Positions 1 through 62,462 of a stretch of 62,462 bases of DNA are shown piece by piece; positions within the stretch are counted from its first letter, which is position 1, and every line of letters starts with the position of its first letter. Under the pieces are notes generated by a model. It saw only the letters and a program-made list of their open reading frames with translations, was not told the origin of the DNA and did not search any database. A program made the position numbers and the translations under genes. This stretch comes from Acidobacteriaceae bacterium (lineage in GTDB: Bacteria; Acidobacteriota; Terriglobia; Terriglobales; Acidobacteriaceae), in contig JANXZM010000031.1 of the NCBI GenBank assembly GCA_025355505.1, forward strand, positions 1-62,462, read 5' to 3'.

Positions 1-25
1 CGTAACCTATGACAGTCGGGAGCCG

Positions 26-310
26 CTAACTTTCAACGGAGTTCCGGGCAATCTCATCACCCGAGCCAACAATTTTTCCGTCTATCGTGCATACAACCCA
101 ATCGTTTCGATTCTCCCTCTCGTTTGTGCCCCAGCTAACGATGAAGTCGGCCTTCTCCTGAATCCATGTAACGTCGATTGCTGGGCATTCTTTCACCAAG
201 TTGTACGCAAACTCTGCTTGACCGAGCGGGACAACAAGCACGGGTTTCTTTTGCGCGTACACGTTCATTGACCAAGCGCACAACAGGATTGCCAAACAAA
301 TCTTTTTCAT
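26..310 (-). CDS. Small secreted protein of unknown family
   Basis: This encodes about 94 aa. The start chosen is the ATG at 310 because a strong GGAGG Shine-Dalgarno sequence lies just upstream on the minus strand; the frame stays open further upstream but without a better start. The N-terminus (MKKICLAILLCAWSMNVYAQ) is a typical signal peptide cleaved near A-Q, so the mature product should be periplasmic or outer-membrane-associated. The mature part is acidic-neutral with several Trp residues and two Cys, and no domain is recognised. It lies on the far side of an integrase relic and a tRNA gene, so it may be cargo of a decayed integrated element; that is inference. A real gene is likely, but the function is unknown. 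Confidence 0.6.
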   Translation of the reverse strand: MKKICLAILLCAWSMNVYAQKKPVLVVPLGQAEFAYNLVKECPAIDVTWIQEKADFIVSWGTNERENRNDWVVCTIDGKIVGSGDEIARNSVES

Positions 311-403
311 AAAGCTCCCTCCTACCTTCCCTCCACAGTTGACTCCGATTGCCTTCTCTGCGCAATTCGAGCCTACACCTTTCGAAGGCTCCAATGGCGG
401 TAG

Positions 404-685
404 CAACTGCTGGCCTCAGACAACGAGGAAATAATTGGGACAAGGCGGATCCGGCACACGTTCCTCACGCGGCTTGGGGAGAGCGGCTGCGACGCGTGGA
501 CCCTTGCACGAATCGCGGGACACTCCAACATCAGCATCTCGCAAAGATATGTTCACCCTTCCGAGGATGCAGTGCTAAATGCGCTTTCACGTCTGAGTGG
601 GCACAATTCTGGGCACAGCTTCGAAAACGTGATCCCTGGAACGTCCGGGGAACTGTTGCTAAGCACCGCTAACCGTGAGGGTTAG
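404..685 (+). pseudogene. C-terminal relic of a tyrosine recombinase (phage-type integrase)
   Basis: No start codon belongs to this frame; a stop precedes it at 401-403. Translated from 404 it gives the catalytic C-terminus of a XerC/D-like integrase: RIRHTFLTRLGESG (HxxR region, with the first His replaced by Arg), then ARIAGHSNISISQ (H/W box) and RYVHPSE, whose Tyr would be the nucleophile. The N-terminal core-binding domain and the first catalytic Arg are missing, so the protein cannot be active as it stands. The stop codon at 683-685 lies one base from the CCA end of the tRNA-Lys gene on the other strand. Integrases of tRNA-targeting elements are commonly found in that position. Confidence 0.8.
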
Positions 686-686
686 A

Positions 687-762
<76 letters not shown>

Positions 763-927
763 ACAGCGAACGGCAAGGTGGGGACAAACTTCGATTATAG
801 CATCGGATCTACGCGGTTTTGTGCGCGGCTATTCGGCCGAAAATCTAGTGAACGCTTGCCTTCTTTTACAATGACAGTGCAACTTTCCGGGCTACGGCGG
901 GTTTGGGTTTTCTGGAGAAGAGATTTT

Positions 928-1434
928 ATGAGATGGAACAAGACTGTACTTGCAACGCTGCTGGCCGGGGTCATTATCTCGGCGGCGATTGCCCAAAACG
1001 CCACCGCGCAGATTCCGGTCCGCCGGCCGTCAACCGGAACTGGGCCAACTACCAGAGCTCCGCGGCAAGAACCTTGCTGGGAGGTCGCGGGCGTTTCCAG
1101 ATCGGCGTTGCAGCAACGTCGAGGGATTGCCCAGCAGGCGCGCCATGAAGTTGAGGCGGTGTGCGCGAACTCATCGCTCTCGATACAGCAAAGGCGGCAA
1201 CAGATGCAGCAGATTCATCAGCGGGAACGGCAGGAAATCGACGGCATCATTTCACCGGCGCAGCAGGATGCGATGCGTACCTGTCAAGAGCAGCACCACG
1301 GAGGCGGGCACGGAGGCGGCGGACATCTCGGAGGCGGGCACGGCGGACCCTGCGGCGAGATGACGGTTGGGCACAAGGCTCATCCGATGGAGGAGGACGA
1401 AATGCCTGCGAATGAGGCGGCTAAGCCCAATTGA
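928..1434 (+). CDS. Secreted protein with Gln-rich helical region and His/Gly-rich tail
   Basis: This encodes 168 aa from the ATG at 928, which has a GGAGAAG ribosome site 8 bases upstream. The frame is open upstream but those codons lie partly in the tRNA gene. Residues 1 to about 27 form a signal peptide ending ATAQ. The middle (roughly residues 60-120) is Gln/Arg-rich and helical, with the pattern LSIQQRRQQMQQIHQRERQEIDGI followed by SPAQQ, which recalls the LTxxQ-type repeats of Spy/CpxP-like periplasmic proteins. The tail has repeated GGGH/GGH units plus CGEM and could bind metal ions. A periplasmic chaperone or metal-sensing role is inference from this resemblance. It appears monocistronic. 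Confidence 0.75.
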   Translation: MRWNKTVLATLLAGVIISAAIAQNATAQIPVRRPSTGTGPTTRAPRQEPCWEVAGVSRSALQQRRGIAQQARHEVEAVCANSSLSIQQRRQQMQQIHQRERQEIDGIISPAQQDAMRTCQEQHHGGGHGGGGHLGGGHGGPCGEMTVGHKAHPMEEDEMPANEAAKPN

Positions 1435-1508
1435 ATTTGGGCGGGGCTGGAATTCGAGAACCAGGGTGGGTTTGACCGCAGCGTAATCCCGCCGCGGTGC
1501 GCGGGGGA

Positions 1509-1856
1509 TTACGCTGAGGCGGCTTCGCGGCTTTGCTCCGCTACGGCAGGGTTCGAAGCGGAACTTGGTTTGCGAATCGGCAGAACCTCTGCGTGAACCG
1601 GCGCTCGCCGCTCAATTCTTCCGATGACCGGTCTGCCGGGAGCGCCAGTCGCTGGCATGGACACGAACCTGTTGTCGCTCCACAGATCATCAATCAAGCG
1701 GCGTTCCCGCGGACGCAGCACTTGCTGAGGCAGCGAGGAAAAATTACGGAACGTCCATAGCAGATACACACGTTGCAAAAGATTCAGATGCAAGTATCGA
1801 GGCCCGATCGGCGTGTCCAGTTGAAGAACGCCATCGGTAAGTTTTTCTAACCACAT
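1509..1856 (-). CDS. Conserved hypothetical protein, 115 aa
   Basis: This starts at the ATG at 1856. The first ~60 residues are well-formed (MWLEKLTDGVLQLDTPIGP, then LLQRVYLLWTFRNF and PQQVLRPRERRLIDDL), with a short amphipathic or membrane-associated stretch around YLLWTF. The C-terminal half is polar, Pro/Ala-rich and probably disordered. There is no signal peptide and no catalytic motif. I recognise no named domain. The composition matches the neighbouring real genes, and the opposite-strand frames are shorter and less protein-like. It stands alone between a plus-strand gene and a PilZ gene. Confidence 0.6.
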   Translation of the reverse strand: MWLEKLTDGVLQLDTPIGPRYLHLNLLQRVYLLWTFRNFSSLPQQVLRPRERRLIDDLWSDNRFVSMPATGAPGRPVIGRIERRAPVHAEVLPIRKPSSASNPAVAEQSREAASA

Positions 1857-2054
1857 GACCTAGTCCACCCGGGAAAGACGGGGAATTCCGCCTATGCACT
1901 TAAAGTGGGCCATTATTGCACTAGGGACGGGGCATTGGGAAGCAATCTTTTTATCTGACGGGACAAATTATTTACGCTGCCTGGATCAAGTTGAGAAAGG
2001 GCAGCCGATGGCGGTCTGCCTTTGAGCCCGGCGTTGAGCACGATCCACTGACCC

Positions 2055-2381
2055 TCAGCTAATTTCGGGCAAGAAATCGATGCGGTCGATGGTAGCGGCA
2101 ACGCCCATACCCTTGCCGTCCGATTCCTCGACCCGCACCACTGATGCCTGGCAGAGCGTCCATCCGCCGGGGCCCAATCCCATGCCGGGAGGAAGCATGA
2201 TGACCAGTTCCAGCTTCGAGCCCGCTTTCATCCCTGACTCGGAATAGAGAAAGATGCCCGACGAACTCAGATCGCGAGTCAAGCCCTGGTGCTCACTACC
2301 CTGATGACGCACCTTGACGGGGACGCTAACTGGCAGGCGCTGGCCTGAACGCCTTTCCGTAGAAGTAGTTTTCTCAGTCAT
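2055..2381 (-). CDS. PilZ domain protein
   Basis: This is 108 aa, the size of a stand-alone PilZ domain. The N-terminal RRSGQRLPVSVPVKV matches the RxxxR c-di-GMP motif (here with Gln inserted and only partly conserved), and TRDLSSSGIFL matches the second motif [D/N]xSxxG. It should be a soluble c-di-GMP-responsive or PilZ-fold adaptor protein; such proteins commonly tune pili, motility or polysaccharide export. The window also has pilT and another PilZ gene at 60167-60481, but they are not linked. No obvious Shine-Dalgarno sequence precedes the ATG at 2381. About 200 bp without a gene separate it from the preceding gene. Confidence 0.85.
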   Translation of the reverse strand: MTEKTTSTERRSGQRLPVSVPVKVRHQGSEHQGLTRDLSSSGIFLYSESGMKAGSKLELVIMLPPGMGLGPGGWTLCQASVVRVEESDGKGMGVAATIDRIDFLPEIS

Positions 2382-2452
2382 ATGCTGTGGAAGTGTAACC
2401 CAGTTTGAGGGAAAGGTGGGAGGCGGAAGCTATTGGTAAAACTTTTTACGCC

Positions 2453-2487
2453 AAAAAAACGCTCCTCCCGCAACGTTCGCGGGAGGA
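2453..2487 (-). terminator. Rho-independent terminator of the TonB-receptor gene
   Basis: On the minus strand a perfect 9-bp stem TCCTCCCGC/GCGGGAGGA encloses the 7-base loop GAACGTT and is followed by GCGTTTTTTT. It lies 24 bases past the stop codon of the receptor gene. Confidence 0.9.
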
Positions 2488-2511
2488 ACCGGGGAAGAAA
2501 TTTTGTGTGTT

Positions 2512-5500
2512 TTAGAAAATGATCTTCAACGCAAACTGCGTTCCGCGCGGTCCACCACCACCAAGGAACGGGTTGCCGATGCCTACGTCGCCGGTGGCGG
2601 TAACGATAGTGGGGCTCGTCGGATCGGTAATGAAATTCGGCAAATTTGGGTTTGCGAAATTCGGGTGGTTGAGAACGTTAAAGAACTCGGCCCGGAACTG
2701 CAGCGTCAACCGCTCGGTCAATAAAGTATTCTTAAATACCGACAGGTTGATTTCCTTGAACGCTGGTCCTCGCAGAGCGTTACGTCCGAGGTTGCCAAAA
2801 TGACGGGTGCCCGGGACACAGTTCGTATCGGCGGTTCCGCCGACAAGAGTACAGGGCACCGCAAAAGCAGTGAGGTCAAGGAAGTTGTTCGGCGCCCTTC
2901 CATACACTATCTTTCCCACCACATCGGGCCGGTCAAAGCCTTGCCCCGCGCCCGAATAGTCGCCTTCGAAGTTATAGTTCAGCTGGAAGGGCTGGCCATC
3001 CTGAAGATTCACTACGCCATCCAACCCCCAGCCGTTCTTGAGCTTCGCCATGCTGCCACCCATCTTGGGAAGTTCGTATCCGAAATTCCAGGTGAAGCGG
3101 CGGCGGATGTCAAAGTTCGAATTCCCTCGGTCCAAATTGGGCCGGGTGCTGTCTTGCGGCTGCGCCGCATTGGGGACGAAGTCCTCGCTGTCACTCGCGT
3201 TATCAATAGAGTGGGACCAAACGAAGTTGACTGCGGAGGTTAGCCCACGCCAGTTGTTCAATCGCAAGCTGGATTGAATTGCGTGATAGTTAGAACTGGC
3301 CGTGGATTCCTCCTGGTTGATATAGAAGAGATTGGGATTGGGAAAGTTTCGGGGTACGCCGTAGGAGAGAATAGTATCAGCCGCCAGATCAGCCGCAGTG
3401 ATTTGCGCCTGGCTAGGCTGGTTGATGTCGCGGAAGCGGAAAAGCTTTGTGCCTCTGGCACCAACGTATCCCACCTGAACGAACGCTTTGCCGAATTGCT
3501 GCTGCACGTTGAGGTTGAAATTCTGGGTATAGGGTGTGCGGATATTCTTGTCGGTGCCGAAAAAGTCTCCCAACCCAGAAAAACCTGCGAAGACGGGTGT
3601 GGTCGAGTTGAGTGGCCCCGGGTTCGCACCGGCGGACTGGATCGCTCCGGGACCAAAGGAAGTATAGGCCGGCCCGGGACAAAACGCGCAGTTGTATGGC
3701 ACATGGCCCAGGAAAATATCCTGCGCGAAGGCATCATAGAACAAGCCCCAACCGCCACGGACAACGGTCCTGCCTTTGCCGGTCACGTCGTAAGCGAAAC
3801 CGATGCGTGGAGCAAAATTATTGAGATCCTTGTTATAGAGTTGACCAGCGGGAACCACGTCCGCGACAGTCGGATCGAACCGATAGAACAGCTTGTTCTT
3901 CTCTCCGACGACGCCGAAATAATCCCAGCGCATGCCATAGTTCACCGTCAGACGAGGGGTCCAGCGGAAGCTGTCCTGAATGTAGAACCCGTGGTTGTTT
4001 TCGAAGGAATGCCGCTTGCTGTTGCCCTGCGTTATTTTGCCGCCACTCGGAAAACCTTCGAGGAAGGTCGAAAGGTCGGGAAAGCTCAGCTTGCCCCGAA
4101 ATGTGTTGTCCTGCACCAACTGGATCGTGGTGCGGCGAAACTCATACCCAAACTTAATATCGTGCCGTCCCGCTTTCCAGGAATAGTTGTCAATGAAATG
4201 CCAGTTGGAATCCACTCGCGACCGTGGAACGGAGTTGGTAGCACCAATGACCGAGAAGCTCGCGAGCGAAATCTTCGGCAAGCCGAAGTCAAACGGTGAG
4301 GTGACACCGGTGTCCAGGCCAATCGACGCGGGGTTGAAGTTTTTATCTTCAGGGAAGAAGCCTTCGACGAACCGGTTCCATCCCAAACGCGCTTCATTCA
4401 CCTGGTTGGCATTCACTACCTTTACGTAGGAAAGCGAAACCAACTGCACGCGCGTCGGAGTGGTGGTATTGAAACCGGGAAGGAGTCCACCGGCCAACTG
4501 GGCGAACGGGAAACTCTGATCGCTGTCGCCAAAATAATAACGGCCCGTCAGCAGATTGTTCGAGTTGAAGTTGCGATCCAGCTTGCCAATGAAGCTATCC
4601 ACGCGGTTGCTGAAACGGGTGGAAACGGCAAGGTTGTTGACTCCTCCCACGCATCCGATATCGTACCCCTGCCCCCCTAGACTAGGAGTAAAGGACGGGT
4701 CCGGTTTGTTTGGCGTCGGCCACGGATTCCGCGCCAGCAGAGCCGCGATCACCGAATTCGGTGCGCCGTTGGCGACCTCATCCGCCGCAATCTGCCTTGG
4801 ATCCGGCACGCAACTCGTGCCCGACTGGGCGCCCGACTCCCGCTGCCCTTCGTAGTTCACGTAGAAAAAGGTCTTGTCCTTGACGATCGGACCGCCGAGT
4901 GAACCACCAAACTGGTTGTTATGAAATGGATCCTGAGACCCGACACTATTGAAAAAGTTGCGGGCGCCGCCGACCGAACTGGTGCGGTTGAACTCCAGCA
5001 GCGACCCATGCAACTTGTTCGTGCCGCTCTTGGTCACAATATTGATGACCGCGCCCGAATTTCTGCCGTACTCCGCCTCGTAGTTCGAGAGCACTCGCAG
5101 TTCGGACACAGCGTCAATCGGCAGAATCGTTGCCGGATCGCCGAACACGCCCGCCTCGTTGATGGCCGGATCGTTACGGAAACCGTCATTCATATCGGTG
5201 CCGTCGAGCAGGAAGTTGTTAGCGCGGCCACGCGATCCGTTCATCGAAAAAGTTCCGAACGAACCGGGGGAATCCGAAATCTGGTCAGGAGAACCGGCCA
5301 CACCGGGATTCAAATAAATGAGCTTGGTGTAGTCGCGACCGTTGACGGGGATGTCAGCGATCGTCTGACTGGTCAGCGTGCCGCCCAGTTCGGCGGAGGT
5401 AGTCTCGATGTTGCTGAGTTCCTCGCCCGAGACTTCCACGCGCTCCGACACCTGCCCGGTCTTGAACGCGACATCCACTCTGCGTTCGGTGGCCACGTTC

Positions 5501-5778
5501 ACTTCGACGTTGTTGGTGACCGCGGTCTGGAACCCAGTCAGCGACAAAGTCACCGAATATGTCCCGATGGGCAACTCGGGCACGTTGTAGCTGCCATCCG
5601 CGCTGGTGACGGTCGAGCGCTCCAGGCCCGTGGCCACGTTGCGCACTTTGACCGAGGCTCCAGCAACATAGGCTCCGGAAGGATCGGTCACGGAGCCAAG
5701 GATTGTCCCACGAAATGTTTGGCCCACGAGCATGGCCGTCGAAAGCAGAACAAACACCACCAATAAGCGCAGTTTCAT
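2512..5778 (-). CDS. Oar-like TonB-dependent receptor with N-terminal carboxypeptidase-regulatory domain
   Basis: This 1088-aa outer-membrane protein is likely a TonB-driven importer of large or complex substrates. Residues 1-20 are a signal peptide (MKLRLLVVFVLLSTAMLVGQ). Residues ~25-110 are a CarboxypepD_reg-like beta-sandwich (GSVTDPSGAYVAGASVKV). The plug follows (IPVNGRDYTKLIYLNPGV, then SMNGSRGRANNFLLDGTDMND and the NIVTKSG strand). The remainder is a 22-stranded-type barrel ending in ...LKIIF, with the terminal Phe needed for insertion by BAM. Acidobacteria typically carry many paralogues of this ~1000-1200-aa architecture. The substrate cannot be told from sequence. It is monocistronic, with a strong terminator downstream and a ~470-bp non-coding region upstream. 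Confidence 0.93.
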   Translation of the reverse strand: MKLRLLVVFVLLSTAMLVGQTFRGTILGSVTDPSGAYVAGASVKVRNVATGLERSTVTSADGSYNVPELPIGTYSVTLSLTGFQTAVTNNVEVNVATERRVDVAFKTGQVSERVEVSGEELSNIETTSAELGGTLTSQTIADIPVNGRDYTKLIYLNPGVAGSPDQISDSPGSFGTFSMNGSRGRANNFLLDGTDMNDGFRNDPAINEAGVFGDPATILPIDAVSELRVLSNYEAEYGRNSGAVINIVTKSGTNKLHGSLLEFNRTSSVGGARNFFNSVGSQDPFHNNQFGGSLGGPIVKDKTFFYVNYEGQRESGAQSGTSCVPDPRQIAADEVANGAPNSVIAALLARNPWPTPNKPDPSFTPSLGGQGYDIGCVGGVNNLAVSTRFSNRVDSFIGKLDRNFNSNNLLTGRYYFGDSDQSFPFAQLAGGLLPGFNTTTPTRVQLVSLSYVKVVNANQVNEARLGWNRFVEGFFPEDKNFNPASIGLDTGVTSPFDFGLPKISLASFSVIGATNSVPRSRVDSNWHFIDNYSWKAGRHDIKFGYEFRRTTIQLVQDNTFRGKLSFPDLSTFLEGFPSGGKITQGNSKRHSFENNHGFYIQDSFRWTPRLTVNYGMRWDYFGVVGEKNKLFYRFDPTVADVVPAGQLYNKDLNNFAPRIGFAYDVTGKGRTVVRGGWGLFYDAFAQDIFLGHVPYNCAFCPGPAYTSFGPGAIQSAGANPGPLNSTTPVFAGFSGLGDFFGTDKNIRTPYTQNFNLNVQQQFGKAFVQVGYVGARGTKLFRFRDINQPSQAQITAADLAADTILSYGVPRNFPNPNLFYINQEESTASSNYHAIQSSLRLNNWRGLTSAVNFVWSHSIDNASDSEDFVPNAAQPQDSTRPNLDRGNSNFDIRRRFTWNFGYELPKMGGSMAKLKNGWGLDGVVNLQDGQPFQLNYNFEGDYSGAGQGFDRPDVVGKIVYGRAPNNFLDLTAFAVPCTLVGGTADTNCVPGTRHFGNLGRNALRGPAFKEINLSVFKNTLLTERLTLQFRAEFFNVLNHPNFANPNLPNFITDPTSPTIVTATGDVGIGNPFLGGGGPRGTQFALKIIF

Positions 5779-6092
5779 TGCCGGTTCTCCTTAGTCGTCG
5801 CAGGCGCTGGAACAGACCGACGCTCCGCGAGAAGCAAATGCAGTTCCACTTGGGGTTCGCGGAATTATAAACGAGTGTGGGCGAAAGAGCAGTGCTGAAC
5901 TTCACAATCGGGGTTGGTAGAAAGGGATCGGTGCGGGAATCTGGGTTGCGGGACACAACGGAGAGGCCGCAGAAAACGTGGATGGAGCGCTGGGAGCAAT
6001 CGCTGAAAGTGTTTGGAATTACAGATTGCGGATCTACAGGTTCTAGAAGGCATTCTGCGGAAAAAGTTTTGGTCTGAGCTGCGGAGAGGTCT

Positions 6093-6168
6093 CAGCGACT
6101 AAAGCCGTTGAAATAAGCCAGTTATTGCAGTACCGAAGCGCTGCGCCACCCAAGATCAGGTGCAACAT
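6093..6168 (+). repeat. Dispersed repeat family C, copy 1
   Basis: This runs from the GACTAAAGCC hairpin to GCGCTGCGCCACCCAAGATCAG and matches 12886-12975 closely: the same order of blocks, the conserved CGCCACCCAAGATCAG core, and differences mainly in the spacer. It is non-coding. Confidence 0.75.
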
Positions 6169-6209
6169 CGGGCGCACATTTTAGCTTGAAGAAATCAGAG
6201 TCAAAGGCA

Positions 6210-6227
6210 GCGGACAGGAGTGTCCGC
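6210..6227. repeat. Short palindrome family E, copy 1
   Basis: GCGGACAGGAGTGTCCGC is an 18-bp imperfect palindrome (GCGGACA...TGTCCGC). It recurs in the opposite sense at 36213-36230 and 53643-53660. No T-tract follows, so it is not a standard terminator. Confidence 0.75.
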
Positions 6228-6250
6228 TCTACACAAGGCAAAAGGAAATA

Positions 6251-7999
6251 CTAGAAGCTGAAGGCCACGCCGCCGCGCACCGAGCGGGCCGATTGCACCA
6301 GATAGAGAGTGCGTCCGTCGCGTCCAAGCACGGGCACATAGCCCTGCGCCAGAAGATTTCGCAGGTCCATGAGAATTTCCATGTGTCCCGCGAGGAAGCT
6401 GGCTGGAATCGGTTGCCGTATATAGAGGTTTAAGTAAGGATCGGACTGGCCCGCCGAACTATTGAACATGTCAACGGGCGTCAGCGGGCGGCCGCCCGTG
6501 TAACGATAGGAGGCGATCCAGCGCGTCTTTGCCTTGGGCAAAGTTCCGCTGAACTTCGCTGCCACAGACTGACGCCGCTCGGTGCGAATCCACTCTCGTG
6601 CGTCCTGCAGTTGAACGTCGGGGCGTGACAGGTCGAGCACGCCTCCGTAGGAATAATCCAAGGTTGCGGTTAGATCGGAGTACAGCTTCCGCTGCAGCAC
6701 CACCCGCAGCCCCCGCGTGGCAAAATCGTTTCCCTGATAACTGAAAGTCCCAGAGTAGAGATCGGGCAGCACGTCACCCGATTCGGCGGTCATTTCGCCA
6801 ACGCCGGTAAGGACCGGATCGATGATGCTGTCGGAGTAGACTGCGACCTGCAAGTTGGTCTTGCCGATGCGTTGGGAGATGGAAACTTCCTGGTGATGGG
6901 CGCGCTCGACCGCCGGCAAAAATCCCGTGATGCTCATGCGCGGCGCAGTTTCACTCAGGTCCGACGAAGCGGAATCGACACGATCGTCTTCTGAACGGCC
7001 GTCGCCCATACGATCTTCGGGTCCCCTATTCGGGACTGAACTGGCGTATTGATATTCGAGCACGGTGTTGGGGGTGATGTGGAGATCGGCGGACCCGAAG
7101 GGCTTGAAGGCGTGTACGCGGCCCATAAACTGGATCGTCTGCAATTCACTGCCGAGCTTCATCTCCAGCTTGTTGCCCAGGACGATGCGATCGGAACTGG
7201 TGAGCGATAGCGCCTGCAGGGTGGCGCCGGGCATGGTGTTGAGATCGGGCGAGTGTAGCCTGAGGGCGGTAATCGCCACCGAAGGTTCAAAAACGCCGTT
7301 GAACCGGTTGGTGTAGGTGGTTCGCAGTACCGCGGCCGGGATGCCCTGTCCGTCGGCGGCATAGCCGAGGTTGCCGTTGAATCGCACGGTGCCGCTGGAG
7401 AGCAAGGGATGCTCGACGGCAAATCCAGCACTCATGTCGGAACTGCCGAACCCCTGTCCCGGCGATCCGGCCAGGAAGATCAAGCTGCCTTTCAATTCGC
7501 GATCAGCGGCTAACTCGCCGCTCTGCGCCACCACGGCAGTGCCATCAGGAAGCACGCGAAGGATAGGACGGTTGGCAACCGAGCGCAAGGTCCACTTCCA
7601 GTCGTCATCGTCCACCGGACCACGAAGCGGAACCAGTTGGATGGCCTCGTAGAGCGTGGTCAAGGTGACATTCACCATCAGCCTGGCGCCGGCGCGCACG
7701 CCGATTTTCTCGCGCAGGGTCGGCAGGAACGCAGGCGCGCTCACCTTGACGCTATAAGTTCCGGGCAGCAGAATGGCCACGGAGTAGAAGCCACGATCGT
7801 CGGTGAAGACCTTCAGGGCATGGGCGGCCGAACCGAGTATTTCCACCGCCGCACCCATTTGCGGCGCGCCGCTGCCATCGCGAACGTATCCGGATATCGC
7901 ACCCGAGATTGTGCCAGCGGCAGTTCCGGACCATGCCGGAAGAGCCACGCTCATGACGAGGCTAATGACGACTACGAGGAACCCGAGCTTTCGAAACAT
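6251..7999 (-). CDS. Outer-membrane barrel protein with carboxypeptidase-regulatory domain
   Basis: This is about 582 aa. The ATG at 7999 is preferred because it starts a clean signal peptide (MFRKLGFLVVVISLVMSVALPAWSG); an in-frame GTG at 8011 is possible. Residues ~35-115 are a CarboxypepD_reg-like fold (GYVRDGSGAPQMGAAVEI...FTDDRGFYSV). No classical TonB plug is visible. The rest has alternating hydrophobic strands and ends GGVAFSF, a BAM-type terminal Phe. It is therefore a smaller relative of the TonB receptors, perhaps a receptor without plug or a structural barrel. It is 33 bp downstream of a GWxTD gene, and the two are probably co-transcribed. Function is unknown. Confidence 0.8.
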   Translation of the reverse strand: MFRKLGFLVVVISLVMSVALPAWSGTAAGTISGAISGYVRDGSGAPQMGAAVEILGSAAHALKVFTDDRGFYSVAILLPGTYSVKVSAPAFLPTLREKIGVRAGARLMVNVTLTTLYEAIQLVPLRGPVDDDDWKWTLRSVANRPILRVLPDGTAVVAQSGELAADRELKGSLIFLAGSPGQGFGSSDMSAGFAVEHPLLSSGTVRFNGNLGYAADGQGIPAAVLRTTYTNRFNGVFEPSVAITALRLHSPDLNTMPGATLQALSLTSSDRIVLGNKLEMKLGSELQTIQFMGRVHAFKPFGSADLHITPNTVLEYQYASSVPNRGPEDRMGDGRSEDDRVDSASSDLSETAPRMSITGFLPAVERAHHQEVSISQRIGKTNLQVAVYSDSIIDPVLTGVGEMTAESGDVLPDLYSGTFSYQGNDFATRGLRVVLQRKLYSDLTATLDYSYGGVLDLSRPDVQLQDAREWIRTERRQSVAAKFSGTLPKAKTRWIASYRYTGGRPLTPVDMFNSSAGQSDPYLNLYIRQPIPASFLAGHMEILMDLRNLLAQGYVPVLGRDGRTLYLVQSARSVRGGVAFSF

Positions 8000-8032
8000 C
8001 TCGCCCACCACCTCTGGGGACCAGGCAGCAGC

Positions 8033-9745
8033 TTACTCGACGGCGAAGGTTGCCGTCGGATCCACCATCTGCTTGGAAAGGTTGTCGTTCACTTTGATCT
8101 CGATCTTGTACATGCCCGGCTGCAGGTTGGCGGCGGAAAGGGTCTTCTGCAGCGTGACCTGGTCGCCTACATTGCCCATAGTTTCTGTGGACTCGACGGT
8201 ATGGATGACGGCCTTGTTGTTGGCGTCGGTCACATTGTATTCGATTGTGGCGGAAGGCTTGTGGGTTTTCTCGTCGACGCTGAGATTGTAAACCTGCATC
8301 CAGAAATTCATCTTCTGATTGCGTTTGAACAAGATTGGCTTGCCATCGGAAGGCGCGACGCGCGGGCGCACTTTTGTGGTGCCGATCACGAAATTGCCGG
8401 TGCCAACATTCTTGGTCGCGACCGGTTCCATCTGGTCGGCAATGATGAGCGTAGAGCTGCTCAACTTGTCCTCGCTGAAGTCCGGAATGGTGATGGCATG
8501 GCTCCAAGTGCCGGTGCGATCACCGTTGACGTCTTTAACCGCGATGTCCAGGCGGTAGCGATTCTGGCTGATGCGCAGCGGGAGCGCTTTCCAGTACACC
8601 GAAGAATTTTCGGCGGTCTTGGGCAGCAGTTCGGCGGGCACATCGACCTGGACGGTGTCTTCAAAGGTTTGCACGATCTTGCCGGTGAGGGTGGTCACGC
8701 GCCCGAAGATATTGACGGTGCCGCGCTCGACGCCGTCCTTGTTCTGGAAGGTCACGTCGCGGTTCTTGATCTGAATGGTGACCGGGACCAGCACGGTGTC
8801 GCTGGTCACCTTCACAAAATCCGCTCGCACGTCAAACGGCATCAGGTTGACGCTGATCTTGTGGCTGACCACTTCTAGCAGGTCCTTGAACTTGACTGCG
8901 GGCGCCGCCTGCAGCTTGGCAAACTGTTCCAGGCGGTCGAATTGCTTGGACTGCAAATCCTTGTTGAACGGTGAGCTGCCCAACTGCTCGATGCCGCCGT
9001 TGGTGAAGCGGCTCGCCTTGCTCGACATACCCAACTGCTCGTACATCGTCAGTCCGGCATTTGGGGTGTACTTCAGGGCGTCTTTCTCGGAGCGGTCCAT
9101 GGTCATGTGATAGTCGCCGCACATGCAGGTATCGACGAACTCGATGATCACTTCCTGACCGATCCCTTCGAGGTAGCGATAGCGCCAGGTTTCAAACGGA
9201 AAAGTGGAAGTCTCGCCGCCGCCTTCTTCCTGAGGGCGCTCGTAGCTGCCACCGGAGGGATGGGAGTCGATCTCATCGGCCGGCCCAAACACGATGTAAA
9301 TGCGGCCGCGATCCGCCTTCCAACCGGGAATGCCAGCCGCGTAGTGCTCGTTGGCATAGGCGATACGGCGGTAGTGCTCTTCTTTAAACTCGTTCTCTTC
9401 GGTGTCGGGCGTGGGATCGCGGCGCTGCCAGAAGGCCTCGATGAACTGGTCGCGCTCTTCGTCGTTGGAGAGCTGCATGAAGGCGGATTTCTCTTCGTCG
9501 GTGATGATCCACCGCACGTCTTCGTCCAGCCACTTGCGATAAGTCTTGCTCAACTCAATCTTGAGCGCCTTGGCGTTGGCCTTCCTCTGTTTTTCGGGGA
9601 TCTGGCGCTTGAGGGGGTCGGTCTGGCTTGGCTCGGAGCCCTTCGCGTCCTTGTCCTGCGCTTGGGAAACGGCGGCGAACCCCAGTGCCAACACAGCCGC
9701 CAGCACCCCAACCGAGCAACGATTTCGAAAACCTGCGAAGAACAT
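8033..9745 (-). CDS. GWxTD domain protein
   Basis: This is 570 aa with a signal peptide (residues 1-29, VLAALGFAAVSQAQ-like end). The GWxTD domain follows: WLDEDVRWIITDEEKSAF, LSNDEERDQFIEAFWQRRDPTPDT, then the name motif GWKADRGRIYIVFGPADEID. GWxTD is a domain of unknown biochemical role that is frequent in Acidobacteria. The C-terminal half is beta-rich and ends with a ~90-residue domain that looks immunoglobulin-like (KMNFWMQVYNLSVDEKTHKPSA, MYKIEIKVNDNL). It is predicted to be periplasmic or outer-membrane-associated. The gene directly precedes the barrel gene at 6251-7999, so the two products may act together; that is inference. Confidence 0.9.
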   Translation of the reverse strand: MFFAGFRNRCSVGVLAAVLALGFAAVSQAQDKDAKGSEPSQTDPLKRQIPEKQRKANAKALKIELSKTYRKWLDEDVRWIITDEEKSAFMQLSNDEERDQFIEAFWQRRDPTPDTEENEFKEEHYRRIAYANEHYAAGIPGWKADRGRIYIVFGPADEIDSHPSGGSYERPQEEGGGETSTFPFETWRYRYLEGIGQEVIIEFVDTCMCGDYHMTMDRSEKDALKYTPNAGLTMYEQLGMSSKASRFTNGGIEQLGSSPFNKDLQSKQFDRLEQFAKLQAAPAVKFKDLLEVVSHKISVNLMPFDVRADFVKVTSDTVLVPVTIQIKNRDVTFQNKDGVERGTVNIFGRVTTLTGKIVQTFEDTVQVDVPAELLPKTAENSSVYWKALPLRISQNRYRLDIAVKDVNGDRTGTWSHAITIPDFSEDKLSSSTLIIADQMEPVATKNVGTGNFVIGTTKVRPRVAPSDGKPILFKRNQKMNFWMQVYNLSVDEKTHKPSATIEYNVTDANNKAVIHTVESTETMGNVGDQVTLQKTLSAANLQPGMYKIEIKVNDNLSKQMVDPTATFAVE

Positions 9746-9871
9746 AGAAGAGGCTACCTCACGAAAGACGTCCGTTGCTTAATTCTATGTTCATTGGATA
9801 CAACAAGGCAAGAAGAAGTGGCTTGTCGACACAAAGATTTTCTGCCTGCAACCGCTTCTTTTAAATCCTTA

Positions 9872-9995
9872 TAACAGATGGTGGTGAAACGTGGATTCAA
9901 AAACCAGCGCCTGAAGGCTCGTTGATACGAATGCACTTGCGGCACGCCCTGGAGGCGTGCCCTGATACGAATCTTACTTGGACCACGGGCGGTTA
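9872..9995 (+). repeat. MITE-like repeat family A, copy 1
   Basis: The left end AACAGATGGTGGTGAAAC and right end GACCACGGGCGGTTAAG are degenerate inverted repeats. The interior has CCAGCGCCTGAAGG and the hairpin GGCACGCCCTGGAGGCGTGCC, then CTGATACGAA. The same layout is seen at 14637-14755, 43143-43253 and 60610-60741. It lies in the 715-bp region 9746-10460, which has no credible gene. Confidence 0.75.
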
Positions 9996-10110
9996 AGAGG
10001 ACGTTTCGACCTGCGGCTGCGGAAAGCGGAGTCGGCGGATGGGGAGGCCACTTCTCGCGCTTTTCGAGAAGTGGCGCACCCCCGGTTATTTCGGTCAATG
10101 TTAGAAGATA
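9996..10110 (+). repeat. Repeat family B, copy 1, adjoining family A
   Basis: This begins at GAGGACGTTTCGACCTGCGGCTGCGGAAAGCGG and ends near GTCAATGTTAGAAGA. It is nearly identical to 14756-14870 and in both places follows a family A copy without a gap. It includes the hairpin at 10048-10074 (CCACTTCTCG...CGAGAAGTGG). The rest of the gap to 10460 holds no gene; a TATAAT at about 10260 is a possible promoter element for the adaptor gene. Confidence 0.75.
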
Positions 10111-10460
10111 GACTTTTGATTCGAAGTCTGTGATGCCGGTACATGGTTGGATGTGGTGAAGAAGATCAAAGACCCCGCGCAAGCGGAGCTTGGACGGGGC
10201 ACCCTTTAGAGTTTGAAAAGGTAAGGTGGGCCTTCCGGCCGCCCAAACACTGGGCACGATATAATGAATCGCGGCGTACGGGTCCGGTTTGTAACCGGAG
10301 CCGCGACGAAATGGAAAGAGAGCTGTTTCCCGGGAATTCGGGAACTTTATAACATGGCTGAACGTAGCTGTGAATGGGCAACGGCGGTGCGTTTTCGCGG
10401 TTTTATAACCAGAACCGGGCGTCAGGATGGTCATGAAGGCTGGGTTATCAAGACTTTGCT

Positions 10461-11843
10461 ATGAGGACCTGGAAAAAAGTATTGATCGGGGTGGGCGGGA
10501 CCCTGGTGCTCGGCATCATCGTGGCCGTCACGGTTTACCAGAGTCGAAAGAACCTGGTGACGGTGCAGACCGGGAAAGCCCAGAAGCAGAACCTGGCCTC
10601 GGTAGTCAGCGCTTCGGGTGAAATCAAGCCCAAGACCTACGTCAACATCGGCGCCAATGCCTTCGGCAAGATCATCAAGCTGCACGTCAAGGAAGGCGAC
10701 CGGGTAAAGAAGGGGCAGTTACTGGCGCAACTGGAGAACGTGCAGTCTTCGGCCGACGTCAAGGCCACTTTCGCATCCGTGCAAGCGGCTCAAACCGACT
10801 CCGTCGCGTCCGATGCCGGATTGAAGACCTCGCTCGCCGACCTCAACCGCGCCAGGTCCGACGCCGCCCACGCCAAGCTCGACTGGGACCGCGCTCAGGG
10901 TTTGTACAGCGCAGCCCTCATCGCCAAGCAGGATTACGACGTGAAGAAAGCTGCATGGGAATCTGCCGACGCGGGACTCGCCCAAGCCGAGGCTCGCGTG
11001 GCACAAGCCAAGGCGCAGAAAGATTCGATGGACAAGCACATCACGCAGAATCAGGCGAACCTGACACGGGTTTCCGATGTGCTGGAGAAAACCACGTACG
11101 CGGCGCCCTATGACGGCGTAATCACCAATCTTCCCGTACGTGAAGGCGAGACGGTAGTCATCGGAATCCAGAATTCACCCGGGAGCACTCTGATGACGCT
11201 TGCCGACATGTCCGTGATCACGTCCGAGGTGAAGGTGGACGAGACCGACATCGTCAACGTGCATCTCGGCCAGCTCGCGGACGTGACCATCGACGCCATC
11301 CCCCACAAGGTGTTCCACGGCATCGTCAGCGAAATCGGGAACAACGCGATCGTGCGCTCGACCGGTGTAGCTACGTCTCAGGCGGCCTCGACCAGCGAAG
11401 AGGCTAAAGACTTCAAAGTGGTGGTGACGCTGACCGATCCGCCGGCGGACCTGCGCCCCGGGCTCTCCTCGACTGCCAAGATCACGACCGCGACCCGCAG
11501 CGGCGCGCTCAGCATTCCCATTCAGGCGCTCACCGTCCGCACGCAGGCCGATCTGGCGCCCAAGGATGCGGGGGGAAGTTCTGTACAGGCCTCCAGCGCT
11601 CCCGCCGAAGCATCGAAACAAAAAGAAGAAGTGCAGGGCGTGTTCGTGATCCGCAACAAGAAAGCGGAGTTCGTTCCGGTCGATACCGGGATCAGTGGCA
11701 CCACCGATATCGAAGTTACCAGGGGCTTGCAGGAGGGTGACGAAGTAATCACCGGGAGTTACAAGGTTTTACGCACTTTGAAGCCGGGAACGAGTGTCAA
11801 AATAGATAACTCGGTCCCGAAAAAAGAAGATGAAAGCGGCTAG
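10461..11843 (+). CDS. MacA/HlyD-family periplasmic adaptor protein
   Basis: This is 460 aa. Residues 8-28 form a single N-terminal membrane anchor. The lipoyl half-motifs flank a coiled hairpin: GEIKPKTYVNIGANAFGKI and VKEGDRVKKGQLLAQLE on one side, TYAAPYDGVITNLPVREGE on the other, with an Ala/Gln-rich alpha-hairpin (~residues 95-205) between. A beta-barrel and membrane-proximal domain follow (DLRPGLSSTAKITT...SIPIQALTV). Such adaptors join an inner-membrane ABC or RND pump to an outer-membrane channel. An LolD/MacB-like ATPase follows 178 bp later, which fits a MacAB-type exporter, but no permease gene is adjacent. A GTATAAT-like box upstream is only a candidate promoter. Confidence 0.9.
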   Translation: MRTWKKVLIGVGGTLVLGIIVAVTVYQSRKNLVTVQTGKAQKQNLASVVSASGEIKPKTYVNIGANAFGKIIKLHVKEGDRVKKGQLLAQLENVQSSADVKATFASVQAAQTDSVASDAGLKTSLADLNRARSDAAHAKLDWDRAQGLYSAALIAKQDYDVKKAAWESADAGLAQAEARVAQAKAQKDSMDKHITQNQANLTRVSDVLEKTTYAAPYDGVITNLPVREGETVVIGIQNSPGSTLMTLADMSVITSEVKVDETDIVNVHLGQLADVTIDAIPHKVFHGIVSEIGNNAIVRSTGVATSQAASTSEEAKDFKVVVTLTDPPADLRPGLSSTAKITTATRSGALSIPIQALTVRTQADLAPKDAGGSSVQASSAPAEASKQKEEVQGVFVIRNKKAEFVPVDTGISGTTDIEVTRGLQEGDEVITGSYKVLRTLKPGTSVKIDNSVPKKEDESG

Positions 11844-11856
11844 CCAGGTTTCACCT

Positions 11857-11925
11857 GTAGAGACGGGGCTTGCTGCGTTCCCGCGGATGCGGAAAAGCAG
11901 GAGACGGGGCAAGCCCCGTCTCTAC
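11857..11925. repeat. Palindromic repeat family D, copy 1 (two arms)
   Basis: The 69-bp unit starts GTAGAGACGGGGC and ends GCCCCGTCTCTAC, i.e. 13-bp perfect inverted repeats around a GC-rich centre. Related arms occur at 12781, 43951, 51419, 54095 (inside lpxB) and 54963. It lies between the adaptor and ATPase genes and has no T-tract. Confidence 0.8.
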
Positions 11926-12021
11926 AACGAAGCTATTTAATTTTTGCCGGATTAGAACGTCCAAGATAGAACGGCCATAGGAGCGTGCGTGAGCGAGCCC
12001 GATCCGCATAAGGAGAGTAAG

Positions 12022-12762
12022 ATGGCGACTGCCGAGGTATTACCGATCGATAAGCCTGCGAATTGGTTTGCGCCCAATTCCTACATGATCTCAACCGAGG
12101 ATCTGTGGAAGACCTACGACATGGGCTCGGAACAGGTGCACGCGCTGCGCGGCATCAATCTGCGCATCCAGCGCAACGAATACGTTGCCATCATGGGCCC
12201 GTCCGGCTCCGGCAAGTCCACGCTGATGAACCTGATCGGCTGTCTCGACTCGCCTTCCAAAGGCCAGTACTGGCTGAACGGACAACTGGTCAGCGAACTC
12301 GACGACGACGAACTGGCGCGCATCCGTAATAAAGAAATCGGCTTCGTGTTCCAGACTTTCAATCTGCTGGCCCGCGCCACTTCGCTGCACAACGTGGAGC
12401 TGCCGCTGATCTATGCCGGAGTTCCATCGGAAGAGCGGGCCGAGCGCGCTAAGGCGGTGCTGGCGTCGGTCGGGATGGGAGACCGCATGAGCCACAAGCC
12501 CAACGAACTCTCCGGGGGACAGCGCCAGCGCGTCGCCGTGGCCCGCGCTCTGGTCAATAAACCGGCCATCATCCTTGCCGACGAACCCACCGGCAACCTC
12601 GACTCCCAAACTGGCAACGAGATCATGGCCCTGTTCGATCGTCTGCACGCCGAAGGCAACACCATCGTGCTCGTCACCCATGAGCACGATATCGCCGAAT
12701 ACGCCCACCGCATCATCTACATCAAAGACGGCGTGGTCGCCAAGGACGAAGTGAAGCGGTAA
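12022..12762 (+). CDS. MacB/LolD-type ABC transporter ATP-binding protein
   Basis: This is 246 aa from the ATG at 12022, chosen for its AAGGAG ribosome site 7 bases upstream; an upstream GTG at 11989 lacks one. Motifs in order are Walker [11 protein letters not shown]-loop FQTFNLL, signature [15 protein letters not shown], Walker [10 protein letters not shown] and switch His in VTHEHD. The Walker A through signature region matches the LolD/MacB/FtsE branch, which drives FtsX-fold permeases that export lipoproteins, peptides or macrolides. It probably works with the adaptor encoded just upstream. The expected FtsX-type permease is not next to it: 328 bp of repeats and then an oppositely oriented gene follow. 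Confidence 0.93.
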
Positions 12763-13090
12763 GACAATCCATCTCGCGCCTGTAGAGACGGGTCTCCCCC
12801 GTTTTCGACTGCGGAATACGCCGATTCAGACTGGCTTCGGGAAGGGCACGACTTCAGAGGCTACTTAAAACAACTCCCGCGAAGAAAGTGCGGCCTCGGC
12901 GGCTAAAGCCGCATTCAAAACAATGCAGTTACCGCAGCGCTGAAGCGCGGCGCCACCCAAGATCAGATGAACATTGAGTTTTTCCACAAGCTGTTCAGTC
13001 GTGCCATAGATCGCCGCAAATGTGAGTGCGCTTTAGCGCGTGCGGTGAGCTTTCTTGCGGCCCCAATTTCGGAGCCTCGGCGGGATGTGA
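12763..13090. other. Gene-free region with repeat remnants
   Basis: No protein-like frame is present. It holds a single arm of family D (GTAGAGACGGG at about 12782), family C copy 2, and ordinary spacer down to the stop codon of the penicillin-binding protein. No trace of a permease gene was recognised. Confidence 0.6.
12886..12975 (+). repeat. Dispersed repeat family C, copy 2
   Basis: It contains GCGGCTAAAGCCGCATT, then GCAGTTACCGCAGCGCTGAAGCG and CGCCACCCAAGATCAGATG, matching 6093-6168 in order and sequence. The internal GCGGCT/AGCCGC and CGCAGCGCTGAAGCGCG segments can each form hairpins. Confidence 0.75.
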
Positions 13091-14320
13091 CTATTCCTGC
13101 TGCGTACTTACACTGCTTGCCTTCTCGACCGTAGCCGCTGGAAAAATTCCCACCGTCCCCGCCACAAAGAAGTTGTGGTCGTAAAGATTCCGGTACATGC
13201 GGCCTGCAATCTCAGCCGCCTTGGGCCCGAAGGTAGGACGTCCGCCCCGCAGGAAGACGACCGTGACAATGCGTCCAATATCGGTGTTGGCGTAAGAAGC
13301 GAACCAGCCAAAGCGGGTACCGGCGTGCGAACATGTTCCCGTCTTGCCTAAGATCGATTCCTCGTTAAAGTTCAACCGCAGGCTGCGCGCGGTGCCATAC
13401 GCAACCGCTCCGGCCATGCCGTCGGAGAGCTCTGGAATCACCGGCTCGATGTCGAGATGCCGCTTGACCCGAGGCTGGAAGTTGGCCACTTGGTCAGGGC
13501 CGGTCGGATGTTGCAGATAGTAGAGCGTGCCCCCGTTTGAAATCGCCGTCACCAGCGCGCCCAGTTGCAGCGGAGTCATCGAGATGCCCTCACCAAACGA
13601 GCACATCTTGCCAACGCCGCCCAGTTTGGACGAAATCTCTTGCTCCGGATAAGCGCCCATCTGCTCGCCCGGAATGTGATAGCCGGCAAGTTCGCCGAGG
13701 CCATATTGATGAGCGTAGTAGCTTACTTTCTCGAATCCCAGCTTGCGCCCCACCGCTTCAAAGTACGCGTTGTTCGAGTGCGCCAGCGCCGTCGTCAGAT
13801 TCATGCGGCTGCGGCGCCCGAGCGGAACTTCCGTTTCCTTGTCAATCACGCCTTCGCTCAATGCCGCCAAAGCAACAGAAAGTTTGATAGTCGAGCATGG
13901 CTGCGCGCCGCTTGAAAGCGCCAGCTTCTGGTTGACCATGGCAAGGACGCGTCCGCTGGTCGGCTCAATCGCCACCACGGTCCCGTTCATGTTGCCCAGG
14001 GCATCAATCGCAGCCTGACGAACCACCGGGTCTTCGCCAGCGGTCACGTCCCCTTCCGTGATAGCGGATGCGAACGAACTGGTGTGGAAACGCTCGCGAT
14101 AACGATGGCGCCGACGGGTAGTGGCATATTGCGAATGCGGGGCACGACTCCGGGCCAGTGTTCGCATGCGCTTCTTCGCGTGCTGACCTTCCGTAACTCC
14201 GCGCTTTGAGTGCGGCGTGAGCGCGCGGGGATTGACGCTGGCTGCGATGCCACTGGCTTGCAGCAGCATTGCCAACCCTAAGAAAAATACGAAACGAAGA
14301 AACCAAGTCCTAAACTTCAC
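13091..14320 (-). CDS. Single-domain penicillin-binding transpeptidase
   Basis: This is about 409 aa from a GTG at 14320, which starts a plausible signal/anchor (VKFRTWFLRFVFFLGLAMLL); an upstream start at 14392 would add 24 residues. The transpeptidase motifs are intact: active-site CSTIKL (Ser ~143), SNN (~182) and LGKTGT (~326). After the anchor comes a basic His/Arg-rich linker instead of the usual dimerisation or glycosyltransferase domain, so this is a short class B-like PBP or a relative of class D beta-lactamases. It should act on peptidoglycan in the periplasm. It is not linked to a morphogenesis operon; the plus-strand transporter genes converge on it. Confidence 0.85.
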   Translation of the reverse strand: MKFRTWFLRFVFFLGLAMLLQASGIAASVNPRALTPHSKRGVTEGQHAKKRMRTLARSRAPHSQYATTRRRHRYRERFHTSSFASAITEGDVTAGEDPVVRQAAIDALGNMNGTVVAIEPTSGRVLAMVNQKLALSSGAQPCSTIKLSVALAALSEGVIDKETEVPLGRRSRMNLTTALAHSNNAYFEAVGRKLGFEKVSYYAHQYGLGELAGYHIPGEQMGAYPEQEISSKLGGVGKMCSFGEGISMTPLQLGALVTAISNGGTLYYLQHPTGPDQVANFQPRVKRHLDIEPVIPELSDGMAGAVAYGTARSLRLNFNEESILGKTGTCSHAGTRFGWFASYANTDIGRIVTVVFLRGGRPTFGPKAAEIAGRMYRNLYDHNFFVAGTVGIFPAATVEKASSVSTQQE

Positions 14321-14388
14321 TTCACCATCCCCGGTGGTACTCGGCCAATCTGCTGGCTCTATGAATTGGATGCAAGAGTCTCGCCAAA

Positions 14389-14583
14389 TCACAACACCGA
14401 AGGCGCCATCTCCTGCAACTGTCCGATAGTAGGCGATTTACGGGCTTCGGCGCAACGCCAAAGTATCAAGTCGTCAATAGCCGAATCTGCGCGATAACTA
14501 GCTGAATAAATGGGGTTTAATCTCATTCCACAAGAGGGACACGCACTTTGGTAATCGAACCGGCTTGTTACCTTAAACGGCAC
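14389..14583 (-). CDS. Possible small zinc-ribbon protein or relic
   Basis: This is a 64-aa frame from a GTG. It carries one clear zinc-ribbon half (ACPSCGMRLNPIY) and a second region LILWRCAEARKS where a partner CxxC would be expected but only one Cys remains. The ribosome site is weak. It may be a decayed zinc-ribbon gene or a chance frame upstream of the penicillin-binding protein. Confidence 0.3.
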   Translation of the reverse strand: MPFKVTSRFDYQSACPSCGMRLNPIYSASYRADSAIDDLILWRCAEARKSPTIGQLQEMAPSVL

Positions 14584-14636
14584 CCCAATTTTGCATCAGT
14601 TTCCCCATCCGCAGCTCTTCCGATCCCGGAGTGCAC

Positions 14637-14755
14637 CAGCAGTCTGTGGTGAAACTCCAGCGCCTAACGGCGTCCTCATAACACGGCACTTACGGTACGC
14701 CTGAACACCTGAAGGCATGCCCTGATACGAAACGTACTTAAACCACGGGCGGTTA
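14637..14755 (+). repeat. MITE-like repeat family A, copy 2
   Basis: The left arm AGCAGTCTGTGGTGAAACTCC and right arm AAACCACGGGCGGTTAAG are imperfect inverted repeats. Inside are CCAGCGCCTAACGGCG, ATAACACGGCACTTACGGTA and CTGAAGGCATGCCCTGATACGAAACG. It lies in the gene-poor stretch 14584-14969. Confidence 0.8.
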
Positions 14756-14870
14756 AGAGGACGTTTCGACCTACGGCTGCGGAAAGCGGAGTCAGCGGTT
14801 CGGGAGGCCCCTTCTCGAAAAGCGCGAGAAGTGGCGCACCCCTGGTTATTTCGGTCAATGTTAGAAGACA
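14756..14870 (+). repeat. Repeat family B, copy 2, adjoining family A
   Basis: This is nearly identical to 9996-10110. The main difference is the hairpin at 14808-14834, whose loop (GAAAAGCG side) is the reverse complement of the loop in copy 1. Downstream to 14969 only the promoter/leader of the DUF885 gene is expected. Confidence 0.8.
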
Positions 14871-14969
14871 AACCTTTTTTTTGGTTCCCGTCTAAGGTGG
14901 CCCACCCAAGTTGGTTTTTCTGCTATTTTCGGATGGCGTCATCCTGAAAATTCTGCCGAGGTCTGCATC

Positions 14970-16739
14970 TTGCGAACATCGCTCGTGGTTTTTTCTTTCG
15001 CTCTGACTCTACTCGTCCCTATCTTTGCCCAGGCTGCCGGGCAGACACTCGAAGCCCGGCGAGCGGAACTCAATCGCCTGCTCGTCGATGAGTGGGAGTA
15101 CTCGCTGCGCACCCAGCCTGAACTTGCAACCCAGGTTGGCGACGATCGCTATAACGACCGGCTTGGCGATTTTTCCGACAAGGCAATCGCCGACGATCTC
15201 GAACACGCTCGTCAATCGCTCGCACGCTTCGAGGCGATCGAGGTCACCGGATTTCCCGAGCAGGAAAAACTGAACCACGCGCTGATGCTGCGCAGCTTGC
15301 GGGAAGCGCTGGATGCCGCGCAATTCAAAGACTGGGAAATGCCAGCGACGCAGTTTGGCGGCATTCACCTGGGATACGCTTCGCTCGCCTCCGACTCGCC
15401 CTTCCGCAAGGTGAAAGATTACGAAGACTACCTGTCGCGCCTGCGCCAGATTCCGCGCGCGCTCGATCAGGCGATGGGGCACATGCGCGATGGACTGCGC
15501 GACCACCGCATTCCGCCCAGGTATTTGCTTGAGAAAGTATCCAGTCAGGCGCAGCAGATTGCCGACGATTCGCTCGACAAGAGTCCGTTTACCGAGCCTT
15601 TGCGCAAGTTCCCCGATTCCATCTCCGAGGCGGAGAGAAAACAACTGCGTGAAAAGATCGAAAGCGCGGTGAAGAACGAGGTCGCGCCCACGTATGCGAA
15701 ATTTGCGAAATTTGTGCGCGAGGATTACGCACCTCACGGGCGCGTCGATCCCGGCGTGTGGGCCTTACCCGATGGAGAAGCGCGCTATCGCTTCGCCGTC
15801 CGTCACCAGACGACGACAGATTTCACCGCCGATCAGATTCATCAACTTGGCCTAAAGAGCGTCACGGAAATTGAAACCCAGATGCTGACCATCGCCAAGG
15901 CGCAAGGATTCAGCGATCTGAAATCGTTCAACGCTCACATCCGGCAGGATGCAAAACTACACGCCAAGTCCGGCCAGCAATTGCTCGACCTGTACACGCA
16001 GTATCGCGACCAGATGTACGGCAAGCTGCCGCAATTATTCGGACGGCTGCCCAAGAACAAACTGGCGGTGGTGCCGATGGAGTCGTTCCGCAGCGCCGAC
16101 AGCGTTCCCGCCGATTATTCGATCGGCGCCGGAGATGGCTCGCGCCCGGGCCGCATCAACGTCAACGAGTATGCGCCCGAGAAGCGGCTCCTGCTCAACG
16201 TGGAAGCCATCGCCTATCACGAAGGCGTCCCGGGACATCATCTGCAATTTTCGATCGCGCAGGAACTCACCGGGCTGCCGCCGTTCCGCAAGTACAACCT
16301 CGATCTGAATGCGTACACCGAAGGCTGGGCGTTCTACTCCGAGCGATTGGGAAAAGAAGTGGGGTTTTATCAGGATGCGTATAGCGACTACGGCCGCCTG
16401 CAGAATGAGATGTGGCGTGCGGTGCGCTGGGTGGTGGATACGGGCGTGCACTCCAAGCACTGGACGCGCCAGCAGATGGTCGATTTCTTCCACGATCACA
16501 CCGCGATGGACGATCAGAACATCGAGACCGAAGTGGATCGCTACATTGCGTGGCCGGCGCAGGCGCTTTCCTACAAAATGGGACAGATGAAGATTCTGGA
16601 GCTGCGCCAACGCGCGCAGAAGGAGTTAGGCGGAAAATTCGATCTACGCGCGTTTCACGACGCCGTGCTCGATCAGGGCCCGCTGCCGCTGGACATGCTG
16701 GAAGCGAGGATCAACGCCTGGATCGCAGCCCAGAAGTGA
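14970..16739 (+). CDS. DUF885 family secreted hydrolase
   Basis: This is 589 aa, the usual length for DUF885. It starts at a TTG with GAGGT upstream; the first ~22 residues (MRTSLVVFSFALTLLVPIFAQA) are a signal peptide. The family is mostly helical and carries a gluzincin-like zinc motif, here YHEGVPGHHLQ near residue 417, with downstream ...NAYTEGWAFYSERL containing a further conserved Glu. Family members are presumed metallopeptidases acting in the periplasm; the substrate is unknown. The gene stands alone, 4 bp from the convergent cytochrome P460 gene, so the two may terminate into each other. Confidence 0.92.
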   Translation: MRTSLVVFSFALTLLVPIFAQAAGQTLEARRAELNRLLVDEWEYSLRTQPELATQVGDDRYNDRLGDFSDKAIADDLEHARQSLARFEAIEVTGFPEQEKLNHALMLRSLREALDAAQFKDWEMPATQFGGIHLGYASLASDSPFRKVKDYEDYLSRLRQIPRALDQAMGHMRDGLRDHRIPPRYLLEKVSSQAQQIADDSLDKSPFTEPLRKFPDSISEAERKQLREKIESAVKNEVAPTYAKFAKFVREDYAPHGRVDPGVWALPDGEARYRFAVRHQTTTDFTADQIHQLGLKSVTEIETQMLTIAKAQGFSDLKSFNAHIRQDAKLHAKSGQQLLDLYTQYRDQMYGKLPQLFGRLPKNKLAVVPMESFRSADSVPADYSIGAGDGSRPGRINVNEYAPEKRLLLNVEAIAYHEGVPGHHLQFSIAQELTGLPPFRKYNLDLNAYTEGWAFYSERLGKEVGFYQDAYSDYGRLQNEMWRAVRWVVDTGVHSKHWTRQQMVDFFHDHTAMDDQNIETEVDRYIAWPAQALSYKMGQMKILELRQRAQKELGGKFDLRAFHDAVLDQGPLPLDMLEARINAWIAAQK

Positions 16740-16743
16740 TTCC

Positions 16744-17322
16744 CTACTGCACGTTTTCGGCAGCTTCCCGATAAGTTCCGAATTTCTTCGCGACGGGTTT
16801 TAGCGTCGGATAAAACTGCACAAAAACGTGCTCGACCGCAGCGTGCTGCTCGTGACAACTCCAGCACCCAGCCTTGGGATTGGCACTCGCGGACTTCGTA
16901 TCTTCGTCGAAATTGAAGTAGGCCCATTTCTCGGGAAAGTGAGTTTCGTCTTTCACCTCGACGCCCATGCCCATCGAATCCGTCTGATAGTGTCCCACTT
17001 TGTTGATGGAACCCTTACTGGTGGCTGCGCGCTCTTCCACCACAAACATGGTTTTGTCCGGCCATTTGCCCGACTTCAGAAACTCCAGATAGGCCCATTG
17101 TGGCACGAAAACGTTAGTGAACATTTCGTGGCCAGCTTGCGCGCTGTAACTCATGCCGAGGCCAGAGGAGAGAAAGATCCACTCGCGATAACTGGTGGGG
17201 CGCAGAAGTTGATTGCCGCCAGTGTACTGCGGACGTCCGGGCGTGGTGTCGGGGGAAGCCGCCAGGAGAATTGTGGCAGCCAGGGCGACAACCATCAAAG
17301 AAGCCGGGATCAAGCAACGCAT
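16744..17322 (-). CDS. Cytochrome P460 family protein
   Basis: This is 192 aa. The ATG at 17322 is chosen for the GAGGAG ribosome site and the signal peptide that follows (MRCLIPASLMVVALAATILL). The P460 fold is recognisable from YREWIFLSSGLGMSYS, MFTNVFVPQWAYLEFLKSGKWPDKTMFV and GHYQTD. The haem c site CWSCH is at the C-terminal end, followed by ..VEHVFVQFYPTLKP. P460-type haems have a Lys cross-link and oxidise hydroxylamine or bind NO; many homologues have unknown roles. The haem is attached in the periplasm, which requires the Ccm system, encoded at 47713-50490. Confidence 0.9.
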   Translation of the reverse strand: MRCLIPASLMVVALAATILLAASPDTTPGRPQYTGGNQLLRPTSYREWIFLSSGLGMSYSAQAGHEMFTNVFVPQWAYLEFLKSGKWPDKTMFVVEERAATSKGSINKVGHYQTDSMGMGVEVKDETHFPEKWAYFNFDEDTKSASANPKAGCWSCHEQHAAVEHVFVQFYPTLKPVAKKFGTYREAAENVQ

Positions 17323-17497
17323 GGAAATCTCCTCAAAGCTTCGACGATAACCAGACAAGAACGTTACAACAACGTACGCAACTGGGGAAGAAGAAGTTCT
17401 GGAATTTTGCCGCGGCTCACAATCACACTGACGGCATGTTATGAGGGCGGAATCGAGAACGGGCGAGGGCGCCCGTCTCTCCATCGCTGGCTGTACG

Positions 17498-18775
17498 TTA
17501 CATCACTTCGCTGCGTTTCCGGAGGAAGGCCGGAATGTCGAGATCCTCCGCCTGGTAGCTCGGAGCGATGGACCGCATCGCATCGAGCGAAATTACCTCG
17601 GCCCCATGAGAAGCACAGCCCAGCGGCGATTCCTGAAACGCCACCGGCGCGGGATCCGGCTCGAAGCTTGGCTCGGGCTCGAACTCTGGCTCCGGCTCAA
17701 CCATCACTTCGGGCTCGCGGAAACGATCGCGCTGGCGCGAAACCTGATGCGAAATAATCACCGGATCATAACTCTCGTGATGCCGCGGACGACGCATCTC
17801 GGCCTCTCTGAAACCGGTTGCGATCACGGTGATCTTCACCGCGTCCTTCATCTTCTCGTCCAGAACCGCGCCGAAGATGATGTTGGCGTCCTCGTGAGCC
17901 GCGCCCTGAATAATGGTGCAAGCCTGCTGCACTTCGGCAAGCTTCAGCGAATTCGAGCCGGTGATGTTGATGAGAATGCCGCGGGCTCCGTCGATCGCGC
18001 CCGCCTCTAGCAGTGGCGAAGCAATCGCGCGCTGCGCCGCTTCCACCGTGCGATGCTCGCCAGAAGCCGTAGCCGTGCCCATCACCGCATAGCCCATGCC
18101 CGCCATGATGGCCTTCACGTCGGCAAAGTCGCGGTTGATGATGCCCGGGATGGTAATGATGTCGGAGATGCCCTGCACGCCTTGTCGAAGAATATCGTCG
18201 GCGATGCGGAAGGATTCGAAAAAGCCCGCGTTCTCGGCGACGGCGAGGAGTTTTTCGTTGGGGATTACGATCGTGGTATCGACCGATTCCATGAGTTCGG
18301 CAATCCCGCGCTCCGCCTGCTGCATACGGCGCTTGCCTTCAAAAGCGAAAGGCTTGGTGACGACGGCGACGGTGAGGGCGCCCATTTCGCTGGCGAGCGA
18401 GGCGATAATCGGCGCCGCGCCGGTACCGGTACCGCCGCCGAGGCCGGCCGTGATGAAGACCATGTCCGCGCCTTCGAGAACTTCGATGATCTTGTCGGAG
18501 TCTTCGAGCGCGGCTTTGCGGCCGATCTCGGGATTGGCGCCGGCGCCCAGTCCGTTGGTCAGCTTCACTCCGAGTTGAATCTTGGTGGCGGCGCGCGACA
18601 TGCGCAGAGCCTGCAAGTCGGTGTTGGCGACGATGAATTCAATGTGTTCCATGCCCGAATCAATCATGCGATTGACCGCGTTGTTGCCGCCGCCGCCGAC
18701 ACCGATCACCTTGATGCGAGCATCGTTGCGGGCTTCTTCGTTGAAGCAGATTCGGAGTCCGTTGTCTTCATTCAT
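17498..18775 (-). CDS. ftsZ: Cell division GTPase FtsZ
   Basis: This is 425 aa. The GTPase domain has [17 protein letters not shown] (residues 21-37), NTDLQAL (51-57) and the tubulin signature [10 protein letters not shown] (113-122). The T7 region and NREFADVK-like loop (here [11 protein letters not shown]) complete the polymerising core. A Pro/Glu-rich linker, with repeated EPEPE, leads to the conserved C-terminal peptide [11 protein letters not shown] that binds FtsA. FtsZ forms the Z-ring at midcell. It is the last gene of the murG-murC-ftsQ-ftsA-ftsZ run, 70 bp after ftsA. Confidence 0.99.
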
Positions 18776-18845
18776 AACTCACCTCGTAAGTCAGTTCTTA
18801 GTTACCAGTGGAGCGCCGGGCGTCCTGCCTGGCCACCATAAATCG

Positions 18846-20066
18846 CTACGCGCCCTTCCGGGCAAACAACGCCTTCATACGCGAACCAAATCCCGGCTCC
18901 TGCAATCCCCGTGCAAGGCGGGCACGATGGCCGTAATACGCCATTCCCAACACCGTCGCAAATTCCGGCTCGGCTAAAAACGACGGCATCTTCGCCATCG
19001 GCGCCGGCCAGGCAAGACGCGCCGCTTTCCGCAGCACAGATTCCGCCACGTCGAGAATTCCCGGAAGCCGCGAAGCTCCGCCGCTCAGCACCAATCCGGC
19101 GATACAGTGCTCCAGAACGCCGGCGTGGCGCAGGTTGTCGCGCAGCATCTCGAAAAGTTCGTCAGCCCGAGGCGCAAGAATCTCGCCCGCCATGCGTTGC
19201 GGCATCATGCGCGACGGCCGGTCTCCGACCGACGGCACCTCGACTTCGTTGCCCTCGGGGATCAGCGTCGGCACCGCGTTGCCAAAATTTTTCTTGAGCG
19301 TTTCCGCGGCCGCCAGCCCCGTACACATACCAACCGACAGATCGCTGGTAAAGTGGTCGCCGCCGATGGGGATCACGGCCGTATGCGCCACCGCGCCCTG
19401 CTGAAAGACAATCAGATCGCACGACCCGGCGCCAAGATCGACGAGGCAGACACCGAGTTCGCGCTCGTCCGACCGCAACACCGAATCCGCGCAAGCCAGC
19501 GGCTCAAAGATGGTGTCATCCACGTGGACACCAGCCCGGTTCACCGCCGTCACCAGATTCTGCGTAGCACTCGAAGAAGCCGTCACAATATGCACGCGTA
19601 CTTCGAGGCGCGTGGCCATCATGCCCGTGGGATCCTGCACGCCCGGCTGATCGTCAAGAATGAATTCCTGCGGCAGCAAATGCAGAATCTCGCGATCACC
19701 GGGCAAAGGCACGGTGCGAGCCTTGTCCACGGCCTGGCGAATTTCCTCGCGTCCAATCTCGCGCGGCCGCGCACCAAAAGTAATGCCTCCATGGCTGTTC
19801 ATCCCGCGGATGTGCGCGCCCGCAATCCCCACCAGCGCGTGCTCGATCGGAATGCCGGCCCCGTCTTCCGCATGCTCCACCGCTTTTTGAATGCTGCTGA
19901 CGGCCTTGTCGAGTTCGGTAATCACGCCCTTACGCAGTCCTCGCGATTCGCTGATGCCGTGCCCGCGATAACGCAATCCGTTCTCGCTCAACTCGGCCAC
20001 CAGGACCGCAGTCTTGGCGCTCCCTACGTCAATGGCGGTAATAAAATTGGGCTCGTGGCTCGGCAT
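18846..20066 (-). CDS. ftsA: Cell division protein FtsA
   Basis: This 406-aa actin-fold ATPase tethers FtsZ to the membrane. Phosphate-1 is FITAIDVGSAKTAVLVAEL (residues 8-26), the 1C domain lies around GLRKGVITELDKAVSSIQKAVE, phosphate-2 is VCLVDLGAGSCDLIVF, and the adenosine motif is GLVLSGGASRLPGI. The C-terminus (RGLQEPGFGSRMKALFARKGA) resembles the amphipathic membrane-targeting helix. It starts 14 bp after the ftsQ stop codon, so the pair are probably translated from one message. Confidence 0.98.
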   Translation of the reverse strand: MPSHEPNFITAIDVGSAKTAVLVAELSENGLRYRGHGISESRGLRKGVITELDKAVSSIQKAVEHAEDGAGIPIEHALVGIAGAHIRGMNSHGGITFGARPREIGREEIRQAVDKARTVPLPGDREILHLLPQEFILDDQPGVQDPTGMMATRLEVRVHIVTASSSATQNLVTAVNRAGVHVDDTIFEPLACADSVLRSDERELGVCLVDLGAGSCDLIVFQQGAVAHTAVIPIGGDHFTSDLSVGMCTGLAAAETLKKNFGNAVPTLIPEGNEVEVPSVGDRPSRMMPQRMAGEILAPRADELFEMLRDNLRHAGVLEHCIAGLVLSGGASRLPGILDVAESVLRKAARLAWPAPMAKMPSFLAEPEFATVLGMAYYGHRARLARGLQEPGFGSRMKALFARKGA

Positions 20067-20080
20067 AATAATGATGATCG

Positions 20081-21415
20081 CTAGTTCTGCGAAGTCTCCT
20101 TCTTAATTGCAGCGCTCGGTTTCTTTTGTCCACTGGCAACGGCGACAGGCGGCACAGAAGCAGCCGGATGCGACACCGCGGTACTTTTGGCTACTGGGAC
20201 CACCGCCGCCTTTTCCTTCGACTTCAGCGCGGATTGAGTAACTGGCGCTTGTTTAATTTGAGCATGACTAACTGGCGCGTGATGAACTGACACACGATGA
20301 GCCGCGGTTTTCGTCCCAGCCTTCGTCCCAGCCTTGGCCTTGGCCTTGGCGTCCTTCTTCGCCGGAACCGCCGCAACGGGATGCGTTACATATTTTTCAT
20401 AGTTCACAATCGCCGCCGTTTTCACGCCCGCCGCCATCGCCGCTTTGGCTGCCGCTGGCGTCAAGGCCGGCTGCCGAGCCATCCCGTTGAGATCGGGATT
20501 CACGATGATCTGCCCGTCGTAGCGCAAGTCCACCGATTCCAGCTTCTCAAACTGCTGCCGCCACTGCTGCACATGCGTCACGTAAGTTTTGTAGCGCTGC
20601 AGGTAATTCGCCGAGCCCAGATGCACCAGCGCTTCGCCGTTTGCATCAGCGGCCAGCACCTTCACATCCTCGGGGTCGCTGATATCCACTTCGCTAAGTT
20701 CCTGCGAATAATGAGCGCCGCTGGAATCCAGTTCACGGACTACCGCGTTGTAATTTTTCATTCGCGCCGCGCGGGTGGAGAGCGGCTCGCCCACATTCAT
20801 GCCTGCAATCACCGCAAACGAATACTTATGCTTGCCTCCGGGAGAAAGTTCCATCAGCGTGCCCCCGGCGTCGATCAGGGAAATGTGCGAGCCGATGCGA
20901 GCAAAAGCGACGGGCGTGCGCTCATGAATCTCAATGCGCAGGCGATTCGGCACGAAGCGCATCACGCTCGCCGATTCCACCCATGGAATCTGCTCCATCT
21001 GGTGTTTGCGTTGAGCCAGCGGGACGAAAAAAATGTTGCGGCCAATATCTCCGCCCATCACTTCCATGACTTGCGTATGCGCCACGTGCTCGGCGCCGGC
21101 AACTTCAATCTGATCGCTGGAATCGATGCGAAAACGCCACGAGTGCTCCCCGTAACGGTAGAGGCCGAAGCCGGCAGTTCCGAGAATCGCAAAAACGACG
21201 AGCGCCAACGCGACCCACTTCAGGGTGTTGGCAGTCTTTTTAGGAAGCGAACCACGCCGGACCGAGACTCGTTTTTGCCCGCGCAGAAATGGGGGCTCGT
21301 GCTCCGTTTCGAGATCGACGAGCCGTGCGTCGTCGAAGGGCTCTCGCTCGGGAGCCTCGTTGGGAAGCGGATACAATTCTTCCTGAACCGCGGTGGAACT
21401 TGATTTCCGCGCCAC
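20081..21415 (-). CDS. ftsQ: Cell division protein FtsQ/DivIB with long Ala/Lys-rich tail
   Basis: This is 444 aa, about 150 longer than a typical FtsQ. A cytoplasmic segment (1-65) is followed by one membrane helix (KWVALALVVFAILGTAGFGLY). The POTRA domain starts at SDQIEVAGAEHVAHTQVMEVM and the FtsQ beta domain includes PWVESASVMRFVPNRLRIEIHERTPVA. The last ~110 residues are low-complexity (KAKAKAGTKAGT, many PV/HA repeats) and probably disordered. FtsQ scaffolds FtsB/FtsL at the septum in the periplasm; the tail would sit there. Position between murC and ftsA confirms the assignment. Confidence 0.93.
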   Translation of the reverse strand: MARKSSSTAVQEELYPLPNEAPEREPFDDARLVDLETEHEPPFLRGQKRVSVRRGSLPKKTANTLKWVALALVVFAILGTAGFGLYRYGEHSWRFRIDSSDQIEVAGAEHVAHTQVMEVMGGDIGRNIFFVPLAQRKHQMEQIPWVESASVMRFVPNRLRIEIHERTPVAFARIGSHISLIDAGGTLMELSPGGKHKYSFAVIAGMNVGEPLSTRAARMKNYNAVVRELDSSGAHYSQELSEVDISDPEDVKVLAADANGEALVHLGSANYLQRYKTYVTHVQQWRQQFEKLESVDLRYDGQIIVNPDLNGMARQPALTPAAAKAAMAAGVKTAAIVNYEKYVTHPVAAVPAKKDAKAKAKAGTKAGTKTAAHRVSVHHAPVSHAQIKQAPVTQSALKSKEKAAVVPVAKSTAVSHPAASVPPVAVASGQKKPSAAIKKETSQN

Positions 21416-21569
21416 TATTTTGAGTCAGTTGTCGACAGAAAACCGCTGAGCAAAATTACTATAACTGGTTTTCGCGAAATGAGACAGTGCCAAGTTGGTT
21501 CAGAGATGCTCCCATAGGGACGGACGCCTTCGTCCGTCCAGCCAAGCGCAGCTAGGCAGCTACCGGCGA

Positions 21570-22991
21570 TCACAACAACTCTGGATTTGCTCTCGTCTCC
21601 AGCTTCTCCAGAATCATCGCCCCCACCTGCGAAACGCTGCCCGCCCCGAGCGTCACCACCATATCCCCCGGCTGAGCGAGCGCAACAACCGCAGCAACAG
21701 CGTCAGAAAAAGAAGGAGCATAGACGACGCCAAGCTTCCCGTCCCCAACAATGCGCCCCGCAAGCGCTTCCGCCGTGATGCCCTCAATCGGCTTCTCGCT
21801 GGCCGGATAAATGTCGAGCAGGCAAAGCGTGTCCGCGTCGCCAAAAGCAGCCGCAAACTCATCCATCAAATCGCGGGTGCGAGTGAATCGGTGCGGCTGA
21901 AAAATCACATGCACCCGCCGAAATCCGCACTGCCGAGCCGCCGCCAGCGTAGCCCGTATTTCCGTAGGATGATGCCCGTAATCGTCAATCACGCTGACGC
22001 CCGCAGCCGATCCTTTAAGCTGAAACCGGCGGTCCACACCGCGAAACCCGTCCAGCGCGGAACGGATCTGCTCCGCCGGAATATCGAGCGCCGTCCCCAC
22101 CGCAATCGCCGCCGTAGCATTCAGCACGTTGTGCACGCCCGGAACGTGCAGGGTAAACTCGCCGAGATCCTTCTCCTTATAAGTCACCTGGAAGCGAATC
22201 AGCGGCCCGTGCTCTCCGGCAGCCTGCGCCGATCGAGTTTGCAGCGCCCCCAGGCGAATCAGAAAATCCGACCCCCGGCTAGTGCCGTAAGTAGTCACCC
22301 GCCGATGCACGCGCGGCAACAATCGCCGCAGCACCAAGTCGTCATTACAACCAACCACCAAGCCATAAAACGGAACGCGCTCCATGAATTCCAGAAACGT
22401 CCGCCGTACATCGCGCATATCGCGATAACAATCCATGTGCTCGCGATCGATGTTAGTAACCACCGAAAGAATCGGCGAAAGCTTCAGAAACGACCGGTCG
22501 CTTTCGTCCGCCTCGGCAACCAGATACTGCGACTTGCCCAGCCGAGCGTTGGAGCCCATAGCGTCCACGCGCCCGCCGACCACGACAGTCGGATCGAGGC
22601 CCCCCGCCGCCAGCACCGCCGCCACCATCGAAGTCGTGGTCGTCTTCCCATGCATGCCGGCAATGGCGATGCCGTACTTCAGCCGCATCAGCTCGGCCAG
22701 CATTTCCGCCCGCTGAATCACCGGAACATGCAGCCGCCGAGCCTCAGCCACCTCGAGGTTATCAACCGAGATCGCGGAACTGGTGACAACAACATCCGCG
22801 CCGGCGATGTTGGCGGCAGCGTGTCCTTCAAAAGTAACTGCGCCCAAAGAAGCGAGCCGCTGCGTAACCGTCGAATTCTTGAGATCAGACCCGGAAATTT
22901 TGTAACCAAGATTCAGCAACACCTCGGCAATCCCGCTCATGCCGATGCCACCGATACCGACGAAATGTATGCGCTGAATCTTGGCAAACAT
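21570..22991 (-). CDS. murC: UDP-N-acetylmuramate-L-alanine ligase
   Basis: This is 473 aa, normal for MurC, which adds L-Ala to UDP-MurNAc in the cytoplasm. The N-terminal Rossmann motif is VGIGGIGMSGIAEVL (residues ~12-26) and the ATP P-loop is GMHGKTTTTSM. Conserved later motifs include VVTNIDREHMDCY, GVHNVLNATAA and VIDDYGHHPTEIRATL. The C-terminal domain contains QPHRFTRT. Downstream spacer 21416-21569 holds a GGACGGACGCCTTCGTCCGTCC palindrome. Confidence 0.98.
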   Translation of the reverse strand: MFAKIQRIHFVGIGGIGMSGIAEVLLNLGYKISGSDLKNSTVTQRLASLGAVTFEGHAAANIAGADVVVTSSAISVDNLEVAEARRLHVPVIQRAEMLAELMRLKYGIAIAGMHGKTTTTSMVAAVLAAGGLDPTVVVGGRVDAMGSNARLGKSQYLVAEADESDRSFLKLSPILSVVTNIDREHMDCYRDMRDVRRTFLEFMERVPFYGLVVGCNDDLVLRRLLPRVHRRVTTYGTSRGSDFLIRLGALQTRSAQAAGEHGPLIRFQVTYKEKDLGEFTLHVPGVHNVLNATAAIAVGTALDIPAEQIRSALDGFRGVDRRFQLKGSAAGVSVIDDYGHHPTEIRATLAAARQCGFRRVHVIFQPHRFTRTRDLMDEFAAAFGDADTLCLLDIYPASEKPIEGITAEALAGRIVGDGKLGVVYAPSFSDAVAAVVALAQPGDMVVTLGAGSVSQVGAMILEKLETRANPELL

Positions 22992-23022
22992 GAAAACTTA
23001 ATCCCCAAATGAGCGCTGATGA

Positions 23023-23159
23023 TAGAACATTCACCGCTGAGACGCAGAGTGCGCGGAAAGAATTCCAAATAAACTTTCGGGGGAAACTCGGACTTCCCCT
23101 GTGTTTCCCTGTGACTTCGGTGGTTAAGCCTTTTCTCCGCAAACTCAGCGACCCCGCGG
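23023..23159. other. Non-coding spacer between murG and murC
   Basis: A 168-bp spacer interrupts the otherwise compact wall/division cluster. It begins ACCGCTGAGACGCAGAG, passes through TTCCCCTGTGTTTCCCTGTG and ends at CCCCGCGGTTAAAGG. The two ends are loosely complementary (CCGCTGAG / CTCAGCG). It has no coding frame of quality and resembles a degenerate insertion of repeat DNA. Confidence 0.45.
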
Positions 23160-24233
23160 TTAAAGGTTCGAAGCACCACCAGCCAGATCCACCACCATCT
23201 CCGCAATCTCCTCAACCGCCTTGGGATGCGCCAGCGATTTCGCCGCCGCGGACATGCTCTGCAACCGGCCCGCATCGCCGATCAGCGCCACAATCGTGTC
23301 CACCAAATAAGCCGCGCCCAGATTGCTTTCTTCGACCACTACCGCCGCGCCCACTCGTTCCAAAGCCCGAGCATTCACATTTTGATGGTCATCGGCAGCT
23401 GCCGGAAACGGCACAAAAATGGCAGGCTTGCCAGCCGCGGTAATCTCCCCAACCGTGCTGGCGCCCGACCGGCAGACCAGCAGATCCGCGCGCCCAAATG
23501 TGCCCGGCATGTCGTCAATAAACTTGTGTACTTCCCCCGAGATTCCCGACCGCTGATAAGCGGCCAGCACATGCTCATAGTCGCGCTGCCCCGTCTGGTG
23601 AATGATGTGGATCCCGGGAATCTTGGTGCGCAATCCAGCCAGCGACTCGATCATCGCCTGATTGATGGCACGCGCTCCCTGACTGCCTCCAAAAACCAGC
23701 AGCGTGGGCGGGCCCTCAGTTTTCGCGGCAATAGAAAAAAATGCCGAGCGCACCGGAACCCCCGTAACCCGGCAGTGAGGAAAATACCGACAAGTCTCCT
23801 CAAAGTGCACCGCCGCTGCGGAAACCCAGCGCGCGATCATGCGATTTGCAAATCCCGGCACGACGTTAGGTTCAAAAGCCAGCGTAGGAAGGCGTCGTCG
23901 AATCGCAGCCACCATCGCTGGTCCGGAAGCGTACCCCCCGACCCCGATCACCACTTCAGGATCGAACTCCGAAAGCATCCGAGAAGAAGCCGCAATCGCA
24001 CGCGGCAAGTTAAACATCGTCTTCGCCCGCGTCATCAGGCTGACATTTTTCAGCGCGCCGACCTGAATCAGTTCCAGAGGAAACCCGGCCTGCGGCACCA
24101 GCCGCGTCTCAATCCCGCGAGCCGTCCCGATAAAAAGAACTTCGGCGCCAAGCTGCTTCTTCAGCTGTTGGGCAATGGCTAGCGCCGGAATAACGTGCCC
24201 GCCAGTGCCGCCGCCCGCAATGACAATGCGCAT
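23160..24233 (-). CDS. murG: UDP-GlcNAc:lipid I N-acetylglucosaminyltransferase
   Basis: This is 357 aa, standard length. MurG makes lipid II at the inner face of the membrane. The N-terminal G-loop is [16 protein letters not shown] (residues 6-21). [14 protein letters not shown] is the second G-loop, [17 protein letters not shown] the third, and the UDP-GlcNAc site includes [24 protein letters not shown], with [11 protein letters not shown] following. It precedes murC on the minus strand. The gene upstream is not ftsW but an unrelated CehA fusion, so the usual cluster order breaks here. Confidence 0.98.
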
Positions 24234-24347
24234 GAATTTTCGTTCCGCTCCAGATACACGTGTCCAGCCGCCAGCACCTCACAATGAACGCGACTTCGGG
24301 CGCTGGGAATATTCGGCCTTCACCGAAACTCTCTTAACCCATGACAC

Positions 24348-26870
24348 TTACTCCACTATCTTTACATACTTCGCTCTTGCCTCTTGGAGCATCTTGAGCA
24401 CCGATTCCTTCTCGGCTTCAGTATTCCACGAGGTATTACTCCGCGCTGCCGCAATCAGCCGGTCAACCCACGCCACAAAATAAGCTGCGTCTGCAGTGTT
24501 GCGCACGGGCGCGCCCGCGACACTTATATACACCGGACTGGTCGTCGCGTACGGATACAAGTCAAGAATCGGATACTCCGCCTTGTCGCTGAAAGCTCGC
24601 AGAACGCACCACCCGCTCGCGCCAAACGGGATCGAGCCATCGACGAGCGCCCCGGTGCGCTCGCTATTCATCGCAAGCTCCCGCGTGAACTTCCCGTTGC
24701 AGACGATTTGCAGATGATCCACCGGAACAATCGAAGACATCTTGGCCGAAAACCTCACTTCTTGCTTCTTTTCAAGCTGTACTTCCCCGCCAATCCCCTG
24801 CCCTCCCAGCGAGAACCGGAGCAGCGGCCCATTCGTAGCAAACGTCCGCCCCGCTTTGATGGCCGTAAGCCACGGTTCAATCTTCAGCGGACCAGGCTTC
24901 ATTTCGGCATACACGCGATTCAACCCCACTGGCCCGCGCAACGACGCGTAGTTACCCATGAAATCCGTGCCCGCAGCCGTGGGCAATCGAAAACCGCAAT
25001 TCAGCAGCTTGTACCACACCTCAGCTGTCGCCTTATGATCTGAAAAGCCAACCACCTCGATGTAATCCACCTTGCCCAGCGCCACATCGACGGGTAACTC
25101 GGAGGTAAGAGGTTCGTCTTTCGCGGGATCGGGAACGCTGTCAAAAGGATGCACATATCCCACCAACGCACCCTGTTCATGCGCCATGTCGGCAACGTTC
25201 CCATTTGCCGGATAAAGGCTGGCCCCCGCCGTATTGGGATAAGCCGCATATCCCGGAACAATGAAGTTACGAGTCAAATTCAGCAATCCCAAATGCCCCC
25301 AATAACTCGTGTGAAACTCCTGCCCGTGCAGCAACAAATGATCCGTGGTCGAAGCCGGATCCATTTGCGGCGAGAAATATGCCATGTCAGGAATGCGCTG
25401 CTCCTTGTTCACCACCAAATCTTCGACGATCGCCAAATTCTCAGCCGCCGCCTGCTCCACCAGATGCCCCGGCGTATTCCGATACGTTCCCGCATAGTTC
25501 ATGTGCACATGCACGTCGCCGCTGACCCATTCCGCTGGCTCATACGGAATTATCAACCGCAAGTGAATGGTGAGGTTGGCAGTCGCGTCGGGCTTAACTT
25601 CCACTTGGTGCCGCTCGAAGGCATATTCAAAACCGCGCATGACATCGACTTGAACGAATCCGGGTGGGAGCATCACCTCGGATCCACCCAATGTGTCAAA
25701 ATAGTGCGCCTCAAACGGCCGCTCGGAGCGCTCAAAGCTGTCATCGGCATGTATCCAGGCGTTCTCGGGAGCATACGCACGCCCCTCCGCGTCCGTAACG
25801 AAAACCCGCGCTGCCACCGGCTTTCCGCGCAAATCGACAACGCGCAACTTCAGCCGCCCCATCGGTTTCAAGTATTTCCGTTCGCGCGCGACGACTTCGG
25901 TCTGCTCCCCGCCGGGAATCGTCTGCACCCACAGCGAAGTATTCCCATTTCGATTGGAGATAAACGCGATCTTCGACCCATCCGGCGACCACCGAGGGTT
26001 GACATTGTCGTAAGCGCCGTACGAAATTGGAAACGCATCGCCGCCCGCCGCGGGCATAACCCAAAGTTGATGCCAGCTCTGTCCTAAGTACGACGCATAC
26101 ACCAAGCGCCTGCCGTCCGGCGAAAAGTCCGGACGAGCCTTCCAGTTCGTCTCCTCATAATGGATCTCGTGCGCCTCGGAGCCCGGCTCGGCCTTAGTCT
26201 TCCAGAATCCGCCCGTGCCGTAAATGTGCCCCCGATTCGACACAAACAGAATTTCCGAGCCATCCCGCGTCCACACCGGACTGATCTCGTGATCCACTTT
26301 GCTGTAGTAATAACGAGGCAGCGAGCTGATAGTCTCGGGAGTAAGTTGCCGCACGTCGCTGAGTAATCCATCGTCGAATCGACCTATACAAATGTGGAAG
26401 TGGCCCTTATAAGACGTCGAAATGAATGCCAGCCGCTTCCCATCCGGCGAGAATCGCGGCTCCAGATTTACCGCGCCTCCGGACGTTATCTTGCGCGTCC
26501 GCCCATCCCGCACATCGAGCGACCACAACTCGACAGCATCGTGATCGTAGCGAGCAAACACCACCCACCGCCCAGCATTGTTGCTCGCCCAGTCCGGCTG
26601 ATAGTCGTAGCCAGGCCCGGCGGTAAGCTGCTCTGCCTTTGTGCTGCCCAGTTCCTGCCGCCACAACGACCCCGCCATCGAATACACCAGGCTGCGCGAA
26701 TCCGGCGACCAGGCCGCCGCGCTCGGCCCCGTAGTCAACTGGGGCAGATACATTTCCCTGAAGTAATAAGGATGGGGCAGATCAATCTGCTTGAGAACAG
26801 CCTCGCGCTGTGCAAAACAGCCCAGAACGGAGATGAACAAAAAAAGGCCGGCTAGATGAACCTTAAACAA
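24348..26870 (-). CDS. TolB-like propeller fused to CehA/McbA-family metallohydrolase
   Basis: This is 840 aa. The start is a TTG at 26870 with GGAGGAC 6 bases upstream; residues 1-21 are a signal peptide. Residues ~45-310 contain WD40/PD40 beta-propeller blades (AAWSPDSRSLVYS, RFSPDGKRLAFIS, DFSPDGRRLVYAS, RWSPDGSKIAFIS). A linker with a regulatory-type beta-sandwich follows. The C-terminal part has PHP-type metal motifs typical of CehA/McbA: WVSGDVHVHMNY, a second cluster ...GQEFHTSYWGHLGLLNL, GYVHPFD and ...AAGTDFM. The enzyme should be periplasmic. CehA and McbA act on carbamates and related esters, but most homologues are uncharacterised. Confidence 0.88.
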   Translation of the reverse strand: MFKVHLAGLFLFISVLGCFAQREAVLKQIDLPHPYYFREMYLPQLTTGPSAAAWSPDSRSLVYSMAGSLWRQELGSTKAEQLTAGPGYDYQPDWASNNAGRWVVFARYDHDAVELWSLDVRDGRTRKITSGGAVNLEPRFSPDGKRLAFISTSYKGHFHICIGRFDDGLLSDVRQLTPETISSLPRYYYSKVDHEISPVWTRDGSEILFVSNRGHIYGTGGFWKTKAEPGSEAHEIHYEETNWKARPDFSPDGRRLVYASYLGQSWHQLWVMPAAGGDAFPISYGAYDNVNPRWSPDGSKIAFISNRNGNTSLWVQTIPGGEQTEVVARERKYLKPMGRLKLRVVDLRGKPVAARVFVTDAEGRAYAPENAWIHADDSFERSERPFEAHYFDTLGGSEVMLPPGFVQVDVMRGFEYAFERHQVEVKPDATANLTIHLRLIIPYEPAEWVSGDVHVHMNYAGTYRNTPGHLVEQAAAENLAIVEDLVVNKEQRIPDMAYFSPQMDPASTTDHLLLHGQEFHTSYWGHLGLLNLTRNFIVPGYAAYPNTAGASLYPANGNVADMAHEQGALVGYVHPFDSVPDPAKDEPLTSELPVDVALGKVDYIEVVGFSDHKATAEVWYKLLNCGFRLPTAAGTDFMGNYASLRGPVGLNRVYAEMKPGPLKIEPWLTAIKAGRTFATNGPLLRFSLGGQGIGGEVQLEKKQEVRFSAKMSSIVPVDHLQIVCNGKFTRELAMNSERTGALVDGSIPFGASGWCVLRAFSDKAEYPILDLYPYATTSPVYISVAGAPVRNTADAAYFVAWVDRLIAAARSNTSWNTEAEKESVLKMLQEARAKYVKIVE

Positions 26871-26933
26871 GAGTCCTCCACTTTGTAAGAGCGTGAGTTC
26901 GCAACCGAGCGCCGCGCCAATCTAGTTAGCACT

Positions 26934-28691
26934 TTAAATCAGTGGCAGCAGAACCTGCGATCGATGTTCAGCGTCGTGATATACGTGGATCCGAGCTTTC
27001 TTCCCTTCCGCGCTGTCGACCTCTAATTTACCGCTCTGCAAATTGCGCGAGAAATTTGGATAAAAACTGCCCGAAATCTGCACACGTAACCGGTGTCCCT
27101 TCAAGAATACGTTGCTAGTGATTAGATTCGTAAGGTCGAGTTGGTATATCTTTCCCGGTTCCAGCCACTGACGTCCACGAGTAAGATCGCGATAGCTGGC
27201 TCGCAAAACGTCCAGCCCTGGACTCATCAAATTGAAGGCCGTCCCGTCCGGAGAGACATCCACAAGGCGTACCCACAAGTCCAGGTCGCGACAGTCGCAC
27301 GACACAAACATGCGCGCGTGAATCGACCCCGTCACCTCCGTATCCTTCTCCAAGATCGGTGAATCGAATGTCAAAACATCCGCACGCTCGGCCAGTTTGC
27401 GATAGTCGTGCGCACCGGAAGATGGATACTCATTCACCACCGGGTTGGCTGGATCGGAAACGAACTCGCTGAAGCTTTCCCCGCCTTCCGCAGGTTTTGC
27501 AGCCAGTTTGCCGACTCGCTCCCCGGTTGCGGCAGACGCCAGGAAGAACTGAGTAGTCCGACTCGGAGGTGGCCACACATCCGAGTCTCGCCACTGATTC
27601 GCGCCCATCACGAAATAGCGCACTGGCTTTTCGCGCTCGACGCCATTCTCGATTCCTTTGAGATAGTGATCCATCCAGTTCAGCACCACACTGTCGTAAT
27701 CGATAGCAGCCAACCGTCCAAACTCTCGCTCGCCCGACTTTGTCTTGCCCGTGTTCTCCACCCCATGTACCCACGGACCGAGTAACAGATGAGTGCGCGG
27801 ATCTTTCTCGCCTGCACGCGCCTTGAGCAAGCCAGCGAAGTTCGTGGTTGCGCCTTCCGGTCCATAGTTGTCGTCGTACCACGCCGACAGATTTAGAACG
27901 GCTGCATGCGCACGGTCGTATTTGTTCCGCAGCTCACTCCAATCCCACCATGGATCTTCCGCCGGATGCCGCAGCCAATCGAAGTAATACGGGGCGACTT
28001 GCTGAAGCTGGGGCACGTCCATCAACGGCTGAGCGCTCACCATCTTCGGCCCCTCAACCTTCCATGCAGCGAGAGCCTCTTCATACGTGTGTGGCCCGGG
28101 AAGATTCTTTTTCACCCGAATGTCCCAGACGATGTTGTCCCAGATCCACTCCATCCACGACATGTCCCACGTGCCGCCCGCGTAGAAAAAATTTTGGGGC
28201 GTCGAGAACGTCATTGCCGGCACCATCGCCTTCAAGTGCGGAGGACTCTCCACCGCTGCCAGCCACTGCACCGCCCCCGGATACGAGAGTCCAAACGTTC
28301 CCACCGCTCCGTTCGACCACGGCTGACCGGCCGCCCACTCAATGGTGTCATAACCGTCACGACCTTCGTTCTCATAGGGCCGGAACTCTCCTCCCGAATG
28401 GTAGCGCCCGCGCACGTCAACGATCACCACCGCGTAGCCGCGTTTTACCGCATGGCGGAACATTGTGTACTCCTGCTGGGCCGCATCCTTCCCATAGGGA
28501 GTCCGATACACCAACACCGGAAACCTGCCCGCCACCGCCGGACGCAAAACATCCGCCCGCAGCGCAACCCCGTCACGCATCGGTATGGCCACGTTGTTTT
28601 CAACCGTGAAGTCTTGGGTCGCAGTTTGCGAGTCTTGAGCACCCAGCAAAAAACTGCTGCACAGGAGCAGAGCGATGGGCCAGGATTTCAT
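26934..28691 (-). CDS. CocE/NonD family alpha/beta hydrolase (S15-like)
   Basis: This is about 585 aa. The ATG at 28691 opens a signal peptide (MKSWPIALLLCSSFLLGAQD); a GTG six codons upstream is also possible. The catalytic core begins with MRDGVALRADVLRP and has IVDVRGRYHSGGEFRPYENEG. The nucleophile elbow is GTFGLSYPG, with the Asp likely in NLSAWYDDNY and the His in LLGPWVHG. The C-terminal jelly-roll domain (DVLTFDSPILEKDTEVTGSI..) is typical of X-Pro dipeptidyl-peptidase/CocE enzymes. These hydrolyse acyl esters or amides; beta-lactam acylases also belong here. It lies 64 bp upstream of the CehA fusion, possibly in one operon. Confidence 0.93.
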   Translation of the reverse strand: MKSWPIALLLCSSFLLGAQDSQTATQDFTVENNVAIPMRDGVALRADVLRPAVAGRFPVLVYRTPYGKDAAQQEYTMFRHAVKRGYAVVIVDVRGRYHSGGEFRPYENEGRDGYDTIEWAAGQPWSNGAVGTFGLSYPGAVQWLAAVESPPHLKAMVPAMTFSTPQNFFYAGGTWDMSWMEWIWDNIVWDIRVKKNLPGPHTYEEALAAWKVEGPKMVSAQPLMDVPQLQQVAPYYFDWLRHPAEDPWWDWSELRNKYDRAHAAVLNLSAWYDDNYGPEGATTNFAGLLKARAGEKDPRTHLLLGPWVHGVENTGKTKSGEREFGRLAAIDYDSVVLNWMDHYLKGIENGVEREKPVRYFVMGANQWRDSDVWPPPSRTTQFFLASAATGERVGKLAAKPAEGGESFSEFVSDPANPVVNEYPSSGAHDYRKLAERADVLTFDSPILEKDTEVTGSIHARMFVSCDCRDLDLWVRLVDVSPDGTAFNLMSPGLDVLRASYRDLTRGRQWLEPGKIYQLDLTNLITSNVFLKGHRLRVQISGSFYPNFSRNLQSGKLEVDSAEGKKARIHVYHDAEHRSQVLLPLI

Positions 28692-28722
28692 TCGCGGAGA
28701 GGGTATCACAGCGCGGACAACC

Positions 28723-30045
28723 TCAATGGTCAGACTTTCGCGGTGTCGCCTTCCGCGCCCAAATCCAATTTAACAAGGCCGCTCCCACGGTCGCCCCCAA
28801 AATCAGCGACTTACTCCGATCCACCTGGGTCGCCAGCACCAAGGCAATCCCGATCCCCAGCACTGCCAGCACCGGCCCTGCTGGCAACCGGAAACCAGCG
28901 GCCAGCGGCTGCTTTCGCCGCAAAGCGATCAACGCCGCGCAGATCACTGCGTAGTAGAATAGCCGGGCGACCACCGACAGCGTCACATTCCACGCAAAAC
29001 TCCCGGCGATCGCCAACCCCCATACCGCCGCCGCATAGAAAAGAATCGAAAACCAGGGCGTGTGAAATCTGGGGCTCACCGCACCAAACAGCCGTGGCAG
29101 ATCGCCACCCTTCGCGAGCGCAAACGTGACGCGTGGCATTCCCAGTAGCTTCGCGCCCAAATAACCGTACACCGAAACCAGCGCCCCAATCGCAACCAGC
29201 GCCGCTCCCCGATTGCCCATGGTGATGCGCGCCACCTCGGCCAGCGGACGATCCGTAGTCGCCCCGGGCCCCAGCACTCCCACCACCACCCATTGCACCA
29301 GCGCATAAATCGCAGTGCACGCGATCAGTGCCACAAACAGCGCAAAACCCGCGTCCCGCCCAGGATTCTTGGCCTCGCTCATGGGCGCCAGCGCCGATTC
29401 AAATCCTCCGTAAGCGAAAATCAGCAGCACCATCGCCTTCATCCACACGCTTGCCGGCATCGGCCCCGCCGCTCCCCACGGCGCCGGATGGATCATCGTC
29501 ACCGCAGCTCCCGCCGATACCACCATCAGCAACGGCAGAATTTTCGCCACCGTGAATACGTTGCTCACCACCGTGCCCTGCCGAGCTCCCCGAATGTTGA
29601 TCAGCGCCAGCAGCCCCACCAGCAACGTCAGGATCACAAATCGCGGCCAAGGTTCTTTCGCCGCCGGCCAGAATTCCGCCAGATAGATGACAAACAAATT
29701 GGCATTCGCCGCCGGAGCCGCCGTCTGCGCCAGGTACAGCATCCACCCGACCAGAATCCCGGTCAGCCGCCCGAACGCCGCGCGTGCATACAGGTAAGGT
29801 CCGCCCGCCTCGGAAAATTGCGAAGCCACCTCGGCAAAGCAGGCCATAATCACGCCCATCGCAGCCCCCGCAATCAACACGGCCAACACGCTGCGTTTGC
29901 CGAGAAGCCCAGCCACGGTGGCCGGCAACCCAAAAATGCCACTCCCGATAATCGAGTTCACCGCCAGTGCGGCCAGGCTCCAACGCCCTATGGCCCGCAC
30001 CAGGCCAGTTTGCGGTGATGTCATCGCGAACCGTTTGTACCACAC
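28723..30045 (-). CDS. APC-family amino acid permease
   Basis: This is 440 aa. A GTG at 30045 is chosen because GGAGGGG lies five bases upstream; an ATG at 30024 would lose little. About 12 membrane helices are visible. The first holds the APC signature VNSIIGSGIFGLPATVAG, and helix 6 contains FAYGGFESALAPMSEAKNPGRD, the conserved Glu-containing unwound segment. It should exchange or import amino acids or polyamines with protons. It lies 31 bp from the CocE-type gene on the same strand, which suggests an operon linking peptide or amide breakdown with uptake; that is inference. Confidence 0.93.
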   Translation of the reverse strand: MWYKRFAMTSPQTGLVRAIGRWSLAALAVNSIIGSGIFGLPATVAGLLGKRSVLAVLIAGAAMGVIMACFAEVASQFSEAGGPYLYARAAFGRLTGILVGWMLYLAQTAAPAANANLFVIYLAEFWPAAKEPWPRFVILTLLVGLLALINIRGARQGTVVSNVFTVAKILPLLMVVSAGAAVTMIHPAPWGAAGPMPASVWMKAMVLLIFAYGGFESALAPMSEAKNPGRDAGFALFVALIACTAIYALVQWVVVGVLGPGATTDRPLAEVARITMGNRGAALVAIGALVSVYGYLGAKLLGMPRVTFALAKGGDLPRLFGAVSPRFHTPWFSILFYAAAVWGLAIAGSFAWNVTLSVVARLFYYAVICAALIALRRKQPLAAGFRLPAGPVLAVLGIGIALVLATQVDRSKSLILGATVGAALLNWIWARKATPRKSDH

Positions 30046-30084
30046 CCAGCCCCTCCGTTGGATTAAACTTCTTTACGGGCTGTA

Positions 30085-30888
30085 ATGACGGTTATGACTA
30101 TGACGATCCGAAGCGGCCCACTGGAGCGTAACAAGGCTGTGGCTGCATCCATTTCCGATATCCGGCTTTTGCTGAAAGTCAAAGCCCTGCCTAAGTCGTC
30201 CGACTCCCGGCACGTCTTTATCACGGGAGGAACCGGCTATATCGGCACCGCTCTCATTCCCATTCTTCTCGAGCGTGGACATCGGGTTCGCGCGCTGGTC
30301 CGTAATGGCTCGAAAGCCAAACTGCCGGCCGCTTGCGAAGTCGTCTCCGGCAATGCGCTCGACGCCAACAGTTACCGCCAACTGATTCGCCCGGCGGATA
30401 CTTTCATCCACTTAGTCGGCGTCCCTCATCCCTCCCCGGCGAAAACCGCCGAGTTTCGCGCCATTGACCTGGTCTCCGCCAGCGCGGCTATCTCCGCTTG
30501 TGCCGAACTCGGCATGCATCATTTCATCTATCTCAGCGTCGCCCACCCCGCGCCAATGATGATGAAGGCCTACATTGCCGTGCGCGCCGAGTGCGAGCAA
30601 ATGCTCCAGGATCAACAGCTCAATGCCACCATCCTCCGCCCCTGGTATGTGCTCGGACCGGGACACCGCTGGCCCTACGCGCTGCTGCCCTTCTACAAGG
30701 TGTGCGAGTGTCTCCCGTTCACGCGCGCCAGCGCCCTGCGCCTGGGTCTGGTTACTCTTCACCAACTTATCCTGGCGCTGGTCGAGGCGGTGGAATCGCC
30801 CGCACAGGGCATCCGCTTCGTCGCTGTCCCCGAAATCCGGTCCGCCGGACTGATTCTCTCCCGTGAAGCAGCCCGCAAGCCTGCCTGA
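30085..30888 (+). CDS. NAD(P)-binding epimerase-like protein (NmrA/NDUFA9 type)
   Basis: This is 267 aa. After an unusual ~45-residue N-terminal extension comes the Rossmann motif VFITGGTGYIGTALI, then HRVRALVRNGS for cofactor phosphate or ribose contacts. The sequence then follows the atypical SDR pattern (ADTFIHLVGVPHP, FIYLSVAHPAPMM, ILRPWYVLGPGHRW). Tyr of AYIAVRAECEQ is in the catalytic YxxxK position but the Lys is replaced (YIAVR), so catalysis is doubtful. Members can be redox sensors, ubiquinone-complex assembly factors or sugar epimerases. It is divergent from the permease gene with a 39-bp gap. Confidence 0.85.
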   Translation: MTVMTMTIRSGPLERNKAVAASISDIRLLLKVKALPKSSDSRHVFITGGTGYIGTALIPILLERGHRVRALVRNGSKAKLPAACEVVSGNALDANSYRQLIRPADTFIHLVGVPHPSPAKTAEFRAIDLVSASAAISACAELGMHHFIYLSVAHPAPMMMKAYIAVRAECEQMLQDQQLNATILRPWYVLGPGHRWPYALLPFYKVCECLPFTRASALRLGLVTLHQLILALVEAVESPAQGIRFVAVPEIRSAGLILSREAARKPA

Positions 30889-31060
30889 ACAAGCCTGAAA
30901 ACAACCGCCTGAGATCGCCCGCCCTGTGGGGCTTTCAACCTAAGGTAACTTCAATTACCGAAGCTCATGCACACGGGGAATCTTTCCGCATCGGTTCCAA
31001 GATGCGATCTTGGATAAGACGCACTAATCAGAAACGCTTGGTCAGGACGGAGAGGGCCTC

Positions 31061-31444
31061 ATGGATCGCGAGAACCGGGAAAGCATGGAAGACATTCATC
31101 TCCGTATTTTGCGCATTACCGAAGACCTGCGCGTCATCCAGCGCGAACTGAACTGCGCCGCGATGCAGGCCCCCACCGATCCCGAACTCATGGAAGCGCT
31201 CGCCGATCCGCCCGAGATAGAATCTATCCAAGTACTCAAGTCCGCTCTCGACCAAATGCGCCACTTTCTCTGGTTCTACATGCAGGTGGTCACCAGCGAT
31301 TCTGAAATGGGTGAAAACTTTCGCCAGACCCTCCGCCAGGACGCTCCCCAGCGCGCCCCCGAATTGGAGCAGCAGTTCCAGAGCGCTACCGACGCCATCA
31401 TGCTCCGCTATCTAGCCGAAAGTAAGTTCCGGAAGCCCAACTAA
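31061..31444 (+). CDS. Conserved hypothetical protein, 127 aa
   Basis: This is a soluble, largely helical and acidic protein without signal peptide. Helices are seen in IHLRILRITEDLRVIQRELNCAAMQ, a short acidic loop TDPELMEALADPPEI follows, then a helix with Met/Trp/Phe packing residues LDQMRHFLWFYMQVV. The first residues MDREN sit after GGAC...GGGCCTC without a consensus ribosome site. I recognise no domain. Composition and codon use match neighbouring genes. It is alone on the plus strand, and downstream lies a CGCGGGCGCCCTCGCCCGCG palindrome at about 31453. Confidence 0.75.
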   Translation: MDRENRESMEDIHLRILRITEDLRVIQRELNCAAMQAPTDPELMEALADPPEIESIQVLKSALDQMRHFLWFYMQVVTSDSEMGENFRQTLRQDAPQRAPELEQQFQSATDAIMLRYLAESKFRKPN

Positions 31445-31625
31445 CTGGTGTGGCGCGGGCGCCCTCGCCCGCGAAATTCCGCCCCACCCGACTTCACGGG
31501 CCGGCTGATCGCAGGGTGAATCAGAATCAGCCGCGGAGGGGCGAACCACTTCTCACGCACACTCCTTCGGAGTCTGTGCGCCGACAATCGCCTGTTTCCA
31601 CAGTTTTCCAGATTTAGGCCACAAA

Positions 31626-31650
31626 CAAAAGGCGCGCCGAGGCGCGCCCA
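31626..31650 (-). terminator. Rho-independent terminator of pilT
   Basis: On the minus strand GGCGCGCC TC GGCGCGCC is followed by TTTTGTTTG. It lies 60 bases past the pilT stop codon. The loop is only two bases, so the outer base pairs may open in practice. Confidence 0.65.
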
Positions 31651-31709
31651 AGTTTCAGGAGGAAACAAAGTTCACAAGCAACAAGGTTCAGCGAGACAAA
31701 CTCAATCTT

Positions 31710-32831
31710 TCAGCGCCCAAAGCCCGTCGTCTGCATGGACTGCCGCGAGATGTCCGCTGTCGAGGCAATACCCTGCATCCGCAACTTGAACTCATCCGCA
31801 TTCGAGGCGCTCTCCAGAGCCGTCTCGTAATTGACCAGGCCCGCCTGGAACAAATCCCAGAGCGACTGGTCGAAGGTCTGCATGCCGTACTGCGACGTGC
31901 CGGCCGAAATGGCTTCGCGGATGGCGCGCGTCTTCTCCGGCACCAGAATGCATTCCCGGATGTAGGACGTGGTCACCATTACTTCGACGGCAGGCACACG
32001 GCCCTCGGCGTCGGACCGGCGCACCAGGCGCTGGCTGACAATCGCGCGCAAGACCGCCGCCAACTGCAACCGAATCTGTTTTTGTTCGGGCGGCGGAAAA
32101 ATTGCAATAATTCGGTTGACGCTTTCCACGGCATCGAGCGTGTGGAGCGTGGAGAAAACCATGTGACCGGTTTCGGCCGCGTGCAGGGCCGTCCCGATGG
32201 TTTCCAGATCGCGCATTTCGCCCACGAGAATCACGTCCGGATCCTGACGCAGAGAAGCACGAAGCGCCGCCGAGAAGGAGGGCGTATCGACTTCCACTTC
32301 GCGCTGGTTCACGTAACCTTTTTTATCGCGGTGCAGAAATTCGATAGGGTCTTCGATCGTAATGATGTGCTCGGCGCGAGTGGAGTTAATGCGGTCGACC
32401 ATGGCGGCCAGCGTCGTCGATTTGCCCGAGCCGGTCACTCCGGTTACCAGCACCAGACCGCGCGGCATGTCGCAAATCTGCTCGACCACTTTCGGCAAAA
32501 ACAGTTCGTCCAACGCCCGAATCTTTGTCGGAATCACGCGCAGCACCAGCCCAACGTTGCCGCGCTGCTGAAACACGTTCACACGGAAGCGTCCCAAACC
32601 CGCAACGCCGTATGCCATATCGATTTCCGTGGTCTCTTTGAACTTCTGCTTTTGCCGCGCCGACATCATGCTGAAAGCCATGTTCAACATGTCTTCCGCA
32701 GACACTCGCGTCTGTTCGGTCAGCGGCACCAGATCGCCATCTATGCGTAGGTGAGGATAGTTCCCCACCTTCAGATGCAAGTCAGAAGCGCGGCGCTCCA
32801 TGGCTATGCGGAGCAAGTCGTCGATATTCAT
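31710..32831 (-). CDS. pilT: Type IV pilus retraction ATPase PilT
   Basis: This is 373 aa from the ATG at 32831 (MNIDDLLRIAMERRASDLHL), where homology begins; the frame runs 99 codons further upstream, but that part is not PilT-like. The N-terminal PAS-like domain is followed by the RecA core: Walker A VTGVTGSGKSTTLAAM, Asp box ITIEDPIEFLH, Walker B DPDVILVGEMRDLET, and His box TGHMVFSTLHT. The C-terminal AIRE motif typical of PilT is present (TRAIREAISAG), which separates it from PilB/PilU. The hexameric ATPase retracts type IV pili. No other pilus genes are nearby. Confidence 0.96.
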   Translation of the reverse strand: MNIDDLLRIAMERRASDLHLKVGNYPHLRIDGDLVPLTEQTRVSAEDMLNMAFSMMSARQKQKFKETTEIDMAYGVAGLGRFRVNVFQQRGNVGLVLRVIPTKIRALDELFLPKVVEQICDMPRGLVLVTGVTGSGKSTTLAAMVDRINSTRAEHIITIEDPIEFLHRDKKGYVNQREVEVDTPSFSAALRASLRQDPDVILVGEMRDLETIGTALHAAETGHMVFSTLHTLDAVESVNRIIAIFPPPEQKQIRLQLAAVLRAIVSQRLVRRSDAEGRVPAVEVMVTTSYIRECILVPEKTRAIREAISAGTSQYGMQTFDQSLWDLFQAGLVNYETALESASNADEFKLRMQGIASTADISRQSMQTTGFGR

Positions 32832-33090
32832 GCGGGCAGGACTCCAGCTACCGTGGGTATCATGACGCGAACCGGCCCCGAGCACGAGATGACGGAAGTA
32901 ACGAGACCATTGGCTATGACGGGTGCCTTCCGATGCTGATGTAAATTGGGAATCCGAAATCCAGACGCGGCAGGGGCGAAGCAGCTCAGCCCAGCACTTG
33001 AGCGCTGGGAAACGATGGGAGAAATGAATGGAAGTCACGGAAGGACGACCCAGTGGCGATCGGACGATAGATGACACAACCCCGGACAAT

Positions 33091-33115
33091 AAAAAAGCCG
33101 CCCCGCCGGGCGGCT
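33091..33115 (-). terminator. Rho-independent terminator of the DinB-family gene
   Basis: On the minus strand the 8-bp stem AGCCGCCC/GGGCGGCT with a 4-base loop is followed by TTTTTT. It lies ~50 bases after the stop codon at 33164. The stretch 32832-33090 upstream of pilT has no gene. Confidence 0.9.
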
Positions 33116-33163
33116 GAATCGTTGCCATAGAAATGAGGTAAATTTTAAACGCCAGTCTAAGTC

Positions 33164-33682
33164 TTACGCTGCTGCCTTAAAAGGCTCGTCGTAACTCCCC
33201 CCATAGATCGAAGGCACCTTCGACCCCATCGGACGCAGATAGGTCGCCAATTCGCCCCGATGATGAATGCTGTGATTGTTCAGGAATCCCAGATAGAACG
33301 CCGCCGGTAACTTAAAGATACCCATAAAATCGACCGGCGTTAGCAACTGTTCCGCCGAAAGCGCGCGGACCCGATCCGCGCAGCGCTTCATATTCCTGTC
33401 GTACCAATCCACCAGTTCCGCCACCGTCTTGGGCTTCTCTGCCTCCGCCCGAGCGACCATGCTGAACTTCAGATCCGCGATCCCGTCCATGAACTGCACG
33501 TCGGTATTCGCAAGGTGCCAGGCGAGTTCCCAGGCCGTGCGCGCGTGGAGGTCTGGCCGGTAATCCCTTTTGCCGTCGGGGATAGCAGCCAGAACTTTTT
33601 TGGTCGTTTCAACTTCTCGGGCAAGGCCATCAAGCATCATGGCGCGATAGCCCATGGCAAAATCGAGCGTGGGAGCAGACAT
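33164..33682 (-). CDS. DinB family protein
   Basis: This is 172 aa, the usual DinB four-helix bundle length. The metal-binding His triad is visible: WHLAN in helix 2 (ELAWHLANTD) and NHSIHHRGEL in the last helix. The family includes bacillithiol and mycothiol S-transferases and many proteins of unknown role; acidobacteria carry several. The start has AAGGAGAAC just upstream of the ATG at 33682, an excellent ribosome site, and the gene has its own terminator, so it is a single-gene unit. The substrate is unknown. Confidence 0.92.
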   Translation of the reverse strand: MSAPTLDFAMGYRAMMLDGLAREVETTKKVLAAIPDGKRDYRPDLHARTAWELAWHLANTDVQFMDGIADLKFSMVARAEAEKPKTVAELVDWYDRNMKRCADRVRALSAEQLLTPVDFMGIFKLPAAFYLGFLNNHSIHHRGELATYLRPMGSKVPSIYGGSYDEPFKAAA

Positions 33683-33815
33683 AACAGTTCTCCTTTTCGG
33701 CTGGAAGTTAACGGAAAGAAACCAAGTCGCCTGCGATCAGGCGGGCCTTACTATAATTCAACCCAACAGGAAGAGCAAACGCCCTCTAGCAATCTGCGGA
33801 ACAGCTTGGGGTTCG

Positions 33816-33880
33816 ATCAGGGCATGCCTTCAGGTGTCGAAAAGCGCTGCGTCATGAGAGCGCGTTCAGGCGCTGAAATC
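33816..33880 (-). repeat. MITE-like repeat family A, copy 3 (partial)
   Basis: GATCAGGGCATGCCTTCAGGTG, then CTGCGTCATGAGAGCGCGTTCAGGCGCTGAAAT, is the reverse complement of family A interior blocks. The outer inverted arms are not recognisable. It lies in the 260-bp gap between the DinB and ilvE genes, with no other feature seen. Confidence 0.55.
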
Positions 33881-33942
33881 GGAGACTGGAGATTTACCAC
33901 GGACTCCGAGACAATCAGCAAAGCGATGACCAAGCGACAAAG

Positions 33943-34890
33943 CTAAACTACCACCGGCAGCTTCGCGCCCACGACAACCGGCGTCAACCAGTCATACCGG
34001 TCCTTCTTCTCGCCGCGAACAATCCCGTAAAACTCCGCTTGCAGCGCTTTGGTCACGGGGCCCATCTTCCCCGCGCCCACATTGATTTTGTCAACCGAGC
34101 GAATGGGAGTGATTTCCGCTGCGGTGCCGGTGAAGAAAACTTCGTCCGCAATATAGAGAGACTCACGGGGCATCTGCTGCTCGATGATCTTGATGCCCAA
34201 ATCGCGCGCGATCAGAAACACCGAGTCGCGGGTGATGCCCGGGAGCACAGAATTACCAAGGGGCGGCGTATGCAACACGCCATTGCGAACAACAAAAAGA
34301 TTCTCGCCCGAGCCTTCGCTGATGTAGCCGTTGACGTCCAGTGCGATGCCTTCCGCGTACCCGTTGACGATGGCTTCCATCTTGATGAGCTGCGAGTTCA
34401 TATAATTCGCGCCCGCCTTGGCCATGGCAGGCAGAGTGTTGGGCGCGATCCGCGTCCAGGAAGAAATACAAACGTCCACTCCCTCGCTGGCATCCGTCCC
34501 CAAATACTTCCCCCACGGATAGTTGCAAATATAAACTTCGGTGGGGGAGTTGAAGGGATTGACGCCGGCTTCGCCGTAGCCCCGGAGAACGATGGGGCGG
34601 ATGTAGCACGGCCACACGCCGTTCTGTTTCACCAGCTCAATCATGCCGCTCAAGATCTGGTCGCGGGTGAAGGGGAGGTCGATGCGGTAAATGCGGGCGG
34701 AATCGGTGAGCCGCTGCATGTGTTCCATGGCGCGAAAAATTGCGGGGCCGCTCGGCAGCGCGTAACAGCGAATGCCTTCAAACACCGAAGAACCGTAGTG
34801 CACAACGTGAGACATCACGTGCAGCGTGGCGTCATCCCAGGCGATAAACTTTCCGTTGTGCCAGATCTTTTCCGTTTTCTCAATCGCCAT
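33943..34890 (-). CDS. ilvE: Branched-chain amino acid aminotransferase
   Basis: This is 315 aa. The ATG at 34890 has AAGGAG 6 bases upstream; a longer upstream frame lacks it. It is a fold-type IV PLP enzyme that transfers the amino group between 2-oxoglutarate/glutamate and Val/Leu/Ile keto acids. Recognisable motifs are [13 protein letters not shown], the [17 protein letters not shown] region, the PLP Lys in [13 protein letters not shown], the [14 protein letters not shown] block and [12 protein letters not shown]. It stands alone, with ~200 bp separating it from its neighbours. Confidence 0.96.
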
Positions 34891-35088
34891 GCAGACTCCT
34901 TGAGCTATAAATATTCGTAAAAGCGGGTAGGGACTCTCCAATGATCAATGATCAAAGACCGGTAATCGAAGAAAGTTCGTCTTCCTGAATGGAATTATAG
35001 CGTGGAAGCAGTCTGGCTCAAGGAAATCAGGAGTTTACAACCCGGACCGGACGTGCGGGTTTGGCGGCGCGTTTCGCTTTCTTGCTCC

Positions 35089-35493
35089 TTAGCGAATCGC
35101 AATGATGTTGTTGGCGACGAACCCACCTTCACCGGCGAGAATCAGCCGCATCATAATGCGTTCCGCTTTGTAGTGGTGGCTGCAATGCAAAAGATAAACG
35201 ACTCCAACTCCAGCGCCAAAACCTACCGCGGACCCGGCAGCCTCTCCCGCGGCACCACGCGTTACAAAGGGCCGCATCACCGGATTTACTTCGCGGAGGC
35301 CTTGGTTCAGCCCGCGCTGCGTGGTGATGGCGTCGGCCGCGATCAGTCCCGCCAAAATGCCAACGTTCACCTTGTTCTCGACCGTCCAGAAAGGCTGCTG
35401 GCTGGGCGCATCGGGAAGCACGGAACTACTTGCGGTGAAATTCTGCGCCCGCATCGCCATGCTCAGCAAGAGAATCGAGAGGAGGTATTTCAT
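35089..35493 (-). CDS. Small membrane or secreted protein of unknown function
   Basis: This is 134 aa with signal peptide MKYLLSILLLSMAMRAQ. A second hydrophobic span lies around AAGSAVGFGAGVGVVYLLH, and there is a NVGILAGLIAADAITTQRG segment, so two membrane helices or a small membrane-bound domain are likely. A cluster HCSHHYK could bind metal. The ATG at 35493 has GGAGACC upstream. No named domain is recognised, and it has no obvious partner. Confidence 0.75.
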   Translation of the reverse strand: MKYLLSILLLSMAMRAQNFTASSSVLPDAPSQQPFWTVENKVNVGILAGLIAADAITTQRGLNQGLREVNPVMRPFVTRGAAGEAAGSAVGFGAGVGVVYLLHCSHHYKAERIMMRLILAGEGGFVANNIIAIR

Positions 35494-36022
35494 ATGGTCT
35501 CCAGCAATAAGTGGGTGAAGTAAGACAAGATTAGGTCAGACCCAATCGAAAAAGCATGGCCCGTCTTGTGGGGGTGGATGGCCTTCTAGTAAGAGTAACT
35601 ATGCGGTTCTAGCAGGTTACCCGCGGTGCTGGCAAGGCTGACATAGCCTTCCAGAAGCGGGGTCTGGCGTGACCGGGCCAATGAGCTAATGCGGACGAAT
35701 CCGCTCGTTTTCGCAGCGCACCAATTTCATTCTGCGGCACTTATCCGAAACGGGCGCGCGAATCTTCTATCTACAATGACGGCGCGCTTGCAAGCGATTA
35801 GTAACTGTTACCGTAGGCCCAAGTAACTCGACGGCGTGTCCGGATGCGGTGTACCACGTTCTTCGGCCAAAGTTCTCCGGCCGAAGAAGTTCCGGTTTTT
35901 GGTTCGCGCCGACCCGTGCCACCTACATTCCATATTCCGTCGACAATTTTACTTACCGCATCACGTGGTACAAAACCAACCATCCTGACTGGCTGAGATA
36001 CCGCTGCAACAAAAAAGCGCGC
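35494..36022. other. Gene-free region upstream of a DUF72 relic
   Basis: No protein-like frame with ribosome site was found. Short frames exist on both strands but lack any recognisable motif. The region lies between a small membrane-protein gene and the relic at 36023 and may be decayed coding DNA. Confidence 0.5.
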
Positions 36023-36196
36023 CTACAGACGCCCCAACTCCGGCCGTATGTGTGCATAGAACGAAGTGTTGATTTCGATGAGGTGAAAGAATCGCGCCAG
36101 AGATTCGACCGGATGAATTTTCTTCCGCGTCACTTTTGGTGGATAAAGAATCCCGTCCCAGTCCTTATAGGGCCAGCCAGAGGTCCGCAGCTTAGC
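36023..36196 (-). pseudogene. N-terminal relic of a DUF72 (YecE-like) protein
   Basis: In one minus-strand frame the peptide reads KLRTSGWPYKDWDGILYPP, then LARFFHLIEINTSFYAHI, and stops at 36023. This is the N-terminal signature of the DUF72 TIM-barrel family (GTSGWxYxxW...FYP...F..vEINsTFY). The remaining ~190 residues are absent, and no ATG starts the relic. A 26-bp palindromic repeat (36206-36231) lies immediately before the first recognisable codons. Confidence 0.7.
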
Positions 36197-36205
36197 ACAC
36201 TGCCC

Positions 36206-36231
36206 GTGTGGCGCGGACACTCCTGTCCGCG
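36206..36231. repeat. Short palindrome family E, copy 2
   Basis: GTGTGGCGCGGACACTCCTG continues to TCCGCG; the core GCGGACA...TGTCCGC is an inverted repeat. The 26 bp are identical to 53636-53661. Confidence 0.8.
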
Positions 36232-36285
36232 AACTCTGGAGGCAAGCCGGAACGCTGAGTAAACAGACAAACGCACAAAGAAGAA

Positions 36286-37287
36286 TCAGTAGAGAAGAAT
36301 CGCGACCCAATAAGTCCCGGTCGGATACACCGCATTGCGCGCGTAGCAAGCGCCCACCGCAAACTGCCGAACGCCCGGATCGCGCAGCAGACGCAACGCG
36401 GCTTGCGGCAGGACTCGCGGGCGGCTCTGCGTATAGGTGATAATCTTTCGATTGTCATAGGCGGTTGCCAGCAGGTGAGCGTTCGGACGGTTCTCTTTCG
36501 CCAACGAGCACGCAGCCTCGTCAAGATTCGGCGGCGTGAGTTGGACTAGCTCTGGAAGCCCCGCTTGTTGCCGCATCTCGGCGACGGCCCGGCCCAGCAC
36601 TTTTTTGGTCTGTTCGTCGGAATACGACGGTATCTCGTGCGCGAAATCCTGGACCACGTAGAGTCGGCCTTTGCTCCAAATAGCTGCGATGCCCGCAACA
36701 GTGAATTCGCGATCGAGCAGGTTCTGCCGGTGCGGAGCCGAGCGCATCAACGCTTCATCCGCGCCTGGAGCGCAAGTAGCGTAGGCAATATTCTCGCCGG
36801 CGCGATCGATTTTCAATTCGCCGTTTAACGTTCCTTGCAGCGCGCCGACCTGGGCAATTCTTTGGAGCAGGGAGGGTTCGCCGGACAACTGATGCTCCAG
36901 ACGCTCGCTCGCAATCATCCGCCGGGCGTGCGCTTGGGCCGCTTCGCGCAGACTTTCTTCTATGCGCAGCGGCGGAATGCCCGCGAGTTCGCGGCTCTTG
37001 TTTGCCAATTCCAAAAGTTCGTTCTCGACGACGGAGTCCTCGCCAGCGGAGAATCCGGCCGCCGAGTTCGAGGGGGGGCCGGACTGCTTGGTGCTAACGC
37101 CGTTGCGAGAGGCGTTGTGAGATTTGCTGCCTGAGATGTTGTGAGCTTCGGCAGCGAGCGCAGTTGTTTCTGCGGCGCAGGACCAAGAATTTACTGCCGA
37201 CATCGCGAATAAAACGGCCAGGACCCGAAGCATAATTGTGCGGTTGGCGTTTCGGCGCGGGGGCGCCAGTAAAGTTCCGCTTTCCAT
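36286..37287 (-). CDS. CAP (SCP/PR1-like) domain secreted protein
   Basis: This is 333 aa. The N-terminus is uncertain: ATG 37287 or ATG 37233, the latter opening the signal peptide MLRVLAVLFAMSAVNSWSCA. Residues ~85-225 form a CAP domain (ENELLELANKSRELAGIPPL, AAQAHARRMIASERLEH, GENIAYA, LMRSAPHRQNLLDREFTVAGIA). The His and Glu of the CAP cavity are present. About 100 further residues form a separate C-terminal domain. Bacterial CAP proteins are secreted and generally of unknown molecular activity. It diverges from the rmuC unit. Confidence 0.88.
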   Translation of the reverse strand: MESGTLLAPPRRNANRTIMLRVLAVLFAMSAVNSWSCAAETTALAAEAHNISGSKSHNASRNGVSTKQSGPPSNSAAGFSAGEDSVVENELLELANKSRELAGIPPLRIEESLREAAQAHARRMIASERLEHQLSGEPSLLQRIAQVGALQGTLNGELKIDRAGENIAYATCAPGADEALMRSAPHRQNLLDREFTVAGIAAIWSKGRLYVVQDFAHEIPSYSDEQTKKVLGRAVAEMRQQAGLPELVQLTPPNLDEAACSLAKENRPNAHLLATAYDNRKIITYTQSRPRVLPQAALRLLRDPGVRQFAVGACYARNAVYPTGTYWVAILLY

Positions 37288-37327
37288 CTCTCACGCTAAC
37301 CTCTAGAATTCAGCTCAGCCACTTACT

Positions 37328-37549
37328 ATGGAGACCATACTGCTGGTTACCGTGCTGGTCGGAACCCTTGTCCTGCTTGGGTTTTGGGCTGTTCTGCTGC
37401 GCCGCGTTTTGGCGGCCGCGCAAGTGGATGTAAAGACGGAAGTTGCAGGTCAGGTCGAAAGGCTTGGTACCAGCCTCGGCCAGAAGTTCAGTGCCGCGAC
37501 TGCCGATATGGCCAGTCGGCTGGAGCCGATGGAGGCCAGCCATGGTTAG
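37328..37549 (+). CDS. Small membrane protein overlapping rmuC
   Basis: This is 73 aa starting with a membrane helix (METILLVTVLVGTLVLLGFW) and followed by a polar, probably coiled tail. Its stop codon overlaps the start of rmuC by 8 bases, and the rmuC ribosome site (GGAGG at 37531) lies inside its last codons, so translation is likely coupled. No family is recognised. The helix-plus-coil layout resembles the N-terminus of RmuC itself, so it may be an interacting anchor or a partial duplication. Confidence 0.6.
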   Translation: METILLVTVLVGTLVLLGFWAVLLRRVLAAAQVDVKTEVAGQVERLGTSLGQKFSAATADMASRLEPMEASHG

Positions 37550-38888
37550 CCTTTCGATACTGGCCCTGGCAATCATTTCCGCAGCGCTGGGGAGCGTGGT
37601 TACGTGGCTGGCTTTGCGGGCCAGGTCCGCCGTGCTACGGGAACAGGTATCGACGCTGGAGCGGACGCTATCTGCTGTGCGAGAAGAGGTCAGATCGGCG
37701 AACGCGAATAACTCAGATCTTAGGGCTGAAGTAGCGGGACTCAATTCCACCCTTCAAGTGTCGGCGGAACTGCGCCCAGCTTTTCAAGCTCTGGCTGCCG
37801 ATGCGCTACGGAGCAACAACGAATCTTTTTTGACGCTGGCAAGTACGCGGCTGGGGACGTATCAAGCCGAGGCGAAGGGAGATTTGGAAGCCCGCCAGAA
37901 GGCGGTCGAAGAATTGGTGACGCCGATCAAGGAATCTCTAACCAAGGTTGACGCTCAAATCCGGATAATCGAGAAGGAGCGCAGCCAAGCCTACGGAAGT
38001 CTTACCGAGCAAGTCCGCTCATTGATTTCTACGCAGGAGCAGTTGCGCAGCGAGACCGGAAACCTGGTGAAGGCTCTGCGCACACCCACGGTGCGTGGCC
38101 GCTGGGGAGAAATCCAGTTGAAGCGGGTTGTGGAGATTGCGGGGATGCTGAGCCACTGCGATTTCGAGGAACAAGTATCGGCGAACACTATCGAGGGCCG
38201 GTTGCGTCCAGATCTAGTGGTGAGGCTTCCTGCCGGGAAGAATGTCGTGGTTGACGCGAAAACGCCGTTGCAGGCCTATCTGGATGCGGTGGAAGCAACT
38301 GATGATGACATCCGAAAAGCAAAATTGCTCGAACACGCTCGGCAGGTTCGAGGACATATGGCGAAGCTCGGTTCGAAAGCCTATTTCGAGCAGTTTCAGC
38401 CTGCCCCCGAATTTGTGGTCATGTTTCTACCCGGAGAAACTTTCTTCAGTGCAGCACTCGAACAGGATCCCGGCTTAATCGAGCACGGAGTGAATCAGGG
38501 AGTAGTCCTTGCCTCTCCGACAACCCTGATTGCGATCCTCAAGGCGGTTGCCTATGGATGGAGCCAAGAGAAAATCGCTGAAAATGCGCAGCAGATCAGT
38601 GAACTCGGCAAAGATTTATATGAGCGCTTGCGCGTTTTTGCGACCCATCTCGGCGACGTAGGGAAGGGCCTGGACCGGGCGGTGGAATCTTACAACAAGG
38701 CAGTCGGTTCGTTGGAGAGCCGGGTTCTGGTTTCGGCACGGCGGTTCCCTGAGCTGGGCGTGGCGAGTGTGATGGAAATGCCGGAACCAGCACAGATCGA
38801 CACCACCTCCCGCACCCTGGCGCGGGTGTGGGCCGAAGAAGAGGTTCACACGGCGGAGGAGCATTCCGGGGAAGATTCAAGCCAGTGA
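37542..38888 (+). CDS. rmuC: DNA recombination protein RmuC
   Basis: This is 448 aa. The ATG at 37542 is supported by GGAGG 7 bases upstream and by starting at the membrane helix MVSLSILALAIISAALGSVV. A long coiled coil (residues ~30-150) follows. The PD-(D/E)XK-like RmuC domain has the family motifs LRTPTVRGRWGEIQLKRVVEIAGM, VRLPAGKNVVVDAKTPLQAYL, FVVMFLPGETFFSAALE and YGWSQEKIAENA. RmuC limits DNA inversions in E. coli and is thought to be a nuclease. It is anchored to the inner membrane here. Confidence 0.95.
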   Translation: MVSLSILALAIISAALGSVVTWLALRARSAVLREQVSTLERTLSAVREEVRSANANNSDLRAEVAGLNSTLQVSAELRPAFQALAADALRSNNESFLTLASTRLGTYQAEAKGDLEARQKAVEELVTPIKESLTKVDAQIRIIEKERSQAYGSLTEQVRSLISTQEQLRSETGNLVKALRTPTVRGRWGEIQLKRVVEIAGMLSHCDFEEQVSANTIEGRLRPDLVVRLPAGKNVVVDAKTPLQAYLDAVEATDDDIRKAKLLEHARQVRGHMAKLGSKAYFEQFQPAPEFVVMFLPGETFFSAALEQDPGLIEHGVNQGVVLASPTTLIAILKAVAYGWSQEKIAENAQQISELGKDLYERLRVFATHLGDVGKGLDRAVESYNKAVGSLESRVLVSARRFPELGVASVMEMPEPAQIDTTSRTLARVWAEEEVHTAEEHSGEDSSQ

Positions 38889-38933
38889 GTCTGTTTAGGC
38901 CGTTGGGCCCGGGACTAGAACCTTAACCTTCGA

Positions 38934-38977
38934 TATATACCATTGATAGAGTTCATGGTCGCTATTTTTGGTATATA
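38934..38977 (+). promoter_or_regulatory. Palindromic operator and promoter of vapBC
   Basis: A perfect 9-bp inverted repeat, TATATACCA (38934-38942) and TGGTATATA (38969-38977), is spaced by 26 bp. The right arm overlaps a -10-like TATACT at 38974-38979. The vapB ribosome site (GAGGAATT) starts about 10 bases further on. VapB-VapC complexes normally bind such repeats to repress their own operon. Confidence 0.8.
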
Positions 38978-38998
38978 CTGCTAGCGAGGAATTGCCCA

Positions 38999-39244
38999 AT
39001 GGCCGAGATGGGAATTGCCAAGCTGTTTTGGAATGGACGCAGCCAGGCGGTGCGGCTGCCTCGCGAGTTTCGCTTCGAGGGTAGCCAGGTTCGAGTGCGG
39101 CGGCTGGCGGAGGGAGTGCTTTTGGAGCCGCTCATCGCGGATCCCGCCGAGTGGTTTGCGGAACTGGACAGGGTTAGGGAGGGGCGCTTCCTCGGCAAAG
39201 GGCGGAACCAGCCGGTCACGCCGCGCCGCGAGATATTCAAGTGA
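38999..39244 (+). CDS. vapB: VapB-type antitoxin (AbrB/SpoVT fold)
   Basis: This is 81 aa. The N-terminal swapped-hairpin AbrB domain is clear in [20 protein letters not shown], the classical VapB signature that binds the operator. The C-terminal part ([20 protein letters not shown]) should thread over the toxin's active site. The start ATG at 38999 has GAGGA 8 bases upstream. The stop overlaps the vapC start by four bases (GTGA). The complete operon with operator and both genes looks functional. Confidence 0.95.
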
Positions 39245-39654
39245 AGTATCTGCTCGATACCAACGCATGCATTGCGCTGATCAACAACAAGACGCCCGCG
39301 ATCCGGATTCGTTTGCAAAGGGCGCTTGCCGCGGACGCGAAGGTGTTGGTCTCTTCTGTCGTAGCGTTTGAGCTTTGGTATGGGGTTGCCAAGAGCGCCC
39401 GTCCGGAAGCCAATGCTCGGGTGGTGGAGACGTTCTTGGCGGGACCGGTGAGCTTGCTGGCTTTCGAGCCGGAAGATGCGAAAGTTGCCGGCCGGGTGCG
39501 AGCGAGGTTGGAGGCCGCGGGTAAACCGATCGGGGCTTACGACTTGCTGATTGCGGGTCAGGCACTGCGGCATACGCTGACGCTGATCACCGCCAATGGG
39601 AGGGAGTTCGGTCGGGTCAAGGGGTTGGAATGGGAGGATTGGGGCAAAGGCTAA
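39241..39654 (+). CDS. vapC: VapC-type PIN-domain ribonuclease toxin
   Basis: This is 137 aa, starting at a GTG that overlaps vapB. The PIN acidic residues are visible: Asp6 (LLDTNACI), Glu44 (VAFELWYGV) and Asp101 (AYDLLIAGQ). Asn119 ([11 protein letters not shown]) lies in the fourth position, which is Asp or Asn in the family. VapC toxins cleave tRNA or rRNA when VapB is degraded. The enzyme's active site is complete, so the module should be active. Confidence 0.95.
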
Positions 39655-39682
39655 ACATGCGTTCGCGATGCCGAGCCCCTGA

Positions 39683-39763
39683 AGGGGTGGCTGATTTCGA
39701 AGAAAGTTCGGTATCGCTCAAGCTCAAGCGATACCCTGATACGAACGTAAGTGTTTCCGCAGT
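39683..39763 (+). repeat. MITE-like repeat family A, copy 4 (degenerate)
   Basis: CCCTGAAGGGG is followed by a hairpin GGTATCGCT...AAGCGATACC and the conserved block CCTGATACGAACGTAAGTG of family A. The outer inverted arms are not recognisable. Confidence 0.5.
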
Positions 39764-39772
39764 CTGCTGGAC

Positions 39773-40792
39773 TCATGCGAAGCTCCGGACCGCTTCGCTC
39801 ATTCCTTTCTCGTATGCGGAAATCAACTTGTCCAGGGTGGCATTGACCGCGTGGTCGATTTGTTTGCGCGAAGGATCGACGTTGAACCACGCGAGAGACT
39901 GTCCAATGCCTTCGGCGAAAGTGGTGGTGGCGGAGTAGCCGGGGACGAAGCGTTTGATCTTCGAGTTGTCGAAGACCACGCTCACGGACTTGTCTCCTAG
40001 TAATGTCCCCTTTTTTTCGGGGACGCATGCGGCAATGAAGTCGGATGGAATATGCACCAGCTGCGGCTCCACGCCGACGGCGGAGCCGACAATGCGAAAT
40101 AGCTGGTCCCAGGTGAACACCTCATCCGACGTAATGTGAAACGCTTGTCCTGGGGCTTGCTGGTGACCGAGCAAGCCGACGAGACCTTTTGCGAAATCGG
40201 TGTTGTGCGTTACCACCCACAGGGAAGAGCCGTCTCCCGGCACAATCATCTTTTGTCCTCGAATCATTCTGTCGACCGCGGTGTAAGACTGCTGCCAGCT
40301 ATTGAGCACCAGCGGAATCTGGGTATCGCCGTAGGTGAGCGAAGGGCGCACGATAGTTACGGGAAAGCCCTCTTCGCGATAGGCCTGCATCAGACGTTGT
40401 TCACAGGCGATCTTGTTTTGCGAATAGTTCCAATACGGATTGGCCAGCGGAGTGGACTCGGTCATCAAGTAGTGCGTCTGCGGTTTCTGATAAGCGCTAG
40501 CCGAACTGATGAACACGAACTGCCGGGTGCGGCCGCGGAACAGCTTGAGATCGCGTTCGATGTCGGCGGGGGTGAAAGCAATCCAGTCGACGACCGCATC
40601 GAAGAACTCGTGCTGGAATTTCTGGTGTAAGGCGGGATCGTTCACGTCGGCAGTCAGAGTTTTGACGCCAGGCGGAAGCTGCGATGCATGCTGGCCGCGG
40701 GTCAGCAGCGTGACGTCCAGACCGCGCTTGGCTGCTAGTGCGGTGGAAGCGGTGCTGATGATTCCGGTTCCCCCGATGAAGAGAATTTTCAT
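39773..40792 (-). CDS. NAD-dependent epimerase/dehydratase-like protein (extended SDR)
   Basis: This is 339 aa, full length for extended SDRs. It begins with a Rossmann motif (MKILFIGGTGIISTASTALA) in which the third Gly of the classical GxxGxxG is replaced by Ser. The active-site Tyr and Lys are in YWNYSQNKIACEQRLM, with Ser in FVFISSASAYQ. The C-terminal region includes a substrate-loop IVPGDGSSLWVVTHNTDFAKGL and FHITSDEVFTWDQLF, typical of nucleotide-sugar or isoflavone-reductase-like members. The substrate is not predictable. It is monocistronic, downstream in the sense direction from the RES-Xre unit with a 94-bp gap. Confidence 0.93.
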   Translation of the reverse strand: MKILFIGGTGIISTASTALAAKRGLDVTLLTRGQHASQLPPGVKTLTADVNDPALHQKFQHEFFDAVVDWIAFTPADIERDLKLFRGRTRQFVFISSASAYQKPQTHYLMTESTPLANPYWNYSQNKIACEQRLMQAYREEGFPVTIVRPSLTYGDTQIPLVLNSWQQSYTAVDRMIRGQKMIVPGDGSSLWVVTHNTDFAKGLVGLLGHQQAPGQAFHITSDEVFTWDQLFRIVGSAVGVEPQLVHIPSDFIAACVPEKKGTLLGDKSVSVVFDNSKIKRFVPGYSATTTFAEGIGQSLAWFNVDPSRKQIDHAVNATLDKLISAYEKGMSEAVRSFA

Positions 40793-40886
40793 AGGAGATT
40801 ATTTGTAGCAGGAATTTGGCGTCGTGGGCGCTGGGTACGAGTCTGTGAACGAGGGACACCCGCGCCCAGACATGTAAGTGATGGCT

Positions 40887-41345
40887 TTAGCGGAACATTC
40901 GAAGATCGAACTGGAAGGGCCTGGGTTTTTCGATCTTGAGCTTGGGGAAATCGGAATGCGCAGGGTTGAGCAACACATTCCATTCGCCCTGAATGGCTGC
41001 AGAGGGTACATGGAGCGCGATAGTCTCGCCCGCACGAATCCAACGATCGCCGGATGTCCGCAGTGATTCATCTCTCAGCGCATACCATTTGCGAGGAAGG
41101 GAATTCAGGTCAAGACGTTCGGTAGCGATATCGTCGGGCAAATCCGCCGCAATTGAAACCAAGTCATCGGGCCGCAGATTCGGTTCCAGGTGGACAAAAG
41201 TCTCGACCGCAGCCAAAGCCAGAGAGGGGGAAGTGTAGACCACTGTCACGCCCTGACTATTCCAGCGGCCGCCGTAGAGCCGCGCGCCCTCGCCGAAGAA
41301 GGCGTCGGCAGCATGGATTGCACGGCAAATCCTCCAAAGACGCAT
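40887..41345 (-). CDS. RES-domain toxin (NAD+-degrading)
   Basis: This is 152 aa. RES motifs are present: Arg of RLWRICR, GARLYGGRWNSQGV, YTSPSLALAAVETFVHL (conserved Glu), and LNPAHSDF near the end. RES toxins in this family (COG5654) act as NAD+ phosphorylases or glycohydrolases and deplete NAD+. The ATG shares one base with the stop of the antitoxin (TGATG), so the two are translationally coupled, antitoxin first. Confidence 0.93.
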   Translation of the reverse strand: MRLWRICRAIHAADAFFGEGARLYGGRWNSQGVTVVYTSPSLALAAVETFVHLEPNLRPDDLVSIAADLPDDIATERLDLNSLPRKWYALRDESLRTSGDRWIRAGETIALHVPSAAIQGEWNVLLNPAHSDFPKLKIEKPRPFQFDLRMFR

Positions 41346-41779
41346 CAGCTATAAACGCCGTAGGCGATACGCCCAAGGATGTTTTCCACTTCCTTGACCC
41401 CCAAGTCGGTATCGAGTTGATCGATCGGAACCTCGCCACCCAGCGCGCGGTTGGGTGTGCGGAGCCACGCGGCAGCCTTGCCGGCATTGCCGATCATTTC
41501 AACCGCCGTGGCGTACACTCGCGCCAATCGCACCGTGCGGTCGGACTCGGCGGCAGTGAGACGCGAGTGCCGACTCAGGCGTCGAGTCAAAGTTCGCTGC
41601 GGAATGCCGAGCTTCTCGGAGAGCGCGGCATTTTTTAGATCGAGTTTTTCTCCAAGCACGATGAGAGAGCCTGAGGGCAAACCTTGGCGGATCAGCTTGG
41701 CGAGTTCGGCGAAAGTCTTAATCGAGCGTCCCAGGACTTTCTTGCCTCCCAGAACCTCGGCGATTATTGTTGAAGTCAT
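41345..41779 (-). CDS. Xre/MbcA/ParS-type antitoxin (DUF2384)
   Basis: This is 144 aa. The ATG at 41779 is chosen for AAGGGG 7 bases upstream; the frame is open further. The N-terminal half has a helix-turn-helix of the Xre type (LSEKLGIPQRTLTRRLSR). The C-terminal half is the DUF2384 toxin-binding part (AAAWLRTPNRALGGEVPID, VENILGRIAYGVYS). It neutralises the RES toxin and probably represses the operon. A short AT-rich upstream region (41780-41842) is the likely operator site. Confidence 0.93.
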   Translation of the reverse strand: MTSTIIAEVLGGKKVLGRSIKTFAELAKLIRQGLPSGSLIVLGEKLDLKNAALSEKLGIPQRTLTRRLSRHSRLTAAESDRTVRLARVYATAVEMIGNAGKAAAWLRTPNRALGGEVPIDQLDTDLGVKEVENILGRIAYGVYS

Positions 41780-41842
41780 ACTGGCCCCTTGGCTATTTAG
41801 AATACGCCAATTGGCAGAAGGATACAAAAGGCAATTTACCTG

Positions 41843-42346
41843 CTAGGCGACTCCGCGGGTTGTGTTTGACGGCGTTTCCTGCGGTGCCGACTTCAAATGG
41901 TCCGCGTCTTTCACTTCCCAGATTCCGTCGAACTTCACGAAGTAGGGCTCAACCGAAATGTCGGGGAAGTTTGAAATGAGTAGTTCTCGGGCGCGGAGGA
42001 GTTCGCTGCGGTGATGGTCGGCTTCGGCCTGGCGGTCACCGTTGAAATGGTTGAGGCCGCCGTAGGTGGCGCAGTCGGAATGGCTCATGACCAGGACGCG
42101 TTCGGTCTGGTGCAGTCGGATGGACATGCGGAACTGTTCGAGGATGAAGTCCTGTTCAAAGGGGTTGCGCGGGGAGGCGAGGGTCTTGGCTCCTCCGGCG
42201 ACAATGATCATATCGGCGCGGTCGATGCCTTGCTTTTTCAGGAATTTTCGCACGGCCGTGCTGATGCGGTAGTCGAAGCAGCAGAGGACGGCGGCGTCGG
42301 CCACGTACTGGCCGGGCGGGGAGTCGAAATGGAAGACCTTGCGCAT
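41843..42346 (-). CDS. Small beta-carbonic-anhydrase-like zinc protein
   Basis: This is 167 aa, shorter than normal beta-carbonic anhydrases (~200-220). The zinc ligands and catalytic dyad are in place: Cys23 and Asp25/Arg27 in LCCFDYRIS, His89 and Cys92 in MSHSDCATYGG. The region between (MIIVAGGAKTLASP) matches the R/G-rich substrate loop only loosely. It lacks the N-terminal helical arm of class I enzymes. It could be an active minimal carbonic anhydrase or a related hydrolase. It sits 63 bp upstream of the antitoxin gene in the same direction, possibly in one transcript. Confidence 0.85.
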   Translation of the reverse strand: MRKVFHFDSPPGQYVADAAVLCCFDYRISTAVRKFLKKQGIDRADMIIVAGGAKTLASPRNPFEQDFILEQFRMSIRLHQTERVLVMSHSDCATYGGLNHFNGDRQAEADHHRSELLRARELLISNFPDISVEPYFVKFDGIWEVKDADHLKSAPQETPSNTTRGVA

Positions 42347-42431
42347 GGGAGATCCTCGATTCGATTCTAACCTGCGCGGTCGGGCTCTGTGGTGTTGAGG
42401 GACGAGGGCGTCCGCCCCTACGAGGTTTTTG

Positions 42432-43004
42432 CTATGCTCCGCGCATTGTTTTTAGCTCGGTTAACAACTGCTCGATGCGATCTTTTTTTTCCAGGGCGGC
42501 GAGGTGGTCTTCTACGTCGTCGGCCAGGAGTTGGGTTTTGGCTCCGCCGATGGCTTCTTGACGGGCTACCGTTTTCTTCATGCGGTCGAAGGTGGCGGAT
42601 TTGGAGTTGGCTTCGGTCAACTTCCGATCGAGATTGCGCAGGGCCGATTTTAGATTTTCGACTTGGGCTTTCTGGTCTTCGAGCTGTTGCGCGAAGTTGG
42701 CGCCCAGGTCGCGATAACTTTCGACGCGGAGCAGAGCGGCGCGGGCGAGGTCGTCCTGCTTTTTGTCGACGGCAAGCTCGGCCTTGCGCATCCATTCCAG
42801 GATTTTGTCGTCGTTTTCGAGTCTCTTTTTGTCGAGCAGATGCTGGTCGGCGATGGCGATGACTACCTGGGTTTTGACCTGCAAGAACTGGTTGTGCATG
42901 TCGAGGATGACTTGTTTGATCATTTTTTCGGGTTCCTCGGCTTTGTCGATGAGGTCGTTGAGGTTGGCCCGGACTAAGGTGGAAACGCGTTCGAGTAATT
43001 CCAT
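42432..43004 (-). CDS. PspA/IM30 family protein (short)
   Basis: This is 190 aa, ~30 shorter than typical PspA. It is almost entirely coiled coil: MELLERVSTLVRANLNDLIDKAEEPEKMIKQ is the canonical N-terminal amphipathic helix and helix 1, followed by hairpin helices (LRVESYRDLGANFAQQLEDQ, VENLKSALRNLDRKL). The C-terminus ends soon after helix 4 (IEQLLTELKTMRGA). PspA/Vipp1 proteins are ESCRT-III-like membrane remodelling and stress proteins. GAGGCATTCC precedes the ATG at 43004. No pspF/pspBC genes are adjacent. Confidence 0.92.
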   Translation of the reverse strand: MELLERVSTLVRANLNDLIDKAEEPEKMIKQVILDMHNQFLQVKTQVVIAIADQHLLDKKRLENDDKILEWMRKAELAVDKKQDDLARAALLRVESYRDLGANFAQQLEDQKAQVENLKSALRNLDRKLTEANSKSATFDRMKKTVARQEAIGGAKTQLLADDVEDHLAALEKKDRIEQLLTELKTMRGA

Positions 43005-43142
43005 GGAATGCCTCGTGTAATTGGTCGTTGGTCGTTGGTCGTTAGCTATTAGCTGTTCGCCACTAGCTCTTCATTGCTCATTTCTTTTCAGAGCCGCGCA
43101 TACGCAATGCCTTTGTCGCCGACGATGAATGCGATTGCGCTT

Positions 43143-43253
43143 AGCAGCCCGTGGTGCAAGTATGTTTTGTATCAGGTGTATGCCTTCAGGCATACCGTAA
43201 GTGCCGTGTTATGAGGGCGCCTTTAGGCGCTGGAGTTTCACCACAGGCTGTTA
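43143..43253 (-). repeat. MITE-like repeat family A, copy 5 (complete)
   Basis: The ends AGCAGCCCGTGGTG and CACCACAGGCTGTT are inverted repeats. The inside holds the hairpins GGTGTATGCCTTCAGGCATACC and GGGCGCCTTTAGGCGC plus GTAAGTGCCGTGTTATGA, all the reverse complement of copy 6. It lies in a 304-bp gap (43005-43308) with no gene. Confidence 0.85.
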
Positions 43254-43308
43254 GCGGAAAACCGACGTTAAAACAGGTCGGTAGAAATCAGAGTAAGTCA
43301 TATTTTTG

Positions 43309-43818
43309 TCATAAGTTCCGCATCGTTGGTGCGGCATGGTTGGCGGGCGCTAGTTCCGGACGCAGAGCTTGGAACAATCGGTCGGCGAGTCCGGGCGTGT
43401 TCAGGATTTCACCGAGCAGCAGCAGGCAGCGCCGGGTGTCCTTGTGATGCGCGACCTTAATCAGGACGTCGCAGACTTCCGGGTCGCTGGCAAAACGCTC
43501 GGAGCCTTGCAGGAGCCAGACACCAAGCTGACCTTCGGTTTTGGGCAGGTCGGAGACCAGTTTGGTGTGATAGCCCTCGGGATCGTCGACGAGAAAGCCG
43601 GGGTGGACCTTGAAGAAGCACGCCAGCAAAGCGCGCGAGGACTGGGTCATGTGGGGACGCTTGCCGGCCTCGATCTGCGAGAGATAGGACTGGCTGATGG
43701 TCTTGCCGGTCTCGGCATGAATGCCCTTCGTCAGTTCCTGTTGGGTGAGGGAGCGATTCAGTCTGCGGAGGGAACCTTCGAGCTCGCGGAGGCAGCGAAG
43801 TTTTTCTCCGAGTGTCAT
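43309..43818 (-). CDS. XRE-family transcriptional regulator
   Basis: This is 169 aa. A Cro/CI helix-turn-helix occupies residues ~5-65 (LGEKLRCLRELEG... LTQQELTKGI... ISQSYLSQIEAGKRP), with an insertion before the second helix. The C-terminal ~90 residues are helical (VWLLQGSERFASDPEVCDVLIKV, RRCLLLLGEILNTPGLADRLF) and lack a recognised ligand domain. It is probably autoregulated: repeated ATCGCAATA boxes overlap its likely -10 region. It is transcribed alone, between repeat-rich gaps. Confidence 0.9.
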   Translation of the reverse strand: MTLGEKLRCLRELEGSLRRLNRSLTQQELTKGIHAETGKTISQSYLSQIEAGKRPHMTQSSRALLACFFKVHPGFLVDDPEGYHTKLVSDLPKTEGQLGVWLLQGSERFASDPEVCDVLIKVAHHKDTRRCLLLLGEILNTPGLADRLFQALRPELAPANHAAPTMRNL

Positions 43819-43841
43819 TGGGTATCCGATTTACATGCCAG

Positions 43842-43864
43842 ATCGCAATAATACTATCGCAATA
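43842..43864 (-). promoter_or_regulatory. Candidate autoregulatory site of the XRE gene
   Basis: ATCGCAATA occurs twice with a 14-bp period (43842-43850 and 43856-43864) and straddles a -10-like TATTAT on the minus strand, ~30 bases before the ATG at 43818. A nearby TGTCATTG lies upstream. Direct repeats in this place suit XRE-dimer binding. Confidence 0.4.
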
Positions 43865-43950
43865 TGACAGGTTACAAAAGACTGGATTGTCATTGTTTGC
43901 AATGGGTTGCAGAGGGCTACCCACGGGGCAGGGCGTCTAGTTTGGAGCGG

Positions 43951-43984
43951 TGTAGACAGGAGACGCGGCAAGCCACGTCTCTAC
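43951..43984. repeat. Palindromic repeat family D, copy 3
   Basis: TGTAGACAGGAGACGCGGC is followed by AAGCCACGTCTCTAC. The outer parts are inverted repeats (GAGACGCGGC / GCCACGTCTC). Confidence 0.7.
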
Positions 43985-44049
43985 CGGGTAGCCACGACGA
44001 GTGAACACCCAACCGAAATTGGGTACACTTTGCCGGAATTACTCTAAAG

Positions 44050-44074
44050 AAAAAGCCTCCGCCGGGGCGGAGGC
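44050..44074 (-). terminator. Rho-independent terminator of the SBBP-repeat gene
   Basis: On the minus strand the 9-bp stem GCCTCCGCC/GGCGGAGGC is followed by TTTTTC. It lies 24 bases past the stop codon at 44098. Confidence 0.9.
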
Positions 44075-44097
44075 CCGAAGCAAAAAAACGTGTTTGC

Positions 44098-47000
44098 CTA
44101 GTCCACCGTCAACGTCACTGGAATGTTGTGCGATGCTCCCGTTCCGGCGGAGCCGGTGATGGTGATGTGGTAGGTTGCAGCCTGCGTTCCGCCGCCGATG
44201 GTGGTGCCACTGCTGGACGATCCGCAGCCCAACTGAAGCAACATCATGCCGGCGATCAGGCCGAGAACAGCCCCGGCCAGCCAGCGGCGACGCTTGCGGC
44301 CAGCGCCGATGCCGAGTCCGACCAGGCTCAGGCCAGCAATGGGAAGCCATGCGGCGTAGAACGAGCCGCGGCGGACAATGCTGCCAATGGTCACGGGGCG
44401 GGCCACGGTCGCGACGCTGAGCGTCGTGGTTCCGCAACCGCTCCCGGAAAGCGTGACGGGGGTGGGGTTGAAGGTGGGAGTAGTTGCGGTCACCATCGAA
44501 GGCGACGTGGTTTGGCTGGGGGTGATGGTGGCGCTATAGCCGTTTTGCGTATCGGTGGGACAGAATTTGACCTGGAAAGTGGCCGTGTCGCCGGCATTGA
44601 TTGTGGGTGTCGAGGTCGAGGCAGTGATGCTGAAATCGACGACGGGCACTGACTGCGAAAGAGTTTTCTGTATCAGACCGTTGTTTGCGCTCACGCTGGC
44701 CGAAACCTGGACGGTCTTGTTGTTGGCTGAAATGGCTGGTGTGACGTCGACTTCAACGGATCCAATAGCGCCGTCAGCCAGCGTCGGAATACTGCAAACA
44801 ATGGTCACTCCGGTGATCGGGACGCAACTTCCCGAGCCGCTGGTAACTTTGGCCGAGGGAGTGGACGCCAATCCGGTGGAAGGCACTACGGCGGTGAAGA
44901 TCACATTGGATGCGTTGTCGGGACCGCCGTTGGTGATGTCGAAAGTAAACGCGACCTGAGTTCCAGCCGGGACGGGGTTGGGACTTGGACTCGTGCTGTG
45001 AGGCGTCAGGTTGAGTTTGCTGAACGCGCCAATCTGGCTCACAAAAGCATCCTGCGAACCGGCGTTCAACTGCCCCTGGTATGCAGTTAGAGTAATGGGG
45101 AAGGGGATGCTTGAGGACTGAGAGGATAGGGTTGTACCGGCGACGTAAGTCGCGCCGTAGATGTCGATTGCGATACCAGTTCCCTGATCCAACTGGCTTC
45201 CGCCCAAATAGGTTGAGAAATCGCCAACGCCCACTCTCGACAACGTAGTTCCAATGGAGGCGACGAAGGCGTCTCCCCCCCCACCGTATAGCTGTTGGAG
45301 AGTGTTGGTCGTTGTCGGGAAGTCCGAAGAACTGGTCGAGCCCACCACGTGAGCCCCCTGTACCGAATCCACCTTAATGTCTTGGCCGCTGTCGTCGCTC
45401 GATCCGCCGAGGTAGGTGGCATAGGTCAGCGGGAATACGTTATTAGTACCCGTCTGGTTGCCGATCTTCGCGATGAAGGCGTCTTCAGCGGCGCTGACGG
45501 GGCATGGGGGGGTATTGGCGGCGTTATACGTGGTGTTGTTGAGGCACTGTTGGAACGATGCGCCGATGAGCGACGAGGGAATGAAGTCCGTCGAGAAGGT
45601 TGATCCGATAACGTAGGCATTGCTGGAGGAGTCCACAGCGATGGCGACGCCGGTATCCGGGCCGCTGCCGCCAAGATAGGTAGAGTAGACCGGATTAGAG
45701 CCGGGATGGCTCGGGTTGATCTTGGCGACGAAAGCGTCGGTACTGGTCGGGTTCGTCAAGGTGCAAGCCGTCTTGGCAGCTTCGTCGAGGCAAGACTGCT
45801 GCGCATTGAAGAGGGGGAACCCCACGCCGATGGCCCCCGGCAGCATATTGGTTGTGCCGGTGAAGTACATGTTGACGTTGGACTGGGTGGTGTCTACCGC
45901 AATGCCGCCGCCAATCGCCGTTGCTCCAGCCGGATTTCCGCCGCCGAAGTAGGTGGAGTAGATCATGCTCAGGGACCCGCTGTTGCCGGTGTTAATCTCG
46001 CTGGCGAAGAACTGGGGGTTGCCGGGCGAGTTCGACACGGTCTGGTAGCCGTTGGGGTTCGCGGGGAAGTTGTCGCTGGATGCGTTCGTGGAAGTGGTGA
46101 CGCCGGTGACGTAGGCGTTTTGTTGGCTTTTGTCGACTGCCAGTCCGGTAACAGCATCGATTCCATTGCCAGCGAGATAGGTGGAATAGGTGAGGCTGTA
46201 AGCGGTGCCGGAAAGGGTCAGCTTACTGAGGAATCCGTGGAAGATCCCACCGGTCACTGTGGCGGGTAATCCGTTGACGGTAGGGAACTCGGGAGAGGTG
46301 GTCGAACCAGCAACGTAGATACCGAAAGCGGGATCGACTGCGATACCAGCCAGGCTATCAGTTTGCTTACCGCCCAAATAGATGGAGTAAACCAGCTGTG
46401 CCGTCCCCGTGAGCGTGGTATTGATCTTGGAAATAAATATGTTCTGGGTGCCCGTCAAAAGGGAGTTGCCAAGAGGGTTAAGCGGAAAGTCCGCAGAGTT
46501 GGTCGAGCCCGCTACGTAGATCGTTTGGTTGGCATCGACGGCGATTTTCACCAGAGCCTCGGTGCCGCTGCCGCCCAAATACGTTGAATAGCTCAGCACC
46601 GGGTCGATGACGAGTTCGCGGCTGTGGTCGTAGGCTGCAATGGTGAAGCCGATCTTATTGTCCGCGAGCCGGCGGAAACTTCCCGCGACCGATTTCTGAA
46701 CGGTTCCATCCCACTGATAGACGAGGGGTGCGTGGAAGCGGACGTCTCCGTTGGCGGTTGCGAGGATGAGGTCGCCGGAATCGCCGGAATCAATGCGGGC
46801 GGATGCGCCCTTGAAGCTCAGCGCGATCTGGTTCGGGTCGGCGGCTGGTGCGACCCGGAAGTCGTATTCGAGCTGTCGCTGATTGCCGTAGTAAACCAGA
46901 TCGACGCCGGGATAAACGCTCTTGTATTGCACCTGCGCGAATTGGGGAATGTCGCGGTGCCATTTGGCGGGATCATTGCCGATGAAGTAGCTACTTTTGC

Positions 47001-47427
47001 CGGGGAGCGGCTCGGCTCCGGAAACGCTGGCGGCGGAGTTGGCTCCGTCGAGATGCATGCGGATCACTGAACTGGGCGCATGACCCGGGCTGAGCGTTGC
47101 CGTCCGGGGGCTGGGAGATACTGGCTGAAGGTCGAGCACCGCTTCGTCGGCGGTGAGGAACAGACCGTAGCCGGAGCCGCGGGCGAGGAACTTGACCTGA
47201 GGAGCGGTCTGGCCCTGGTTGGGCTCGAAGAACAGCGGCAGCGACAGCGACTTCGACCCTAGCGCCTTATGGACGGCAGGCTTTGGCCCGCTGGCTTTGG
47301 CGGCATGGACTGGGATTACAAAATGGAACCCGACGCCTGCGGTGGCTAGCACGGCGGCCGCCAGAAATGCTGCCTTCATCCAATTTCCCGTCTTTCCTGA
47401 CTTTTTTGCTGTCACCGAACTTCTCAC
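44098..47427 (-). CDS. Large SBBP-repeat surface protein with C-terminal membrane segment
   Basis: This is 1109 aa. A GTG at 47427 is chosen because AGGAGG lies five bases upstream; a signal peptide is present (MKAAFLAAAVLATAGVGFHF). Residues ~60-270 form a beta-domain typical of SBBP proteins (LFFEPNQGQTAPQVKFLARG, IGNDPAKWHRDIPQFAQVQY). Seven SBBP blades follow, each like YSTYLGGSGTEALVKIAVD then IYVAGSTNS, which form a beta-propeller. A DUF11/CARDB-like region is next (NGGPDNASNVIF). Near the C-terminus a hydrophobic helix with basic cap (GRKRRRWLAGAVLGLIAGMMLLQLGCGSSSSG) precedes a final beta domain. It is predicted to be surface-exposed or secreted; the role is unknown. Confidence 0.9.
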   Translation of the reverse strand: MRSSVTAKKSGKTGNWMKAAFLAAAVLATAGVGFHFVIPVHAAKASGPKPAVHKALGSKSLSLPLFFEPNQGQTAPQVKFLARGSGYGLFLTADEAVLDLQPVSPSPRTATLSPGHAPSSVIRMHLDGANSAASVSGAEPLPGKSSYFIGNDPAKWHRDIPQFAQVQYKSVYPGVDLVYYGNQRQLEYDFRVAPAADPNQIALSFKGASARIDSGDSGDLILATANGDVRFHAPLVYQWDGTVQKSVAGSFRRLADNKIGFTIAAYDHSRELVIDPVLSYSTYLGGSGTEALVKIAVDANQTIYVAGSTNSADFPLNPLGNSLLTGTQNIFISKINTTLTGTAQLVYSIYLGGKQTDSLAGIAVDPAFGIYVAGSTTSPEFPTVNGLPATVTGGIFHGFLSKLTLSGTAYSLTYSTYLAGNGIDAVTGLAVDKSQQNAYVTGVTTSTNASSDNFPANPNGYQTVSNSPGNPQFFASEINTGNSGSLSMIYSTYFGGGNPAGATAIGGGIAVDTTQSNVNMYFTGTTNMLPGAIGVGFPLFNAQQSCLDEAAKTACTLTNPTSTDAFVAKINPSHPGSNPVYSTYLGGSGPDTGVAIAVDSSSNAYVIGSTFSTDFIPSSLIGASFQQCLNNTTYNAANTPPCPVSAAEDAFIAKIGNQTGTNNVFPLTYATYLGGSSDDSGQDIKVDSVQGAHVVGSTSSSDFPTTTNTLQQLYGGGGDAFVASIGTTLSRVGVGDFSTYLGGSQLDQGTGIAIDIYGATYVAGTTLSSQSSSIPFPITLTAYQGQLNAGSQDAFVSQIGAFSKLNLTPHSTSPSPNPVPAGTQVAFTFDITNGGPDNASNVIFTAVVPSTGLASTPSAKVTSGSGSCVPITGVTIVCSIPTLADGAIGSVEVDVTPAISANNKTVQVSASVSANNGLIQKTLSQSVPVVDFSITASTSTPTINAGDTATFQVKFCPTDTQNGYSATITPSQTTSPSMVTATTPTFNPTPVTLSGSGCGTTTLSVATVARPVTIGSIVRRGSFYAAWLPIAGLSLVGLGIGAGRKRRRWLAGAVLGLIAGMMLLQLGCGSSSSGTTIGGGTQAATYHITITGSAGTGASHNIPVTLTVD

Positions 47428-47712
47428 CGAACCTCCTACCGACACAGGGCAATTCCAATTCACGAAGCTCCTCCGATTTCCCAATTTCGTGGGGTGAGAA
47501 CAAGAATGGCACACAAACACCGCTGGGGCTCGACGCCCTTAGGAAGCGGATGCGTACCTGTCACCAGAATACTGGGATTAAACCAAACAAATACTTTTAC
47601 ATTCAACAGATACGCTGTCAAGCGTGCCAGACAGTATGGACCGTTTGGTAAGAAGCCGAAAGAGGGTGAAATGGTTGCCGCGCAAGACGCAACAAGCCGC
47701 GTCTGTGCGGAT

Positions 47713-47841
47713 TTATTTTTTCTTCAGGGCTTCGATCTCGCGCTGCAGCCTTGAGTAGCGACTGACGATTGTCCCCAAATAAGCGATGTGGATGATCCAG
47801 GTGACCGCGTAGGCCGCAAACAGGTACGGGTTTCCGCTCAT
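47713..47841 (-). CDS. ccmD: Haem exporter small protein CcmD
   Basis: This is a 42-aa protein, normal for CcmD. One N-terminal membrane helix is seen (NPYLFAAYAVTWIIHIAYLG) followed by a charged cytoplasmic tail (SRLQREIEALKKK). The ATG overlaps the ccmC stop codon by four bases (ATGA). CcmD releases holo-CcmE from the CcmABC complex. The short length is easy to miss, but the overlap and position in the ccm operon support it. Confidence 0.85.
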   Translation of the reverse strand: MSGNPYLFAAYAVTWIIHIAYLGTIVSRYSRLQREIEALKKK

Positions 47842-48530
47842 GGCACACTCCGGTGGGGGTCCAACAGCGATTCCAAGGCATGGGCCTGGTCGACGTCGCG
47901 CTGGAGCTTTTCCAGGCGATAGCGCGACCAGCAAACCAGAAAAGCAAAGCAGGAAAAGGCCAGCCAGTTGATAAGCAGCGCGTGCAGCATGCGCGGATCG
48001 ATCGACCCGCCTCCGCCCATCACCGGCTGCGGATGCTGGGTGCGAAAGAACCAAATCGAGAAGTAAACAAACGGCACGCAGAGCGCGCCGAGAACCGCCA
48101 GGGCGGCCGCCAGTGTGGGCGTCTGTCCGCCGGAGGAGAAGCGGCGCAGAAAAAGATAGCTGACGTAGATGAGCCACAGCACCAGGGTCGAGGTCAGGCG
48201 CATGTCCCACGTCCACCAGATGCCCCAGACCGGACGCGCCCAGATGGGGCCGGTGATCAGCACGACGGTGCAGAAAACGACGCCGACCTCAGCACTGACC
48301 AGCGCAACGATATCGGCAGCAGGCTTGCGCTTGATCAGGTAGACGACCGAAGCTCCAAAATTGACGAAGAAGAGGATGAAGGCCGTCCAGGCCGAAGGCA
48401 CATGGTAGTAGAAAATCCGTTGCACGTCACCCATGGTCTGTTCCGTGGGCGCACCGATCAGGGCCATGTAAAGCGCATAGCTCAGCAGGATCGCGGTCAG
48501 CACGCCGAGGATGGGGAAGGCCTTTTTCAT
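47838..48530 (-). CDS. ccmC: Haem exporter permease CcmC
   Basis: This is 230 aa, with six membrane helices. The haem-handling WWD motif is present as VWGIWWTWDMRLTS, flanked by the two external His ligands: one in the first periplasmic loop (FYYHVPSAWTAF) and one in MLHALLINW. CcmC loads haem on to CcmE at the periplasmic face. It follows ccmB at a distance of 92 bp that contains a short repeat fragment (GTGGAGCGCCGGGCGTCC), and precedes ccmD. Confidence 0.95.
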   Translation of the reverse strand: MKKAFPILGVLTAILLSYALYMALIGAPTEQTMGDVQRIFYYHVPSAWTAFILFFVNFGASVVYLIKRKPAADIVALVSAEVGVVFCTVVLITGPIWARPVWGIWWTWDMRLTSTLVLWLIYVSYLFLRRFSSGGQTPTLAAALAVLGALCVPFVYFSIWFFRTQHPQPVMGGGGSIDPRMLHALLINWLAFSCFAFLVCWSRYRLEKLQRDVDQAHALESLLDPHRSVP

Positions 48531-48622
48531 TGTGCGCTCGTTATTGCTAGTGGAGCGCCGGGCGTCCCCGACCGGCCCCTACACTTTCGCAGGACAGGCG
48601 AGAAGTCCCGTCCCGTCTAATC

Positions 48623-49297
48623 TCATTCCGCATTCAACACAGTCTCAAACAACAGCAGACACATCGTAGTAAACACCACATCGTAGGTCGCAAGCAACAC
48701 GATCCAAAAGTGCGCGCCTTCGCCATTGAGTATAGCCGTAGTGGATTGGACCATAGCGAGGATTGCAGGAATCGAAATCGGGAACAGGAGCAGGGGCAGC
48801 ATGATCTCGCGGCTGCGAGTACGCAGAGACATGGCAGCAAAAAATGTCCCGTTGACAACCAAGGCCCAGGTCCCGAGCGACGCCACCAGCAGCAATTGCC
48901 ATACTGGGCCGAGCGCCCGGAGCCGGTAAAACACGATGAACAGCGGCGTCATGAGCGCTTCGAGCACGGTCACGAAAATAAAATTGCCCAGTGTCTTTGC
49001 TATGAACAGCGAGTTCGCCGGAGCGGGCGATACCCGGTAGGCGTCGAGCACCTGATTGCGAATCTCTCGCGCCCAGGTCTGGTTGAGCGCCACCACCGCC
49101 GCGAACAGGAACGCTACCCAGATGAGGCCGCCGGCGATTTGGCGCGACTCTTCGGCGCTCGGATCGAACGAAAAACTGAACACCACCACCACCAGCAGCG
49201 AAAAAAACAGCATGGAGTTGATGGCGTCCTTCGACCTCCACTCCAGGCGCAGGTCCTTGAGCAAGGTAACGCGGGTGATACCGGTGGGCGCGCTCAT
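48623..49297 (-). CDS. ccmB: Haem exporter permease CcmB
   Basis: This is 224 aa with six membrane helices, starting at the ATG at 49297 whose first codon overlaps the ccmA stop (ATGA) and which has GGGGGAAC upstream. The first helix precedes FDPSAEESRQIAGGLIW, and a conserved stretch LNQTWAREIRNQVLDAYRVSPAPANSLF follows, typical of CcmB. With CcmA it forms the ABC part of the CcmABCD complex. Frames upstream of the start belong to ccmA on another phase and were not used. Confidence 0.94.
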   Translation of the reverse strand: MSAPTGITRVTLLKDLRLEWRSKDAINSMLFFSLLVVVVFSFSFDPSAEESRQIAGGLIWVAFLFAAVVALNQTWAREIRNQVLDAYRVSPAPANSLFIAKTLGNFIFVTVLEALMTPLFIVFYRLRALGPVWQLLLVASLGTWALVVNGTFFAAMSLRTRSREIMLPLLLFPISIPAILAMVQSTTAILNGEGAHFWIVLLATYDVVFTTMCLLLFETVLNAE

Positions 49298-49986
49298 TTT
49301 GAGTTCCCCCCCGTGCTCTCTGGCCGTTTCAGTTCGCGCGTACGCCCGATAATCTTGCCGTATTCCATCCAGACAAACTCGTCCGCCGCGCCATCGAGCA
49401 ACGATGCCTGGTGAGTGACGATGAAGATGGTTGTGCCCCGATCGCGAGTGCGGGCGAGCAGGCGGACCATTTCGGTTGCGGAATGAAGGTCCACATTCGA
49501 GAAGGGCTCGTCGAGCAGAAGTATTTTTGGATCGTTCAGCAGGGCGCGCGCCAGAGACATCCGCTGCCACATGCCTTGCGAATAGTAGCCGACGGGCCGG
49601 ACGAGATCGGGATCGAGTCCGACTGAGCGGATGACCTCCGCGCAACGCGTGCCGCTGGTGATCCCGTAAAGTCGCGCAAAATATTGCAAGTTCTCCATCC
49701 CGCTCATCTCGTCATAGAGAAGAGAAGGATGCGCCATGTAGCCCACCTGTTGGCAGATGTCATGAAACTTGCTGGCGCCGAGGACCACGACTTCGCCGCT
49801 CGACGGCTGGTTCAGTCCAGCGAGTGTGCGCAGCAGTGTAGTTTTTCCGGCGCCGTTATCGCCGAGAATGGCGTAAAGTTTCCCGCTGGAAAATTCGGCG
49901 GTGACGCCGCGCAGAGCGGCAAAACGGCCAAACTGCTTGATCAGGTTCGAGACAGTGATAACGATGACGGGCGCGGTTTCAGTCAA
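49294..49986 (-). CDS. ccmA: Haem exporter ATP-binding protein CcmA
   Basis: This is 230 aa. Walker A is LGDNGAGKTTLLRTL, the signature YYSQGMWQRMSLARALL, Walker B ILLLDEPFSNVD, and the switch His THQAS. The signature differs from LSGGQ (SQGMW), as often in CcmA. ATP hydrolysis drives release of holo-CcmE from the CcmCD complex. Identification rests on the ccmB overlap, since CcmA resembles other small ATPases. It lies 18 bp after ccmE. Confidence 0.93.
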   Translation of the reverse strand: MTETAPVIVITVSNLIKQFGRFAALRGVTAEFSSGKLYAILGDNGAGKTTLLRTLAGLNQPSSGEVVVLGASKFHDICQQVGYMAHPSLLYDEMSGMENLQYFARLYGITSGTRCAEVIRSVGLDPDLVRPVGYYSQGMWQRMSLARALLNDPKILLLDEPFSNVDLHSATEMVRLLARTRDRGTTIFIVTHQASLLDGAADEFVWMEYGKIIGRTRELKRPESTGGNSK

Positions 49987-50004
49987 AGGAATAAGGAACG
50001 AGAG

Positions 50005-50490
50005 TTAATTCGACATCCCGCTCGATCCCGAATTCTGGACCTGCGACATGCTCTTGCCAGAGTCAGCCGCCGGAGTAACTCCGGGTTGACCGGGCTTGGG
50101 GGCGTACTTCGACGCGCACTTGGCCTGCAGTTGCTTGGCGTGGAAGACGCCATCGCGTCCGAAACTGCCATCGGCCAAAGCCTGCGAGTCGTCCTTAAAA
50201 GTGTCGGGCGGAGCTTCGGTTCCGGTATACGAAATGGGCAGCGTCAGGTCGTTTTCTTTCAGCAGGAAGTCCACGCGGGTTCCGGAGCGCTTGATCGATC
50301 CCGGCACCACGTTCCCAGCCACCCGCAGACGCTTGGAGTAAGCCTCGCTCCCCATGGTGTTCAATTCCTTGATGGTGACGTAGTAGCTCTTGCTGTCCTG
50401 CACCCCGGTGTAGGCAAGATAGCCGAGGGAGAGCAGAATTAACACGGTCACCGAACCAAATTTCAGATATTTGCTGGCTTCGCTCGACAT
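50005..50490 (-). CDS. ccmE: Cytochrome c haem chaperone CcmE, CxxxY type
   Basis: This is 161 aa. One N-terminal anchor helix (FGSVTVLILLSLGYLAY) is followed by an OB-fold domain (RVAGNVVPGSIKRSGTRVDF, ISYTGTEAPPDTF). Classical CcmE carries haem covalently on His in HxxxY; here the segment is AKCASKYAP, i.e. CxxxY, with Cys in the haem-attachment position. This CcmE variety is known from some archaea and delta-proteobacteria, which often lack CcmH. The tail is Gly/Ser-rich and disordered. It is first in the ccm operon. Confidence 0.92.
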   Translation of the reverse strand: MSSEASKYLKFGSVTVLILLSLGYLAYTGVQDSKSYYVTIKELNTMGSEAYSKRLRVAGNVVPGSIKRSGTRVDFLLKENDLTLPISYTGTEAPPDTFKDDSQALADGSFGRDGVFHAKQLQAKCASKYAPKPGQPGVTPAADSGKSMSQVQNSGSSGMSN

Positions 50491-50677
50491 TCAACCCTCG
50501 TCTCTACTTCAAAACTGTACGCGCTGGCCTCTTACGGGTCAATATGCAGGAGAGGCGGGTCGGTACAAGTGCACTTTCGTGCTGGTGCCGTCGGTCTGGC
50601 CCAACTCTTGCTGATCCCGTGGCATTTACAATGCCTTTCAGCGGCATATACGAACTCACAGAGGCAGGCCCGATTCC

Positions 50678-51232
50678 ATGATCCATCCTTGGCACGACGT
50701 AACTCCCGGCAGCAAGCTTCCGCAGGAGTTCAATACCGTCATCGAGATTCCCTTCGGATCGAGCGTGAAATACGAGCTGGACAAGATCAGCGGCCTGATC
50801 AAGCTCGACCGCATCTTGTACTCGGCGGTTTACTATCCGGCAAACTATGGCTTTATTCCGCAGACTCTGGCCGAAGACGACGACCCGCTCGATGTGCTGG
50901 TGCTGTGCCAGGAGACCGTGGTGCAGCTGACCATCATTCACGCGCGCGCGATTGGGCTGATGACCATGATCGATTCGGGGAAGATGGATCACAAGATCAT
51001 CGCCATCGCCACCGAAGATCCGGAATTCAACGCCTATCGCGAAGCGGCGGAAATGCCGCCGCACCGGTTGATCATGCTGCGCCGCTTTTTTCAGGACTAC
51101 AAACAGCTGGAGGGCAAGTCGGTCGAGGTGGATGAAATTCAGTCGGCAACCCAAGCCTATCCCATCATCGAGGATGCCTTGCACTGCTACAGCGAGCAGT
51201 GCCGGAAGGGATTCGCCGGGTTGAAAGTGTGA
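50678..51232 (+). CDS. ppa: Inorganic pyrophosphatase (soluble, family I)
   Basis: This is 184 aa, typical for bacterial family I PPases. It starts at the ATG at 50678. The family motifs are [18 protein letters not shown] (substrate and Lys contacts), [24 protein letters not shown] (the DxDPxD metal site), and later [14 protein letters not shown]. It hydrolyses PPi from biosynthesis in the cytoplasm. It diverges from ccmE with ~187 bp in between. Confidence 0.97.
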
Positions 51233-51418
51233 TGACAGACGGGGCTGGGCGTCAACAAAAAGCTTGTTTCCAATAAATCGCGGAATTGAAAATAAAGTCG
51301 ATCGATTTACCTTAGATTACTCAGGGACTGCTCTATATTCTGAATCGTTCCCTCCTGGCCCGTACGGCTATTCGCCTGGTGGTACGGGCAATCTTTGTTC
51401 CCGCCGAGCAATTTTTCT

Positions 51419-51485
51419 GTAGAGACCCTGTAGCCCCGTCTCCACTTGGTCCGGAACCCAGAGACGCGGCAAGCCGCGTCTCTAC
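51419..51485. repeat. Palindromic repeat family D, copy 4 (two arms)
   Basis: It begins TGTAGAGACCCTGTAG and ends GAGACGCGGCAAGCCGCGTCTCTAC. The last 25 bp are a near-perfect hairpin (GAGACGCGGC AAGCCGCGTCTC). It lies in the 266-bp convergent gap 51233-51498, without T-tract. Confidence 0.8.
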
Positions 51486-51498
51486 AGACGCACAATTG

Positions 51499-53538
51499 CT
51501 AGCTTCCTTTTTCCCGCTCGTAAGGCTTCTGCATGTACTTGCGGCATTCTTCGAGCGCGCCCTGGGTATTGTCGTTGGTCTGGATGGCCTGCCGGTATTC
51601 ATTGACGGCGCGTTCGCGCTGGCCGGTTACATCGAAAATCTTGCCTAGCTGCAAATGGCTCCAAACCTCGGTCCAGCGCGGCTCACCGTCGCCGTTCAGC
51701 GATTCGCGGTAGGCGTTCGCCGATGCCTGATAATTTTTCTGCAGGAAAAACACCTCGGCGATCCGGTAGTGGGCGAGCGAACTGTTCTTGTTGACCAAGA
51801 GCGCTTTGTTGAATTCGCTCAGAGCTCCCGCCAGATCGCCTTGCTGGGTCAGCCCCTGTCCGCGCACGAGGGATGACCGGAGCCTGATGTCGGTGGAGTT
51901 GGTGAGCACGCGGTTTTCGGGATCGATCGTGATCCGTCGCGGGCGTCCAAAGGTTTCCACCGAGAACGGGGAATCGGTGCCCACCACCTCAATGCGTTTT
52001 TCTTCCGTTCTTCCATCGGTATCGATTCTCAAATTTACCGGCATGCGGAACAGATCCAGATCCTGCGTGATGGCGCCGACAATCCGGAAGCCTTTGTTGT
52101 TGCCCAGGCGGTAGACCGTGTACTTGGCCTTGAACTCGGGGGCACTGGTGGAATCCATCCACTGCGAATAGAACCAGGTGAGTTTTTGGCCGAACACTTT
52201 CTCGGTAAGTTCGCGGAAATCGTCAGTGCTGGCGGACTTGCCCGCATACGTGGTGGCGAAGTCGCGCATGATTTTCAGATACTTGGTCTCGCCAACAACC
52301 CAGCGCAGCATGTGCAGGATCATGGCTCCCTTGTCGGTCACCAGCGACTGAAATTCGGGAGAAAAATAGTCGAGCTTGGCGGCGCTCGAAAGCGGCACGC
52401 TGTCATAAGCGAGCGCGCCCACCGACATGTCCTTCACCATTTCATCGAGCCCGGCTACGCCCGCCGCGCTCTCCACGTAGCGAGCTTCAGAGTAGCGCGA
52501 GAAGCCGTCGCTGATCCACCAGTCGTCTTTGGATGCCGGACTCACCGAGACTCCCCACCACTGATGAGCGATCGTGTTGGCCAGCAGGCGGTAGTTCGTC
52601 TTTTCCGTAATGGCGCGGCTCGAAAGCGCTGAGATTTCAGGGGCCCACGCCGAGGGCAGCGTGTCATCCGGCAGTTCAACGATTTTCAACCGGGTCGAGG
52701 GTGCGTTCCCATACTGCGTGACGAAGAAAGTGAACGCCTTGACCGCCGTCGATGCGTACTCCGCGCCCAGGCTCTGGTGATTCGGCTTGAAGTACACATG
52801 CAAGTCGATGCCCGCCTCATCGCTCTTGAATTCCTGAAAGGTGCCGGCGATGATCGTACCCGGGAAACTCGGCTTGTCCGACGTGAAGGTGAAGGTCTTG
52901 GAGTTCGCCAGCGTAGTCGCGGGCTTCTTTGATGTTGCAGTTAACGCCGCCGCAGCGGACGGTTCCTTCCCGCTGCCGATCACCACCATGTGCGCCGGGA
53001 CGGTGACATTGATCGTCGAAGTAAAGCGGTTGACGCCGTATCCCGCGACCGGAAACCACAGTCCGGAATAAAGCAGGTAGCTGGTCTCCGGGCCGACGTA
53101 GGCAAGCTTCAATCCCTGAACCGGGCTGTCGTCGGCGCTTTCCAACGTGCCTTCGTATTCGAAGTTAAAGGTGGTGCTCGCGTTTTTTGCGATGCCGCTA
53201 TTGAGCGCAAAGCGCACAGTCGAATCCTGCGTGTTGCGCTCCGGAGTGAGCGGCTTGTTGTTCGCGTCCGTGAGCTTCGTGATGCGCAGCGCGTTGTTCA
53301 ACTGAAACGTGACTACGCTGAGGTCATCGAGCGCGGTGACCTTGACCGCGGCGCGCGCGGTCAGCTTGTGCGTCTGCGGCAGAAGTTCGACGTCGATCTG
53401 GTAGTCGTCCACGCGCAGGCGCGTCTTCTCGGCCGCCATCGCCGGCTGGTTTACGGCCGAGGTAAGAAAAAAGACAAAGAAAAAAACAACCGTTAAACAG
53501 AGCGCCCGACGCGCTGGTCGAGAGTGGCTGAGCTTCAA
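51499..53538 (-). CDS. M1-like aminopeptidase fold, zinc site lost, with TPR tail
   Basis: This is 679 aa. A signal peptide (residues 1-35) is followed by the M1 N-terminal beta domain and the catalytic-domain region. The aligned zinc motif reads NTIAHQWWG: the HExxH first His and Glu are Asn321 and Thr322, only His325 remains, and the distal Glu is Asp344 (WISDGFSRYSE). It therefore should not bind catalytic zinc. The C-terminal domain carries TPR-like helices (GDLAGALSEFNKALLVNKN, SLAHYRIAEVFFLQKNYQASANAYRES). It may be a scaffold, peptide-binding or regulatory protein in the periplasm. No nearby gene explains its role. Confidence 0.88.
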   Translation of the reverse strand: MKLSHSRPARRALCLTVVFFFVFFLTSAVNQPAMAAEKTRLRVDDYQIDVELLPQTHKLTARAAVKVTALDDLSVVTFQLNNALRITKLTDANNKPLTPERNTQDSTVRFALNSGIAKNASTTFNFEYEGTLESADDSPVQGLKLAYVGPETSYLLYSGLWFPVAGYGVNRFTSTINVTVPAHMVVIGSGKEPSAAAALTATSKKPATTLANSKTFTFTSDKPSFPGTIIAGTFQEFKSDEAGIDLHVYFKPNHQSLGAEYASTAVKAFTFFVTQYGNAPSTRLKIVELPDDTLPSAWAPEISALSSRAITEKTNYRLLANTIAHQWWGVSVSPASKDDWWISDGFSRYSEARYVESAAGVAGLDEMVKDMSVGALAYDSVPLSSAAKLDYFSPEFQSLVTDKGAMILHMLRWVVGETKYLKIMRDFATTYAGKSASTDDFRELTEKVFGQKLTWFYSQWMDSTSAPEFKAKYTVYRLGNNKGFRIVGAITQDLDLFRMPVNLRIDTDGRTEEKRIEVVGTDSPFSVETFGRPRRITIDPENRVLTNSTDIRLRSSLVRGQGLTQQGDLAGALSEFNKALLVNKNSSLAHYRIAEVFFLQKNYQASANAYRESLNGDGEPRWTEVWSHLQLGKIFDVTGQRERAVNEYRQAIQTNDNTQGALEECRKYMQKPYEREKGS

Positions 53539-53635
53539 GTAGAGTCTCCTGGCAGGACTACAGATTCTAAGATGTTAATTTTCCCGCAAAAGATGCTGTG
53601 AGGACAAGGGTTAGCGAAATTTAGTAGTGGGTTTC

Positions 53636-53661
53636 GTGTGGCGCGGACACTCCTGTCCGCG
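53636..53661. repeat. Short palindrome family E, copy 3
   Basis: This is identical over 26 bp to 36206-36231, in the same orientation. It lies 23 bp from the end of lpxB. Confidence 0.8.
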
Positions 53662-53684
53662 GCCTTTGACTCACCGGATTATTT

Positions 53685-54866
53685 TCAGCAGATCATTTTC
53701 AGTATGATCTCCGCCGCCGTTTCCGAAGGATGTGCTCCAATGCCGCTCCCCTGCAGTCGCGCCTTCACCGCCGCTAAGCGCTGCATCATGCGCGCCCGCA
53801 GCTCACCATCGGGGATGATCTTGTTCATCTCCGTGACGATGTTTTCTACCGTGAACTTGTGCTGCACCAGTTCCGGCACAACCTCCTCCTCCGCAATCAG
53901 GTTGACCATCGCAAAGTAAGGAACCTTCACCCGCGGCTTGCCCAGCGCGTAGGTCAGCCGAGATACGCGGTACACCATGACAAACGGAGTACCCATGATT
54001 GCGGCTTCAACCGTAGCCGTGCCGCTGGCCACGATTCCGGCGCGGGAGTGGTAGAGCGCGGGCAGCGCCTCGGGAACTAAGTGAATATTCCTTTGTAGAG
54101 ACACGGCTTGCCGCGTCTCTGTCGGCTGCATCTGCGTCCCCATCAATCCCTTGAGAAACGACGCGTCCAGCGTACGCGCCACCGGCAGCAGAAATTCATA
54201 CTTGCTGCCCAGCCGATCCGCCGCCGCAAGGATCGTAGGCAGGTTCATGCACACTTCTTTCCGGCGGCTGCCCGGCATCAGCGTGATCCATTGTTTAGCG
54301 GCGTCGATCCGGTTCTCGTCCGCATACGCTTCGCGAGTAATTGCAGGCGCGGGCAGATCGGCCAGCGGATGGCCGACAAACTTCGCGTCCACTCCACGAT
54401 CGCGATAGAACTTTTCTTCGAAGGGAAAAATCACCAGCGCCTTGTTGACGTACTTGCGCAGCAACTTCACGCGTCCCTGCCGCCACGCCCAGAACTGCGG
54501 GCAGACGTAGTAAACGACAGGAATGCCACGCCTGCGCATCTGCCGCGCCACTCGCCAGTTGAAGGCCGGTGCGTCGATGACGACGGCCAGCGCCGGGCGT
54601 TTCTCATCGGCCGCACGAATCAATTTCCGATAGAGCCCCAGAATCTTCGGCAGATGGCTAAGAATCTCAGTGATGCCGACGACCGCAAGGTCTTTCGCGT
54701 CGACAACGATGTCGCATCCCGCAGTTCGCATGCGCTCCCCGCCCGCGCCGAAGAATTCAAGCTGCCCGGCCTGCGTAGGGACGGCCGCCCGCTGCCGCAG
54801 CGATTCGATCAGCTGCGCGCCATACATTTCGCCCGAGGCTTCACCGGCTGAGATGAGGATTTGCAC
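53685..54866 (-). CDS. lpxB: Lipid-A-disaccharide synthase
   Basis: This is 393 aa, slightly longer than usual (~380). LpxB joins UDP-2,3-diacylglucosamine and lipid X in the membrane face of the cytoplasm. Motifs are ISAGEASGEMYGAQLI (1-20), FFGAGGERM, VVIDAPAFNWRVAR and YVCPQFWAWRQGRVK. The C-terminal part has VASGTATVEAAIMGTPFVMVYRVS. Residues ~249-258 (TETRQAVSLQ) are encoded by a copy of palindromic repeat family D, inserted in frame between the two domains' last strand regions. The rest of the lpx genes are not nearby. It is adjacent to the MsbA-like exporter gene (167-bp gap). Confidence 0.96.
   Translation of the reverse strand: MQILISAGEASGEMYGAQLIESLRQRAAVPTQAGQLEFFGAGGERMRTAGCDIVVDAKDLAVVGITEILSHLPKILGLYRKLIRAADEKRPALAVVIDAPAFNWRVARQMRRRGIPVVYYVCPQFWAWRQGRVKLLRKYVNKALVIFPFEEKFYRDRGVDAKFVGHPLADLPAPAITREAYADENRIDAAKQWITLMPGSRRKEVCMNLPTILAAADRLGSKYEFLLPVARTLDASFLKGLMGTQMQPTETRQAVSLQRNIHLVPEALPALYHSRAGIVASGTATVEAAIMGTPFVMVYRVSRLTYALGKPRVKVPYFAMVNLIAEEEVVPELVQHKFTVENIVTEMNKIIPDGELRARMMQRLAAVKARLQGSGIGAHPSETAAEIILKMIC
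54095..54122 (+). repeat. Palindromic repeat family D, copy 5, inside lpxB
   Basis: GTAGAGACACGGC...TTGCCGCGTCTCTGT is a 28-bp hairpin, closely related to the intergenic copies. It adds ~10 codons to lpxB without a stop or frameshift. Confidence 0.8.
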
Positions 54867-54962
54867 CGGACATATTGTAACGGGCTAGAAGGAGCAGCGT
54901 TCACAGCCTGCGAAAAAACTGGGCTTCGTATCAGTCCCGCGACGCCGAAAATTCTTCCGCCT

Positions 54963-55014
54963 GTCTGGACGGGGCTTGCCCGGTCCAGGGAGACGCGGCA
55001 ATCCGCGTCTCTAC
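54963..55014. repeat. Palindromic repeat family D, copy 6
   Basis: GTCTGGACGGGGCTTGCCCGG is followed by GAGACGCGGCAATCCGCGTCTCTAC; the second half is a clean hairpin. It lies 20 bp from the end of the MsbA-like gene. Confidence 0.75.
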
Positions 55015-55033
55015 GGAAAATCAGGGGTTGGAC

Positions 55034-56986
55034 TCAGTCGTCCGCGTTCGCAGTGACCGAGGGAGCCCCCGCCGGCATCTCCTGGTCTTTATATTGCAGC
55101 TGATAGAGCTTGTAGTAAATCCCACGCTGGGCGAGGAGTTGCTGGTGCGATCCCATTTCGCGGACCTGGCCTTTGTGCATCACGATGATCTTGTCGGCGC
55201 GCTGGATGGTCGAGAGGCGGTGCGCGATGATTAGCGCCGTCCGTCCTTCCACCATGCGGTTGAGCGCATCGCGCACCCGGAGCTCGGTCTCCGTATCTAC
55301 GCTGGAAGTCGCCTCGTCGAGAATCAGAATCTTTGGATTGTGCGCCAGGGCGCGCGCGAAACTGATCAACTGTTTTTGTCCGGTGGAGAGCGTCGAGCCG
55401 CGTTCGCGCACTTCCTCCTTGAATCCACCCGGCAAGGTTCGGATGAAGTCGGCGAGGTTGACGTCCTCCGCCGCCTGCTCCACGTCAGCGTCTTGAATGC
55501 GGGCCGTCCCCAACCGGATGTTGCCCGCAACCGTGCCGCTGAATAGAAACGGATCCTGCAAGACGACGCCAAAGCGGTTGCGCAGATCGTCGAGATTCAT
55601 CTCCTTGATATCCACGCCGTCGATGCGAACCGCTCCCCGCTGCACGTCGTAGAAGCGCATCAGAAGCGAGATCAGCGTAGTCTTACCCGCCCCGGTGTGG
55701 CCGACGACGGCGATAGTCTCGTTCGGTTCAAGCACAAAGCTAACGTCACGGAGAACCCAATCAGGCTCCGTGGTTAGTGGAGAGACGGGCGTCCCCGCCC
55801 GTCCACCCGTGACCGCAGCCTCTGGACGGACGGGGACACCCGCCTCCCCGCCGTCTCGTCCTGAAAAGTTGTATGCAAACCAAACATGCTCAAACTCAAT
55901 CCGCCCCGGCCCCTGCGGTTGTTTCGTGATCGCCGGCGACGTCACTTCAATCTTCGTATCCAGCAGCTTGAACACCCGCTCCCCGGCCGCCATCGCCGAC
56001 TGCAGGATGTTGTACTTCTCGCTCAAATCCTGAATCGGACGGAAAAAACGCTGCGCGTACTGCATGAAAGCGACCAGCACTCCGATCGAAGCCACGCCCC
56101 GGATCACATCATTCCCGCCAAACCAGATGATGCTGGCAATGGCAATCGCCGACAGTATTTCCACCACTGGGTAATAAACCGAGTACGCCATGATCGCGTC
56201 TTTAAACGCTTCCATATGCGAGGCGTTGATGTCGGAAAATTTATTAAAGGCCCGCTTCTCGCGATTGAAAAGCTGCAAGACCAGCATTCCGGAAACCGCT
56301 TCCTGCAAGAAAGAGTTGATCCGGGCGATCGCCGTGCGGATGCGCCGGTAGGAATCGCGCACCTTGTCGCGAAAAATCAGGGTCGCGTACACAATCAGCG
56401 GAAGCGCCGCAAACGTGATGAGCGCCAGCTTCCAGTTCATCTTCATCATGATGGCGATGATGCCGGCGAGGACGAACACATCCTCAAAAATCGAAACCAC
56501 GCCCGCCGTGAACATCTCATTCAGCGCATCGACGTCGGTGGTCACGCGTGTGACCAGTCGGCCCACCGGGTGCTTGTCGAAAAACCCGACGTGCATGTAC
56601 TGCAGGTGACAGAAAATCTGCCTCCGCAGATCGAACATCACCTTCTGGCCCGTCCACTGCATCAGGTAAGTCTGGATGAACTCAAACGTGAAAGTAAAGA
56701 CAAGAATGCCGACGTAAAGCCCGCCAATCTGGGCGATGCCGGTCAGCGGAGCGTCGCTGAGCCGGTCGCCAATCCAGGAGTGTGAGTTGGGAGAATTCGC
56801 CAGGTATTTGTCGATGGCGACCTTGGTGAGGAACGGCCCCAGCACGTCCAGGCCTGACTTCAGGATGATCGCGGCCAGCGCCACCGCGACGTGCAACTTG
56901 TATGGACGCAGATAGGTAAGCAGCCGCCGCATCAGCCGGCCGTCGTACGCTTTGCCTAGTATTTCTTCTTCCTGATTAGAAGCCAT
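55034..56986 (-). CDS. MsbA-like ABC exporter (permease-ATPase fusion)
   Basis: This is 650 aa. A six-helix membrane domain (residues ~25-335) precedes the ATPase: Walker A VGHTGAGKTTLISLLM, Q-loop VLQDPFLFSGT, signature LSTGQKQLISFARAL (GG replaced by TG), Walker B ILILDEATSSVD and switch His AHRLS. Residues ~373-407 (FSGRDGGEAGVPV... to ...SPLTTE) form an extra peptide between the A-loop (VWFAYN) and WVLRDVSF, encoded by an inserted palindromic element. It fits lipid A or lipid flipping, and lpxB is adjacent, but multidrug export is an alternative. Confidence 0.92.
   Translation of the reverse strand: MASNQEEEILGKAYDGRLMRRLLTYLRPYKLHVAVALAAIILKSGLDVLGPFLTKVAIDKYLANSPNSHSWIGDRLSDAPLTGIAQIGGLYVGILVFTFTFEFIQTYLMQWTGQKVMFDLRRQIFCHLQYMHVGFFDKHPVGRLVTRVTTDVDALNEMFTAGVVSIFEDVFVLAGIIAIMMKMNWKLALITFAALPLIVYATLIFRDKVRDSYRRIRTAIARINSFLQEAVSGMLVLQLFNREKRAFNKFSDINASHMEAFKDAIMAYSVYYPVVEILSAIAIASIIWFGGNDVIRGVASIGVLVAFMQYAQRFFRPIQDLSEKYNILQSAMAAGERVFKLLDTKIEVTSPAITKQPQGPGRIEFEHVWFAYNFSGRDGGEAGVPVRPEAAVTGGRAGTPVSPLTTEPDWVLRDVSFVLEPNETIAVVGHTGAGKTTLISLLMRFYDVQRGAVRIDGVDIKEMNLDDLRNRFGVVLQDPFLFSGTVAGNIRLGTARIQDADVEQAAEDVNLADFIRTLPGGFKEEVRERGSTLSTGQKQLISFARALAHNPKILILDEATSSVDTETELRVRDALNRMVEGRTALIIAHRLSTIQRADKIIVMHKGQVREMGSHQQLLAQRGIYYKLYQLQYKDQEMPAGAPSVTANADD
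55768..55866. repeat. Palindromic element inserted in frame in the MsbA-like gene
   Basis: About 100 bp. It contains the hairpins GACGGGCGTCCCCGCCCGTC (55784-55803) and GGACGGACGGGGACACCC.... It begins like the intergenic GTGGAGAGACGGGCG fragments and encodes Gly/Pro/Arg-rich residues. Confidence 0.75.
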
Positions 56987-57125
56987 GGATCGCGCGCGAG
57001 AACCAAATCGGGGGTTATCTACTTAAGCTTACCCCAAAAGCATCACGGTAAATAGATGGCCGAATGGGCTTCAAAGATGGAAAAGGTTGGAATCAGGAAC
57101 GCGGGAACCTTTGTCTTAACGCCTC

Positions 57126-58331
57126 TCAAAGCTCGGCGAGCTGCCGTTGGACGAACAAGAAGTAAAGGGCCACCAGTATCAGCAAGAATCCGTTTATGCT
57201 GAGCACCACGGGCGCGGTAAACAACGGAACCAGCCATCCCGACAACAGATTTCCTATTGGCATGCCGCCGCGGAATGCAAAGTTATACACGCTCATTACG
57301 CGCCCGCGCATTTCGTTCGTGGTGATTAGCTGCACAAGGGAGTTCACGGTGGCAAAAACCGCCATCATGGATGCGCCTACAAGCACCAGGAAGGTCTCGC
57401 TCAGCGGCAGCGACTTTGAAAGGGAAAATCCGGAAATTCCCGCGCCGAGGCAGACGAGCGCTAACAGAGCCACACGCCCCTTTCTTCTCATGTTGCCCGC
57501 AGTCGCGATTGCGAGTGAGCCACAAATCGAACCGAGTCCCATGAGCGCGAGCAGATTGCCGTAGGTTTCGGGCCCGCGATGGAAAATGTCTTTCACGAAT
57601 ACGGGAAGGTAGGTGCGCATGGGCATGCTCAAGCCGGTCATGCAGAACGCCAGGATGATCAAGGCTTCCATCGAATGCTGCTTGCGAACGAACTGAATGC
57701 CCTGCTTGAGGCTTGCGAACATCGATTCTGTTGTCTTCAACGGCAGGAAGCGGGCGCGGATGATCGACAGCGAGACGATGGGCGCCAGAAAAGAAAGCGC
57801 ATTCAGCCCGAAGCACCACTTCTCGCCCAGCCTCGCCAGCGCTTGACCGGCGAGTGCTGGTCCCAGCATAACCGCCACGTTGAATTGGATCGAATTCAAT
57901 GCGATGGCGTTCGGCATGTCTTCCTTTTCGACCAGCGTGGGAATCAACGCCTGGTAGGCGGGACCGCCAAAGGCCTGAGCCAAGCCGGAAACGAACGAAA
58001 GGCAGAGGATGTGCCAGACGTGGACCGCTCCCGTCGCCACCAGAATGGTGAGCAGACCGGCGGTCGTCATCTGTACATACTGGGAGGCGAGCAGGATTTT
58101 CCGGCGCTCCACGCGATCGGCCAGCACGCCGCCAATCAGGGAGAAAAGAAAGATGGGAATGCCGCCGAGAAACTGATCGAGCGCCAGTAAAAATGCCGAG
58201 TGGCTGAGCCGGTAAACCAGCCAGCTCTGCGCCACGATCTGCATCCAGGTGCCGATGCTGGAGGTGCAGGCGCCAATCCACATCAGACGGAAATCGCGAT
58301 ATTGAAATGCTTTGAAAACCCGGCCAATCAC
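57126..58331 (-). CDS. Major facilitator superfamily exporter
   Basis: This is 401 aa with 11-12 membrane helices. The MFS motif A-like loop GGVLADRVERRKILLASQ sits between helices 2 and 3, and an N-terminal FRLMWIGACTSSIGTWMQIVAQSWLVYRLSHSA pattern is shared with the MFS_3/EntS branch (enterobactin and drug exporters). The helices 7-12 half has KDIFHRGPETYGNLLALMGLGSICG. The substrate is unknown. It starts at the ATG at 58331 and lies 139 bp upstream of the MsbA-like gene in the same direction. Confidence 0.92.
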   Translation of the reverse strand: MIGRVFKAFQYRDFRLMWIGACTSSIGTWMQIVAQSWLVYRLSHSAFLLALDQFLGGIPIFLFSLIGGVLADRVERRKILLASQYVQMTTAGLLTILVATGAVHVWHILCLSFVSGLAQAFGGPAYQALIPTLVEKEDMPNAIALNSIQFNVAVMLGPALAGQALARLGEKWCFGLNALSFLAPIVSLSIIRARFLPLKTTESMFASLKQGIQFVRKQHSMEALIILAFCMTGLSMPMRTYLPVFVKDIFHRGPETYGNLLALMGLGSICGSLAIATAGNMRRKGRVALLALVCLGAGISGFSLSKSLPLSETFLVLVGASMMAVFATVNSLVQLITTNEMRGRVMSVYNFAFRGGMPIGNLLSGWLVPLFTAPVVLSINGFLLILVALYFLFVQRQLAEL

Positions 58332-58445
58332 CTGAACGTCTCCGTGAGAAGGCTACCATGCACCTTCACTCGCGCAAGGTGGCGAGGATGGAATTGCGGG
58401 GATCTGAGAATGGCCGCAGGCTAGCGTCTGCAAACCGAAAGCTCG

Positions 58446-58643
58446 TTAAATATTTTTTTTAACGGGTCGCGCCGCCGCCCCAGGCTTGGCCTTCGGAGGA
58501 TTGCAGTCGCCACCCTCGCGGCAGTCCGCGCACGCGACCTTGGCATTCTTGTCGGCCATTTCGTGAAGGAATGCCGAAAACGTCTTGCCGCAGTGGTTGC
58601 ATAAAAGCTCAATCGAGTCATTGCTCACATTGGCGTTCGTCAT
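58446..58643 (-). CDS. Small zinc-ribbon protein
   Basis: This is 65 aa. The ATG at 58643 has AGGTGGAC just upstream. Two CxxC knuckles are visible: LLCNHCGKTFSAF and VACADCREGGDC, forming a probable zinc ribbon. The C-terminus is Pro/Ala/Lys-rich (PPKAKPGAAARPVKKNI). It would be cytoplasmic; it may bind RNA, DNA or a protein partner. It diverges from hemW with a 99-bp gap. Confidence 0.75.
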   Translation of the reverse strand: MTNANVSNDSIELLCNHCGKTFSAFLHEMADKNAKVACADCREGGDCNPPKAKPGAAARPVKKNI

Positions 58644-58742
58644 AGTCCACCTTCGATTTGTTGAGCCCTTCGGTAGCGGCCACCTGACGCTCCATTCTAA
58701 GCCACCGTCAGGCAGCGTGCGTCCCATAGAATAAACAGCAGT

Positions 58743-60137
58743 ATGTCCCTAGGCATCTACATCTCGGTCCCCTTCTGCCGGACCAAGTGCAGCTACTGCA
58801 ACTTCGCCTCCGACGTATTCTCGAAGTCCGCCTACGAAAATTACGTTGCCCGCCTGCTGGAAGATATCGCCAACTCGCGCCAGCTTGCGTCGCAGCTAGG
58901 CTGCGGGTTCGAAGAAACTGCCGACTCCATCTACCTCGGCGGAGGAACGCCGTCGATCCTCGATGCCCCGCAGTTGCTGCGCATCTTCGCCGCCGTGCGC
59001 GGTGAATTTACGATTGCGCCCGATGCCGAGATCACGGTCGAATGCGCTCCGGGCACGCTTACGTCCCCGCTCATCGAAACCTTGCTGCAATGTGGGGTAA
59101 ACCGGGTGAGCCTGGGGGTGCAGTCCTTCGTCGATCGGGAAGCACAATCCGTGGGACGGCTGCACAACCGTTTGACCGTTCTTGACGAAATCAGCCGGCT
59201 GCGGGAGGCTGGCCTCGCCAACATTAACATTGATCTAATCGCCGGGTTGCCGCATCAGACGGCGGAAAGCTGGGCCTTCTCGGTGTCGGAGACGATTGCG
59301 ACGGGTGTTCCGCACGCGAGCATTTACATGCTGGAGGTGGACGAAGATTCTCGCCTCGGCAGAGAACTGATGGCCGGAGGCGCGCGCTACCACGCCCACT
59401 TTGTCCCCGACGACGACGCGACCGCCGATTTCTACCAGCAGGCAGTTGAGACGCTGGCCGCGGCTGGCATCGCCCAGTACGAGATTTCCAACTTTGCCCG
59501 CGCTGCGGCGCATTTGCAAAACGAGGAGTTGCAGAACAGTGAGTTACAGAACAATGAGTCGCGGCATAACTTGAAATATTGGACGCGCCAGCCCTATCTC
59601 GGCTTCGGCGTGGATTCTCACTCGATGCTTGCCGTCGCACATCAGAATGACGATTATCACCAGGCTATCCGCTTCGCAACCGCCGACTCGCTCGACGGCT
59701 ACATGAATCGCGCGCCGCGCACGGTGACACCCGTATCCGCGCAGGCCGCCATCGAAGAAAGTTTTTTTCTCGGCCTGCGCCTCAATCGCGGCATCGATCT
59801 CGATCTCATTCGACGAGAAATCGGCTCGGTGCCCATAGACCGCGGGGAGAATCAAGGATGTGTGGAGCAGGGTGGAAGAGCGATTTTTCCGGGCCGCGAT
59901 AGCCGGAAAACGGGGGCGGCCTGGTGCAGCCCAGACCACAATTTCATCCCGGAGACGATCGCCGTCTGGGAATCCGCAATTGCTCAATGCGTGCAAGACG
60001 GCCTGCTCGAACAGCAAGACACCACTCTGCGCCTTACCGCTCGCGGCCGATTATTATCCAATGAAGTTTTTGCCAGATTTCTTGCTGAAACAACCGCAGA
60101 AACAAAAGTGGGAACTGGCCACGTGAATCCACGTTAG
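58743..60137 (+). CDS. hemW: Radical SAM haem chaperone HemW (coproporphyrinogen oxidase-like)
   Basis: This is 464 aa, ~60-80 longer than usual HemW. The radical SAM cluster is FCRTKCSYCNF (CxxxCxxC) near residue 10. The TIM-barrel motifs are SIYLGGGTPSIL, ECAPGTLT, VNRVSLGVQSFVDREAQSVGR and IDLIAGLPHQT. The HemW-type C-terminal domain ends in LTARGRLLSNEVFARFL. Two inserts are visible: a low-complexity repeat at ~258-274 (QNEELQNSELQNNES) and a longer one at ~368-400, encoded by an inserted palindrome. HemW is a membrane-associated haem-insertase; HemN activity needs other residues. Confidence 0.95.
   Translation: MSLGIYISVPFCRTKCSYCNFASDVFSKSAYENYVARLLEDIANSRQLASQLGCGFEETADSIYLGGGTPSILDAPQLLRIFAAVRGEFTIAPDAEITVECAPGTLTSPLIETLLQCGVNRVSLGVQSFVDREAQSVGRLHNRLTVLDEISRLREAGLANINIDLIAGLPHQTAESWAFSVSETIATGVPHASIYMLEVDEDSRLGRELMAGGARYHAHFVPDDDATADFYQQAVETLAAAGIAQYEISNFARAAAHLQNEELQNSELQNNESRHNLKYWTRQPYLGFGVDSHSMLAVAHQNDDYHQAIRFATADSLDGYMNRAPRTVTPVSAQAAIEESFFLGLRLNRGIDLDLIRREIGSVPIDRGENQGCVEQGGRAIFPGRDSRKTGAAWCSPDHNFIPETIAVWESAIAQCVQDGLLEQQDTTLRLTARGRLLSNEVFARFLAETTAETKVGTGHVNPR
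59843..59940. repeat. Palindrome-bearing in-frame insertion in hemW
   Basis: About 98 bp. It contains the hairpin TTTTTCCGG...CCGGAAAA and encodes GENQGCVEQGGRA and GRDSRKTGAAWCSPDHN. No second copy was identified in this window, so it is an insertion-like segment rather than a proven repeat. Confidence 0.55.
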
Positions 60138-60166
60138 TTGGCCGATTAGTGCCGTTCGGCTTGGGC

Positions 60167-60481
60167 CTATCCGGTCCCCACCATCTCAAAAACTTTGGGG
60201 AGGCCGATGCCCAAGATGGGAGGCTCGAATGCGAGAGCCTGTATGCCGGCCTCTCCCGAAGAACTGATCCACACAATGCGAAACTGTGCCCGCGACGCGC
60301 CGTGTTGCACGTCCAGCAATTCTCCGGTCTGGACCTTCGAGCGCACCCCGATCAGAACCGCGCCGCAATTGCTGAGGTTTCGCACCCGCACAATCTCGGC
60401 GAAAGGCCGCGCCATTCTGTCCACTCCCCAGATGCGTACGGATAACTCCAGGTCCAGTCTGCGCTCTTTTCGGCGATCCAT
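60167..60481 (-). CDS. PilZ domain protein
   Basis: This is 104 aa. The ATG at 60481 (MDRRKERRLDLELSVRIWG) places the c-di-GMP RxxxR-like motif (RRKERR) at the very N-terminus. VRNLSNCGAVLIG matches the second PilZ motif [D/N]xSxxG (here NLSNCG). GGGAGCGGAA upstream is a weak ribosome site; a longer start at 60553 is not better. It converges with hemW. The partner pathway is unknown. Confidence 0.75.
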   Translation of the reverse strand: MDRRKERRLDLELSVRIWGVDRMARPFAEIVRVRNLSNCGAVLIGVRSKVQTGELLDVQHGASRAQFRIVWISSSGEAGIQALAFEPPILGIGLPKVFEMVGTG

Positions 60482-60609
60482 TTCCGCTCCCGGTATTGGG
60501 CTCCAACGATTCAAACGGATGATAACCACGAACGTTCCAAAGCGAAACGTCACATCGGTTACTCGCCAAAGAGTTCCCGAAGTTACGTTGCATTCGGGAA
60601 AATTTGATT

Positions 60610-60741
60610 AGCTGCCTGTGATGAAACTCCAGCGCCTAAAACCAGCGCCTAAAGGCGCCCTTATAACACGGCGCTTACGGTATGCCTGAAGGTGTTCAGG
60701 CATACCCTGACACAAAACGTATCTACACCACAGGCTGTTAA
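60610..60741 (+). repeat. MITE-like repeat family A, copy 6 (complete)
   Basis: The ends are AGCTGCCTGTGATGAAACTCC and TACACCACAGGCTGTTAA. Inside are a duplicated CCAGCGCCTAAA, GGCGCCCTTATAACACGGCGC and the hairpin GGTATGCCTGAAGGTGTTCAGGCATACC. It sits in the 561-bp gap 60482-61042, which otherwise shows no gene. Confidence 0.85.
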
Positions 60742-61042
60742 GGCTGTCCTTCAATGCTGTCCGGGACCAGCTTGATCAGAGTTTCCCTGGTCTGCGCGGG
60801 ATTTGCGACCTTAGTAAAGGCAACGAACCAAGGCGAACGCCGCCCTCCCCAACAAGAATTGTGCAAACAGATGACACGCCGTTGACAACTTGCCTGCGGC
60901 CAGGGAACTAGCATTCGATTGCCGGCAGGACTGAGAAATTGTCGATCGAGCGTCGTGCTACTCGGACGTGCTACTCAACGACCCACTCCGCGACTCACTC
61001 CCTCCCTGCTTCGGCCTCGCACCATCCAAGGAGGAATTCTGT

Positions 61043-62068
61043 ATGCAGCGTCGCAAGATTGCTTTCACGATTTGCTTCGGGCTCACAGTGGCAATGTTGG
61101 TTTCGAGCGCAGCCCAGGCGCAGTATCAACTCACAAATTTGGTTTCGAATCAGTTCGGAACGGCCAGGCACACGGATCCACTGTCGGTGAATGCTTGGGG
61201 ACTCGCTTACGGCCCGGGCGGACCAATCTGGGTCAGCGATGCCGGCTCCGGCTGGTCGACGCTCTACGATGGCCAGGGAGTCGCTAAGAGCTTGCGGATA
61301 TTAGTTCCATCGGCAAGCGGCGCAGGCCCGGGTTCGCCAACTGGAATTGTCTTCAACGGGTCGTCAGACTTTCAGGTGCAGGGATGGAATTCGTTTTTCC
61401 TGTTCGCGACTTTGGATGGGACCATCTGTGCATGGTCGCCGCAAACCAATTTCAATAACGCCCTCATTGAGGTGAATAACTCGGCGCTCGGCGCTGTGTA
61501 CACCGGCCTGGCGGTTACCAGCAAGGCTTCGGGGAATTTTCTGTATGCCGCCGACGCTGCCAACAACAAAGTCGACGTGTACGACGGAACCTTCAACTGG
61601 GTGACCTCATTTACCGACAGCACGCTGCCGCCCGGCTTCGCGCCGTTCGGCATTCAGGACATCGGCGGTTTGGTTTACGTCGCGTTTGCGGATATCACTG
61701 GGGGCCCAGGCGGCGTCATCGACATCTTCAAGGAAGACGGGACATTGGTCCGGCAATTCGCAGAGGGCAAGCCCCTGAACCAGCCCTGGGGTTTGGCCGT
61801 GGCGCCCAAGAATTTTGGACCGCTGAGCAACACACTGCTGATCTCGAACAACACCAACAACGGCACCATCAACGCCTTTAATCTCGTCACCGGCCAGTTT
61901 ATGGGCACGGTCAGGGACGCAAACGGCAAGAATATCGTGATCGACCAGTTGTGGGGAATTGAATTCGGCGGAGGTGCGGCAAACAACGGCCGCACCAACC
62001 AACTGTTCTTCACCGCCGGTCCGCACAACAATCTGACTGGAACGTTTGGGAGGATTGGTTTGCAGTAG
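61043..62068 (+). CDS. TIGR03118 family secreted protein
   Basis: This is 341 aa. The ATG at 61043 has AAGGAGG 8 bases upstream and begins a signal peptide (MQRRKIAFTICFGLTVAMLV). The mature part is a beta-propeller-like repeat protein, with strands such as LVSNQFGTARHTDPLSVNAWGL, GPIWVSDAGSG, FLYAADAANNKVDVYDGTF and LLISNNTNNGTINAFNL. TIGR03118 members are common in Acidobacteria and Planctomycetes; no activity is known. It has its own terminator. Confidence 0.9.
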   Translation: MQRRKIAFTICFGLTVAMLVSSAAQAQYQLTNLVSNQFGTARHTDPLSVNAWGLAYGPGGPIWVSDAGSGWSTLYDGQGVAKSLRILVPSASGAGPGSPTGIVFNGSSDFQVQGWNSFFLFATLDGTICAWSPQTNFNNALIEVNNSALGAVYTGLAVTSKASGNFLYAADAANNKVDVYDGTFNWVTSFTDSTLPPGFAPFGIQDIGGLVYVAFADITGGPGGVIDIFKEDGTLVRQFAEGKPLNQPWGLAVAPKNFGPLSNTLLISNNTNNGTINAFNLVTGQFMGTVRDANGKNIVIDQLWGIEFGGGAANNGRTNQLFFTAGPHNNLTGTFGRIGLQ

Positions 62069-62122
62069 TCGCAAGCGCTCGAAAATGCCAGAGGGAAGAA
62101 CGCAAAAAGGAAATACCGCGAA

Positions 62123-62144
62123 GGCCGCCCGGAGGCGGCCTTTT
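62123..62144 (+). terminator. Rho-independent terminator
   Basis: The 7-bp stem GGCCGCC/GGCGGCC with loop CGGA is followed by TTTT. It lies 55 bases past the stop codon at 62068. Confidence 0.85.
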
Positions 62145-62253
62145 GCGCGCATAAACCGAACTAGCGTTAATCAAACGGTGGTCGGAACGAGTGGCGGTTG
62201 CAAAGGCTCAAATCGTGAATTAAGCTAGTCTTCTCTTCCATTTTAAGCACCAG

Positions 62254-62340
62254 GCCGGGATGGCGGAACTGGCAGACGCAGCGGACTCAAAATCCGCCGA
62301 CCTTCGGGTCTTGGGGGTTCGACTCCCCCTCCCGGCACCA
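62254..62340 (+). tRNA. tRNA-Leu (anticodon CAA)
   Basis: The acceptor stem GCCGGGA pairs with TCCCGGC. The anticodon stem GCGGA/TCCGC encloses CTCAAAA (anticodon CAA, leucine UUG). A long variable arm (GACCTTCGGGTC) marks a type II tRNA. The T loop TTCGACT and encoded CCA are present. Confidence 0.97.
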
Positions 62341-62462
62341 GCGCTTGTAAGGGCGGGGGGTGGATTTGAACTATCGGCATTTATCGTGGCTCTGACCGCG
62401 GTGGCGTTTGTGATCGGCTTGTTGGGGATCCCATTTGGCGAAGAAACAAAGGGAAAAACGCT
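62341..62462 (+). other. Edge region with a possible partial membrane-protein frame
   Basis: One plus-strand frame reads VALTAVAFVIGLLGIPFGEE without a stop up to the window end, with a GTG at 62386. It may be the start of a membrane protein continuing beyond the window. The start codon is uncertain. Confidence 0.3.

Follow-up and report, generated by a model that had tools for sequence, protein, structure and literature searches.

A GTAG-tagged REP element in frame inside the lpxB gene of an uncultured acidobacterium

The element in lpxB and its family

The window (the whole stretch of 62,462 nucleotides that was analysed) contains, at 53685-54866 of the reverse strand, an open reading frame of 393 amino acids that is listed with a GTG start, has no internal stop, and encodes lipid-A-disaccharide synthase, LpxB (Pfam PF02684, E 2.5e-90). 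Within this gene, at 54095-54122, lies the sequence GTAGAGACACGGCTTGCCGCGTCTCTGT, which on the forward strand begins with a GTAG tag at 54095, has a core that extends to 54119, and on the opposite strand codes for residues 249-258 of LpxB. Its hairpin consists of the stem AGACACGG/CCGCGTCT, in which one pair is mismatched, and the loop CTTG. REP elements are a kind of small repeat thought to be mobile, and a REP is the unit of REPINs. We confirmed that the segment is a REP, set in frame inside an intact gene of an uncultured acidobacterium; it belongs to a GTAG-tagged REP/REPIN family. An earlier note, written from the sequence alone, had described a 28-bp palindrome here that leaves the frame of lpxB unbroken and adds about ten residues (249-258), and its position, host gene, open frame and numbering all proved right: the LpxB loop is 14 residues longer than in the empty relatives L010, L012 and L016, and about ten of these residues are REP-coded.

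The lpxB REP of the window scored 35.4 bits, against scores below 13.4 for 99% of codon-shuffled genes and a top score of 18.6 among 1800; it is the single REP over threshold in this gene, with no doublet (REPIN) there. A REP profile built from 76 copies, with the lpxB copy excluded, found 102 REPs in the sequence fetched (approximately 310 kb, in which overlapping parts count twice), and none in five shuffled sets. In the lpxB mRNA, the REP hairpin has a folding energy of -17.7 kcal/mol (z -4.1).

Searching the window with up to 2 mismatches gave 7 hairpin matches, which correspond to 5 copies, two of them matched on both strands, where 0.22 were expected from shuffles. Pattern matches lie in the intergenic region between lpxB and an ABC transporter gene (54989-55014, reverse strand), as a single REP at 43959-43984 (reverse strand), and as two head-to-head pairs, one at 51419-51485 (51419-51442 forward, with a core one base shorter, and 51460-51485 reverse) and one at 11857-11925 (forward from 11857 and reverse at 11900-11925), the latter also found by the profile. 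As the earlier note had stated, the other copies are intergenic: none of the 4 remaining exact copies in the window is spanned by an ORF of at least 90 aa. Other small repeats occur nearby. A different GC-rich hairpin (GCGGACA...TGTCCGC) is located directly downstream of lpxB, at approximately 53640-53665, and the ABC transporter gene beside lpxB (55034-56986, reverse strand) has a length-variable linker just before its ABC_tran domain (from residue 412). This linker is made up here of a different type of GC-rich palindromic sequence; that of L012 and L126 contains a peptide that by eye resembles a second REP family.

Across the draft genome (4.16 Mb in 119 contigs), the exact pattern occurs at 93 places, compared to 0 for a reversed control pattern, and with one mismatch allowed at 161 places, compared to 1 for the control. 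The 93 exact places reduce to 79 loci once palindromes read on both strands are merged, and their consensus is GTAGAGACG[C/G]GGCTTGCC[C/G]CGTCTC. At stem pair 9/18, counted in 77 copies (2 of the 79 loci, which gave no clue to orientation, were omitted), C-G occurs 33 times, G-C 26 times and other combinations 18 times (G-T 2, non-standard pairs 16). In other words, the family combines the features by which GTAG REPs are recognized: a palindrome of 20-40 bp that carries a GTAG-type tag on one side, a stem (5-13 bp in such REPs) with paired variants and a short loop, and many copies (79 loci) that are mostly extragenic. Moreover, all 23 of the 23 REP pairs at most 120 bp apart are arranged head-to-head, making the family one that forms REPIN doublets.

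A count of copies inside coding frames, proposed in the earlier note, was carried out on these 79 loci. A mechanical ORF count, which overstates in-gene copies, placed 44 of 79 inside ORFs of at least 90 aa, compared to 4166 of 4620 positions drawn at random from the same regions; for ORFs of at least 300 aa, the values were 10 of 79 and 2638 of 4620. In-gene copies are therefore rarer than chance. A Pfam scan of 30 spanning ORFs from 28 loci, with most ORFs below 150 aa outside the scan, found a family in 8; the other 22, including long ORFs of L033 and L073, had none. We did not count L044, L051, L081, L093 and L101 as in-gene copies, as their REP is N-terminal or lies ahead of the domain. 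Besides lpxB, interior REPs were found in a gene for an Lhr-type helicase (L049), in that for leucyl-tRNA synthetase (L053) and in a DUF1800 gene (L105), so that lhr, leuS and the DUF1800 gene of the same genome carry in-frame relatives of the lpxB element, in leuS as a head-to-head doublet. Read by hand, the consensus element is open in 5 of 6 frames, 4 of which are used among the four genes. In lhr, doublets are recognizable by eye in L234, L236, L237, L239, L242, L245 and L252. The second REP family, tagged GTGG, codes for VVTGLxPVPAGxSPATTQ-like peptides at the lhr loop (L238, L239, L240, L250, L253): in L239 its doublet is nested within a doublet of the first family, and in L238, L240, L250 and L253 its sequence occupies the first family's place. 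It also occurs at another lpxB site, in the N-terminal part of the gene, in L004 and L006 and in shorter form in L027, and the window's own genome has 9 places that match its pattern within 2 mismatches, one of them exactly and none in the window.

Distribution in the genus and history of the lpxB insertion

The family is nearly confined to one genus. The exact pattern is present in 21 of 24 genus genomes, at 0 to 245 places per genome, and outside the genus in 1 of 60 genomes sampled from the class, where it occurs once. Summed over the 24 genus genomes, with palindromes counted on both strands, the two tags searched occur at 1259 places (GTAG) and 47 places (GTGG). A species-wide shift of tag, considered for the GTGG in L004, found no support, as that genome has 3 GTGG and 245 GTAG places. 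Genomes G009 and G013 have 0 exact GTAG copies, with 4 and 2 GTGG places, respectively; their lpxB genes (L008 and L007) still hold a decayed REP, a fading family thus persisting as a protein loop.

PF01797 (RAYT-type) genes gave 113 matches, spread over 22 of the 24 genomes of the genus, and their number rises with the copy number of the REP (rho 0.66, p 0.0004; rho 0.69, p 0.006 for the 14 genomes with a completeness of 90% or more). Among the 37 loci of these 113 matches that we examined, none has a RAYT gene directly flanked by a REP of the lpxB family, and no cognate transposase was found; 3 of the 37 have a REP in the fetched flank, at least 0.5 kb away, and one RAYT gene of the window's own genome lies approximately 1.5 kb from a REP. 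The link between RAYT and this REP family is thus circumstantial.

To follow the insertion across species, we compared 90 distinct lpxB genes, collected from 30 listed loci (56 of 61 genomes matched) and the best 80 of 187 MAG contigs. Within the genus, 17 of 24 genomes gave a usable lpxB; four had no match, and the fragments of G007, G015 and G023 were left out. The REP scan covers all 90 genes, and the loop comparison the 78 that were matched by the search expression. The usual LpxB loop is short (LIG..I.LVPEALPAL). A REP over threshold is present in 9 of the 90 genes, each time in frame and at this one loop; the other 81 have none. In a codon tree from which the insert columns had been removed, 12 genus members form one clade (96/96), with 15 of the 34 inner branches open in the Lpx trees. 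All 12 species of this clade have a lengthened LpxB loop, and the REP is recognizable in 8 of them: it matches the commonest family form perfectly over 25 bases in L003 and L006, shows few changes in L001, L002, L004 and L027, and is decayed in L007 and L008, where the score of L008 (17.3 bits) lies below the top shuffled score (18.6). The clade species L005, L011, L013 and L014 have no lpxB REP over threshold. Another LpxB loop, before the YEFLLPVA motif, is expanded by short repeats such as DRLQKDRL in L008, L027 and L029. In L027 (the lpxB of G019), the reading frame differs between two tblastn pieces near the contig end, so that either the gene is broken or the assembly is in error.

The insertion is not private to the window's genome, as close relatives share it. 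The earlier note had held that a segment shared by the LpxB of all close relatives should not be called an insertion; such sharing does exist in the nearest clade, but it does not extend beyond it, and because the short loop is found in three other members of the genus, L010, L012 and L016, the segment is still an insertion, and an old one. L009, which lies outside the 12-species clade, carries two head-to-head REPs (a REPIN) in frame at the same loop of lpxB. It is sister to short-loop L010 (100/99), and forcing it into a group with the 12 was rejected (p 0.014, for a group named after the tree was seen). When L014 is scored by eye as carrying the REP, the tree has 3 changes, at least 2 of them forced by starred branches. 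On this tree, at least two insertions would have struck the LpxB loop, unless clean losses took place in L010 and others. Loop length by itself is weak proof of insertion, because four clade species lack a REP over threshold and long loops of different make-up occur outside the clade, in several genes from beyond the genus (for example, L145, L150, L169 and L172). The corresponding loop of solved LpxB is likewise not short, and L029 has a longer loop as well.

AlphaFold models on a 41-row alignment (mean pLDDT 90.1 for the LpxB of the window and 88.7 for its L009 orthologue) place the insert in a predicted loop between helix 235-245 and strand 261-264. In the window's LpxB, the sole segment of at least 3 residues with pLDDT below 50 is 251-256, inside the REP-coded 249-258; in that of L009 it is 255-269, where the REPIN codes for residues 244-269 approximately. 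The REP-coded loop is probably floppy. In a Foldseek search, three solved LpxB entries ranked at the top (TM 0.65-0.69, rmsd approximately 21), the high rmsd meaning that the placement of the domains relative to each other differs. The earlier note's reading of a palindromic element inserted in frame, probably as a loop, thereby gains support, both from the models, with their single stretch of low confidence, and from the 81 of 90 lpxB genes that do without a REP.

Upkeep of the in-gene copies and competing explanations

We then considered how the in-gene copies are kept close to the family consensus. In lpxB, across the seven inner-clade species (all of them, not picked by REP preservation; 265 codons, L027 truncated), third-position divergence is 0.095 in the REP and 0.315 in the gene (P 0.004, random codons), and first- and second-position divergence is 0.196 in the REP and 0.071 in the gene (P 0.008). 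On the lpxB tree of the five copy-rich species (without L005 and L027), the REP underwent 1 third-position step where 7.4 were expected (P 0.003; 0.014 with contiguous windows) and 4 first- or second-position steps where 3.2 were expected; with L005 added, the values are 2 against 9.9 and 11 against 4.5. In the copy-poor L005, L007, L008 and L014 (L005 belongs to both the inner-clade and the copy-poor set), the silent deficit is gone (third positions 0.407 in the REP, 0.486 in the gene), and first and second positions differ by 0.370 in the REP and 0.142 in the gene (P 0.0024). Across 12 species, the score of the lpxB REP rises with genomic copy number (rho 0.69, p 0.013, ancestry uncorrected). 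Where the REP family is abundant, what is conserved in lpxB thus seems to be the DNA and not the protein. Third positions are similarly low in the first lhr REP (0.050 vs 0.353, P 0.0023), the second lhr REP (0.119 vs 0.350, P 0.023; alternative figure 0.200) and the leuS REP (0.044 vs 0.355, P 0.0005), although the lhr and leuS species were chosen for a recognizable REP, which biases these values to low divergence, and the upkeep tests cover 7-9 codons per gene. In the second lhr REP, first and second positions give 0.036 or 0.024, and codon periodicity is kept, as protein constraint would give. In the lhr of L237, both bases of one stem pair have been switched relative to near relatives, a single case that would fit conversion. 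The low silent divergence of the lpxB REP in the inner clade and its decay in copy-poor species suggest upkeep at the DNA level, by gene conversion or by constraint on the hairpin, over a selected peptide.

Several other explanations were weighed. That ordinary LpxB sequence happens to be palindromic might be thought of, considering that the length of this loop varies generally, but the core belongs to a family with 79 loci, agrees with its commonest form over 25 bases in L003 and L006, and sits at a single place in 9 of 90 lpxB genes; copy number rules chance out. A palindromic element of the Rickettsia type, or a MITE, would give a similar outcome, namely in-frame insertion common to orthologues, as the available text of PMC3767692 and PMC2229807 describes; the length, GTAG tag and head-to-head pairing are nevertheless those of GTAG REPs, making this origin highly improbable. 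Selection could instead keep the element in lpxB, its mRNA hairpin or its peptide regulating or improving LpxB. The stable hairpin, the conserved silent sites of the inner clade and the codon periodicity of the second lhr REP speak for this, but first and second positions changed faster than in the gene in the four copy-poor species, L005 lost the motif despite lying within the inner clade, the predicted confidence of the loop is low, and the silent deficit recurs in lhr and leuS, for which a shared function is unlikely. We consider selection of this kind improbable, and reject a functional peptide as the main cause, as the REP decays in copy-poor species; a separate function for the REP-coded peptide is improbable.

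Somewhat less unlikely, though still doubtful, is that the loop is a hotspot for repeated REP insertion, with fresh copies being new arrivals rather than maintained ones. L009 would be a separate event at the same LpxB loop, and different REP families share one lhr loop across species, nested in L239; yet the inner-clade copies agree in orientation and frame and have similar flanking codons, and those that L005, L007, L008 and L014 have at this position appear decayed on visual inspection. A further reading, which we regard as possible and put forward tentatively, is that in-gene REPs evolve in concert with the genomic REPs, conversion or copying by a transposase resetting them to the consensus. 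If true, LpxB, Lhr and LeuRS would have selfish DNA forced on them for as long as the family is alive, and the codons concerned would be freed and decay once it fades in a lineage. The normal codon periodicity of the second lhr REP makes this reading less likely.

The account we favour, and hold to be very probable as a whole, is that of a GTAG REP, nearly confined to one genus, whose old insertion in lpxB lies in a tolerated loop and is maintained at the DNA level. Judging by the tree and the alignment, the ancestor of the 12-species clade would have gained the REP in the LpxB loop between helix 235-245 and strand 261-264, the element presumably having been moved by a RAYT transposase, to which its anatomy points. 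The insertion would have survived because the element has no stop in the frame that is read and the loop tolerates changes in length; gene-breaking insertions would have been lost, consistent with the under-representation in long ORFs, and the flanks later trimmed by small in-frame changes. In copy-rich species, the in-gene copy stays near the family consensus, silent sites included, and in copy-poor species the REP has decayed and left a longer loop; both are seen in lpxB, over a small number of codons. The likely cause of this upkeep is either gene conversion by other copies or constraint on the hairpin, which the data do not separate.

Comparison with known repeats

The REP family appears to be new and its history is readable; in-gene REPs are already in print, and the concerted-evolution reading is the part that would be new. 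The earlier note knew of no such elements in Acidobacteria. This stands for in-gene copies, as a literature search of partial coverage brought up no description of REPs within genes of Acidobacteria; it does not stand for REPs in general, as broadly defined REP candidates have been counted in three Acidobacteriota, according to the accessible part of PMC12306157. Related transposases with atypical structures are described from Acidobacteria in the portion of PMC6006769 available. With our results, an acidobacterial genus joins the bacteria whose conserved proteins bear pieces of REP DNA. Insertions recur in several genes and can be traced across related species, and the genus includes species without the insert, a sister lineage in which the event happened separately, and descendants whose copy has decayed. 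Its copy-rich and copy-poor species make it testable whether upkeep is due to protein selection, the hairpin, or gene conversion.

The closest known system is that of the GTAG REPs, for which Di Nocera, De Gregorio and Rocco (2013, PMC3733652) reported in-gene GTAG and CGTC repeats, both single and as dimers. In the text available from that paper, which distinguishes 24 families, GTAG repeats are assigned to Proteobacteria, Cyanobacteria, Chloroflexi and PVC; Koribacter comes up in connection with transposase genes that have inverted repeats of a different kind, and RPE-4 and RPE-6 are classed among the CGTC repeats. The present family shares with these GTAG REPs, as described there, the GTAG tag, the short stem and loop, the many and mostly intergenic copies, and the head-to-head dimers. 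Some of the published repeats likewise lie in frame in known genes, single or as dimers coding for 20-30 residues, and placement in loops or linkers was suggested as the reason for their tolerance, as here. Unlike in the accessible text of that study, one insertion is here dated along the species tree and accompanied by silent-site tests. Similarly, the REPINs of Bertels and Rainey (2011, PMC3116915) are, as far as the text at hand describes them, inverted REP doublets like those found here in leuS, lhr and the lpxB of L009; they were, however, analysed in extragenic space, and the lpxB copy of the window is a single REP.

The earlier note had likened the element to Rickettsia palindromic elements. 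The likeness holds for its behaviour, that is, a palindromic insertion in frame in a conserved gene and at what is predicted to be a loop. According to the parts of PMC3767692 and PMC2229807 available, the Rickettsia elements also lie in frame in conserved genes, with orthologues sharing the site (PMC3767692 describes in-gene repeats at one site in Rickettsia orthologues) and with hotspots proposed. It does not extend to kinship, which we reject on anatomy (size, tag and pairing): here a 25-bp core carries a GTAG tag and all 23 close pairs are head-to-head, whereas the Rickettsia elements, by the same partial sources, are 100-150 bp or 105-146 bp long, or, for RPE-4 and RPE-6 in PMC3733652, are CGTC repeats; they lack a GTAG tag and belong to other bacteria.
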